A stretch of 39,311 nt of DNA, from NCBI GenBank assembly GCA_018821925.1, contig JAHJLF010000062.1:1-39311 (forward strand), written 5' to 3'. The stretch comes from Candidatus Edwardsbacteria bacterium (GTDB taxonomy: Bacteria; Edwardsbacteria; AC1; EtOH8). Of the stretch, positions 1 to 39,311 are shown in pieces. The position numbers were made by a program, and so were the translations under genes. The notes beneath the pieces are model-generated. The model was not told the origin of the DNA. It did not search any database and saw only the letters and a program-made list of their open reading frames with translations. Numbering within the stretch: the stretch's first letter is position 1; each line of letters opens with the position of its first letter.

Positions 1-675
1 CCAGTTGGAGATATATAAAGCGATGCCACTAAGGGCTATGGGCAGAGATTTTTTTAGGATTTTTTTCAGTACTGCTAAATCCGGCAACTTAAGGTAGCTT
101 ATTATAGATCCTGCAAAAAATGCCGCTGCCGTGATGGTGCTCAGCAGCAGAACCACCGCCAGTTTCAGCGGGGTTGCCTGATGATGGTAAATATATACGA
201 TCCCGGTCAAAAGGATAAGGAAGCTTATCAGGTAAAGCAAAGAAGCTTTTTTATATTGACCATTGGACCGCCAGGCCTGGCCCAGGTTTTCAGTTATCCC
301 GATGCTGGCAACAAACCACAACAAAAAAAGAGCCATGGTTTTTATGGCTGATCCATACATCAAAAATGCAACCAGAATGCAGACACTGGCTCCAGCCAGG
401 GTGAACATTATTCTTCCCATGAAAAACGCCACCGTTGTCCTCCGGGGGTCCTCCGCGATGGCTATCTCCCTGGCGGCGACATCATGATTGATGAAATAGG
501 CGATGGTTGTGGCCAGACTTACCAGGGCCAGAGCCTGGGGAATAATAGCATAAGCCTGCGGTAAAATGCTCCGGGCCATCAGCAGATGAATAATAAACCC
601 GGAGGCCAGCGGTAAAACCACCGGGGAAAAGCTGTATAAGAACTGTTCCGCTCTATGTTTGGGAAAGACCATCAT
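1..675 (-). CDS. Wzx-like oligosaccharide flippase, partial (3' end outside window)
   Basis: The minus frame stays open for 225 codons from ATG 675 to base 1, so only the N-terminal half is present. The translation begins MMVFPKHRAEQFLYSF and is dominated by hydrophobic spans (about residues 17-37, 42-62, 83-105, 110-125, 142-160 and 168-195). This fits the polysaccharide-export flippase (Wzx/MATE-like) fold, which moves lipid-linked glycan units across the inner membrane. The start overlaps the stop of the upstream glycosyltransferase as ATGA (675-672), implying translational coupling. ATG 672 is an equally possible start. The family call rests on membrane topology and locus context rather than a diagnostic motif; an O-antigen polymerase is the main alternative. 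Confidence 0.6.
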   Translation of the reverse strand, partial: MMVFPKHRAEQFLYSFSPVVLPLASGFIIHLLMARSILPQAYAIIPQALALVSLATTIAYFINHDVAAREIAIAEDPRRTTVAFFMGRIMFTLAGASVCILVAFLMYGSAIKTMALFLLWFVASIGITENLGQAWRSNGQYKKASLLYLISFLILLTGIVYIYHHQATPLKLAVVLLLSTITAAAFFAGSIISYLKLPDLAVLKKILKKSLPIALSGIALYISNW

Positions 676-1856
676 TTTAAAGATAACTGCCTGATTAAAC
701 CATCTATTTTATCCAACATTTCTTTTAAGCCAAATACTTTCTGCACTTTTATAGTACTGCTGTTTATAATTCTGTTGCGCAGCGGTCTATCCGCTAATAT
801 CCTTTCAACGGCCCCGACCAATTGATGATGATCTCCCGGTGGCACTATCAGTCCACTCTCTCCGTTTGTAATAATCTCTTCAACTGCGCCCCCCTTGGTG
901 GCAATTACCGGAACCCCTAGGGCCATCGCCTCAATGATTACGCGGCCGAAAGGCTCCGGTTCTACCGAACAATGGACCAAAACATCCAATTGTTTTAATA
1001 CTGGATATACGTTTTCAAGATGCCCGGTAAAGATCACCCGTTTTTGCAGATTGTTGTTGCCAACAAAATTATTAAGCTCCAGTCTGAAATCCTTTTCATC
1101 AAAAAGAGCCTCGCCAATGATAAGGAATTTGGCCTGTGGCAATTTTTCGGCCAGAAGTTTGGCGGCTCGTAAAAAAACATCCTGTCCCTTCCACCGGGCA
1201 ATTTGTCCTACTATGCCTATGGCCGGTCCGCCGCTTGAACTTTCCATGATCCGCTGAATTTCGACCGGCATTTCTTGGACCGCCTTCTTTTGTATCGCCT
1301 CGGCATCGATGCCGTTATGGATCACCGATACTTTTCGGCCGCCAAACTGTTTGCCCACCGCTTCAGAAACAGCTATTATCTTATCCGGGATAAATGTCGA
1401 TGCAAATTGTATGGCTCTTTTTGGCCTTGGTTGTATCGGAATATCTCTCATGTGCCATATCACTTTGGCTCCGGCCAGTCTTCCCGCCAATCCTCCCAGA
1501 ATATGGCTTTTAAGGGTGTTGGTGTAGATCGCGTCATATTTTCCCCTGCGCAGTATATTATATATCTCAATTACCGCCTTTATGATGCTGCCTACGCTTT
1601 GGATCATTCTAGAAGGCTGTTTTTGAAAATCATTTTTATTAATATATAATAATCTTTCCGGCAGTGATATTTCTATGGTTTCTATTCCGATATCGTTTGT
1701 CTTCTTGATAAGTTTACTGCCCTGGATGGTCAGCAGACAATAATCCATCGGTTTATTTTTCAACCCCTGCAAAATATCCAACAAGCTATATTCCGCCCCG
1801 CTCATTATGGGCGAGTGGTCAAAGAAAAGTATTTTGCTTTTCCCGTTATCGGACAT
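672..1856 (-). CDS. GT4 family glycosyltransferase
   Basis: This 394-residue protein is a retaining GT-B glycosyltransferase that would add a sugar from a nucleotide donor to the lipid-linked glycan at the cytoplasmic face of the membrane. The N-terminal Rossmann half carries a SGAEYSLLDIL acceptor-side motif near residues 19-29. The C-terminal half opens with GIVGQIARWKG and contains the EX7E donor-binding motif (E301 to E309 in EPFGRVIIE), followed by GVPVIATKGGAVEEII. Length is normal for GT4. It overlaps the upstream GT9 gene by 11 bases and the downstream flippase by 4, so it is inside an operon. Donor and acceptor cannot be read from the sequence. Confidence 0.9.
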   Translation of the reverse strand: MSDNGKSKILFFDHSPIMSGAEYSLLDILQGLKNKPMDYCLLTIQGSKLIKKTNDIGIETIEISLPERLLYINKNDFQKQPSRMIQSVGSIIKAVIEIYNILRRGKYDAIYTNTLKSHILGGLAGRLAGAKVIWHMRDIPIQPRPKRAIQFASTFIPDKIIAVSEAVGKQFGGRKVSVIHNGIDAEAIQKKAVQEMPVEIQRIMESSSGGPAIGIVGQIARWKGQDVFLRAAKLLAEKLPQAKFLIIGEALFDEKDFRLELNNFVGNNNLQKRVIFTGHLENVYPVLKQLDVLVHCSVEPEPFGRVIIEAMALGVPVIATKGGAVEEIITNGESGLIVPPGDHHQLVGAVERILADRPLRNRIINSSTIKVQKVFGLKEMLDKIDGLIRQLSLK

Positions 1857-2901
1857 CTTTGCTGCTTTCCATCAATTCACAAACCTCCATCAAGACACGG
1901 TCTGCAGGAATGTCGAGGCACATGGGTGGATAGTAATTGCATTTATATTTATTCGCTGGTCGGTAACAGGGTCCGCAATCGATGTTATTCCTTATTACTC
2001 GAACATTATGGGCATCTGGCGCGCAAATATCTGGATCGGTTGGTCCGAAAACAACCACCGTCGCCACGCCCAGAGCCGCGGCGCAATGAGCCAATCCGCT
2101 GTCATTGGAAAGAAATATCTGGCATTTGTTGATAAGGGCCAGGGTGGAACTCAAATCATTATTTCCGATAAGCCGAAATCCTTTCGGGCCGATCCCGGAA
2201 GCCACTTTATTTACCAGCTCGGCCTCTTCTGATCCGCCGAAAACTATCAATTGATAGCCCCTGTCTGCTAATTCTTTCCCGATGGTAACAAACTTTTCGG
2301 CAGGCCATCTTTTCTGCCTGTTTCCGGCGCCCGGATGAATGCCAATTATTTTTTTGTTCTTAGAGATCTCATTGCTTGCAATAAATTCGTTGGCCTCTTT
2401 TTCATATTTAAGCGGTATCCTGATCCCGTACTCCACGATGTCCAACTCTATTCCCAGGGGCTTTAAAAGGCTCAAATTTTTGCAGACATAATGCCTTTCT
2501 TCAGATTTTTCTTCGGCCTTAATGTTGAAAAAGGGGCCGCCGTATTGGCTGGCACATATTCTTTTGCCTGAGCCGCTTAAGATCGCCAGTATCCCCGACC
2601 TCATTTTAGGCGAAGGGACCGTGCTGATCGCCACCTCCGGCGCTTGCTCCCTTATTTTATTGATCAGTTTTAATTTGCCAAAGACTCCGCTAAAGTTCGG
2701 GTCATCCAGCGCCAGCTTAACGATATTATCCCTGCTCTCCAGCAGGTCTAGCATAATTCTTTTTTGGGCAAGGATAACGATTGCCGCCTTTGACCGGAAA
2801 CGGCCGACGGCATTGAGCATGGGCATGGCCATAACCATGTTTCCTATCCCTCCCCATACCAGGATCAGAATTCGGGAGGGGTTTTTATTACTTTTCATCA
2901 T
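1846..2901 (-). CDS. GT9 (heptosyltransferase-family) glycosyltransferase
   Basis: This 351-residue protein has the hallmarks of ADP-heptose:LPS heptosyltransferases. These are an N-terminal GGIGNMVMAMPML loop (about residues 16-28), a mid-protein HPGAGNRQKRWP donor-site motif and a C-terminal SNDSGLAHCAAALG motif followed by FGPTDP. The cysteine-rich end (CGPCYRP...CNYYPPMC) is also usual in GT9 proteins. It probably transfers a heptose or related sugar onto LPS core or another surface glycan. It overlaps the methyltransferase gene upstream by 14 bases and the GT4 gene downstream by 11. Start may be ATG 2901 or the adjacent ATG 2898. The exact sugar is unknown. Confidence 0.9.
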   Translation of the reverse strand: MMKSNKNPSRILILVWGGIGNMVMAMPMLNAVGRFRSKAAIVILAQKRIMLDLLESRDNIVKLALDDPNFSGVFGKLKLINKIREQAPEVAISTVPSPKMRSGILAILSGSGKRICASQYGGPFFNIKAEEKSEERHYVCKNLSLLKPLGIELDIVEYGIRIPLKYEKEANEFIASNEISKNKKIIGIHPGAGNRQKRWPAEKFVTIGKELADRGYQLIVFGGSEEAELVNKVASGIGPKGFRLIGNNDLSSTLALINKCQIFLSNDSGLAHCAAALGVATVVVFGPTDPDICAPDAHNVRVIRNNIDCGPCYRPANKYKCNYYPPMCLDIPADRVLMEVCELMESSKDVR

Positions 2902-3907
2902 TATACCCGGCCAGGTTCTGGTTGGCAGAAGTTTTTTCGCCGGTATATATCAGCGGCAGCCCGAATAGATACATTCCAAAATAAAATAATACTCTCTCCA
3001 AAATAAATTTAACCCAGGGAAATTTATAAAGCTTGGCTATAAGCCCGGCCAGATAATAAAACTTGTTACTGCTGGTGAATCCTCCGGTTGCCAGTCTCTG
3101 CCTGATATTATCGGGAAACAAATATCTGCCTGCGAATCCGGCCCTCTCCAGGGTTTTCATCCAGGTTCTAATGCCGTAGTGTTTTTCGATCACATCTTCC
3201 GGCCCCTCAAGACGTCCGGTATTTCTCTGAAACGCTTCGGCCAGACCCCGGACCGGTTCATTGATGATCTCCAGTCTTCCCTGTGATTTCATTGTTCTGG
3301 ATATCTGACTCAGGCTTAAGGCTAGATCCCGGCTGTGGTGCAGGGCAGCCGAGGCGAAAGCCAGACTGAATGCTTCTTGTCGAAAAGGCAGATGGTTGAC
3401 GTCGGCCAGCACCCGGTCAAAATAAATATCCTGATTAAAATGCTGCCGTCCCAACTCCAGCTTATTGTCGGCCGAGATATCTATGGCCACAGCCCGGTAT
3501 CCCCTGCCGGCCAGACCGGCCGTGGTCCAGCAGGTGCCGGCTCCAATATCCAAGGCCCAGCCCTGTCCGGCACCCAGTCGTAAAAGCAATTCCCGGTAAT
3601 TTGCTTCGGTGTCATGTCTGTAATTGCTTTCCAGGTGCTCGCGTTTGGCCAATTGTTGCGGAGATATATTGCTTTTGTCTAGGATCTCCTTGGATTTTTT
3701 GTATACTTTCCGGGCCGCCAGGACCAAAGGATCGGAAAACTCCAAACAATTTAAAATGCCGTCTTTTATAAAATAACTCAGACCGCATTTACGGCAGGTT
3801 ATCAAACCTTGAGTTATTTCAACATTGTCTTTATTCTTTACGACCAAGCGTAGATCATCGGTCCCGCATTTGAGGCATTTTAATATTTCAATAAGCGCCG
3901 GTCTCAT
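2888..3907 (-). CDS. Trm112-type zinc ribbon fused to class I SAM methyltransferase
   Basis: I chose ATG 3907 because it overlaps the stop of the upstream gene as TAATG and begins right at the conserved domain; a longer frame to 4018 lies inside that gene. The 339-residue product starts with a Trm112-like zinc ribbon (C11, C14, C38, C41; CLKCG and CRKCG). A Rossmann methyltransferase domain follows, with the SAM loop LDIGAGT near residues 119-125 and the acidic VAIDIS strand about 25 residues later. In surface-glycan loci such enzymes O-methylate sugars or lipid carriers, which is the likely but unproven role here. The C-terminal third has a hydrophobic stretch that could touch the membrane. 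Confidence 0.85.
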   Translation of the reverse strand: MRPALIEILKCLKCGTDDLRLVVKNKDNVEITQGLITCRKCGLSYFIKDGILNCLEFSDPLVLAARKVYKKSKEILDKSNISPQQLAKREHLESNYRHDTEANYRELLLRLGAGQGWALDIGAGTCWTTAGLAGRGYRAVAIDISADNKLELGRQHFNQDIYFDRVLADVNHLPFRQEAFSLAFASAALHHSRDLALSLSQISRTMKSQGRLEIINEPVRGLAEAFQRNTGRLEGPEDVIEKHYGIRTWMKTLERAGFAGRYLFPDNIRQRLATGGFTSSNKFYYLAGLIAKLYKFPWVKFILERVLFYFGMYLFGLPLIYTGEKTSANQNLAGYNDEK

Positions 3908-4806
3908 TAGGCGCCCTTTCCATTTATAATCGACTGTTTTCCAGGCGCACCGAACCAAGCCTCCCTCCACAGCCTGCCGCTTACCCAGGGCTCGCCCCCA
4001 GTCTTGATATTTTCCCATCTCGAAACATCCGGCACCTGTCCGAACTTATGCTCCCACATCCTGCCCCATTTGTGTTTGAACATCATACGGGAGTGCTTCC
4101 AGTGGAATTTCCACCACAGGGACACCCTATCCCCGGCATAAATGCCGGAGCGTCCGGCGAAGTGGTAGAATATGGCCTCCCGGCAGCGGATCATCTCCGG
4201 GGCCGGATCCAGCAAGGCGGCCCGGATAAAAAAATCCGGATCGGAGGCCGAGCCGGGGTTGAAGCGCTCGTCCAGCCCGGATAATTTTTCCCAGAGTTTT
4301 GCCGGGATCAGGAACGGATAGTTGATCCCCTTTTCTGTTCTTTCTGTTTGACTTTTAATGGTTTGTAAAATTTGGTTGATAAAATCATCCCTTCTGAAAC
4401 TATCCGCAGTATGCCCGAAATCCATTTTTTTATGGCAGGGCGGAACTTCTATCAGGCCTGGCTCCCAGACCGTGCCGCTGACTATTCTGTTGAGGCTTGC
4501 TGAGGAAAGCAGTACTTCGTCCCAGCCCGGGGACGGCACCATATCGTCGTTGCACAGAAACAGATATTCGCCCTCGGCCAGCCCGGCCGCCAGGTTGGTG
4601 GCAGTGCAGAGGCCTTGTCGGCGTTGAGTTACGCTGATGGCAACAGGATATTCCCGCAGGTAATCCAGATACTGTTGATTATACCCATCAAGCCCGATTA
4701 TGACCTGGCAGTGCCGGCTCTTTAAGTATTCCGGCAGGCACAATTGGAGGAATTGCAGGTTTCTGAAGGAGGGGATGATTACTGATATCTGATATCTATA
4801 GGACAT
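3907..4806 (-). CDS. GT2 family glycosyltransferase
   Basis: This 299-residue protein has a GT-A fold. The N-terminus ISVIIPSFRN is the nucleotide-binding strand typical of GT2. NLAAGLAEGEYLFLCNDDM ends in the DxD-like metal site (D87-D88), and PSPGWDEVLL follows as in family members. Its likely action is inverting transfer of a sugar from a UDP- or dTDP-sugar during glycan assembly. The Trp/Lys-rich C-terminal region after residue 225 may contact lipid-linked acceptors, which is inference. Its start overlaps the stop of the WbqC gene by 11 bases, and its stop is fused to the next start (TAATG). Confidence 0.88.
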   Translation of the reverse strand: MSYRYQISVIIPSFRNLQFLQLCLPEYLKSRHCQVIIGLDGYNQQYLDYLREYPVAISVTQRRQGLCTATNLAAGLAEGEYLFLCNDDMVPSPGWDEVLLSSASLNRIVSGTVWEPGLIEVPPCHKKMDFGHTADSFRRDDFINQILQTIKSQTERTEKGINYPFLIPAKLWEKLSGLDERFNPGSASDPDFFIRAALLDPAPEMIRCREAIFYHFAGRSGIYAGDRVSLWWKFHWKHSRMMFKHKWGRMWEHKFGQVPDVSRWENIKTGGEPWVSGRLWREAWFGAPGKQSIINGKGA

Positions 4807-5491
4807 CTGCTTTTACGATCCTTTTTACCGCCTGTGGTCCGCAATTGTAGAGCATGTCGATTATTGACAGGCCGGGCACGAATTCTCCCCACAACTGGGG
4901 GTAGGCCTGCGGATAGTAGGTGACGAACCGAAGTTCTATCCCGGCTTCTTTGAATTTGTTTTCATCGAGGTATTTTTTTCCGCCCGGTCCGGAGAGATAT
5001 ACATCTGCCGACATTTTTTTGCAAATATCAATCAGCAGTTCACTGGATTTTGAGCTTATACCCAGCTCGGAAAGCTTTATAAAACTTGGAGCAATGTCCA
5101 GATTTCCTGCTATTGACTTTATCAATTCAATATTAAGCAACGACAGTCTGTCCCATTTATTTTTGTAAGCGGCATCGTTCAGCCAAGAGCTTTCTCTGAA
5201 ATACGGAGCCTTGGAGTAACACGATTCCATGTTCCTTTGATGGACACTCTGCCAATCAGTATCGTTGTTGATTTCTACATCAGAAATATCCTGATAATAG
5301 CGCCCTTTTTTGAACACCGGCACCGATAGCCACTGCGATTTACCATTGACGCCCTTTATAAGGCAGCGGGCGGTGTAAGAGGTCCGAGAATACTGCACGC
5401 TGTCCAGGAACACAAAAGCATCGCAACGGGCCATTTTATAAAAGTATCCGGCCCAGGGAAGATAATTGGGTTGATGAGCGGATAGAATCAT
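4796..5491 (-). CDS. WbqC family protein
   Basis: The 231-residue product matches the WbqC family from end to end. It has the N-terminal SAHQPNYLPWAGYF with H6, the DAFVFLDSVQYSR segment, a central SGPGGKKYLDE and the C-terminal SIIDMLYNCGP. WbqC proteins occur almost only in O-antigen and capsule loci. Their biochemical role is not firmly established to my knowledge; modification of an amino sugar is the usual suggestion. It lies 6 bases downstream of a PIG-L deacetylase gene, which fits a deacetylate-then-modify pair. ATG 5491 is the natural start because the conserved first strand begins immediately. Confidence 0.9.
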   Translation of the reverse strand: MILSAHQPNYLPWAGYFYKMARCDAFVFLDSVQYSRTSYTARCLIKGVNGKSQWLSVPVFKKGRYYQDISDVEINNDTDWQSVHQRNMESCYSKAPYFRESSWLNDAAYKNKWDRLSLLNIELIKSIAGNLDIAPSFIKLSELGISSKSSELLIDICKKMSADVYLSGPGGKKYLDENKFKEAGIELRFVTYYPQAYPQLWGEFVPGLSIIDMLYNCGPQAVKRIVKADVL

Positions 5492-5497
5492 AATATT

Positions 5498-6127
5498 TTA
5501 TCTGATTACCCAGCGAATGACTTCAAACGCTTCGGCGAATGCTGTCCCTATCTGAGTCCCGCGGGTTTTGGCCAGCGCCCGGATGAATTCTTCGGTGGCA
5601 TAGAAACGGTCCAGTTGCGACTTGTAGCACTTCAGGGCCTTGACCTTTGCCTGAATATGCTTTTCATCCAGCAGTACGAAAGATTCGGTATTGAAGGTCT
5701 TGTTGTTCCAGGGGATCTCATAACCCAGAATGGTCCGATCCTTGAAGGCCCGAAAACCTTCCTGGGCAATAGTCAGATGGTCCTGATGAGTATCGTTGAA
5801 GCAGGGCATCAATACCAGATTGGGGCCAATCTTTTCCTTGAGCGCAACCATATCTTCCAGCAACTCCTGGCGGTGTTCGGGAAAATCCCTGACGCTATAA
5901 TCATATACGAACCGATTCTTAACGGTGATCCCCAAGCTGTCCAGGGCGTCGTTCAGTTCGTTCTTAAGGGTGTCGGGATGAACCCCGAACGGCAGGGATT
6001 TCTCGGCCGAGGAAAAGGCCGCATAGCAGACTTCGGCCCCCTGCTCCACCAGCCTGGTCATAAAGCCGCCGCAGCCGAATTCGCCGTCGTCGGTATGCGG
6101 CGCCAGCACCAAAACTTTTTTGAACAT
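5498..6127 (-). CDS. PIG-L family N-acetylglucosaminyl-type deacetylase
   Basis: The product has 209 residues from ATG 6127, which is preceded by AGGAG at good spacing; the longer reading starts at a TTG (6142) that is itself part of that ribosome site. It carries the PIG-L metal motif PHTDD (H11, D14), followed by GCGG, and the second metal motif HQDH (H114, D116, H117). The C-terminal RGTQIGTAFAEAFEV is typical of deacetylases acting on N-acetylated amino sugars. Zn-dependent removal of an acetyl group from a GlcNAc-like sugar is the expected reaction. It sits between a GT4 gene (20 bases upstream) and the WbqC gene (6 bases downstream). Confidence 0.9.
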   Translation of the reverse strand: MFKKVLVLAPHTDDGEFGCGGFMTRLVEQGAEVCYAAFSSAEKSLPFGVHPDTLKNELNDALDSLGITVKNRFVYDYSVRDFPEHRQELLEDMVALKEKIGPNLVLMPCFNDTHQDHLTIAQEGFRAFKDRTILGYEIPWNNKTFNTESFVLLDEKHIQAKVKALKCYKSQLDRFYATEEFIRALAKTRGTQIGTAFAEAFEVIRWVIR

Positions 6128-6146
6128 ATATCGCTCCTGCAAAATG

Positions 6147-7412
6147 TTAAACCTTCACTCTCTCGTCAATGATGGATCGCCATTTATCGGCGCACCGGTC
6201 TATGGAGAGGACTTCTTCAACCAGCTTAAATCCGTTGCTGCGGCAGTTTTCGTAATTATTAAGAAAGGCTTTCTCTTTTTCCAGAGTTTCATGCTTATCA
6301 GGATCCACCACCAATCCGCAATCGTATTTTTCGATCAGCCGGGCCACCCCCTCCACATGGGGAGTGCAGATCACCGGCATACCCGACGCCAGGTATTCCC
6401 CCAGCTTGACCGACAGACAGACCTTGGTGTTGGGCATTTTCCGTTCCAGTATCAGGCCGACATCGCCCAAAGCCAGCATCTCCTCCAGTTCCGGCCCGAC
6501 AGGGTGAAATATCCTGAAATCGTCCGGGCCCAGGCCCTCATCAAGCAGAGCTTTTCTGATGGCCGGGCCGAAAACGGGCGTCCCCGAAGCAACTACCAGA
6601 ATAGCACCGGGCCTGACTTTTTTAAAACGCAACAGGTATTTCCCGGCCAGGCCCCGGTCGCCAAGTGTGCCGAAGGAGCCCAGATGCAGCAGAATGAAAC
6701 GATCCTCAAGCCCGTACTTGGCCTTGGCTTTTGTTTTATCCGGCGGCTTAATTTTGCCGGGGTCCACACAGCAGGGGATGAATTCGACCCTGGCTTTGGG
6801 ATCTATGTCCAGAACATGCTCCACAAAAGGCTGAGAGACGACCAAACAGGTCCGGGCTGAGCCAATAAGCTTCTTTTCCCAGTCCTTCCAAAATAAATAG
6901 TCGGTGGAATTTATATCATACCGCCCGGCATTTACCGACTCCTCGGGATACATCCCCCGCAGGTCGAATATGTATGAGATCTTCAATATCTTCTTTGCCC
7001 AGTGGGCCAGCAGGGCCGCCGGATAACTCCGGGCTATTATCAGATCCGGTTTTAAAAACAATAACTTCAGGATAAACCAGGGAAGGGAGGCAGCAATAAA
7101 TAACGCCGTTTCATTTTTCCTCAGGTTGAACTGTCTGGGCAAAAAGGGATATAGCGTCACTGATGTTCGGTAATTGATGCCTTTGGTTGACAACTCTGAC
7201 CGTAGGGCCATGTTTCTGTTTCGGTTCTTGATGTATTGCCCGTAAGGATTCCGGCGGCTCAGATAGAAAGTCATCGGCACCATCGACAGGAATGATAACT
7301 GCCATTTTTTCTGAGACGATTCCCAGGCCTGGCACAGAGGATCGAAAAACTGGGTCTCGATCAGACGGGACCGAAACGGAGCCTCGATGGCGGTAAGGAC
7401 CAGCACTTTCAT
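6147..7412 (-). CDS. GT4-like glycosyltransferase
   Basis: This 421-residue protein has GT-B organisation: an N-terminal half starting MKVLVLTAIEAPFRSR and a linker near residue 225. The C-terminal half contains a ILLHLGSFGTLGDRG strand-loop and the donor-site segment KLGEYLASGMPVICTP, close to the KxxEYLAsG form seen in many GT4 enzymes. The N-terminal half includes a hydrophobic membrane-association segment (ALFIAASLPWFILKLLFL). It probably adds one sugar to the growing repeat unit. It is separated by 2 bases from the radical SAM gene upstream. Donor and linkage are unknown. Confidence 0.85.
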   Translation of the reverse strand: MKVLVLTAIEAPFRSRLIETQFFDPLCQAWESSQKKWQLSFLSMVPMTFYLSRRNPYGQYIKNRNRNMALRSELSTKGINYRTSVTLYPFLPRQFNLRKNETALFIAASLPWFILKLLFLKPDLIIARSYPAALLAHWAKKILKISYIFDLRGMYPEESVNAGRYDINSTDYLFWKDWEKKLIGSARTCLVVSQPFVEHVLDIDPKARVEFIPCCVDPGKIKPPDKTKAKAKYGLEDRFILLHLGSFGTLGDRGLAGKYLLRFKKVRPGAILVVASGTPVFGPAIRKALLDEGLGPDDFRIFHPVGPELEEMLALGDVGLILERKMPNTKVCLSVKLGEYLASGMPVICTPHVEGVARLIEKYDCGLVVDPDKHETLEKEKAFLNNYENCRSNGFKLVEEVLSIDRCADKWRSIIDERVKV

Positions 7413-7414
7413 AA

Positions 7415-8521
7415 TTATAGGATCCTCATCCGGTAACAGTCCACGCAGATGGGAAACAGATTTTCTTCCGCCAGCCTTTTACGGAAATTACTAAACCCCG
7501 GGGAATTCCAAGCTTCTATAAGCTTTACCTGCCGGAGATCTCCGAAGCTCTGCCGGAAATGCTGACAATGTATCAGCCTGCCCGAGGGGTCCACCCTGAC
7601 GGTATCCAAGGCCCCGCAAGTCAGCCGGCGTTTCTTCCTGATGCTGCCGTCCCGGATATCAGGATAATTCGCCAGAAAACTTTCCGGGCTGGTGCTGGTC
7701 CTCATGCCGCAGTTTTTCCCCAATGCCAGTCCGGTTTTTAGGTCCTCCAGCAATTGGAGCGAAGCCGTTTGGTATTCCAATTCCGGTTTTGAGGTGATGC
7801 AGATATTTTTCTCCAAGGTGCCGGACAAACGGGCCGTCTCTTTTATGTCGGCCTGGCTGTGGTTGACGATCAGTGAGATATCTATCGCCTTTACCCTCAG
7901 ATCCTCAAGCAGTTTTATCAGCTCCCCAAGTTTTTCCCGGTTGCTGTCTAATATCAAAATGCTCACCGTTACCGGCAATTCGGATTGTACCGCCAGTTCT
8001 ATGCCCCGGCGGGCCCGGTTGAAAACATCCTTCCCCTGGCGTATCTGATCATCAATGCCCGCCACCCCTTCCAGCGAGGCCCCGAAATTCCTGATATGAT
8101 CCTTATGTTCGGACCATATTTTGATCCTCGCTTCATCGAGCAGGGTGGAATTGGTCTGGACCGAAACATCCATACCCAACCCCACTGCCGTTTTCATCAG
8201 ATCCTCCAGGTCGGTTCTGACGAACGGCTCGGAGCCGATGAACCCGATGGTCCTGAATTCATGCTGTTGCTTCAGGCCTTTTATGAATTCGATGGCGGCT
8301 CCGGTGTCCATCTCCGGGCAGGAGCCCTCGGTGTGATGCTGGCGGTGGCAGCACATGATGCACGACAGGTTGCAGCGCTGGGTGGGCTCGAACACCAGTC
8401 CCCTGGGCAGGGGCAGGCGTTCGCCAGCCAGAGCCTTCCGGTGCAGGCCGCTGGCCCTTTGCCTCTGCCGGATGTTCCTGAGAAGTGCCACGTTTTTCAA
8501 TATTTCAATCGGCGATCTCAT
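7415..8521 (-). CDS. Radical SAM protein with shortened SPASM/twitch domain
   Basis: This 368-residue protein binds a 4Fe-4S cluster through C50, C54 and C57 in RCNLSCIMC, the canonical CX3CX2C radical-SAM motif, and presumably cleaves SAM. The C-terminus holds CX11GX4C (TCGALD...SGRLIHC) and then CVDC. That is enough cysteines for one auxiliary cluster but lacks the CX5CX3C part of a full SPASM domain. Such enzymes modify peptides or sugars; inside a glycan operon a carbohydrate or peptide-glycan substrate is plausible but unproven. It overlaps the upstream flippase by 17 bases. No small RiPP precursor peptide is evident next to it. Confidence 0.85.
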   Translation of the reverse strand: MRSPIEILKNVALLRNIRQRQRASGLHRKALAGERLPLPRGLVFEPTQRCNLSCIMCCHRQHHTEGSCPEMDTGAAIEFIKGLKQQHEFRTIGFIGSEPFVRTDLEDLMKTAVGLGMDVSVQTNSTLLDEARIKIWSEHKDHIRNFGASLEGVAGIDDQIRQGKDVFNRARRGIELAVQSELPVTVSILILDSNREKLGELIKLLEDLRVKAIDISLIVNHSQADIKETARLSGTLEKNICITSKPELEYQTASLQLLEDLKTGLALGKNCGMRTSTSPESFLANYPDIRDGSIRKKRRLTCGALDTVRVDPSGRLIHCQHFRQSFGDLRQVKLIEAWNSPGFSNFRKRLAEENLFPICVDCYRMRIL

Positions 8522-9791
8522 TCAGGCCGCTTTCATGTTCGCTGATAAGAGTATATTCCCCGGCTTTTTCCGGGGACATCATTTGGGATCTTTTTCTAAT
8601 GAACAGTCCGATGAATATCAGGGCCTGGATGGTGTAGGATATGCTGGAAGCGACGGCGGCCCCGGAGATGCCGTATTTCGGAATCAGCCAGAAGTTAAGC
8701 GGGATATTGCAGAGCAGCCCGGACGCCTTGCCCCACACCAGCACCTCGGGTGATCCCATCTCGGCTATCAGCGGCGCCTCCAGGAATTTGGGGATCGACA
8801 GCATAACCGTTCCCGGCAGAAGCAAAATGAACGGCCAGGCGGCTCCGGCAAAGGACTCCCCGTATAACAGCCTGATGGCCGGGCCGACCAAAAAGGCCGC
8901 TATCAGAGCTAGGCCGGAGGTAACGGCCAAAGCCGTCAGGGCCGCTTTTTTTACCGTGTCCCGGGAAAGACCATTCCGGGCCAGCTCTGAGAAGACCGGG
9001 GCGTAAAGCCCCCGGGGTATCATCCATAACAGCTCGGAGAGAAAGGCCGCCGTGGCGTAGAGGCCCACCTGAACATTGCCCTTCCAGAGAAGGATCAGGA
9101 ATATATCCGCCCGGTAATGCAGGAACCCCAGGATCTCCCCGGCGAAAACCTTCATCCCGAACTTGAAAAAATCCGTTGTTTGCCTTAATGACAGTGCGAC
9201 AAATTTTGGCCTTAGATAAACCCACAGAATGCCGACCGAGATGATGAACGCCGCCCAGTTGAGGATCACCGAGGCCAGGATCACCGCCTGAAGCTTGTTG
9301 CCGAGCAGGATCAGGAAAATCAATAATATCAAAAGCCGGAATATTTGGAAGCCCGTCCTCCACCAGTTAAAGCTCCGGAGCAGGCCCAGGCCCAAAAAGA
9401 TCTCCGGCAGGAAGGTCAGCCACAGGCCGGGGGGGATGAGGCTCAGGATCACAAACCGATTGAAACCTCCCCAAGCCTCGGCCGGCAATCTTACCGCCGC
9501 CCCGGTGATGATCATGGCCAGGCCGCCCAGAATCAGGCTGGCCAGCAGCAGGAACAGAGCCACCGAGCCCGGCTGATATTTTTTTCTGGCCAGCTGGTAG
9601 GCCCCCGAGGTCCCCAGCCCCAGCTCGGCGAACACCACCGCCGTCTGGGGGATCAGCAGGCAGGAGACAAATATCCCCTTAAGCTCTGGGCCCAGGGTCC
9701 GGTTTATCAGGACGCTGGCGAACATCCCTATGGCCAGCACCCCGAGGTGGCTGATCAGGGTATCCAGGCTTTGGCTAAGTAGTTTTTTCAT
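8505..9791 (-). CDS. Oligosaccharide flippase (Wzx/polysaccharide biosynthesis family)
   Basis: The 428-residue product is almost wholly hydrophobic, with about 12 predicted membrane helices. Its N-terminus MKKLLSQSLDTLISHLGVLAIG and internal ALILNRTLGPELKG-like segment (INRTLGPELKG, residues 29-39) are typical of Wzx/MurJ-superfamily exporters. It should flip undecaprenyl-linked repeat units to the periplasm. It is the first gene of the tightly packed glycan operon. Its start lies 7 bases after a GC-rich hairpin, with no Shine-Dalgarno sequence visible between them. A second, partial flippase lies at the far end of the locus. Confidence 0.88.
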   Translation of the reverse strand: MKKLLSQSLDTLISHLGVLAIGMFASVLINRTLGPELKGIFVSCLLIPQTAVVFAELGLGTSGAYQLARKKYQPGSVALFLLLASLILGGLAMIITGAAVRLPAEAWGGFNRFVILSLIPPGLWLTFLPEIFLGLGLLRSFNWWRTGFQIFRLLILLIFLILLGNKLQAVILASVILNWAAFIISVGILWVYLRPKFVALSLRQTTDFFKFGMKVFAGEILGFLHYRADIFLILLWKGNVQVGLYATAAFLSELLWMIPRGLYAPVFSELARNGLSRDTVKKAALTALAVTSGLALIAAFLVGPAIRLLYGESFAGAAWPFILLLPGTVMLSIPKFLEAPLIAEMGSPEVLVWGKASGLLCNIPLNFWLIPKYGISGAAVASSISYTIQALIFIGLFIRKRSQMMSPEKAGEYTLISEHESGLNEIAD

Positions 9792-9798
9792 ATCAAAA

Positions 9799-9828
9799 CG
9801 ACGGGGATAGATATTCTTACCCCCGTCG
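9799..9828 (-). terminator. Hairpin between coiled-coil gene and flippase; possible terminator or 5' leader structure
   Basis: The arms CGACGGGG and CCCCGTCG form a perfect 8-bp stem with a 14-base loop. On the minus strand it is followed only by TTTTG, so it is a weak intrinsic terminator at best. It ends 7 bases before the flippase ATG, so it could instead act in the leader of the glycan operon. Confidence 0.4.
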
Positions 9829-9853
9829 CACTGGTCTCCCGATATTCAAATTT

Positions 9854-10975
9854 TCAACTGTCCATCTTCTGGTTGAGGTCCAGCTCCTCTTTCCGACGAG
9901 CCTCGATCCTTTCGGCTATCTCCTGCTCTTCCTTCTGCCGTTTCTCGATGCGGCGGTCCAGATCTATCACCTTTTTCCGGATCAATTCTATCTTCTGGGC
10001 CAGCTTGACCTCCTCCTGCTTGTGGCTCGATATCTTTGCGGCCAGTTCTTTCTCCTCGCTGGTCAGGGCGGCCTGGCGCTCCAGTGGATTGGCCTCCAGT
10101 ATCTTCTTGCGTTTCTCTATATGGTCCGCCTGCTCCTCAGCCTCTTTCTTCAGGCTCTCCAGCTTGTAGGTTTCCTCGAACTGCTGTTTCTTCATCTCCT
10201 CGATCTGCTGCTCCATGGCCCCCTGCTGACTTTGCATCTGTTCGGCCTGGGCCAGCTGCTGTTTGGCAGCCGCCAGCTTGGCCGATATGGTCGATTCCTC
10301 GGCCTTGAGAGCGCTCAGCTTGGCATCGCTTACCGCCGCCCCGCCGGGCGAAGCCTTGAGGCCGGCCAGTTCTTTGGATTTACCGGAGATCAGCACCATC
10401 GGCGCGGCGATGCCTATTATCATGGCTATCAGGCCGATGATCATCAGCAGGTTTTTGCTTCCCCCGCCGCCCTTGGCCGCCGGGGTCTCCACGATCATTC
10501 TCAGGCCGCCGATGATGGTCTTCATGGAGATTATCGGAGCGGCCACCCAGACGCTGCTGGCAGAGAGCTCATTGACGGTGAATTTCTCTCCGGCGTCCGG
10601 CTTCATCCCGGACGGGACCTTGTAGGTTTTTTCTATCTCGTCCTCCTTGGCGGAGTATACCACCATCCGTTTGTCATCCAGCACCCAAACGTCCTTGATC
10701 TCCGGAAAGTCGGCTTTGATATCCTTAACCACTTTTTCCAGGAAGAACTGGCGTTCCATGGCGTCCTCAAAATCCAGAATGGCCCTGGCCGAAAGCCTGG
10801 CCACGGATTTGGCCAATACCTCAAGCTGCTTGTCCCGCTGTTCGTTCCCGGCTCCGGCGCTGGAGCCCGGCCAGGTGGCCACCGACATACCGGTAACGCC
10901 GCCCACCGTCAAAACCGCGACCACCGCCAGGGTGATCATCAAACCGTTCAAATTAACAGCTTTTTTACCCGCCAT
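9854..10975 (-). CDS. Two-TM membrane protein with Cache-like extracytoplasmic domain and long cytoplasmic coiled coil
   Basis: I do not recognise this 373-residue protein as a named family. Residues 10-32 form one membrane helix. Residues 50-165 look like a small Cache/PAS-type sensor (FPEIKDVWVLDDKRMVVYSA, then SVWVAAPIISM...GGLRMIVE). Residues 174-194 form a second helix. Residues 210-373 are a Glu/Lys/Gln-rich coiled coil with no HAMP, kinase or MCP signature. The layout resembles a chemoreceptor or sensor whose output domain is replaced by a coiled coil. A Shine-Dalgarno GGAGGGG precedes ATG 10975, and a promoter candidate lies upstream. Function is unknown; a role in sensing or in scaffolding envelope proteins is possible. 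Confidence 0.7.
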   Translation of the reverse strand: MAGKKAVNLNGLMITLAVVAVLTVGGVTGMSVATWPGSSAGAGNEQRDKQLEVLAKSVARLSARAILDFEDAMERQFFLEKVVKDIKADFPEIKDVWVLDDKRMVVYSAKEDEIEKTYKVPSGMKPDAGEKFTVNELSASSVWVAAPIISMKTIIGGLRMIVETPAAKGGGGSKNLLMIIGLIAMIIGIAAPMVLISGKSKELAGLKASPGGAAVSDAKLSALKAEESTISAKLAAAKQQLAQAEQMQSQQGAMEQQIEEMKKQQFEETYKLESLKKEAEEQADHIEKRKKILEANPLERQAALTSEEKELAAKISSHKQEEVKLAQKIELIRKKVIDLDRRIEKRQKEEQEIAERIEARRKEELDLNQKMDS

Positions 10976-11007
10976 AGCCCCTCCATATAAACCATTGTTA
11001 GACTATA

Positions 11008-11037
11008 TATTTACCATATTTTCCACTATGTTGTCAA
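11008..11037 (-). promoter_or_regulatory. Sigma-70-type promoter candidate for the coiled-coil gene
   Basis: On the minus strand TTGACA (11037-11032) is followed after 18 bases by TAAATA (11013-11008). The gene start lies 33 bases further on, preceded by a good Shine-Dalgarno. The -35 box overlaps the last codons of the BatA-like gene. This suggests that the downstream gene can be transcribed on its own. Confidence 0.5.
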
Positions 11038-12975
11038 TGGCTTTTTAAGAAATATTTTAAGTTTGCTCCTTAACACCAGTTCCAGCATCAGGAAGAGCCC
11101 TGTCAGGAACAAAAAGATATTGTTTAATCCCCTTTGGCTGGCCGGCCTTTTTTCGGAGGATATCTGACGGCTCCATTTGTTTTTTCCCATGATGCCGGCC
11201 AGCTCATCGTCCTCAAGCAACGCTAAATCGGATTCTTCAGGGGGGATATTCACAGCCAGGGTTTGACCTGATTTATTTTTTAGCGTCGAATAAAACCCGG
11301 CTTTCTCCAACGGCCATTTAATCTTTCCCCGGCTGTCCGGAAGGCCGGAAATCTTTTTGCCGTCCGGGGCGGTCAGGTCCGATATATCGGCGCCGGATAG
11401 AAACTGCCCTGTCAGATAGCCGGGGTCGGCGGATTTCAACAGCCCCTCACAGGCCTGGTTCAACAGGGCCAAGAAGGCCGGATGAAAGCCGATGTCGGTC
11501 ATGCCGGGCTCGGTCCCGAACAGCCAGATGCCGGCTTTGCCCGATCCATGGTCGATCATCACTAAACCCGGAAACTTGCGTCCGATGGTAAGCAGGGCAG
11601 AGGGCCTGGCCGGCACCCGCCAGTATTTGTATATCGAGATGTGCCTCAGGTCCCTGGAGCTGATGTCCTGAAAATATTCCTTCGTCCCAAGATCAAGCGC
11701 CCCCGGCAGGGAATCCTCTGACATTCCGGTTATCCGCAGATCCGGCGATATATTTGACAACAGGCTGTTGTAATCATTGACCACCGCCCTTTCCGGCGGG
11801 ATGATTAAAAGGCCGGCGCCGTTCTTAACCGCTTCTAAAAGATCGCTTTTTATGCCCGCTATTGCGCCTCCCGCCACGATAATCAGATCCGAAGCGGCGA
11901 TAGCCTCAGGGGTGGGATGGCTTTCGATTTTAAGCTGATATCCGGCCCCCGATAATGCTTTAAAAGCCTGTTGTAAAATTCCGCCTGCCTCGGATATCAG
12001 CAATACCATAGTGTTTCCGGCCGTGTTTTGGGGAAAATAATACCTGTCGTCCAGCGGCATATCATCCCGCGAGCATTCCATAAATGTTTGCCCCTGGCCG
12101 TCCCAGCCCATACCGCCCGAAAAATATCCGCCGGAATCGGGTTTGATCTTTGACTGAAAAGCTACCCGGCCATCTTTGACCAGGCTTAGGCTCTGCTCCA
12201 GACCCGGCGCGGTTTTTCCCTGGATGATCAATCTTTTTTTAAGAGAATAGAACTTCACGTTACGCCATTCCAGGTTTTTGCCCGCCCCGCCCTTCCCGGC
12301 CTGCACCAGGTTCAGATGGGCCGTTGACTTAAGGGCCGGAAGCGGCGAGACAGCATCACCAAAACAATTTTTCCGAAGGTCGGAAAAAATCATTATTGAT
12401 GCCCCGGTCCGTCCGGCATTTGCCAGAAGAGCATCGGCTTTCAGAACAGCCCCGGCCAGATCGGTCCCCAGATCGGTCTGTTCGATGGATCTTATCTGCC
12501 TGGCCGCTTCGGCCGGATCCGCCAGGCCGCATAAAATTTTATTCCCCTGCGAGCCGCAGAGCACCGCCACCCGGCTGTCCGGGCTAAGGGATTTGATCAG
12601 CTTTAGCGCCGAGGATCGGGCCTGCGGCAATAAACTGCTGTCGCCTTCGATGGTCGACATGCTGGCCGAATTATCAATGACCAAAGCCAGGGTTGTCTCC
12701 CGGGGCGCCATCCAGGACGGCAGGGAGGCCTTCACCGACGGCCCGGCCATCAGCAGGACCAGCAGCAGCAGGATTAGCGTTCGGACCAGCAGCAGCAGCC
12801 ATTCCTGTAACCGGCTTCTTTTCCATGTTTTGGTATGGGTGGATCTCAAAAGAATGATGCTGGGAAACGGGACCACCCTGGCCTTATTGTGCCGGAGCAG
12901 ATGGATCACCAGCGGCAGGGCGGCCAAAGGCAGGAAGAACAACGCGGCGGGATTTTGGAAAGAGATGAAATTCAT
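11026..12975 (-). CDS. BatA/vWA-domain membrane protein
   Basis: This 649-residue protein begins with the BatA N-terminal module: residues 3-30 contain FQNPAALFFLPLAALPLVIHLL, and a second membrane helix lies at about 58-77. A von Willebrand factor A domain follows, with the MIDAS motif DNSAS (D101, S103, S105). The central part has alternating strands and a GATase-like segment (LLISEAGGILQQAF, then LIIVAGGAI). A final membrane helix lies near residues 620-637. Related proteins often occur with MoxR ATPases and DUF58 proteins in envelope-stress or surface-assembly operons. Here a DUF58 gene exists but is 24 kb away, and no MoxR gene is in the window. It lies 24 bases downstream of thiD. Confidence 0.85.
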   Translation of the reverse strand: MNFISFQNPAALFFLPLAALPLVIHLLRHNKARVVPFPSIILLRSTHTKTWKRSRLQEWLLLLVRTLILLLLVLLMAGPSVKASLPSWMAPRETTLALVIDNSASMSTIEGDSSLLPQARSSALKLIKSLSPDSRVAVLCGSQGNKILCGLADPAEAARQIRSIEQTDLGTDLAGAVLKADALLANAGRTGASIMIFSDLRKNCFGDAVSPLPALKSTAHLNLVQAGKGGAGKNLEWRNVKFYSLKKRLIIQGKTAPGLEQSLSLVKDGRVAFQSKIKPDSGGYFSGGMGWDGQGQTFMECSRDDMPLDDRYYFPQNTAGNTMVLLISEAGGILQQAFKALSGAGYQLKIESHPTPEAIAASDLIIVAGGAIAGIKSDLLEAVKNGAGLLIIPPERAVVNDYNSLLSNISPDLRITGMSEDSLPGALDLGTKEYFQDISSRDLRHISIYKYWRVPARPSALLTIGRKFPGLVMIDHGSGKAGIWLFGTEPGMTDIGFHPAFLALLNQACEGLLKSADPGYLTGQFLSGADISDLTAPDGKKISGLPDSRGKIKWPLEKAGFYSTLKNKSGQTLAVNIPPEESDLALLEDDELAGIMGKNKWSRQISSEKRPASQRGLNNIFLFLTGLFLMLELVLRSKLKIFLKKPLTT

Positions 12976-12999
12976 ATCAATTCAATCGGTCCGATGGGA

Positions 13000-13797
13000 T
13001 CAGCATTCCCGGATCTTTCCGCTCCAGAAGTGGTCCAGCGGACCGAAGCCGTGGCCGATGCTGACCGAATTTTTTATGCAGCCGGTGACGTACTTCTTGG
13101 CCTCGGCGATGGCCGGCTCCATCTTCAGCCCGCGGGCCAGGCAGGCGGTGATGGCCGCCGAATAGGTGCAGCCGGTGCCGTGGGTGTTGGAGGTATCGAT
13201 CCTTTCGCTCTCATAAACTTTAAAGGTCTTGCCGTCGAAGTACAGATCGGTGGCCTTGCCCGGCAGGTGCCCGCCCTTGATCAGAACGGCCCTGGGGCCC
13301 AGCATCAATATTTTCAGGGCCGCCTCCTTCATCTGATCCAGGGTCTCTATCTTCTTCAACTTGGACAGCCGCACTGCCTCGTCGATATTGGGCGTCAGTA
13401 GATTGGCCAGCGGAAGCAGGCAGGTTACCAGCGCCTCCTCGGCCTCGGCCTTAAGCAGGGCGTGGCCGCCCTTGGCCACCATCACCGGATCCACCACCAG
13501 CGGCGATATCTTGTATTTCTTGATCTCGTGGGACACCTGTTCGATTATCTGGCTGTTGTACAGCATCCCGGTCTTGGCCGCCTGGCAGCCGATGTCCTTC
13601 ATCAGCACGAACAGCTGTTTGGCGATGAACTTCGGCGTCTGTTCGGCCACTCCGAAGACGCCCTGGGTGTTCTGGGCGGTCAGCGCAGTGATGACGTTGA
13701 TGCCGTAGACCCCAAAGGCGGCGAAGGTTTTGAGGTCGGCCTGGATGCCGGCCCCGCTACCGGAATCGGAACCGGCTATGGTGAGAGCCACTTTCAT
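13000..13797 (-). CDS. thiD: Hydroxymethylpyrimidine/phosphomethylpyrimidine kinase
   Basis: The 265-residue length is normal for ThiD. This ribokinase-fold enzyme phosphorylates HMP and then HMP-P to HMP-PP for thiamine synthesis. The N-terminus [16 protein letters not shown] is diagnostic. [10 protein letters not shown] sits near residues 102-111, and the C-terminal anion-hole motif NTHGTGC (204-210) carries the catalytic Cys region. The start at 13797 overlaps the stop of the PHP gene as ATGA, giving translational coupling. No other thiamine gene is visible nearby and no TPP riboswitch precedes it, so it may serve salvage. Confidence 0.95.
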
Positions 13798-14594
13798 TTC
13801 TTGTTGAGCCCTTTCAGTTCGGGAATTTTGGTTAAGATATCGTTGAAGCCGTGGCCGATGTGCTCCACCTGGTGGGCATCACTGCCCAGGGTCAGCCTGG
13901 CGCCGCCCATCTTGAGATACTCCATCACCGCCGGCAGGCCGGGGTAGCTTTCCTGGGGGTCGTGCCGCAGGCCCGAGGTGTTGATCTCCACCATCAGATC
14001 GCGCTGCACCGCCCGCTCCAGTATCTTTTTGATGGGCTTTTGATATTTCTGCCAGGACATGGCGCCGTAATGCTTGAACCCGTATTTCTTGCACAGGTCC
14101 AGGTGACCCAAGCAGTCGAACAGTCGGTTGTCGACCAATTTGAGGACTTCCTGAAAATAAGCCGTATAGGCCGGCTCCTCTTCCATGCGGTCGTAGAATT
14201 TTTTGGCCAGCTCCGGCCAGGAGACATCATCCAACCCCACCATGTGCACCGAGCCCATCACGAAATCGAACTTGTAGGAATTGATGAATTTTTCGATATC
14301 ATCGCGGTACTGCGGCTGGTAGGTGATCTCCACCCCCTTGTAGATCTTGAGATGCTTCCCGGCCATCACCCGGCAGTCGGCCAGGCTGGACTCGATGGCC
14401 TTGTCGTTGTAGACCCCGTAGCCCTGGTCGGTGGGGTCGAAATCCACGTGCTCGGTGAAGACCAGCGCCTTAAGGCCCAGCTCCATGGCCCGGCGGCAGG
14501 CGGCGGCAGGCTCCATTTTGGAGTCGCAGGAATGCCTGGTGTGCAGGTGGGTGTCTATGGCGCCGATCTGGTATTTTAGTATTTCAGGATTCAT
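13794..14594 (-). CDS. PHP-domain phosphoesterase, histidinol-phosphatase (HisJ/HisK) family
   Basis: This 266-residue PHP protein has the trinuclear metal motifs of histidinol-phosphatases. [12 protein letters not shown] (D14, H16, H18, H21) is at the N-terminus, FTEHVDF is near residue 48, MGSVHMV lies centrally, and [12 protein letters not shown] is near the end. It would dephosphorylate histidinol phosphate or another phospho-sugar/alcohol. No his genes are present here, so the substrate is uncertain. It is coupled by ATGA overlap to thiD and lies 13 bases below the AT-rich secreted gene. Confidence 0.88.
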
Positions 14595-14607
14595 TACTTT
14601 AAATTAT

Positions 14608-15624
14608 CTATTTCCCTAAATATATTTTAAGGTCTATAGTATCACCAATGATTTTATTTGTCTTTGTATCATAATAACTGGCCTGAGTAATTCCATCATT
14701 TTCTATTTTATATGGGTTGTATTTTATTGATGACTCCCAATATTTCTGATTTTTTATATTGAAAAAATATTGAAAATCCTGTGCGCCTATACTTACATAT
14801 TGACCGTTTGGGGACATATCAATATTTGTTGATAACCTCAAACTTTCATTCTCCTTACGTGTTTTTGGAAAAACATAAATACTATCACCTCTATTATTGT
14901 ATACTATGAACTGGTGAAACGGCTTATCCGTAGTAAAATAAATATTTTCATCGAAATGTTTTACAATCGTTATAACTTTACCGTCTTCAGACACATTATG
15001 CGCCAGACTCACACATCCCTTAGGCAGTTGTTTTTCCCACAATATATTTCCCTTTATATCGTAATACTTTACATTACTTGAGGCAACTGACGAATATGCA
15101 TCCGTGCCGTCAACAGCTTTTTTTTGTTCTTCTGTCTCGGGCAGTTGTAAATCTGAAACAGTTTCAACGATAAGAACATAATTTTTATCCTCTGAAACAT
15201 TGGCACTTCTGAATCTCATTTCCTTAACCAATTTCATTTCTTTTGCGCTATTTATTTGCTTTTTAATTGTTCGATTACTAATGACCCAATCTTTCTTCGA
15301 ATCGCCAACTTTTATTTCTTTGATCGTATTATTTCCCCCGTCAATGAATCTTATCCTTGGTTCCTGCAAAGGGGTATTTTTTATATACAATTGTTTACCC
15401 TTTGCCCCTTTTATCATTTCTCGTAGATCGCTGTCTATTTTACGCCTTTCTTCGCCCCAATGGCTGCACAATATCTTTTTAATCTCTTTGCCACTCTCAT
15501 ATAGAGTTATTTCCTCTTCCTCAAGCTCTATTCTAGGACCGGGTTTATTTTCAATATTTATTTCAAAAGATTGCACACTTGCCGAATATAAAAAGGCAAG
15601 TGAAATGAAAATAAAATATTTCAT
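14608..15624 (-). CDS. AT-rich secreted orphan protein, beta-propeller-like
   Basis: No family is recognised. The 338-residue product has a signal peptide (MKYFIFISLAFLYSASVQS). A Glu-rich segment and a beta-rich remainder follow, with propeller-like strands such as SEDKNYVLIVET, SEDGKVITIVKH and SPNGQYVSIGA. These recall WD40/PD40-type blades (D-G-x-x-hydrophobic pattern). An AAGGA ribosome site lies 8 bases before the ATG. The gene is far richer in A+T than either neighbour (about two thirds A+T by eye against mid-40s), which suggests recent acquisition. It sits cleanly between the DUF1189 and PHP genes without mobile-element scars. Extracytoplasmic location is predicted; function unknown. 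Confidence 0.75.
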   Translation of the reverse strand: MKYFIFISLAFLYSASVQSFEINIENKPGPRIELEEEEITLYESGKEIKKILCSHWGEERRKIDSDLREMIKGAKGKQLYIKNTPLQEPRIRFIDGGNNTIKEIKVGDSKKDWVISNRTIKKQINSAKEMKLVKEMRFRSANVSEDKNYVLIVETVSDLQLPETEEQKKAVDGTDAYSSVASSNVKYYDIKGNILWEKQLPKGCVSLAHNVSEDGKVITIVKHFDENIYFTTDKPFHQFIVYNNRGDSIYVFPKTRKENESLRLSTNIDMSPNGQYVSIGAQDFQYFFNIKNQKYWESSIKYNPYKIENDGITQASYYDTKTNKIIGDTIDLKIYLGK

Positions 15625-15646
15625 TTTGGCGTCCTTTTATGTGATT

Positions 15647-16429
15647 TCACACTTTCAACCCGGCAGCGGTCATGTCCTCATCGCTGATGGCCTTCATCCC
15701 CAGCCACAGATAGGAGGCGGCCATCAGGTAGTACAGGATGAAGAAATACGGAAAATCAATCCCGCTCAGGCTCAGCAGGGCGTCCAGTACAATCCCCAGC
15801 GACAGCGCCCTGATGGACAGCTTGTAAATATCGCCGAAGGGCATGTTCATCCGCATGATGGCCTTGAAATTCATGCCCAGCCCGGCAATGAACAGTGCGC
15901 TGAGCAATTTCCCTCCCAGGTAAATGATCATCCAGAAGGCCGCCATGAAAAAACCAAGCATCCCCCGGTTCGCCAGGGCGGCCAGGATCTCCTTCTTGTC
16001 CACTTTCAGGTCGCCATAATCCTTGAACGGCATATCCCGTTTCTGTCCCTCGCCGCCGCTGACCACCAACCGGTCGGCATACAGCAGGATGCCCCGGGGG
16101 TAGCCGGCCAGCAGGCTGTCGTTGAAATTGCTTTGGGGCCCCAGCACCAGAATGAAATCTCCCTCCTTGCGGTAGATCGCGGTGGTCTCCGGGCTGGTGG
16201 TGAACACCCCCTTGGCCAGGGCGAAATCCGGCGCTTGGCCTGTCAGCCAACCGGCCAGATCGTCGGCGTCGCTGTTGAACGTTCTCCAAGATTGGATGAA
16301 ACCGACAGACCCGAACACCAGGCTCAAAAAAAGCAAATAGCCCAGGGTTCGCAAAAATCCCTGCCGGCGAAAAAAGCCATAGGCCTTGAAATTGGAAATG
16401 CTGTTGATCAGTTCCCCGAAGAAACGCAT
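15647..16429 (-). CDS. DUF1189-like membrane protein
   Basis: The 260-residue protein has an N-terminal membrane helix (about residues 27-46) and an extracytoplasmic stretch of about 105 residues with beta character (TTAIYRKEGDFILVLGP). Four more helices lie in the C-terminal half. This one-plus-four layout and the FFxELINSIxNFxAYGFFRRQGF start fit the DUF1189 family, whose function is unknown. It probably lies in the inner membrane. A promoter candidate is placed just upstream. Low-level resemblance to YIP1 membrane proteins is the alternative reading. Confidence 0.65.
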   Translation of the reverse strand: MRFFGELINSISNFKAYGFFRRQGFLRTLGYLLFLSLVFGSVGFIQSWRTFNSDADDLAGWLTGQAPDFALAKGVFTTSPETTAIYRKEGDFILVLGPQSNFNDSLLAGYPRGILLYADRLVVSGGEGQKRDMPFKDYGDLKVDKKEILAALANRGMLGFFMAAFWMIIYLGGKLLSALFIAGLGMNFKAIMRMNMPFGDIYKLSIRALSLGIVLDALLSLSGIDFPYFFILYYLMAASYLWLGMKAISDEDMTAAGLKV

Positions 16430-16463
16430 GGTTTATTTACTTTCAATTACTCTTAAGCTTTTC

Positions 16464-16492
16464 ATTTTAACAGAAATCGGTCGTTTTAGCAA
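16464..16492 (-). promoter_or_regulatory. Promoter candidate for the DUF1189 gene
   Basis: On the minus strand TTGCTA (16492-16487) is followed after 17 bases by TAAAAT (16469-16464), within the 72-base gap between the methyltransferase stop and the DUF1189 start. The -35 box is imperfect, so this is tentative. Confidence 0.35.
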
Positions 16493-16501
16493 TTGACATT
16501 A

Positions 16502-17302
16502 TCACTCCTTTGTAGCTTTGATGGAGAACATCAGGGGGATGGTGTTCTTCTGGTCCTTCATCCGCCAGTACCCGTCCTTTCCCTTCTTCATATCCCGGTA
16601 ATAATTCCAGACGGTAAAAGGGTACTCCTCCATCCGCTCTATCCGCAGGCCGTTGCTGACCAGGGCGTTGATGACATCGCTTAAAGGATAGGGCCACTCG
16701 TAGGACTTGTGAACGAAATTCGCTTTCCGATCGGCGTAACTGCCTTTGCAGATCTCCACGATGGGTTTTGAGCCCTTGAAGTAGGGATAGGATATCTTTT
16801 TGTATTCCTCGTCGAACAGTATCATAAAAGGATGGAACTCGGAGATGAAGAAGGTCCCGCCTTTTTTCAGAAAGCCCGATATCACTTTGCCCCACTTATC
16901 CAGATCGTACAGCCAGCACAGCACCCCGTAGGAGGTAAAGACTATGTCGAATTTTTTATTGAGTTTTTTGGGCAGATCATAGACGTCGGATCGGATGAAC
17001 TTGGCGTCCAGCTTAAGACAATCATTAAGGCCCCGGGCCATTTCTATGGCCTTGGCCGAGAAATCCACCCCGGTGGCCCTGGCCCCCAGCCTGGCCCATG
17101 ACAGGGTATCCTGCCCGAAATGGCACTGCAGGTGCAGCAGGCTTTTGCCTTTTACGTTGCCCAGGGCCTTCAGTTCGATGGGATACAGCGCCTCCCGGCC
17201 CTTCAAGAATCCCTCCACGTCGTATTCCCTGGTCTGGTAGTTGATCTCGGCCCAGTTGTCCCACAGCTCAAGGTTGTTGGCGCAATATTTTGATATTTTC
17301 AT
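16502..17302 (-). CDS. Class I SAM-dependent methyltransferase
   Basis: The 266-residue protein has the SAM-binding loop in a LLHLQCHFGQDTLSWARLGA form (about residues 55-74). The acidic GVDFSAKAI strand follows, then FDIVFTSYGVLCWL (motif II/III). The LQCHFGQDT variant of the glycine-rich loop is typical of a large group of small-molecule methyltransferases annotated as type 11/12. The C-terminal third has an aromatic-rich substrate lid. Substrate is unknown. It lies 44 bases downstream of the TMTC-like operon and may be co-transcribed with it. Confidence 0.82.
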   Translation of the reverse strand: MKISKYCANNLELWDNWAEINYQTREYDVEGFLKGREALYPIELKALGNVKGKSLLHLQCHFGQDTLSWARLGARATGVDFSAKAIEMARGLNDCLKLDAKFIRSDVYDLPKKLNKKFDIVFTSYGVLCWLYDLDKWGKVISGFLKKGGTFFISEFHPFMILFDEEYKKISYPYFKGSKPIVEICKGSYADRKANFVHKSYEWPYPLSDVINALVSNGLRIERMEEYPFTVWNYYRDMKKGKDGYWRMKDQKNTIPLMFSIKATKE

Positions 17303-17346
17303 AGATCGAACTTCTTATGTTATTTTATTTTGCTATCTGACAAAAT

Positions 17347-19101
17347 TTATTTGCTCCCCTCCAGCATCTCCAGCACCCGGGGATCCTTCTTCAGGCCGTT
17401 CTTCACCGCCGTATGATAGTACTCCAAAGCCCGCGCCCTGTCGCCCACGGAATGATACAGGAACGATAGGTGATATAAATTTTTACTATCGTTGGGAGAA
17501 ATCCGGTGGGCCTGGAGGAGATATTTCTCGGCCCTGCCCCAGTCGCCCTTTTTAAGGTACAGATATCCCAGATTGTCCGCCGCCTCGGCCTTGTCCAGCC
17601 CCAGTTCGACGGATTTCAGAAATTGAGATTCGGCCAGGTCGGGCCGTCCGGCGTTGAGATAGACCAATCCCAGGGTGTTGTGCATCCCGGCGTTGCCGGG
17701 CTCCCTGTTCAGGAGATCCAGGGCCAACCTTTCGGCTTTCTGGTATTCCCCTTTCTGTATGTACAGCAGGCAGAGATCGTTGTAGGCGGTGTAATGTTTG
17801 GGATTGAGCCCGAAGGCGGTGATGAATTCCTTTTCGGCCAGGTCCGCTTTCCCCAGGTTGGCGTAACTGCGGCCCAGGATGGTATGGGCCACGTAGGAAT
17901 GGGGCGAGACCTCGGCGGTCTTTTTCCAGTGGGCCAGGCCGCTCCGGAAACTTCGGCTGTATGTCAGGTTGATCCCGGCAAATAAAATAAAGATCAAGAT
18001 CATGATGCTACGGGCTACTGGGACCGGCAATCGTTTCAGCTTATCCGAATCAATCTGCAGCAGCATGATCGCGAAGCCTATCAGCGGCAGATACAGCCGG
18101 TGCTCGGCAAAGTTGGCGTAGGTGGTATTCCCCAAAAACGTGGGAGCCAGGAATAACAGAAACCAAAATATTCCGAACAGAAACAGCTTTTTGTTTTTTA
18201 TCTTCAGATAGAATATCCCTGCCAACAACACGACCAGCCCGGCTATTCCGTAAGCCACCGGCAGGTCGGCCGGGATGGGATCGCCGGAAAGATTTATGGG
18301 CAGGAATATCTTGCCGATATAGCTTACAAATCCGATCAGGCTTTCCCTGAAGGTGTTCATCCTGGCGTCGGTCAGGCCGGCATCCCCGTTCAGGGCAGAT
18401 GTTCTTAACAGCAGATAGGCCGCCGCCGCCGTTATCCAGCCCACCATCGAAAGAAAGAATCTTTTATCTAACAGCTTTTCGCCCTTCTCCCTGTGCAGAA
18501 ATGAATACAAGATAAGCAGAACCGGCAGCAAAACTGCCGTCTCCTTGGTCAGCAGGGCCAGAAAGAAGGAAAGGATATGTAGCAGTCCCCATAGAATGCG
18601 CCCTCCCCGCCGGTAATTTAGAAAACAGAGGGATGACAGCAGGACAAATGCGGTCAATAGCGAATCGTTGCGGCCCGGGATCCAGGCCACCGCCTGGATC
18701 AGCACCGGATGAATGGCAAACAACAGCGCGGCGACAAGCGCCGCTGGTTTCCCGATCTTTAGGGTTTTAAGGAATAGGTACAGCAGACAGCAGGCCAGCA
18801 GATGGATCAGGATATTTCCCAGATGAAATATGAACGGCCGGGTGCCGCCGATCAAGGTGTCGGTCATGAACGATAGGGTCAGCGCCGGCCGGTAGTAGAT
18901 ACCCCGGTTCCCCCACACCACATCGGTGGCGAAGGCCTTCAAGATGTTGGCCGGGTCCTTAAGAAAATGGGCCTTCTCCACCAGCAATTCCACATCATCG
19001 TGGCTACTGAAATCGAAGAAAACCGTCTGGCTATAGATGGCTATGACCAGCAGAGAGATCAGCAGGTAGGGAAAGAACCGATGTTGGTATATTTTATTCA
19101 T
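17347..19101 (-). CDS. TMTC-like polytopic membrane protein with C-terminal TPRs (copy 2)
   Basis: The 584-residue protein has about 10-11 membrane helices (residues 10 to about 390), followed by roughly five tetratricopeptide repeats to the end. After helix 1 it has an acidic SHDDVELL motif (D35-D36). YYRPALTLSF and FHLGNILIHLL follow, then HPVLIQAVAWIPGRND (131-146). This order closely parallels eukaryotic TMTC proteins (DD, YRPL, HP..TEAV...GRAD, TPRs), which are GT-C type O-mannosyltransferases. A periplasmic glycosyltransferase role is inferred from that and from the adjacent phosphohexomutase. It follows its paralog with a 3-base gap. A plain TPR membrane scaffold is the alternative. 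Confidence 0.75.
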   Translation of the reverse strand: MNKIYQHRFFPYLLISLLVIAIYSQTVFFDFSSHDDVELLVEKAHFLKDPANILKAFATDVVWGNRGIYYRPALTLSFMTDTLIGGTRPFIFHLGNILIHLLACCLLYLFLKTLKIGKPAALVAALLFAIHPVLIQAVAWIPGRNDSLLTAFVLLSSLCFLNYRRGGRILWGLLHILSFFLALLTKETAVLLPVLLILYSFLHREKGEKLLDKRFFLSMVGWITAAAAYLLLRTSALNGDAGLTDARMNTFRESLIGFVSYIGKIFLPINLSGDPIPADLPVAYGIAGLVVLLAGIFYLKIKNKKLFLFGIFWFLLFLAPTFLGNTTYANFAEHRLYLPLIGFAIMLLQIDSDKLKRLPVPVARSIMILIFILFAGINLTYSRSFRSGLAHWKKTAEVSPHSYVAHTILGRSYANLGKADLAEKEFITAFGLNPKHYTAYNDLCLLYIQKGEYQKAERLALDLLNREPGNAGMHNTLGLVYLNAGRPDLAESQFLKSVELGLDKAEAADNLGYLYLKKGDWGRAEKYLLQAHRISPNDSKNLYHLSFLYHSVGDRARALEYYHTAVKNGLKKDPRVLEMLEGSK

Positions 19102-19104
19102 ATG

Positions 19105-20943
19105 CTATCTCAGATTACTTTCCAGGAATTCATTTCTGGGGCCGCCCAGTTCCAACCCTTTTCGGTATCGATCCCGGGCCTGGTCCTTCCGGCCAATAAT
19201 TAAATACAGCTGGGCCAGATGCAGGTTTATCATCGGGTCCCGGGGCGAAATTTCCAGCGCTTTGGCCAGATGGATCAGGGCTTCATCATATTTTTTAGAT
19301 TGGGTAAGTATTATTCCCAGGTGATGGTGCGCCCCGGCATTATTGCCGTCTATGGCCAGCGCCTGCCGGAGGAAGATCTCCGCCGAATCCGGCACTCCCA
19401 GCTGCAGGTACAGAACGCCCAGGTTGACCAACGGGTCGGCCCGCTGCGGCTCCAGTTCAATGGCTTTCAAAAGCTCTCTTCGGACTTCGCCAAATAATCC
19501 GCGGTTGAAATATACCAGCGCCAGGTTGTTGTGAACATTGGCAAAGGTGGGATCTATCTCCAGCACCTTTTTGAATTCCGTCTCGGCCGACCGCAGATCG
19601 CCGGTTTCCAGATACAGCAAGGCCAGGTCATTGTGGGCCGAAACACCCTTTTCAATATCCAATGATCTGACATATTCCCGGCGGGCCTCCTCCACCCGGC
19701 CTGACTTAAAATGCATCCGGCCCATCATCTGGTGGGCCAGAGCGGAGCGGGGAGAGGTTTTGACGGCATTGCTCCAAAAATTTACTCCCTCCGAAAAAAC
19801 TCCGATATGATGGAAGGTAATAACACCGAAGAACAAAACGATGACGGTCCCGGTGATGGCCAGCCACTTAAACGGGGCTTTGCTGACGACATTACTTTCC
19901 GCCAGGATCAATATGATGCCCAGCATCGGCAGGTAAAGCCGGTGTTCCAAAAAATTTATATCGGCGGCGGCCGGGATAAAGGTGGGCAGCAGGAACAGGG
20001 TGAACCAGGCAGCGCCAAAAATGAGCATTTTTTTATTATTGATGCCCCTCAGCCAGACAATGATACCTAGAGCTATCAGCCCGGCGAGGCCATACAGGGG
20101 ATTGATGTCGCCGGAGAGTGGGCGTACCGAAAGATTGAAAGGTAGAAATATCTTTCCGATATACGACAGCAATCCGGTAACGATATCGCCCAATCCGGCA
20201 TACCTCCGGATGGAGAAAGCATTAACAGCCCCGATCGCAGAGGTTCTTAAAACCAGCCAGACGACGGACAGCAGTATCCACCCCGGCACATAGACCCGAA
20301 GATCTTTTCGGGATCGGTCCTTATTTACAAAAAGAAGATATGCCAGAAATAATGCCGGGGCGAAAATAGCCGCCTCCTTGGTGAACAAAGCGGCCGCAAA
20401 AGAGGCCATATGCACTGCCAGCCACAGCCTGCTTCGCTGGCTGGAATATTTTATCAGGGCAATGAATGCCGACAGAATAAAGATCGCCAGCAGGATATCG
20501 TTGCGGCCCGGTATCCAGCCCACCGCCTGGGCCAGCACCGGATGCACGGCAAATAATCCGGTAAAGATAAAGGACAGTCCTTTGCGATAGTTTAAGGCCG
20601 TCAGGCAGACGAACAACAGCCAGCAGGCCGCGATATGCAGCAGGATGTTGCTTAGGTGATAGATGAATGGCTTCTCTCCGCCCAGGGCATGGTCCAGCAT
20701 GAATGAAAGGCTCAAAACCGGGCGGTAGTAGGTCCCGGGGCTCTTCCAGTAGACATCGGTCTTAAAGGCCTGGGCGGCATTGGAAAAACTGCCGATATTC
20801 TCCCGGTTCTCCTGGATCAGGTGGACATCGTCCAGCGAGGTGAACCCGAAGCCCAGCGTTTTGGCGTAAAGGGCAAATATCGCCAGGGCCAGCCACAGAT
20901 ACGGAGCCGGCCCGGCCAGGAATATTTTATTCAGCCTGTCCAA
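19105..20943 (-). CDS. TMTC-like polytopic membrane protein with C-terminal TPRs (copy 1)
   Basis: This 612-residue protein is a paralog of the next gene with the same layout. Helix 1 is followed by SLDDVHLI (D38-D39), then TYYRPVLSLSF, FIYHLSNILLHI and HPVLAQAVGWIPGRND. Some ten further helices follow, and the C-terminal 200 residues hold about six TPRs (for example AHNDLALLYLETGD and VHNNLALVYFNRG). The acidic pair after the first helix is where GT-C enzymes keep their catalytic acid. The gene lies 7 bases downstream of the phosphomannomutase/phosphoglucomutase gene, in one operon. Protein O-glycosylation in the periplasm is the favoured but unproven function. Confidence 0.75.
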   Translation of the reverse strand: MDRLNKIFLAGPAPYLWLALAIFALYAKTLGFGFTSLDDVHLIQENRENIGSFSNAAQAFKTDVYWKSPGTYYRPVLSLSFMLDHALGGEKPFIYHLSNILLHIAACWLLFVCLTALNYRKGLSFIFTGLFAVHPVLAQAVGWIPGRNDILLAIFILSAFIALIKYSSQRSRLWLAVHMASFAAALFTKEAAIFAPALFLAYLLFVNKDRSRKDLRVYVPGWILLSVVWLVLRTSAIGAVNAFSIRRYAGLGDIVTGLLSYIGKIFLPFNLSVRPLSGDINPLYGLAGLIALGIIVWLRGINNKKMLIFGAAWFTLFLLPTFIPAAADINFLEHRLYLPMLGIILILAESNVVSKAPFKWLAITGTVIVLFFGVITFHHIGVFSEGVNFWSNAVKTSPRSALAHQMMGRMHFKSGRVEEARREYVRSLDIEKGVSAHNDLALLYLETGDLRSAETEFKKVLEIDPTFANVHNNLALVYFNRGLFGEVRRELLKAIELEPQRADPLVNLGVLYLQLGVPDSAEIFLRQALAIDGNNAGAHHHLGIILTQSKKYDEALIHLAKALEISPRDPMINLHLAQLYLIIGRKDQARDRYRKGLELGGPRNEFLESNLR

Positions 20944-20950
20944 ATTTGTT

Positions 20951-22297
20951 TTACGAGCGAATTATATTCAGCAGTTCGGCGGATTTATCATCCAGCACAG
21001 CCTTGGAGTTGGCCTCCACGTTAAGCCTCAGCAGCGGCTCGGTATTGGAGGGCCGGATATTGGCCCACCAGTCCTTGTAAGAAACGGTCAACCCATCCAG
21101 ATGGTCCAGCTCGGCTCCCTTGTTTTTATAGATGCTCTCCAGCTCGGCCAGCTTGGCCGGAATATCCTCCACCTTACTGTTGGTCTCGTTGATCCGGTGA
21201 TAGGGGTCGATCTCGGCCACCAGCTCCGACAGCGGCTTGCCCTCCTCGGAGATCAGCTGCCAGCACACCAGAAAGGCTATCAGCCCCGAATCGGCGAACC
21301 AGAAATCGCGGAAGTAAAAATGCCCGGAGTGCTCGCCGCCGAAGATGGCGTTCTCCTGGCGCATCAGCGGCTTGATCAGGGCGTGGCCCACCCGGCTGCG
21401 GATGGATTTTCCGCCGGCCCTGGCCACCGTCTCCGGCACGCAGCGGGAACAGATGGCATTGTAGAGCACGGTGGAGCCGGGCTTCTTCTTGAGCAGCATC
21501 TTGGACACCAACCCGGCGATGTCCGACCCGCCCAGGGCCCGCCCCTTCTCGTCTATCAGGAACATCCGATCGGCGTCGCCGTCGAAGGCCGCCCCAAAGT
21601 CGCACTTCTCGGCCACCACCTTGGCCTGCAGGTCAGCAATGTTCTCCGGTTCGATGGGGCTGGCCGGGTGGTTGGGAAAATTGCCGTCCAGTTCGAAGAA
21701 CAGCGGAACCAGCTCGCCCGGCAGTTTGGCGAACAGCTGGGGCACGGTCTGCCCGGCCATGCCGTTGCCGGCATCCACCGCGATCTTGTAGGGCTTGATC
21801 TTGGCGGCATCGATGAATGTCAGGCAATGGCTGATGTAGGCCTCGCTTATATCCTTAGCGGTGATGGAGCCTTTGGCGGAGTTATCTTTGAGCTGGCCCT
21901 GGTTGATAAGATCCCGCATCTGGTTTAAGCCCTCGTCGCCGGAAAGCGGGATGGCGTCCTTTTTGCAGATCTTGAGGCCGTTGTATTCCTTGGGATTGTG
22001 GCTGGCGGTGATCATCACCCCGGCCTGGTAGCCGTATTTGCCCACCGCAAAGTAAAGCCCGTCGGTGGAGACCCTTCCCAGATCCACCACCGAGGCTCCT
22101 TGCATGGTGATGCCCTCGGCCAGGGCCGCAAAGACCGTGTCCGACGAAGTGCGCATGTCGCGCCCCACCGCCACTTCCTGGCATTCCAAGTGATCCACCA
22201 GCGCCCGGCCTATTTCACGGGCCTGGGCTTCGTCCCATTCGGTGGGGAATATTCCGCGGATATCGTAGGCCTTGAAAATTTTCGGATTGACCGCCAT
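20951..22297 (-). CDS. Phosphomannomutase/phosphoglucomutase
   Basis: At 448 residues, this is a full-length alpha-D-phosphohexomutase interconverting mannose- or glucose-6-phosphate and the 1-phosphate. The catalytic phosphoserine motif TASHNP (S99), the Mg-binding DGDADR (D239, D241, D243), the sugar-specificity GGEHSGH and the phosphate-binding RPSNTEP are all present. GEHSGH fits the bifunctional ManB/AlgC-type group. ATG 22297 is preceded by AAGGAGC at normal spacing. It heads an operon with the two TMTC-like genes, and could supply the sugar-1-phosphate for their donor or for the glycan locus. Confidence 0.93.
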   Translation of the reverse strand: MAVNPKIFKAYDIRGIFPTEWDEAQAREIGRALVDHLECQEVAVGRDMRTSSDTVFAALAEGITMQGASVVDLGRVSTDGLYFAVGKYGYQAGVMITASHNPKEYNGLKICKKDAIPLSGDEGLNQMRDLINQGQLKDNSAKGSITAKDISEAYISHCLTFIDAAKIKPYKIAVDAGNGMAGQTVPQLFAKLPGELVPLFFELDGNFPNHPASPIEPENIADLQAKVVAEKCDFGAAFDGDADRMFLIDEKGRALGGSDIAGLVSKMLLKKKPGSTVLYNAICSRCVPETVARAGGKSIRSRVGHALIKPLMRQENAIFGGEHSGHFYFRDFWFADSGLIAFLVCWQLISEEGKPLSELVAEIDPYHRINETNSKVEDIPAKLAELESIYKNKGAELDHLDGLTVSYKDWWANIRPSNTEPLLRLNVEANSKAVLDDKSAELLNIIRS

Positions 22298-22325
22298 TGT
22301 AAGCTCCTTAGATTATATTTGATCT

Positions 22326-24029
22326 TTATTTTATGACTATCATTTTCTTGGAAATGCTTTGCCCGCCGGCGTTCAGTTTATAAACATACACCCCGTTGGC
22401 CACCGCCCTGCCGTTGTCGTCCCGGCCGTCCCAGGTAACGGACCCCGACCCCTCCCTCTTGTCCCTCCCCTCGAGGGGAGGGTTGGGTGGGGTCAGTGTT
22501 TTCACCAACTGCCCGGCTATGTTATAAACCGCAAGTTTTACCGGCCCATCCCCTGTCGCCTGATAACTGATAACTGTGGCCTTGTTGAACGGATTGGGAT
22601 AATTCTGCCCCAACTTTATCCCTGTCATCTGTAATCTATCATCCGGAATCTGTTCGACTCCATCCGGTCCGGTATACTTGCACAGCCAAACCATATGGCT
22701 GCTGTCAGCATAATAATTGCTTACTAAAAACTCATCCCGGCCACAACCATCTACATCACCGGCAAGAGCTACGCGTGCGCCAAGTTCATCACCCAAACCA
22801 ACACCGCCAGAATATCTTCCCAAAATATAAGCATCAGGTATATTTTTCATTAATGGCCGTCTTAACCATAGATACGCCTTGCCCTTTCCATTAAATGCCG
22901 GAGATGCTCCGGCCAGGAAATCACCCAATTTATCCCCATCGGCATAGCCGGCGGATGATGACCAGAAGCCCAACGCAGTATCCTCGCCCGTTATCGTCCA
23001 TAACGGCGCTATTTCATCGATAGTATCGCCCGGTAATAAGTAACACTTGCCTTCGCCAGAAGTTCCGGTAGTGGTAGGCCAGAACGGTGTACCGAACCAG
23101 CCAATAGCGTTATAGCCAATAGTGTCGGATTCAACAGTTGATACATTAAATCCACCTAATAGCTGATAATTGTTTTCACCATATACCCATCCATAACTTA
23201 TTGTATCAACCTTTGCACTTCCATAATAAAAATATACAGCCCCGCTGGCTGCTCCATTTATGGAACTGCCATAAGCGCCAATCAATAGATCGTCATACCC
23301 GTCACCATTATAATCGTCAACACTGCTAATGCTGGCCCCGAATTCCTCGTAAAATACCGGGCTTGAATGTCCATTTATTATGATGTCAGGAAAGGTGTTT
23401 AATCCCAATGTATCGCCATAATATACATACACACGCCCTTCACGTGTGCCGGATATCGGATAGCTAGGCGCACCCACCACCAGATCATCTATCCCGTCGC
23501 CGTTTATATCCCCGGCGGATAAGGAAGTGCCGAAAGCTGTGCTTGGTATACCGTTATATCCCCCTATTACCAGATCGGGCGTGGAATTAAGATCAACCCC
23601 TGTTCCGTAATGTATGTTCACACACCCTTTGGTTTCATTCACACCTGTGCCATAGGCATCTCCCAAGGCCAAGTCACCATAACCATCATTATTAAAATCC
23701 GCAATGCACATTGGCTGATGCGAACCGGTAGTATCATATGTTATTATCTGGCTTGGTACCGTACTTAATGCTGGGCCACCTAGGAAAATGTATACCCGGG
23801 ATTTAATCCACCCAAAAAGATCTATCACAGTATCTGTCGAGCTTACAAAATCGGAATAACCATCGCCGTTCAGATCCCCACCTGCCATTCTATAACCCCA
23901 ATAACGGCACCCACCGCCTGTATCGGGCGAGGCTTTTTGCCAGATAATATCCAGGTTGTAGGTGGTCTGGGCCGGGCTTAGGCCATAGGCTATAGCTAGC
24001 AGGCACGAGATTAAAAGCAACTTTCTCAT
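22326..24029 (-). CDS. Secreted FG-GAP repeat protein with C-terminal FlgD-like sorting domain
   Basis: The 567-residue product has a signal peptide (MRKLLLISCLLAIAYGLSPAQ) and about six FG-GAP/integrin-alpha-like repeats. Examples are DLNGDGYSDF, DFNNDGYGDL, DINGDGIDDL and DYNGDGYDDL, Ca-binding loops at about 60-90-residue spacing; the last two are degenerate. The final 85 residues are a FlgD-Ig-like domain (NYPNPFNKATVISYQ ... VYNIAGQLVKTL ... WDGRDDNGR) ending in KKMIVIK, typical of type IX-style export. Extracellular or surface location is expected. It is coupled by ATGA overlap to the small secreted gene upstream. The middle of the gene is more AT-rich than its ends. Confidence 0.88.
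   Translation of the reverse strand: MRKLLLISCLLAIAYGLSPAQTTYNLDIIWQKASPDTGGGCRYWGYRMAGGDLNGDGYSDFVSSTDTVIDLFGWIKSRVYIFLGGPALSTVPSQIITYDTTGSHQPMCIADFNNDGYGDLALGDAYGTGVNETKGCVNIHYGTGVDLNSTPDLVIGGYNGIPSTAFGTSLSAGDINGDGIDDLVVGAPSYPISGTREGRVYVYYGDTLGLNTFPDIIINGHSSPVFYEEFGASISSVDDYNGDGYDDLLIGAYGSSINGAASGAVYFYYGSAKVDTISYGWVYGENNYQLLGGFNVSTVESDTIGYNAIGWFGTPFWPTTTGTSGEGKCYLLPGDTIDEIAPLWTITGEDTALGFWSSSAGYADGDKLGDFLAGASPAFNGKGKAYLWLRRPLMKNIPDAYILGRYSGGVGLGDELGARVALAGDVDGCGRDEFLVSNYYADSSHMVWLCKYTGPDGVEQIPDDRLQMTGIKLGQNYPNPFNKATVISYQATGDGPVKLAVYNIAGQLVKTLTPPNPPLEGRDKREGSGSVTWDGRDDNGRAVANGVYVYKLNAGGQSISKKMIVIK
22363..22604. repeat. Duplicated sorting-domain DNA, copy 1
   Basis: About 242 bp encoding the C-terminal sorting domain match 24574-24815 without gaps, with about eight differences by eye. 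The stretch 22504-22604 (101 bp) appears identical to 24715-24815. The upstream parts of the two genes are unrelated. Confidence 0.92.
22441..22494. repeat. Nested palindromic element inside the sorting domain, copy 1
   Basis: A perfect 20-bp palindrome (22463-22482, centred on CTCGAG) lies inside outer arms GACCCCGACCC and GGGTGGGGTC, 54 bp in all. It is translated in frame as a Pro/Gly/charged insert (about TPPNPPLEGRDKREGSG) replacing the usual short loop between VKTL and WDGRD. It resembles protein-coding palindromic elements such as those of Rickettsia. Confidence 0.75.
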
Positions 24030-24535
24030 TTGAGTCTCTCCTCAAAATGCCTGATAGATTCCTCAAACAGTTTCTTGCCCTGCTCGTAGCTGGTTCCGGC
24101 AACTGGACTAAGCATAAAGTTATAGGTGCAACCCCAATCGTTACTTCTTAGCGCCTTGCCACTCTTTAGCAGGACAAACAACAACCCACCTTTAACAAAA
24201 TGTATCCGGTCAACCCCGTCACCCTTGGGCATTACCGGAGTCATGGTATGCTGCCAGTGTTTCCCGCTGTCTATCGTTCGCATTAAGACTACACGCCCGG
24301 TGCTGTCATTTCCGCCAGCCCATCCGTATTTGCCTTGGGTTAGTTCAAAATGAATGGCGGTAAAGGTAAAGCCTTTGGTCTCCGTCTGCACGGTTACGGT
24401 GGATTCTGCAAACACATGATACAGTCTGCCGGAATCGGCACAGGCCCAATAGGTGCTATCGGATAATTCGCACTTCTGCTGGGCATGGGCAGGCAGGCAG
24501 ACAAAAAGCATTATGAAAAAAATAAACCAGCGCAT
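24026..24535 (-). CDS. Small secreted protein, BNR/YCF48-like
   Basis: The 169-residue protein has a signal peptide (MRWFIFFIMLFVCLPAHAQ). One or two propeller-type blades follow: GKYGWAGGNDSTGRVVLMRTIDSGKHW is the Asp-box/YCF48 pattern (S/T-x-D-x-G-x-x-W), and SGKALRSNDWGCTY repeats it weakly. Full BNR/YCF48 propellers are longer, so this may be a partial or single-sheet relative. GAGGTGA precedes the ATG. It starts 1 base after the GH18 stop and overlaps the FG-GAP gene by ATGA. Function unknown; exported to the periplasm or beyond. Confidence 0.72.
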   Translation of the reverse strand: MRWFIFFIMLFVCLPAHAQQKCELSDSTYWACADSGRLYHVFAESTVTVQTETKGFTFTAIHFELTQGKYGWAGGNDSTGRVVLMRTIDSGKHWQHTMTPVMPKGDGVDRIHFVKGGLLFVLLKSGKALRSNDWGCTYNFMLSPVAGTSYEQGKKLFEESIRHFEERLK

Positions 24536-24536
24536 A

Positions 24537-26540
24537 TCACCTCAAAATTATCATCTTTTTTGCCAGGCTTTTTCCGCCGGCGTTCAGTTTATAAATATAC
24601 ACCCCGTTGGCAACCGCCCGGCCGTTGTCATCCCGGCCATCCCAGGTTACGGACCCCGACCCCTCCCTCTTGTCCCTCCCCTCGAGGGGAGGGTTGGGTG
24701 GGGTCAATGTTTTTACCAACTGCCCGGCTATGTTATAAACCGCAAGTTTTACCGGCCCATCCCCTGTCGCCTGATAACTGATAACTGTGGCCTTGTTGAA
24801 CGGATTGGGATAATTTTGGTTTAACCTGATCGCTGTCCGCTGTCCCCTGTCCGCTGGTTCCGCCGCTATACCTGTTACTTGCGTAAACGAGACATCATCC
24901 CACCGATCCCAATAGGCCGTGCTGTTCACCGCCCAAATGTTCAGCTTGATCCGGGCGAATGCCGCCCCGGCCGGAGCCGCCACCGTCCCGGTGGTCAGAA
25001 AGACATATCCCGCGCTGTCGGCGCTCAGGGCGGCAGTGGTGTCGTCCAATAAAAGATTCTTATGCAGAGAATCGAACCACTGGATCCGCATCCGCATGGT
25101 GTTGCCGGCCCCGTCGTTCTTGCGCCCCCAACCAGACAGGCAGTAGTTCAGTCCCGGAGTGACCTTGACATCCTGGAACAGGAACGACAAAAATGGCACA
25201 GCCTTTCCCATGCAATCGGCCCGATGGCGCAAGGCATAACTGCCGGTGTGAACGAAATCGGTGGCGGTATCGGCCACGGCATTGTCGCCATCCAGCCAGC
25301 CGAAGGGTTTTAAAGAGTTGTTGGACGGCACCGCCACGGTGTCCCGGAAAACATTTTCCATCCCGCCGTTGACCAGCGAATCGGCCGGCAGGTTGAAACT
25401 GGTGCGCAGTGCGGTCCACAGCTCCGGGCGGCTGCCGTCGTAGGACAGGGCCCACATCCCGGTGCCGGCCAACAGGCTGTCCCACACCATCTGGTACTTG
25501 TAGCCCAGGCTGATCTCGTCGTCGTACCAGCACTGATGCCATTCCCCGTTGTTGTAATAGTACCAGGGGGTGTAGGAGGAGGCCTGCCACTGCCGGCCGT
25601 AGTCGTAGGCCAGGGTCTCGGCCTGGAAGAACATCACCGCGCTGCCGCTTCCGATGGTGGCCGATCCGGCGGTCGTCCCGACACAGGGCCAGTCATACCC
25701 GTAATAGGGCACCCCGCAGATCATCTTCTCCCGCCGGTTCCCGGAATAGACCGCATAGTCGTGGATGCTCCAGCCCACGTCGTAGCTATAGCCATCCAGC
25801 GGCGCCACCGGCCCGGTGGTGGCCGAGCCGCTCCAAAAATAATCATAGGCCATGATGAACAATCCGTCGGAATAGATGGCCAGGCTGTCGTAATCCCAGG
25901 AACCGGCCCAGTCCACCGCCGGTGTAGCCAGCGAAACGTAGGAGGCGGGATCCCAGCTATGGAAGCTGTCGGACAGTTCGTGGATGAATTTCACCATGTT
26001 CTGCTTCTGGGCCAGGGCCAGGCCCTCGAAGTCGATATTGACCCCCTCCACCCCGGCGTCCCTTACCGCGTTCAGCAGATTTTTTACCGCATTGGTGCGG
26101 AAGGAGTCGCTGGAGAGTATCGAGGTGATGGCAGAACTGCTGAAGCAGGTGCCGCACAACAGCACTTTGACCCCGTTCTTGTGGGCATGGGCGATGGTGG
26201 CCGACCAGGTGCCGGGAAAGCCGTGGCTGGTAGTGATGCTCCCGTCTCCCGCCATCTCGGCGCTGAAGCAGGCCAGGTGTGTGATCAGGTCGTAATGCAG
26301 ATACTGGTCGCTGGTCCAGTAGGGATCGTATCCCAGCACCGTCTTGCCGACTCTGGGCGATTTATCTTTGGCCAGCGGCAGGTATTTTACCTCCGGGCCC
26401 TTGATGATCAGGCTGTCGGAATAGCTTTCCGACTGGAGCTGATGGATGCTTTTATTCTGGGCCACTGCATTGGAACAGCAGACCAATAAAACAGCCAAAA
26501 TCCCGGTCGTAACCGAATATATAATGGTTTTTTCTTTCAT
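24537..26540 (-). CDS. Secreted GH18 glycoside hydrolase-like protein with C-terminal sorting domain
   Basis: The 667-residue product begins with a signal peptide (to about AVAQ, residue 28; a nearby VCC leaves a lipoprotein reading possible). A GH18 TIM barrel spans about residues 65-390: YDPYWTSDQYLHYDLITHL, then GVEGVNIDFEG with the catalytic acid E172. The first acid of the canonical DxxDxDxE motif is Glu here. Residues about 395-570 form a jelly-roll carbohydrate-binding-like region, and the last 85 residues are a FlgD-like sorting domain almost identical to that of the FG-GAP protein. Likely action is hydrolysis of, or binding to, a chitin- or peptidoglycan-like glycan outside the cell. 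It is first in a three-gene operon. Confidence 0.87.
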   Translation of the reverse strand: MKEKTIIYSVTTGILAVLLVCCSNAVAQNKSIHQLQSESYSDSLIIKGPEVKYLPLAKDKSPRVGKTVLGYDPYWTSDQYLHYDLITHLACFSAEMAGDGSITTSHGFPGTWSATIAHAHKNGVKVLLCGTCFSSSAITSILSSDSFRTNAVKNLLNAVRDAGVEGVNIDFEGLALAQKQNMVKFIHELSDSFHSWDPASYVSLATPAVDWAGSWDYDSLAIYSDGLFIMAYDYFWSGSATTGPVAPLDGYSYDVGWSIHDYAVYSGNRREKMICGVPYYGYDWPCVGTTAGSATIGSGSAVMFFQAETLAYDYGRQWQASSYTPWYYYNNGEWHQCWYDDEISLGYKYQMVWDSLLAGTGMWALSYDGSRPELWTALRTSFNLPADSLVNGGMENVFRDTVAVPSNNSLKPFGWLDGDNAVADTATDFVHTGSYALRHRADCMGKAVPFLSFLFQDVKVTPGLNYCLSGWGRKNDGAGNTMRMRIQWFDSLHKNLLLDDTTAALSADSAGYVFLTTGTVAAPAGAAFARIKLNIWAVNSTAYWDRWDDVSFTQVTGIAAEPADRGQRTAIRLNQNYPNPFNKATVISYQATGDGPVKLAVYNIAGQLVKTLTPPNPPLEGRDKREGSGSVTWDGRDDNGRAVANGVYIYKLNAGGKSLAKKMIILR
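24574..24815. repeat. Duplicated sorting-domain DNA, copy 2
   Basis: This is the gapless partner of 22363-22604, inside the GH18 gene. The codon-level identity, including silent sites, points to recent duplication or ongoing gene conversion. Confidence 0.92.
24652..24705. repeat. Nested palindromic element inside the sorting domain, copy 2
   Basis: This is an identical copy of the 54-bp nested inverted repeat, with the 20-bp palindrome at 24674-24693. It is in the same reading frame and at the same domain loop as copy 1. Confidence 0.75.
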
Positions 26541-26549
26541 ATCATTATA

Positions 26550-26578
26550 AGTTTATGGCAGTAGGCGGTTAATGTCAA
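26550..26578 (-). promoter_or_regulatory. Promoter for the GH18 / BNR-like / FG-GAP operon
   Basis: On the minus strand TTGACA (26578-26573) is followed by 17 bases and TAAACT (26555-26550). The same hexamers at the same spacing precede the tRNA gene. The expected transcript start is only a few bases before ATG 26540, so the mRNA may be leaderless or nearly so; no Shine-Dalgarno is present. Confidence 0.65.
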
Positions 26579-26648
26579 GGAATAATTGATGTTCCAGATG
26601 TCAATTATCTTCTTGACTTTTAACTCAAAATGCCCCAAAATTCATTCT

Positions 26649-28427
26649 ATGCGCTTTTGGCACATCATATTATCATTCATACTGCTGTCAGTTTTCTCCC
26701 GGGCCTACTCACAAGAGTTGCCGGATCCCGGGGATATTGATGAATTCAGGCCTTTCACCATCCTGGCCCCTCTGCCTGATTCGGTGATCCCATCTGGGGA
26801 GGCCTTGGAGATCTCCCTGCTGCTGGAGGAGACCTCCGGTATGGATATCCACTTGCTGCTGGACGGAGAGGATATCACCACACAGACGCAAATAACCAAG
26901 GACTACCTTTTCTATCTTTCCCCGGAACCGCCGACGCCCGGCCCCCACCGGATAACCGTATTGTTCACCAGCCTGGCCGATACTGTATTCAAAAATTCCT
27001 GGGATTTCAAGGCAGCTGCTTTGGATACCGTACCCATCGGGCCGATCAAGATACCTCTTGATATCTCCCTTACCGCCGGTATGTTCTATTCGCAGTGCAA
27101 CAAGGATACAGCGGGTTTGAGCCTGAGCTACCCCATCGGCTGGCATCCCTCCGGCGACGTGAATTTATCGGGACAACTGGACGGCGGCTTTTTCAATTCC
27201 TACCTATCCTACGATCCGGCCTACGACAAATACCTTCACGGACTGCTGCAGTTCGAGAATTCCTCCTTCGGACTGTCCGCCGGAGAGTTCTACCCCGAGC
27301 TGTCAACCCTGGTATTCTCCGGAACCTCTCCCCTGGGGCTGCTGGCCACCTGGCAGAATAAAAAGACCAGTATCCTGGGCACCGCTTGCCGCACCCAGCC
27401 GGCCGACACCCTGTTTCAGACCTATGCCCAGTATCTCTACGGCGGCCGTATAAAAAGATCCCTGGCCGACAGCCTCTGGCTGTCCGGGGGATACCTTTAC
27501 GGATATGATCAGCCGGGCTCCCTGCCGGATTCGGTGCGCTTCAGGTCATCCACCTATATCTACAACGACACCCTGACCGGCTTCTCCGATACCCTGATAA
27601 CCGTGGACACCTTGTTATCGGGAAAGAACCGCCTCTCGTGGTTCTCCCTGGAGTGGACGATCAGCGGAGCCAGATTCCGCAGCGAGTATGCCGGATCGGG
27701 CTTCCTGCCGGACTCCTCGGCCGGATACATCAATGACCACAGCTATCTTTTGGGAGTAAAGAAAGGGATGGGACGCCACTGGCTTAATCTGGAATACATC
27801 TCCTGGGGACAAAATTTCAAAAGCTTTGGAAATCCTTATCTGGAAACAGCCAAGAACGAACTCCTGGGGACGGCGGATCTCAGGTTCCCCGGCAGTCTGT
27901 CGGCCAGGCTGGACGGCTCGGTGTACAAGATCTTCACCGATTCCGCCTCCGGCAGCAGCTTTAAACTGGGTGGTGGTATGAATTATGCCTGGGGGCGGCT
28001 CACCTCGGCCAGCCTGCGGCTGGATTACAACTACCGGCCGTATATCACTTATCTTTATCAGAACCGAAGCCTGAGCCTGAGCACCGTGACCAAACTGATG
28101 TCCCTCTCAGTCATATCCTCCTATTCCTACTCCTCAAGTTCCGGTATCAGTCTGACCCAGTCTCATAACGGAATGTTGGGCATCTCCCGCTATTTGATGG
28201 CCGACAGATTATATATCCAGGCCTCAGGCCAGCACTATCAGGTTTTTGACAGCTACGGGCTGACCGACCAGGCCCGGACCACCGCACAGTTGAGAGCATC
28301 GTGGCAGGCCTCGATCCATACCGGAATCATCTTTGATTGCCGCAATATACTGCACCGGGACCGGGTCACGCCGGATAAAAATTATCGCCAACAGCTGGCA
28401 TCGCTGTCGGTTAGCTATAGATTTTAG
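26649..28427 (+). CDS. Outer-membrane beta-barrel protein with N-terminal Ig-like domain
   Basis: I start at ATG 26649 because it gives a clean signal peptide (MRFWHIILSFILLSVFSRAYSQ); an upstream ATG at 26586 only adds non-signal sequence. Of the 592 residues, about 40-122 form an Ig-like domain (HLLLDGEDIT, PGPHRITVLF, SWDF). The rest is alternating polar/aromatic strands with frequent Tyr/Ser/Leu, ending LSVSYRF, a C-terminal Phe beta-signal. This suggests a barrel of 20 or more strands inserted by BAM. No TonB plug is evident. It is the first gene of the plus-strand block, 156 bases before the ECF sigma gene. No ribosome site is obvious. Transport or anchoring roles are possible; function unknown. 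Confidence 0.72.
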   Translation: MRFWHIILSFILLSVFSRAYSQELPDPGDIDEFRPFTILAPLPDSVIPSGEALEISLLLEETSGMDIHLLLDGEDITTQTQITKDYLFYLSPEPPTPGPHRITVLFTSLADTVFKNSWDFKAAALDTVPIGPIKIPLDISLTAGMFYSQCNKDTAGLSLSYPIGWHPSGDVNLSGQLDGGFFNSYLSYDPAYDKYLHGLLQFENSSFGLSAGEFYPELSTLVFSGTSPLGLLATWQNKKTSILGTACRTQPADTLFQTYAQYLYGGRIKRSLADSLWLSGGYLYGYDQPGSLPDSVRFRSSTYIYNDTLTGFSDTLITVDTLLSGKNRLSWFSLEWTISGARFRSEYAGSGFLPDSSAGYINDHSYLLGVKKGMGRHWLNLEYISWGQNFKSFGNPYLETAKNELLGTADLRFPGSLSARLDGSVYKIFTDSASGSSFKLGGGMNYAWGRLTSASLRLDYNYRPYITYLYQNRSLSLSTVTKLMSLSVISSYSYSSSSGISLTQSHNGMLGISRYLMADRLYIQASGQHYQVFDSYGLTDQARTTAQLRASWQASIHTGIIFDCRNILHRDRVTPDKNYRQQLASLSVSYRF

Positions 28428-28535
28428 GAACCATTGGCGGACAGGCGGACTCTAACCAATATAGTAAATTTCTAAAGATACTTAACTCCTTGCTCAATAT
28501 AGATTTAGCCTCATGGATCGATCTTAATATTCACC

Positions 28536-28564
28536 GGAACTTTTCAGTAACAATATTACTCTAA
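28536..28564 (+). promoter_or_regulatory. ECF/sigma-E-type promoter candidate
   Basis: GGAACTT (28536-28542) and TCTAA (28560-28564) are separated by 17 bases. This matches the GGAAC...TCTRA pattern of many ECF promoters and lies just before the sigma gene, suggesting autoregulation. The leader would be about a dozen bases, without a Shine-Dalgarno. Confidence 0.5.
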
Positions 28565-28583
28565 CCTACAGATAATCGACACT

Positions 28584-29111
28584 ATGCCTGAAAAACAGCG
28601 GCCGGAATTTGAAGAAGTACTGGATAAATACGGACAGAAGCTGTTCAACCTGATGCTCCGGCTGACCGGCAACTACCACTGGGCCCAGGATCTGACCCAG
28701 GATGTTCTTTTGATAGCCCACCGCGAATACCACAAGTTCCGGGGGGACTCCGATGTCTTCACCTGGATATACCGCATCGCCGTCAACCATCAACGCCGGC
28801 AGGCCCGCAAGATGCGGGTCCGAAGCTGGCTGGGCTTCGAGGACGTCTCCAGTGATGTGTTGTCCACCGATATTACGGCTGCCGACCCGGCCGAAAGCAG
28901 CGAAAGAACCAAGGTGGTGGCCCGGGCGGTATCCGCCCTGCCGGAGGATTTTAAAGAGACCGTGGTGCTGCATTATTTTCAGGACCAAAGCTGCCAACAG
29001 ATCGCCAAAATAATGAACTGCTCGGAGGGAACAGTAAAATCCAGACTGTGGCGGGGCCGTAAGATCCTGGCCCAGAAACTAAAAGGTTACGTATCAGAAA
29101 CAGGAGTGTGA
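28584..29111 (+). CDS. ECF-family RNA polymerase sigma factor
   Basis: The 175-residue protein is a standard ECF sigma factor. Region 2 spans about residues 10-75: YGQKLFNLMLRLTGNYHWAQDLTQDV for core and -10 binding, then FTWIYRIAVNHQRRQARK for melting. An acidic linker follows, and region 4 is at about 117-168 (LPEDFKETVVLHYFQDQS, QQIAKIMNCSEGTVKSRLWRGRK helix-turn-helix for -35 recognition). It would redirect RNA polymerase to a small envelope regulon. The next gene, 4 bases on, is a matching zinc-finger anti-sigma. An ECF-type promoter candidate upstream suggests positive feedback. Confidence 0.95.
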   Translation: MPEKQRPEFEEVLDKYGQKLFNLMLRLTGNYHWAQDLTQDVLLIAHREYHKFRGDSDVFTWIYRIAVNHQRRQARKMRVRSWLGFEDVSSDVLSTDITAADPAESSERTKVVARAVSALPEDFKETVVLHYFQDQSCQQIAKIMNCSEGTVKSRLWRGRKILAQKLKGYVSETGV

Positions 29112-29115
29112 TAAA

Positions 29116-29814
29116 ATGGATTGTCGAAAAATCGAAAAATATCTGCAAGAAAACCCCGGGGCCCCGCTGCCCGGGGAGCTGCAGGAACATCTGACAAGAT
29201 GCCAGGACTGCTCCCTGCGATGGCAGGAGCAGAGGGCCCTGAGCGATGTTCTAAAAACATTTCCTCAGGCGGAGCTTCCGGCCTACCTGGGCGCCAAAGC
29301 CCTGGCCCGGCTGGAGGGACGGCAGAGGGTCTCCGGCAAAAAGATGCTGGAGCCGGGCTGGCTGACCCTGGCCGCCCCGGCCATGGCCCTGATCGTGGCT
29401 TTCTCCGCCCTGGTGATGCGTTACGAATATAGTCCTCAATACACAGACATTCCGAACCGCCCTGTATCTATCCAGAACCAAGGTAATAATACCGCCGCTC
29501 CGGGGTCTGTCCAAAATCAGCCATCAAATATTTTATCTCAGATATATCCGGTCTGGCCGTCCGACCAGGATGTGGTCGGCCGCGGGGATCTGACCATTAT
29601 GGCCTCGCTGTATCCCGACCATCAGGGAAAGGTGCAGGTCCTGCTGGACGATATCGATGTCTCGGCCGGATCGACCATCAGCCGTCAGCATATCTCCTAT
29701 GATCCCAAGTCCCTGGGGGCCGGAGAACATATGGTCAGGGTAGTGCTGCAGCAGGCTGATGGAAGCTATCAAACGGCCAGTTGGCGCTTTTATCTGCTGG
29801 AGGAACCATCATGA
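29116..29814 (+). CDS. Zinc-finger anti-sigma factor with periplasmic Ig-like tail
   Basis: The 232-residue protein has an N-terminal zf-HC2 anti-sigma domain with HX3CX2C (H25, C29, C32). One membrane helix follows (about 82-101), then a Gln/Asn/Pro-rich linker. The periplasmic domain at about 155-230 has the pattern VQVLLDDIDVS, LGAGEHMVRVVL, SWRFYL. The same pattern occurs in the barrel protein upstream. The N-domain should hold the sigma factor at the membrane until the periplasmic part receives a signal. GGAGTG precedes the ATG. Its stop overlaps the start of the Ig-repeat gene (ATGA), so the genes are coupled. Confidence 0.9.
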   Translation: MDCRKIEKYLQENPGAPLPGELQEHLTRCQDCSLRWQEQRALSDVLKTFPQAELPAYLGAKALARLEGRQRVSGKKMLEPGWLTLAAPAMALIVAFSALVMRYEYSPQYTDIPNRPVSIQNQGNNTAAPGSVQNQPSNILSQIYPVWPSDQDVVGRGDLTIMASLYPDHQGKVQVLLDDIDVSAGSTISRQHISYDPKSLGAGEHMVRVVLQQADGSYQTASWRFYLLEEPS

Positions 29815-31490
29815 AAAAGATGCATTTAATACTGATCCCATTGCTGCTGATATCAGCGGCAGCTCTGCAGGCCGCCGGGCTTCAGGTCTCGCCCAATCCG
29901 GCAGAGGTCCAGGTCAATACTGCCGTTGCTTTCACCATCCAGGGCTTGGAGCCCGGTGGGTCGTTAAACTGGGAGGTCGTTCCGGCCACTCTGGGAAATA
30001 TTGACCAAAGCGGGTTTTTCACTGCATCCGGCAAGCCGGGCCGGGGGATGGTACGGGCCATAGCCAAAAACAAGGAAGGCCGGACCGTGCTGGGACACGC
30101 CATGATAAAAGTTTTGGGGAACAAACCCGGCCGCCTTACGGTATCGGTATCGCCGGCCAGGGCCGAACTCAAGATCGGCCAAACCCTGCGTTTTACCGCT
30201 CGGATTATGCTGCCAGATGAAAATATCAAAACCGAATGGCTGGTCATCCCCAACGATCTGGGAACCATCGATGCCCAGGGCGACTTTACCGCCAACGGCG
30301 CCGGGAAAGGCCGGATCGTGGCCCTGGCCAAGGGACCAGGAAAGTATGGTTTGGGGCAGGCTCAGATATCTGTCCGACCTTCCGGCAAGGTCTCCGATCT
30401 TTCAGTGGTTGTTTCTCCTAAGAGAATCAAGCTACAGCCGAAAACCCGGATCCGGCTGACCGTTCAGGTCCAGGATCCGGAGGGCGAAACCGTCAGAGCC
30501 AGGCTCAGATACACCCTGTCTCCTCCGGAGCTGGGAACCATCGACCAGGATGGAAATTTCACCGCCGGAGAAAAGGCCGGGCTGGGCGTTATCAAGGTTG
30601 AGGCCGCCTCCGGATACGCCTTTGGCAGCGACCGCGCTTTTGTCATAATCTCCGAAAAAAGCAACCGTTACCAGATCAAGATCAAACCCCGCCAGGTGGT
30701 GCTGGAGGCGAAATCCAGCTCTAAATTCGAGGTTGAGGTGTGGGACGAAAACGGCAGTTCGGTGATTGTCCCCGCCCTCGACTGGAAGGTGATCCCCGAA
30801 GGCCTGGGCTCGATCTCCCCCCAGGGGCTGTTCACTGCGGGAGACCGGACCCTGTCCGGCAAAATAGTAGTTCAACTGCCGGCCGAATTCGGCCGGAGCA
30901 GGGATGCCGCCTCGGTCAAGATACAAAGCCAGGGACGGAACACCATCCGGATAAACCCGCCCAAGACCAGCCTGAAGCCAGGTCAGATGCTCCAGTTCTC
31001 CGCCGTCATAACTGACAGCCGGGGCAAGCCGGCAGGAGATCAGCGCATCATCTGGAAACTGCAGCCGGAGAATCTCGGCATCATCACACCTCAAGGTCTG
31101 TTCACTGCCGGCGCAGCAGCCAGGTCGGGCATCGTCATCGCCGAACTTCCCCAGGAATTCGGAGCAGGCCGAGCAATCGCTCCGATCACCATCAGCAGCT
31201 ACCAGGTCAAGATCAACGCCCCGCCCAATCAGTATAATATCCACACCGGGGAACAGATCCTCTTTGCCGCATCGGTGCGCGATGCCAACGGAAACGACCT
31301 GACAGCATCGGCCGCTTTTGAATGGGACATAAAATCCTCGATCCTTGGATTTGGCAATATCGACCAGAGCACCGGCCTGTTCCGGGCCGGGCAGCCCTCT
31401 AAGCTGCCGGCCGATGGTTATATAATGGTCCGGGTTTTTATCAATGGGCTGCTGGCGGGAACAGATGGAATAAAAATAACCATCAGATAA
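29811..31490 (+). CDS. Secreted protein of six BIG-like Ig repeats
   Basis: ATG 29811 has GGAGG 8 bases upstream and overlaps the anti-sigma stop; the longer frame from 29781 lies inside that gene. The 559-residue protein has a signal peptide (MKKMHLILIPLLLISAAALQAA). Six repeats of about 90 residues follow, each with the pattern LGxI...GxFTA (near residues 61, 150, 241, 332, 422 and 512). BIG2-type Ig domains are common in surface adhesins and periplasmic assembly factors. There is no sorting domain, LPXTG or membrane anchor, so it may stay periplasmic or be held by partners such as the barrel protein. Likely the main structural output of the ECF operon. Confidence 0.85.
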   Translation: MKKMHLILIPLLLISAAALQAAGLQVSPNPAEVQVNTAVAFTIQGLEPGGSLNWEVVPATLGNIDQSGFFTASGKPGRGMVRAIAKNKEGRTVLGHAMIKVLGNKPGRLTVSVSPARAELKIGQTLRFTARIMLPDENIKTEWLVIPNDLGTIDAQGDFTANGAGKGRIVALAKGPGKYGLGQAQISVRPSGKVSDLSVVVSPKRIKLQPKTRIRLTVQVQDPEGETVRARLRYTLSPPELGTIDQDGNFTAGEKAGLGVIKVEAASGYAFGSDRAFVIISEKSNRYQIKIKPRQVVLEAKSSSKFEVEVWDENGSSVIVPALDWKVIPEGLGSISPQGLFTAGDRTLSGKIVVQLPAEFGRSRDAASVKIQSQGRNTIRINPPKTSLKPGQMLQFSAVITDSRGKPAGDQRIIWKLQPENLGIITPQGLFTAGAAARSGIVIAELPQEFGAGRAIAPITISSYQVKINAPPNQYNIHTGEQILFAASVRDANGNDLTASAAFEWDIKSSILGFGNIDQSTGLFRAGQPSKLPADGYIMVRVFINGLLAGTDGIKITIR

Positions 31491-31510
31491 ATAATTGGGT
31501 GTAAAATCAA

Positions 31511-31545
31511 AAAAGAGGCGCCTTGCAAAGGCGCCTCTTTTTTTT
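31511..31545. terminator. Strong bidirectional intrinsic terminator
   Basis: A perfect 12-bp stem (31511-31522 with 31530-31541) encloses a 7-base loop. It is GC-rich at the loop end and flanked by A-runs on the left and T-runs on the right. It lies between the converging Ig-repeat and membrane-protein genes and can stop transcription from both sides. Confidence 0.9.
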
Positions 31546-31553
31546 AACTCCAA

Positions 31554-32762
31554 TTATCTTTTTTTCGTCTTGCTGACGGTTTTGATCTTCTTTAAAACCT
31601 TTTTGGGCTTTTTATCCTTCTGGGGCTTAGCTTCTTCTGTTTGCTTTTTGTTATCATCGATTGCCTGGCAAATTTCTTCCGAGGAGGCTTCCTCCCTGGC
31701 GAAAATATCGCGCTGATCCCTCTTCATCACTATTATCCCGTAGATGATGGTCTGTCCGGTGACAAAGACGCTCAGCAGGTAAGACAGGACCAGCAGTCGG
31801 ATGGCATTTAAAGACATCCCCATGATGAAGGCCGCCGTCTGGCCGGACCAGTTAAGCGCCGGGGTGGCCGTCATGAATGAGGAGAGGCCCGACAATACGG
31901 GGTTATCCATGCCCAGGACCATAATATAATTGGTCGCCAGCGGGGGAGTATACAGATTGAAAGCAGCGATAGCAATGCCGGCAAATTTGCCGCCCATCGA
32001 CCAGGAAAGAACCTGGTAAGCCATGCCCAGCCCGCTGATGGTGAACCAGGCAAAAACACCCGCTGCGATAAGGCACAATACCTTGAGAAGCCCGGTATAT
32101 GCTACCAGACGCCAAGGCTGGGCGGTGATGGATGAAAACACCTCAAAAAGGTTGTCAAAGGCATCGCCCTTGGTGGCGCCTGAGATCACCGGTGAAAAGA
32201 ACAGCCCTATGGCCAATGACACCAGCAGGAAGACTATAAACAAACATACCAGATAGATGGGCAGGCTCAAGACGGCAATGGTCAATTCACCCAGCACCGG
32301 TATCCGTCCCCACCAGCCGGACAGTATTCCGAAAAACAGCAGCAATAATACGAAAGAGATTATGACCAGTGGTCCGCCCAGGATGGATTTCCAGGCCCCT
32401 TTTAGATAGCCTGCCGCTTCCCTCACTTCGTAAAATTCGTTCCCTTTTAGCTGTTCCGCCGCCAGGCGGGCCGTCACCGCTGCGGACATCATGTATATCA
32501 GTAAGGCGCCCAACAGCCCGATCAGCCACAGCCCCCAGGAAATGGCGCCGGAGCCGGGCCAGGGCATCGCCGGAACCAGCCCGAACATCACCCATACATC
32601 GGCCAGGCTGCGGCCAACGGCCAGGTGGGCCAGATATCCGAATATACCGTAAAAAACAAAACCACACACCAATCCCCAAAAGAGGACCCCCATTTTTTTG
32701 GGCGACAGGCCCAGCCTGGCAGCCCGAAAAACATCCCGGTAATCGAAGTACATCTTCAACAA
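31554..32762 (-). CDS. Polytopic inner-membrane protein with Lys-rich tail
   Basis: The family is not recognised with confidence. The 402-residue protein has seven or so membrane helices, separated by an amphipathic stretch (AEQLKGNEFYEVREAAGYLKGAWKS). This recalls DUF4013-like or exporter-accessory membrane proteins. Its last 40 residues are a basic, disordered cytoplasmic tail (KKVLKKIKTVSKTKKR). The TTG at 32762 has AGGAGG 8 bases upstream; ATG 32753 is the alternative start. It lies 46 bases downstream of the DD-peptidase gene and is last in that operon, ending at a strong terminator. The tail could bind nucleic acid or acidic lipid; function unknown. Confidence 0.65.
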   Translation of the reverse strand: MLKMYFDYRDVFRAARLGLSPKKMGVLFWGLVCGFVFYGIFGYLAHLAVGRSLADVWVMFGLVPAMPWPGSGAISWGLWLIGLLGALLIYMMSAAVTARLAAEQLKGNEFYEVREAAGYLKGAWKSILGGPLVIISFVLLLLFFGILSGWWGRIPVLGELTIAVLSLPIYLVCLFIVFLLVSLAIGLFFSPVISGATKGDAFDNLFEVFSSITAQPWRLVAYTGLLKVLCLIAAGVFAWFTISGLGMAYQVLSWSMGGKFAGIAIAAFNLYTPPLATNYIMVLGMDNPVLSGLSSFMTATPALNWSGQTAAFIMGMSLNAIRLLVLSYLLSVFVTGQTIIYGIIVMKRDQRDIFAREEASSEEICQAIDDNKKQTEEAKPQKDKKPKKVLKKIKTVSKTKKR

Positions 32763-32808
32763 ATCTCCATCCTCCTTTTAAGGTTATGGTTACAAAGGTA
32801 TGCCGCTA

Positions 32809-34380
32809 TCAGCTTAGATTGTCTATCAGCAGTTTGCAAATATAATCCTCGATCCGCCTGGCCAGCTTTGAGCGGTAGGTGTTATTCACCATTATGGAGA
32901 AGGCGAACATCTTGCCGTTCTTGGCGGTCAGGTAGCCGGATAGCGCCGAGACTCCCCCGATGGAGCCGGTCTTCGCGTAAACCCTCCCGCAGAAATCCGG
33001 CTGTGAGAACCTTCCCGACAGGGTGCCGTCTATGCCGCCGATGGCCAGCGATTTGTAAAATACGTCCCAGTATGGCTGTTCGTGCATATATTTGAGAAGG
33101 TTGACCATCTGCAATGGCGATACTTCATTCTGCCGGGACAACCCGCAGCCGTCGAACAGGTCCACCTCCCCCAGGCCCATCTGACTTATGATATTCCGCT
33201 CGGCCGAGGAGCCATTCTTCCGGCTGCCCTCGCCGTCCACCTCGGCCCCGATGGTCTGTAGCAGCGATTCGGCGTAGAGATTATGGCTCTTTTTATTGAT
33301 GACCTTTATAATCTCTGAAAGGGGCTCGGAATAATGAACGTACAACAGCGAGGTGTTGTTTTCGCGGACCGGGGGGTGCTCCTGGCTGGCCCTGATATTG
33401 CCGTTGATCGCTATATCCCGCTGCTTTAAAAGTTCGGCGAAGATCCTGGCGAAATGGCTCTCCGGATCCTTGGCGATGACGGTAATTTTTTTAGATGCCC
33501 CGGCGGCCAGCTTGCCGGTTATTTTCAAGGTAGCCCCGTTGAAGGAAGCATAGGCCTTGCCGTTGTTATAGACCCGACGGCTTTTGGTGGTGTAGGTCCC
33601 GTCCTTGTTCTTTATCTTTTTCTTGACTGTGCTGTAGCTGCCGGCGATGGTCCGGCTGAGGTTCTTGATATTGATCGACATCGGGGGATCAGTGATGACC
33701 GTCACCGGTTTGCCTATCCTTCCACCTTTCAGGGTAACCACCACCACATTCTCCCTGAAAGACAGGCCCGAAATCCTCCAGGCCAGGCGTTTCTTGGGAC
33801 GGACCAGCTTGTTGGCTGAGCGGGGGATTATGGACACCAGCTTCTCGGGAAGGAAATCGCCCTTGTCGCCAATAATATCGCCCGATACTTCGGTAATGCC
33901 CATGGCCTTGATATTATCCGCCCAATCCTCCATGGTGGCAATTTCGTTGATGGTGGGATCGCCGGATCCCTTGATAAGCAGATCGCCGTTCAGCACTCCG
34001 GCCGAGTCTATCGGCCCGCAGGCATATATTTCGGTCTGATAGCTGTACTCCGGGCCCAGCTTTTCCAGGGCGGCAGCCGTAGTGAACAGCTTGGTGTTGG
34101 ATGCCGGGATGAACCGTGTATTGGAATTATGCTGATAGATAAGCAAACCGTCGTCCAGCGACAACACCGCCACCCCCCAGCGGCCGACCCGGTTGAGTTT
34201 TTTGCTTAATAACTTATCCAGATCCTCCTGAACATCTCCGGTGGGCTTGGGAAGGTAAAAGACGCTGGTGGATTTTTTCTTGGTGGTCTTTTTGGCGCTG
34301 GTCTTCGCCCCCCAAGCACTGGATACACATAAAGCCCCGGTTAAAATAAGGATGGATATATATGAAATTCTTTTTAGCAT
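32809..34380 (-). CDS. dacB: D-alanyl-D-alanine carboxypeptidase/endopeptidase, PBP4 type
   Basis: The 523-residue protein has a signal peptide and all penicillin-binding motifs of the PBP4 (S13) family. These are the active-site SNTK (S94, K97), SHN (365-367) and KTG (470-472). The long insertion between the first two motifs is typical of this family. The usual DGSGLSR reads DGCGLSR here (near 410). It trims or cuts peptidoglycan cross-links in the periplasm. An unusual Lys/Thr-rich spacer (residues 25-37) follows the signal peptide. Its start overlaps the HNH gene stop by one base (TGATG), so the two are translated together. Confidence 0.94.
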   Translation of the reverse strand: MLKRISYISILILTGALCVSSAWGAKTSAKKTTKKKSTSVFYLPKPTGDVQEDLDKLLSKKLNRVGRWGVAVLSLDDGLLIYQHNSNTRFIPASNTKLFTTAAALEKLGPEYSYQTEIYACGPIDSAGVLNGDLLIKGSGDPTINEIATMEDWADNIKAMGITEVSGDIIGDKGDFLPEKLVSIIPRSANKLVRPKKRLAWRISGLSFRENVVVVTLKGGRIGKPVTVITDPPMSINIKNLSRTIAGSYSTVKKKIKNKDGTYTTKSRRVYNNGKAYASFNGATLKITGKLAAGASKKITVIAKDPESHFARIFAELLKQRDIAINGNIRASQEHPPVRENNTSLLYVHYSEPLSEIIKVINKKSHNLYAESLLQTIGAEVDGEGSRKNGSSAERNIISQMGLGEVDLFDGCGLSRQNEVSPLQMVNLLKYMHEQPYWDVFYKSLAIGGIDGTLSGRFSQPDFCGRVYAKTGSIGGVSALSGYLTAKNGKMFAFSIMVNNTYRSKLARRIEDYICKLLIDNLS

Positions 34381-34874
34381 CAGGGTTTTCCCAAAAACAG
34401 ATAGGGTTTCCAGTTATCGTCAGGATTATGTATCGAATACTGGATGAAGGAGAAGTAATGGGGCCGGCGAGGTTTTTTGATCAGGGTCATCCTGGATTGC
34501 TTCAGGCTGCGATTGGCCTTTTTATTGTTGCATACCGTGCAGGCACACACCAAATTATCCCAGGTGTCATCTCCCCCCAGGCTCTTGGGCACCAGGTGGT
34601 CGATGGTAAGCGGCCCCTGGCTGGTGCCGCAGTACTGGCAGACGTGGCGATCCCTCCTTAGGATATTCTGCTTGGAAAGTTTGACCTCCAGGCGCGGTTT
34701 GCGGATGAAACTGCCCAGCCGGACGACGCTGGGCAGTATGAATCTCCGGCGGATGCTGGCGGCAAAGTGAGAGCTGTTCTCCACCACCTCGGCTTTTCCC
34801 AGGAACAACAGAACCAAGGCCCGTCTGGCATTGCAGACCAGCAACGGTTCATAATTCTGATTGAGCACCAGCAC
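34380..34874 (-). CDS. HNH endonuclease
   Basis: This 164-residue protein belongs to the small HNH family that starts VLNQNYEPLLVCNARRAL. Its C-terminal nuclease fold has a zinc knuckle (C79, C82 and C112, C115) and the ββα-metal motif around IDHLVPKSLGG (H93), with N107. It is a free-standing bacterial HNH enzyme of unknown target; close relatives are widespread chromosomal genes rather than mobile homing nucleases. The start given is GTG 34874, with another GTG six bases further in. The in-frame sequence upstream reaches the end of the preceding gene without an ATG. Co-translation with PBP4 is probably just operon packing. Confidence 0.88.
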   Translation of the reverse strand: MLVLNQNYEPLLVCNARRALVLLFLGKAEVVENSSHFAASIRRRFILPSVVRLGSFIRKPRLEVKLSKQNILRRDRHVCQYCGTSQGPLTIDHLVPKSLGGDDTWDNLVCACTVCNNKKANRSLKQSRMTLIKKPRRPHYFSFIQYSIHNPDDNWKPYLFLGKP

Positions 34875-34900
34875 CTGGCGCCCCAGATTGTTATTTAAAG

Positions 34901-35344
34901 CTATCTGACTAGCGGCTGTGATTCCTTATGGCTGAAGTTAATTCTATGGATATAGAATGGGAAATACAATTCCACCGTATAATCTATGGAAATGGCGTAG
35001 CTCTGGCCCTCTTCCCTTATGATGTTCTGCAGAAAATATTCCCTGGCACCATCGAGGTATTCCCTCTGCTGCTCATCGGTCTCCGGCTTATAGACATCCT
35101 TGTTTCCCTTCTCATCCTGGACCTGGTAGAAATAGTCTCCCACCAGGGGGATCTTATCATCCATGGCGCTTTCGGCCAGGGCTCGGGCGATGCTGTCATC
35201 GCTTTCGTTCATGGCATTCTGGGCAGCTTCTTTCATCTTGTCCTTGATGTGAACGAAACGGATGTAAGGGATGCTGACGGCCAACGCGGCATACAGCAGG
35301 AAGAGCACGGCAAAAAATATCAGCACCTTTAAGAATTTGGGCAT
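34901..35344 (-). CDS. Small single-pass membrane protein
   Basis: The product is 147 residues from ATG 35344, chosen for its AGGAGAG ribosome site. A longer frame to 35422 would run through the tRNA terminator. Residues 6-27 are one membrane helix (LKVLIFFAVLFLLYAALAVSI), followed by a charged extracytoplasmic region of about 115 residues ending in aromatic beta strands (VELYFPFYIHRINFSHKE). This resembles minor pseudopilin-like or DUF4845-like architecture, but there is no prepilin cleavage motif. It is first in a run with the HNH, dacB and membrane-protein genes. No function can be assigned. Confidence 0.65.
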   Translation of the reverse strand: MPKFLKVLIFFAVLFLLYAALAVSIPYIRFVHIKDKMKEAAQNAMNESDDSIARALAESAMDDKIPLVGDYFYQVQDEKGNKDVYKPETDEQQREYLDGAREYFLQNIIREEGQSYAISIDYTVELYFPFYIHRINFSHKESQPLVR

Positions 35345-35354
35345 AATCTCTCCT

Positions 35355-35384
35355 AAAAATAAAGCACAAGCGTATGCCTGTGCT
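35355..35384 (-). terminator. Intrinsic terminator after the tRNA gene
   Basis: On the minus strand a stem of about nine pairs (AGCACAGGC with GCTTGTGCT, one G-U pair, loop ATAC) is followed by TTATTTTT. It lies between the tRNA and the small membrane-protein gene. Confidence 0.6.
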
Positions 35385-35467
35385 CGATTCTTACGACGCT
35401 TGCCGAATTGTTTTTTCGGCACTACAGCCGTAAATCAATTGCCTACGCAAGCATCTTAAATGATACC

Positions 35468-35545
35468 TGGTGGACCTGAGGGGACTCGAACCCCTGACCT
35501 CCTGACTGCCAGTCAGGCGCGCTACCAAAACTGCGCCACAGGCCC
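35468..35545 (-). tRNA. tRNA-Ala(GGC)
   Basis: The 78-base minus-strand gene folds into a full cloverleaf. It has a 7-bp acceptor stem with the alanine identity pair G3-U70, a D arm GCGC/GCGC with GG in the loop, an anticodon stem CCTGA/TCAGG with loop CTGGCAG (anticodon GGC, reading GCC), and a T arm AGGGG/CCCCT with TTCGAGT. CCA is encoded. It has its own promoter and terminator and is therefore monocistronic. Confidence 0.95.
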
Positions 35546-35604
35546 ATTTATGTTTTAACCTAATGTCCGGAAAACAGATGCCCTGCTCCTGCATATCGCC
35601 GATA

Positions 35605-35633
35605 AGTTTAGCAAATAATATGCCCTGTGTCAA
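35605..35633 (-). promoter_or_regulatory. tRNA-Ala promoter
   Basis: TTGACA (35633-35628) is followed by 17 bases and TAAACT (35610-35605) on the minus strand. The predicted start is about 50 bases before the tRNA, leaving a short 5' leader for RNase P to remove. Confidence 0.75.
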
Positions 35634-35662
35634 GCCTATTGATGCGGATTTGAAAGCGATTG

Positions 35663-36142
35663 TTAAAAGAAAAATCTGAGACCTATTCCGCCCTGGACGT
35701 CAAAGCCGGTTTCGGGAACCAGTCCCAGGGTGGGAGCCAATTCCAGAAAAATATCCACTGGTGCCTCGGGGAATATATATTCCATCCCCACCACCCCTCT
35801 GACCCCCAGGTTGAATCGTTTTTCATAATGAGCCCTTTGGCCCGACCACAGGGTGCCGCCGATCCCGAAATATACCGGAAGCTGGCCCCGCTCCACCTCT
35901 ATCAGCTGATAATCATGCCATAAATAGTCGGCATGCAGCCGCAGATAACCTTCATCAATGAAGGACCAGGCTACTGCCCCATCCCAGGCCCGTTCTTTTC
36001 CGTTCCACAGCTTCCAGGATATACCGGTCGGCTCCCCAACTATCAGCCCCAGGCCGAAATCGCCGCCCCCCTTGACCGGCCCTTTGCCATAGGCCATGGA
36101 AACGCCCAATACCAGCATGACAATGGCGATCGTTTTTTTCAT
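35663..36142 (-). CDS. Small outer-membrane barrel, DUF3996-like
   Basis: The 159-residue protein has a signal peptide (MKKTIAIVMLVLGVSMAYG). It consists of short alternating strands: FGLGLIVGEPTGISWKLW, AVAWSF, LHADYLWHDY, PVYFGIGGTLW, GVRGVVGMEYIF and GFDVQGGIGLRFFF. The GEPTGIS, LHADYLWH and GIG motifs and the C-terminal Phe fit the DUF3996 family of small beta-barrel membrane proteins. Size suggests an 8-stranded barrel. AAAGGATGAT precedes the ATG. Role unknown; perhaps a small pore or a structural outer-membrane protein. Confidence 0.75.
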   Translation of the reverse strand: MKKTIAIVMLVLGVSMAYGKGPVKGGGDFGLGLIVGEPTGISWKLWNGKERAWDGAVAWSFIDEGYLRLHADYLWHDYQLIEVERGQLPVYFGIGGTLWSGQRAHYEKRFNLGVRGVVGMEYIFPEAPVDIFLELAPTLGLVPETGFDVQGGIGLRFFF

Positions 36143-36167
36143 ATCATCCTTTTAAAGTGTGTTTGTA

Positions 36168-36566
36168 TTATAAAAACTTGACTTCTTGGACAGCCTTATT
36201 GACCACGAAAACCTTTTCTGTGTTGGATTTTTTATCGGCCGGAAAAAGGAAGAACCCCTTCCGATTGGGCATGTACATCTCGGTGATCCCGGTCAGCTTC
36301 TCCCCGTCGAAAAAGGTAACCTCCATCTTTTTACAATTCACCAGACAGCTGCCGTCAAAATCGTTTCTTTCATCATACTCGCGGTTTCCGGCAAAATCCT
36401 TGACAAAGAACACCGCCTTAAGCTGTTCGATCCGGACTTCGGTGGAGGGACCGGGGTCATCATTGGACGACAGATGGAAGGCATCCTTGTTCATTGAAAA
36501 GTCCAGGGTATGCCCTTTGACCACCCGGCCGTCAAGATACCGCGCAACTAATTTTCTTTCCTGCAT
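36168..36566 (-). CDS. DUF6982/PilZ-like small protein
   Basis: The 132-residue cytoplasmic protein begins KLVARYLDGRVVKGHTLDFSMNKDAFHL and contains VRIEQLKAVFFVKDFAGN and GITEMYMPNRKGFFLFPAD. That pattern recurs in a widespread family of PilZ-sized beta-barrel proteins (annotated DUF6982 in my recollection) found in Deltaproteobacteria and candidate phyla. It lacks the RxxxR and DxSxxG c-di-GMP motifs of true PilZ domains. AGAGGT lies 6 bases before the ATG. The small Arg-rich gene lies 23 bases upstream and is probably co-transcribed. Confidence 0.65.
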   Translation of the reverse strand: MQERKLVARYLDGRVVKGHTLDFSMNKDAFHLSSNDDPGPSTEVRIEQLKAVFFVKDFAGNREYDERNDFDGSCLVNCKKMEVTFFDGEKLTGITEMYMPNRKGFFLFPADKKSNTEKVFVVNKAVQEVKFL

Positions 36567-36589
36567 GATGGACCTCTGGTTTTGGTTTT

Positions 36590-36742
36590 TTAATCTTTAC
36601 GCCGTTCTTTGGTTCTTCTTTCCAGGCTGCGCCGGTCGGCCCGGCTGTTATCATTCTCTGAACCGTTCTGGGATTGGCGCCGCTGGTCCTTGCGGCGTTC
36701 TTCGAAGCGCCTATCATCTAGCGTTTGATTTGCCTTAAGCAT
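36590..36742 (-). CDS. 50-residue Arg/Glu-rich small protein
   Basis: A 50-codon frame begins at ATG 36742, directly after a strong GGAGGG ribosome site. It encodes a highly charged peptide with repeated RRxxERR motifs (DDRRFEERRKDQRR, ADRRSLERRTKERRKD). It is likely a helical or nucleic-acid/protein-binding peptide; the ERR pattern recalls the tails that precede PilZ domains. It stands 23 bases before the DUF6982-like gene. There is no homology assignment; coding is supported by the ribosome site, the operon position and the non-random composition. Confidence 0.6.
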   Translation of the reverse strand: MLKANQTLDDRRFEERRKDQRRQSQNGSENDNSRADRRSLERRTKERRKD

Positions 36743-36852
36743 CTTTATCCCTCCTTAATTTACGGGTTATTTATCGGGCTCAGGTCTATACTTGTCATCC
36801 AATCAATACCCCATGATAGCAGGCAATCATGTTTTGCTTATGTAATAATTAA

Positions 36853-37749
36853 TTATCCCAACCGCTGTCTTTTATGCAGGTAAGATAATAGGGCCTTATC
36901 AAAAGGGGTTTTGGTGTCCAGCGGAACATAATCTATGAAATCCTTCCGGCACTCCCGGTTCAGTCCCTCCCGCCATCTCACTACGGCCCTCCGGTATTCC
37001 GGGGCGGCGCTGGCCATATCCAGCTGGATCCTTTCTCCGGACTCCATATCTTCAAAATCCAGTTCGCCCGAAAACGGCAGGGCCAGCTCGTCATGGTCCA
37101 GCAGGTGGAACAGCAACACCTCGTGCTTAAGATGCCGGAAATGCTTCAGGGCCTTAAGCACGGCGTTGGAGCCGTCCCACAGGTCGGAGATCAGGATTAT
37201 CAGCCCCCTCCGCTTAAGGTGTCCGGCCAGGTCGTAAAATATCCTTTCGAAATCGGTCTTGCCCGCCGGGATCTCCCTATCCAGCAGCTCCAGCATCTGC
37301 CGCCAGTGGGAGCGCCGGGAGCTGGGGGCCATGAAATTGCTGATGCCCTCCCGGAAGGTGGCCAGGCCGGCCGCATCATGCTGGTTCAGCAGCAATAGGC
37401 TCAAAGCTGCCGCCAGGCAGGCGCCATACTGATATTTTGACACGCCGCCCTTTTTATAGTAACCCATCGAGGCTGAACTGTCAAGCAGTATGTAGGCTTT
37501 TAGATTGGTCTCCTCCTCGAATTCCTTGACGTAATAACGGTCGCTCCTGGCCAAGGCCTTCCAGTCTATCCGTTTTATCTCGTCTCCCGGCATGTAGGAG
37601 CGGTACTCGGCGAACTCCACCGAAAAACCGTGATAGGGGCTTTTATGCAGGCCAGTCAAAAAGCCCTCCACCACCAGCCGGGCCTTGATGTCCAGCCCCT
37701 TTATCTGGGCTATAAAATCAGGGGACAGTGAGTCCTGAACTGTGGTCAT
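36853..37749 (-). CDS. DUF58 (vWA-like) protein
   Basis: The product is 298 residues from ATG 37749; a GTG at 37761 would add four residues and overlap the MFS stop. It has the DUF58 signature: GLHKSPYHGFSVEFAEYRSYMPGD, then EIKRIDWKALARSDRYYVKEFEEE. A vWA-like fold follows with LLDSSASM (metal-binding DxSxS) and LIILISDLWDG. DUF58 proteins usually work with MoxR AAA+ ATPases and BatA proteins in maturation of periplasmic or surface complexes. Neither partner is adjacent here; the BatA gene is at 11-13 kb. It lies immediately after the MFS gene. Confidence 0.9.
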   Translation of the reverse strand: MTTVQDSLSPDFIAQIKGLDIKARLVVEGFLTGLHKSPYHGFSVEFAEYRSYMPGDEIKRIDWKALARSDRYYVKEFEEETNLKAYILLDSSASMGYYKKGGVSKYQYGACLAAALSLLLLNQHDAAGLATFREGISNFMAPSSRRSHWRQMLELLDREIPAGKTDFERIFYDLAGHLKRRGLIILISDLWDGSNAVLKALKHFRHLKHEVLLFHLLDHDELALPFSGELDFEDMESGERIQLDMASAAPEYRRAVVRWREGLNRECRKDFIDYVPLDTKTPFDKALLSYLHKRQRLG

Positions 37750-37753
37750 GCTG

Positions 37754-39070
37754 TTATCCACTCGAAGATTCGGCTTTTTTCTGCTTGACTACGATGCCGG
37801 CCGCCACCAGACTGAATGCCGTCAGCAGAACCCCGCACCAGAATAGGGTTACCCGCTCGTGGTTGATGGTGCCCAATCGGGGCAGGATGATCTGGGCAAT
37901 GAAGCCGAACAGCAGGGAACTGAACATGAAGCCGCCGTTCAACACAAAATCGCGCCCCGAGAATATCCGGCCCCACAGCTTGTCCGGGGCCGATTCGTGA
38001 AGCAGGGTGTCCTGGGCCACCATCACCGGCGAAAGAAAAATACCAATCAGCAGGCCCACCGGCAGCAGCTGCCAGTAGTGGCGGCACAGGGCGAACAGGC
38101 TGACCATGGTCCCCACCCCTAACAGCCCTGAGACGATGATCGTCCGGCGCGAATAGCGGTGTCCCAGAAAGCCGATGGACAAAGAACCCAACATCATGCC
38201 CAGGGCCAAGACGCCCCCCAGCACCCCCACCCCGCCGGTGCCGGAACCGATGTCCTTCTGGACGATGACCACCACTAGGGGATAGAGGGTCCCGCCGAAG
38301 ATGGACACCAACAGCAGGGAAAGCATCACGAATTTTACCTTGGGGGAGGAGAATATCAGGGTCCATAGCTCCTTAAGGTCGGTCTTCATGTTATTTATCC
38401 GCCGCCGCCATAGCTGGACCAGTTCGGCCTCCTTTTCGCTCTCGATCACTTTCTCCCCGGTCTTGAGCATGGCAATGGTGATCACCGAGATCAAAAAAGT
38501 AAGGCTGTCCAGGTAGAACCCGGCCTCCCATGGCTGCAATTTGAGGTGCCGCCAGAATCCGCCTACCACCAGCAGTCCGCCGCCCACAAAGCCCACCATT
38601 CCGGCCAGTTTGTTGATGAAGTTCATCACCGCATTGGCGGCGAAGATCTTGTTCTGGGGCACCAGATAGGGGATCAGGGACAGCCGGGCGGCGCTGGCGA
38701 ACAGCCCCATCAGAAAGGAGATGAACACCAGCGGGAAAAGAATCAGCACCGATCCGGTCACTTTCATCAGCAGGGGGATCAACCCGATGATTACCGCCCG
38801 GCTGGCGTCGGCCGCTATCAGCACCCGGCTCTTGGCCCGGCGGTCCACCACCACGCCAACGATGGGGCCGAACAGCAGGGCCGGCAGGGCGATGGCCACC
38901 GTGATCTGGGAATAGGCCAGCGGGGCCCGAGTGGTGTAGGCTCCGATCACCGCGATCAGGGCCATCTGGGCCAGGTAATCGCCGAACTGGGAGACCAGCT
39001 GCCCGGCGGCGAACAGGGCGAACTTGGGCTCCGACAGGGCCGCGGCAAAATGTCCGGATTGTTTAGACAT
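37754..39070 (-). CDS. MFS transporter
   Basis: The 438-residue protein has 12 predicted helices. It carries the MFS loop 2-3 motif (FGPIVGVVVDRRAKSRVLIAADASRA) and its weaker repeat in the second half (GFLGHRYSRRTIIVSGLLGVG). The N-terminus LFAAGQLVSQFGDYLAQMAL is that of the MFS3/enterobactin-exporter-like group, often drug or siderophore efflux. A hydrophilic insertion of about 50 residues after helix 6 is usual for this subgroup. It is proton-driven export from the cytoplasm; the substrate is unknown. It starts 24 bases after the preceding gene, without a clear ribosome site. Confidence 0.9.
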   Translation of the reverse strand: MSKQSGHFAAALSEPKFALFAAGQLVSQFGDYLAQMALIAVIGAYTTRAPLAYSQITVAIALPALLFGPIVGVVVDRRAKSRVLIAADASRAVIIGLIPLLMKVTGSVLILFPLVFISFLMGLFASAARLSLIPYLVPQNKIFAANAVMNFINKLAGMVGFVGGGLLVVGGFWRHLKLQPWEAGFYLDSLTFLISVITIAMLKTGEKVIESEKEAELVQLWRRRINNMKTDLKELWTLIFSSPKVKFVMLSLLLVSIFGGTLYPLVVVIVQKDIGSGTGGVGVLGGVLALGMMLGSLSIGFLGHRYSRRTIIVSGLLGVGTMVSLFALCRHYWQLLPVGLLIGIFLSPVMVAQDTLLHESAPDKLWGRIFSGRDFVLNGGFMFSSLLFGFIAQIILPRLGTINHERVTLFWCGVLLTAFSLVAAGIVVKQKKAESSSG

Positions 39071-39094
39071 ATTTTGACAGGATTTGTATGGAGA

Positions 39095-39311
39095 TTATTT
39101 ACTTCTAGAACTATTATTTTTTATATTTATGATGGCTTCAGATATTATTTCGCCATATGCACCATCTGCCCACTCTAATGCTTTATTTAATGCCGGCAAT
39201 GCCTTTTTATCACCCAGTAATTCCAAACAATAAACAGCATAAGACCCGCCATCGTAATTTTCTTCACCTACTTCAACAACCCCTTTTTTGTAATATTGTT
39301 TATCTTTCACA
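39095..39311 (-). CDS. HEAT-repeat-like protein, partial (5' end outside window)
   Basis: About 72 C-terminal codons are visible, running off the right edge. The sequence has helix-pair character (YAVYCLELLGDKKALPALNKALEWAD, then EIISEAIINI), typical of HEAT/PBS-lyase repeats, which act as protein-protein scaffolds. It is noticeably more AT-rich than the MFS gene. Its true start is not visible; a GTG at the edge is unlikely to be it. Confidence 0.6.
   Translation of the reverse strand, partial: VKDKQYYKKGVVEVGEENYDGGSYAVYCLELLGDKKALPALNKALEWADGAYGEIISEAIINIKNNSSRSK

Follow-up and report, generated by a model that had tools for sequence, protein, structure and literature searches.

A candidate trans-envelope ECF signalling module in Edwardsbacteria, with related Ig-like domains in an outer-membrane barrel and an anti-sigma factor

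How might a cell report events at its outer membrane to a sigma factor when no TonB-dependent receptor is at hand? Most good descriptions of such signalling, from outer membrane to sigma factor, concern TonB-dependent siderophore transducers. The question is raised by four genes within a window of 39,311 nucleotides, this being the whole stretch of DNA analysed, contig 62 of a 2.44 Mb draft genome of Candidatus Edwardsbacteria. At positions 26649–31490 of the plus strand, these encode an outer-membrane barrel protein, an ECF sigma factor, an anti-sigma factor and a Big_2 protein. A sequence-only reading of the window had proposed that only these four genes are on the plus strand, and all other accepted genes of the window do lie on the minus strand. 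We conclude that the module is real, conserved and coherent; its best reading is ECF signalling across the envelope with new parts.

Components of the module and the Ig-like domain common to two of them

The first gene (26649–28427, plus strand) encodes a protein of 592 aa with a signal peptide, assigned to the outer-membrane beta-barrels from its AF2 model, Foldseek matches and orthologues. In the model, an Ig-like N-terminal domain (residues 36–122; 26754–27014, plus strand) precedes some two dozen long strands, and the last residue is Phe. The Foldseek matches were all outer-membrane barrels (ushers, porins, LptD), with TM about 0.2–0.45 and 8–20 Å rmsd, and because of these values we claim no specific function for the barrel. 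It matched no family in Pfam or NCBIfam, and a PDB sequence search gave no match. A TonB-dependent receptor was considered and rejected, as neither Pfam nor NCBIfam gave a plug, STN or receptor match.

The second gene (28584–29111, plus strand; 175 aa) encodes a sigma factor with Pfam matches to Sigma70_r2 (1.3e-11) and Sigma70_r4_2 (4.8e-13). Pfam finds regions 2 and 4 alone, with no sigma3, and there is a GGAAC-type -35 at its own promoter, which together place it among the ECF sigma factors. After a gap of 4 bp comes the gene for the anti-sigma factor (29116–29814, plus strand; 232 aa). This identification, made earlier from the letters alone, is supported by a profile match to RsiW (5wuq; E 5.7e-5, positions 19–74) and by the zinc anti-sigma motif Hx3Cx2C at residues 25–32. 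An NCBIfam antisigma match (E 4e-5) is below that model's cut-off, and Pfam zf-HC2 was not found over its cut-off in this protein. By sequence it is a class I anti-sigma factor (ASDI), having an RsiW-related N-terminal domain and a gene directly after that of the sigma factor. Its AF2 model is helical at the N-terminus; a long helix at about 83–104 (TM), a poorly ordered linker and a beta-sandwich at residues 141–228 (29536–29799, plus strand; pLDDT about 83–94) follow. The sandwich is the predicted periplasmic Ig-like tail, for which Foldseek returned CopC, SGBP-B and other Ig-like folds; neither Pfam nor NCBIfam matched the tail over cut-off. The anti-sigma stop codon overlaps, in an ATGA, the start codon of the last gene (29811–31490, plus strand), which encodes an exported protein of 559 aa (Pfam Big_2, 5.6e-15). 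Six Big units of about 91 aa can be counted in it, the number of Ig repeats first proposed.

The sequence-only reading had also pointed to three motifs in the same order in the barrel protein and the anti-sigma factor. They are present as claimed: LLDDIDVS, AGEHMVRV and SWRF begin at residues 176, 202 and 222 of the anti-sigma factor, and LLDGEDIT, PGPHRITV and SWDF at residues 70, 97 and 117 of the barrel protein. None of 20,000 shuffles of the barrel protein held the ordered triple, and BLASTP of barrel against anti-sigma factor gave E 0.002. Profile comparison, a check set beforehand, upheld the similarity of the two domains (hhalign 97%, E 4.5e-11); the same comparison of the two families gave no signal for the rest of the barrel or for the anti-sigma N-terminus. 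The tail was also recovered unprompted by a barrel profile in two relatives (G003 and G007) and by the window's barrel in another (G009). A joint profile of the domain (E ≤ 1e-4) has exactly two matches in each of ten Edwardsbacteria genomes, always the barrel and the anti-sigma factor. For Edwardsbacteria we reject the idea that this is a ubiquitous Ig repeat, because the joint profile finds only these two proteins per genome; in other lineages, relatives are found in other exported proteins as well. From these profile comparisons, we conclude that the Ig-like domains at the anti-sigma tail and the barrel N-terminus are homologous.

Conservation in Edwardsbacteria and a second phylum

The Edwardsbacteria sample comprised ten genomes from four genera (g1–g4), g1 being that of the window. 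Orthologues of the barrel, and with them the sigma factor, anti-sigma factor and Big_2 protein, are found in 10/10 genomes and in all four genera. In two drafts (G008 and G009), a contig ends in or beside the barrel gene, and linkage is shown less directly there. In g2, g3 and g4, a fifth gene lies between barrel and sigma and encodes an exported protein of about 490 aa with a FecR domain. The window's genus has kept the promoter of this gene, but no full-length copy of the gene was found in it.

Over the domain at large, the joint profile was matched in 47 of 386 widely spread genomes. In a second phylum, 15 of 20 genomes match it, and the matches are usually the same pair, about 2.6 kb apart. 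In one family of that phylum (f70), the module is complete, and the three loci read have the four-gene order and the shared domain of the window. The barrels of the two phyla match each other at 99.2% (E 1.7e-19). The second-phylum sigma factors are 38–45% identical to that of the window (112–136 bits), and the sigma paralogues within Edwardsbacteria score at most 82 bits, below the second-phylum sigma factors. The anti-sigma factors there keep the Ig tail and are without the zinc motif, which class I anti-sigma factors may lack (PMC7406223). The Big_2 orthologue keeps its place in both phyla. Conservation of the barrel gene beside the sigma pair, on which the earlier proposal depended, thus holds in Edwardsbacteria and in the second phylum.

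In a tree of the domain, one clade (support 95/93) unites the anti-sigma tails of both phyla; tails and barrel domains from one phylum do not fall together. This separation is expected of old co-evolving partners, but also of old unrelated use. Modest support (82/76) joins the ECF-linked barrel domains to the tails and separates them from other Ig domains.

Promoters and predicted targets

Two exact copies of an ECF promoter motif lie between the barrel and sigma genes. Copy 2, GGAACT-N17-CTCTAA (28536–28564, plus strand), is 19 bp before the sigma start codon; it is conserved in g1, and the motif precedes sigma in most other Edwardsbacteria. Copy 1, GGAACC-N17-CTCTAA (28427–28455, plus strand), begins at the last base of the barrel stop codon, which is the position of the FecR-gene promoter in g2–g4; its -35 and -10 are kept in four g1 genomes and the spacer varies. 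Because of this position, and of hexamers kept around a variable spacer, we take copy 1 to be the promoter of the lost gene, now serving as an extra promoter of the sigma operon. Shuffling leads one to expect 0.29 sites even when one mismatch is allowed.

In 14 genomes of the second phylum, the motif before sigma is GGAACA-N17-CTCTAA, with ACA or a close variant of it. Since GGAACY-N17-CTCTAA or its counterpart stands before sigma in both phyla, the module is predicted to be autoregulated. This bears on the earlier suggestion that the Big_2 protein is the structural output of the system: that it is an output is supported by the overlap of its gene with the anti-sigma gene behind an autoregulated promoter, and ‘structural’ is plausible. 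The barrel gene has a promoter of a different kind, a sigma70-like TTGACT-N17-CAAAAT (26613–26641, plus strand) 7 nt before its ATG, and relatives from each of the four genera have TTGACT-N17-CANNAT in this position. No ECF motif was found at the barrel promoter in Edwardsbacteria. The barrel is therefore not a target there and, having its own sigma70-like promoter, should be present before induction.

The ten Edwardsbacteria genomes have 33 exact sites; as controls, the reversed pattern occurs 4 times and an N18 spacer 5 times. Each genome has several ECF sigma factors, so the assignment of distant promoters to this one depends on their match to its own promoter. Most of the non-module sites examined are followed after 27–92 bp by the start of a gene for an exported protein (a lipoprotein of roughly 305 aa, a 170-aa repeat protein or a 173-aa protein); one site in G008 is not before an exported protein. 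The lipoprotein is present in eight Edwardsbacteria genomes, and the motif lies upstream in 8/8 (six exact, two with one change). Its gene is between FecR and sigma in G005 and just after the Big_2 gene in G009. In eight second-phylum genomes, a further site precedes a lipoprotein of roughly 303 aa, mostly divergent from the barrel, and in most of these eight the lipoprotein is inside or beside the module. The looser pattern used for that phylum gave 28 sites against 14 for its reversed control, and the evidence there is therefore the position before sigma and the lipoprotein, not the count. The lipoprotein families of the two phyla are homologous over their length (99%, E 3.6e-18). As the lipoprotein played no part in finding the second phylum, it serves as an independent check. 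We conclude that it is a conserved predicted target of the module, as judged from promoter sequences; the motif in turn offers a predicted regulon for uncultured phyla. The lipoprotein target, the FecR-domain gene of the relatives and the two promoter copies of the window are additions to what the sequence-only reading had noticed.

Signalling across the envelope and its alternatives

The anti-sigma factors of siderophore signalling terminate in an STN subdomain, structurally homologous to the signalling domain of the transducer, and the two bind (PMC7186176). PupR and PupB, for example, have a common STN fold and bind each other (PMC7186176), and the signalling domain of FoxA binds and protects FoxR (PMC11637429). 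The present module is like FecA/FecR signalling in that the barrel N-terminal domain and the anti-sigma C-terminal domain have a fold in common, by the hhalign comparison given above. It is unlike FecA/FecR, PupB/PupR and FoxA/FoxR in using an Ig-like domain instead of STN. It also differs from FecA/FecR in that none of the TonB plug, receptor and STN models matches the barrel, and in that the anti-sigma domain is RsiW-like and class I, not FecR-type. FecR (PF04773) had no match on the anti-sigma factor; where present, it is on the separate exported protein. With no TonB transducer, and no FecR domain on the anti-sigma factor, the module is therefore like cell-surface signalling in its logic rather than a member of the FecA/FecR family. 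Its anti-sigma domain, zinc motif and single TM helix are like those of the RsiW/SigW class I anti-sigma factors (PMC7406223), from which it differs in an Ig-like tail common to a neighbouring barrel.

The RsgI/SigI biomass sensors of clostridia show a likeness, in that their anti-sigma factor has a sensor domain outside the cell, and domains of this kind occur in secreted proteins too. They differ in that SigI is not an ECF sigma factor, the cells are without an outer membrane and there is no barrel. In literature searches, no paper was found that joins anti-sigma, immunoglobulin-like domain and outer membrane. The earlier statement that no described system has this composition agrees with these searches, but in function PupB/PupR is a close analogue of the architecture (PMC7186176). 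The conserved gene set suggests a previously undescribed route from the cell surface to genes. If this is true, domain sharing between barrel and anti-sigma factor would be a repeated solution, the same logic having been built from unrelated parts.

We think it probable that the four genes form a dedicated ECF signalling module across the envelope, with FecA/FecR-like logic and non-TonB, Ig-based parts; its topology, docking and proteolysis are inferred. The barrel would lie in the outer membrane, its N-terminal Ig-like domain reaching into the periplasm. The anti-sigma factor would span the inner membrane, hold the ECF sigma factor through its class I domain and project the homologous Ig-like tail on a linker of roughly 40 residues. 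Once free, the sigma factor would transcribe its own operon (sigma, anti-sigma and Big_2 protein) from GGAACY-N17-CTCTAA, together with the conserved exported lipoprotein, the FecR-domain protein where present and, in the window's genus, two small exported proteins. The sequence-only reading had suggested that the anti-sigma factor may sense barrel assembly or compete with the barrel for a ligand; by analogy with the siderophore systems, docking of one Ig-like domain on the other appears at least as likely.

Ig-like domains are common adhesive modules, and shared ancestry therefore need not mean contact. We regard it as possible, if rather unlikely, that the locus is instead an envelope-stress module. 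Its tail would then respond to surface proteins that are misfolded or unassembled, or would bind the same ligand in the form of cell wall or glycan, without touching the barrel, which would simply be a co-inherited client. Almost all predicted targets are exported proteins, Ig-, CopC- and SGBP-like folds often bind ligands, and RseA/RpoE is the textbook case of sensing outer-membrane protein assembly (PMC8103513), all of which would suit such a role. However, the barrel in Edwardsbacteria has no ECF promoter and hence is not a target, and a generic sensor needs no tail related to one particular barrel and kept adjacent to it in two phyla.

A class I anti-sigma factor acting alone could also answer to something else, or to the lipoprotein or the Big_2 protein. 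Either of these two proteins might regulate the anti-sigma factor directly and as feedback, in the style of RseB on RseA, with the barrel as their site of export or anchoring. The Big_2 gene does overlap the anti-sigma gene and holds the same place in both phyla, and in several genomes the lipoprotein, which has the common promoter, is encoded within the module or next to it. We nevertheless consider this improbable, since genes behind an autoregulated promoter are more simply outputs, and neither protein matched the joint Ig profile, the Big_2 units being of a different Ig family. It is very improbable that the shared domain is a coincidence, with generic exported Ig-like domains recruited separately and not functionally linked, as their occurrence in other exported proteins of other lineages might suggest, because each Edwardsbacteria genome has only the two matches, the pairing is kept in the second phylum with the same promoter, and the ECF-linked domains group apart in the tree, if with modest support.

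Returning to signalling from barrel to sigma factor through the paired Ig-like domains, we note that the barrel family may have a wider use. In at least seven loci of other lineages, a relative of the barrel is in a row with a CHASE2 protein, identified by Pfam as a CHASE2-cyclase in the three complete loci scanned, and six of the loci also have a FecR-domain protein and a conserved protein of roughly 400 aa. Against the Edwardsbacteria barrel, the barrels of these loci score 96% (E 4e-9) in an alignment that covers about half of that protein, so that kinship is likely but less secure. Linkage of FecR and CHASE2 has been described (PMC9239204, PMC5192318), and in such clusters of other phyla the same barrel family stands between the FecR-domain protein and the CHASE2 cyclase. 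In Sinorhizobium, the outer-membrane barrel NsrA acts upstream of CHASE2 cyclases (PMC13001267); we liken it to the present barrel by role alone, not by homology. Unlike FecR–CHASE2 and NsrA/CyaD, the transducer here is an ECF sigma/anti-sigma pair. No CHASE2 cyclase lies beside the barrel in the window's module, and in the one Edwardsbacteria genome examined (G001) a single CHASE2 gene is found elsewhere, with no barrel or FecR neighbour.

Because the same barrel family stands beside FecR and CHASE2 cyclases elsewhere, one front end appears to serve different transducers. More tentatively, and with somewhat less than even confidence, we propose that this is barrel-ECF signalling of a second, independently assembled kind, in which Ig–Ig docking takes the place of STN–STN docking and a widespread non-TonB barrel acts as an interchangeable front end for CHASE2 cyclases and ECF sigma factors. 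The FecR–CHASE2 link suggests a common barrel front end with exchangeable transducers, and would thereby provide a handle on what FecR–CHASE2 systems sense.

Exported products behind the ECF motif

In the genome that holds the window (G000), the ~305-aa exported lipoprotein that is the predicted target of the module's sigma factor is encoded by two tandem copies (G000:C26:15275-17187; L144, L162), with the ECF motif, GGAACY-N17-CTCTAA, immediately 5' of the first copy only. The motif also lies upstream of genes for two smaller exported proteins. One, of 170 aa (L140, G000:C65, 3998-4600; L146, G002:C5), consists of charged near-repeats (EGDSLKVKNEIKTKNQGEETQLR...). The other, of 173 aa, is encoded on the minus strand (L141, G000:C77, 3630-4148) and has a high content of W, Y and H residues (YGGYWWRFHHNRWYRA); the motif precedes its gene in all four genomes of the window's genus, g1. 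Pfam searches with the 170-aa and 173-aa proteins returned no family.

Start of the barrel transcript

In the region upstream of the barrel gene (window 26613-26649), the sigma70-like -10 element stops ~7 nt 5' of the ATG, and in the relatives L042, L044, L045 and L048 the barrel -10 element is likewise near the ATG. Because the element ends so near the start codon, the barrel mRNA may be leaderless.

Neighbouring genes and a possible link to secretion

In genus g3 (genome G005; L043, 6361-11200), two genes lie 5' of the module on its strand: one is PorV-like (Pfam PorV, 7.4e-9), and the other encodes a secreted protein that matches Por_Secre_tail. An exact ECF motif occupies 11172-11200. A link between the g3 module and type IX-like secretion is possible.

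In G246 (family f100), the gene for a barrel relative that carries the Ig domain is followed by a Big_2-like gene (L099, 7330-11000), and no sigma pair was detected near it. This is possibly an intermediate arrangement.

In the window, a GH18 family protein (24537-26540) and an FG-GAP protein (22326-24029), both encoded on the minus strand, have in common a C-terminal sorting domain (FlgD_ig/Por_Secre_tail) with 82% identity.
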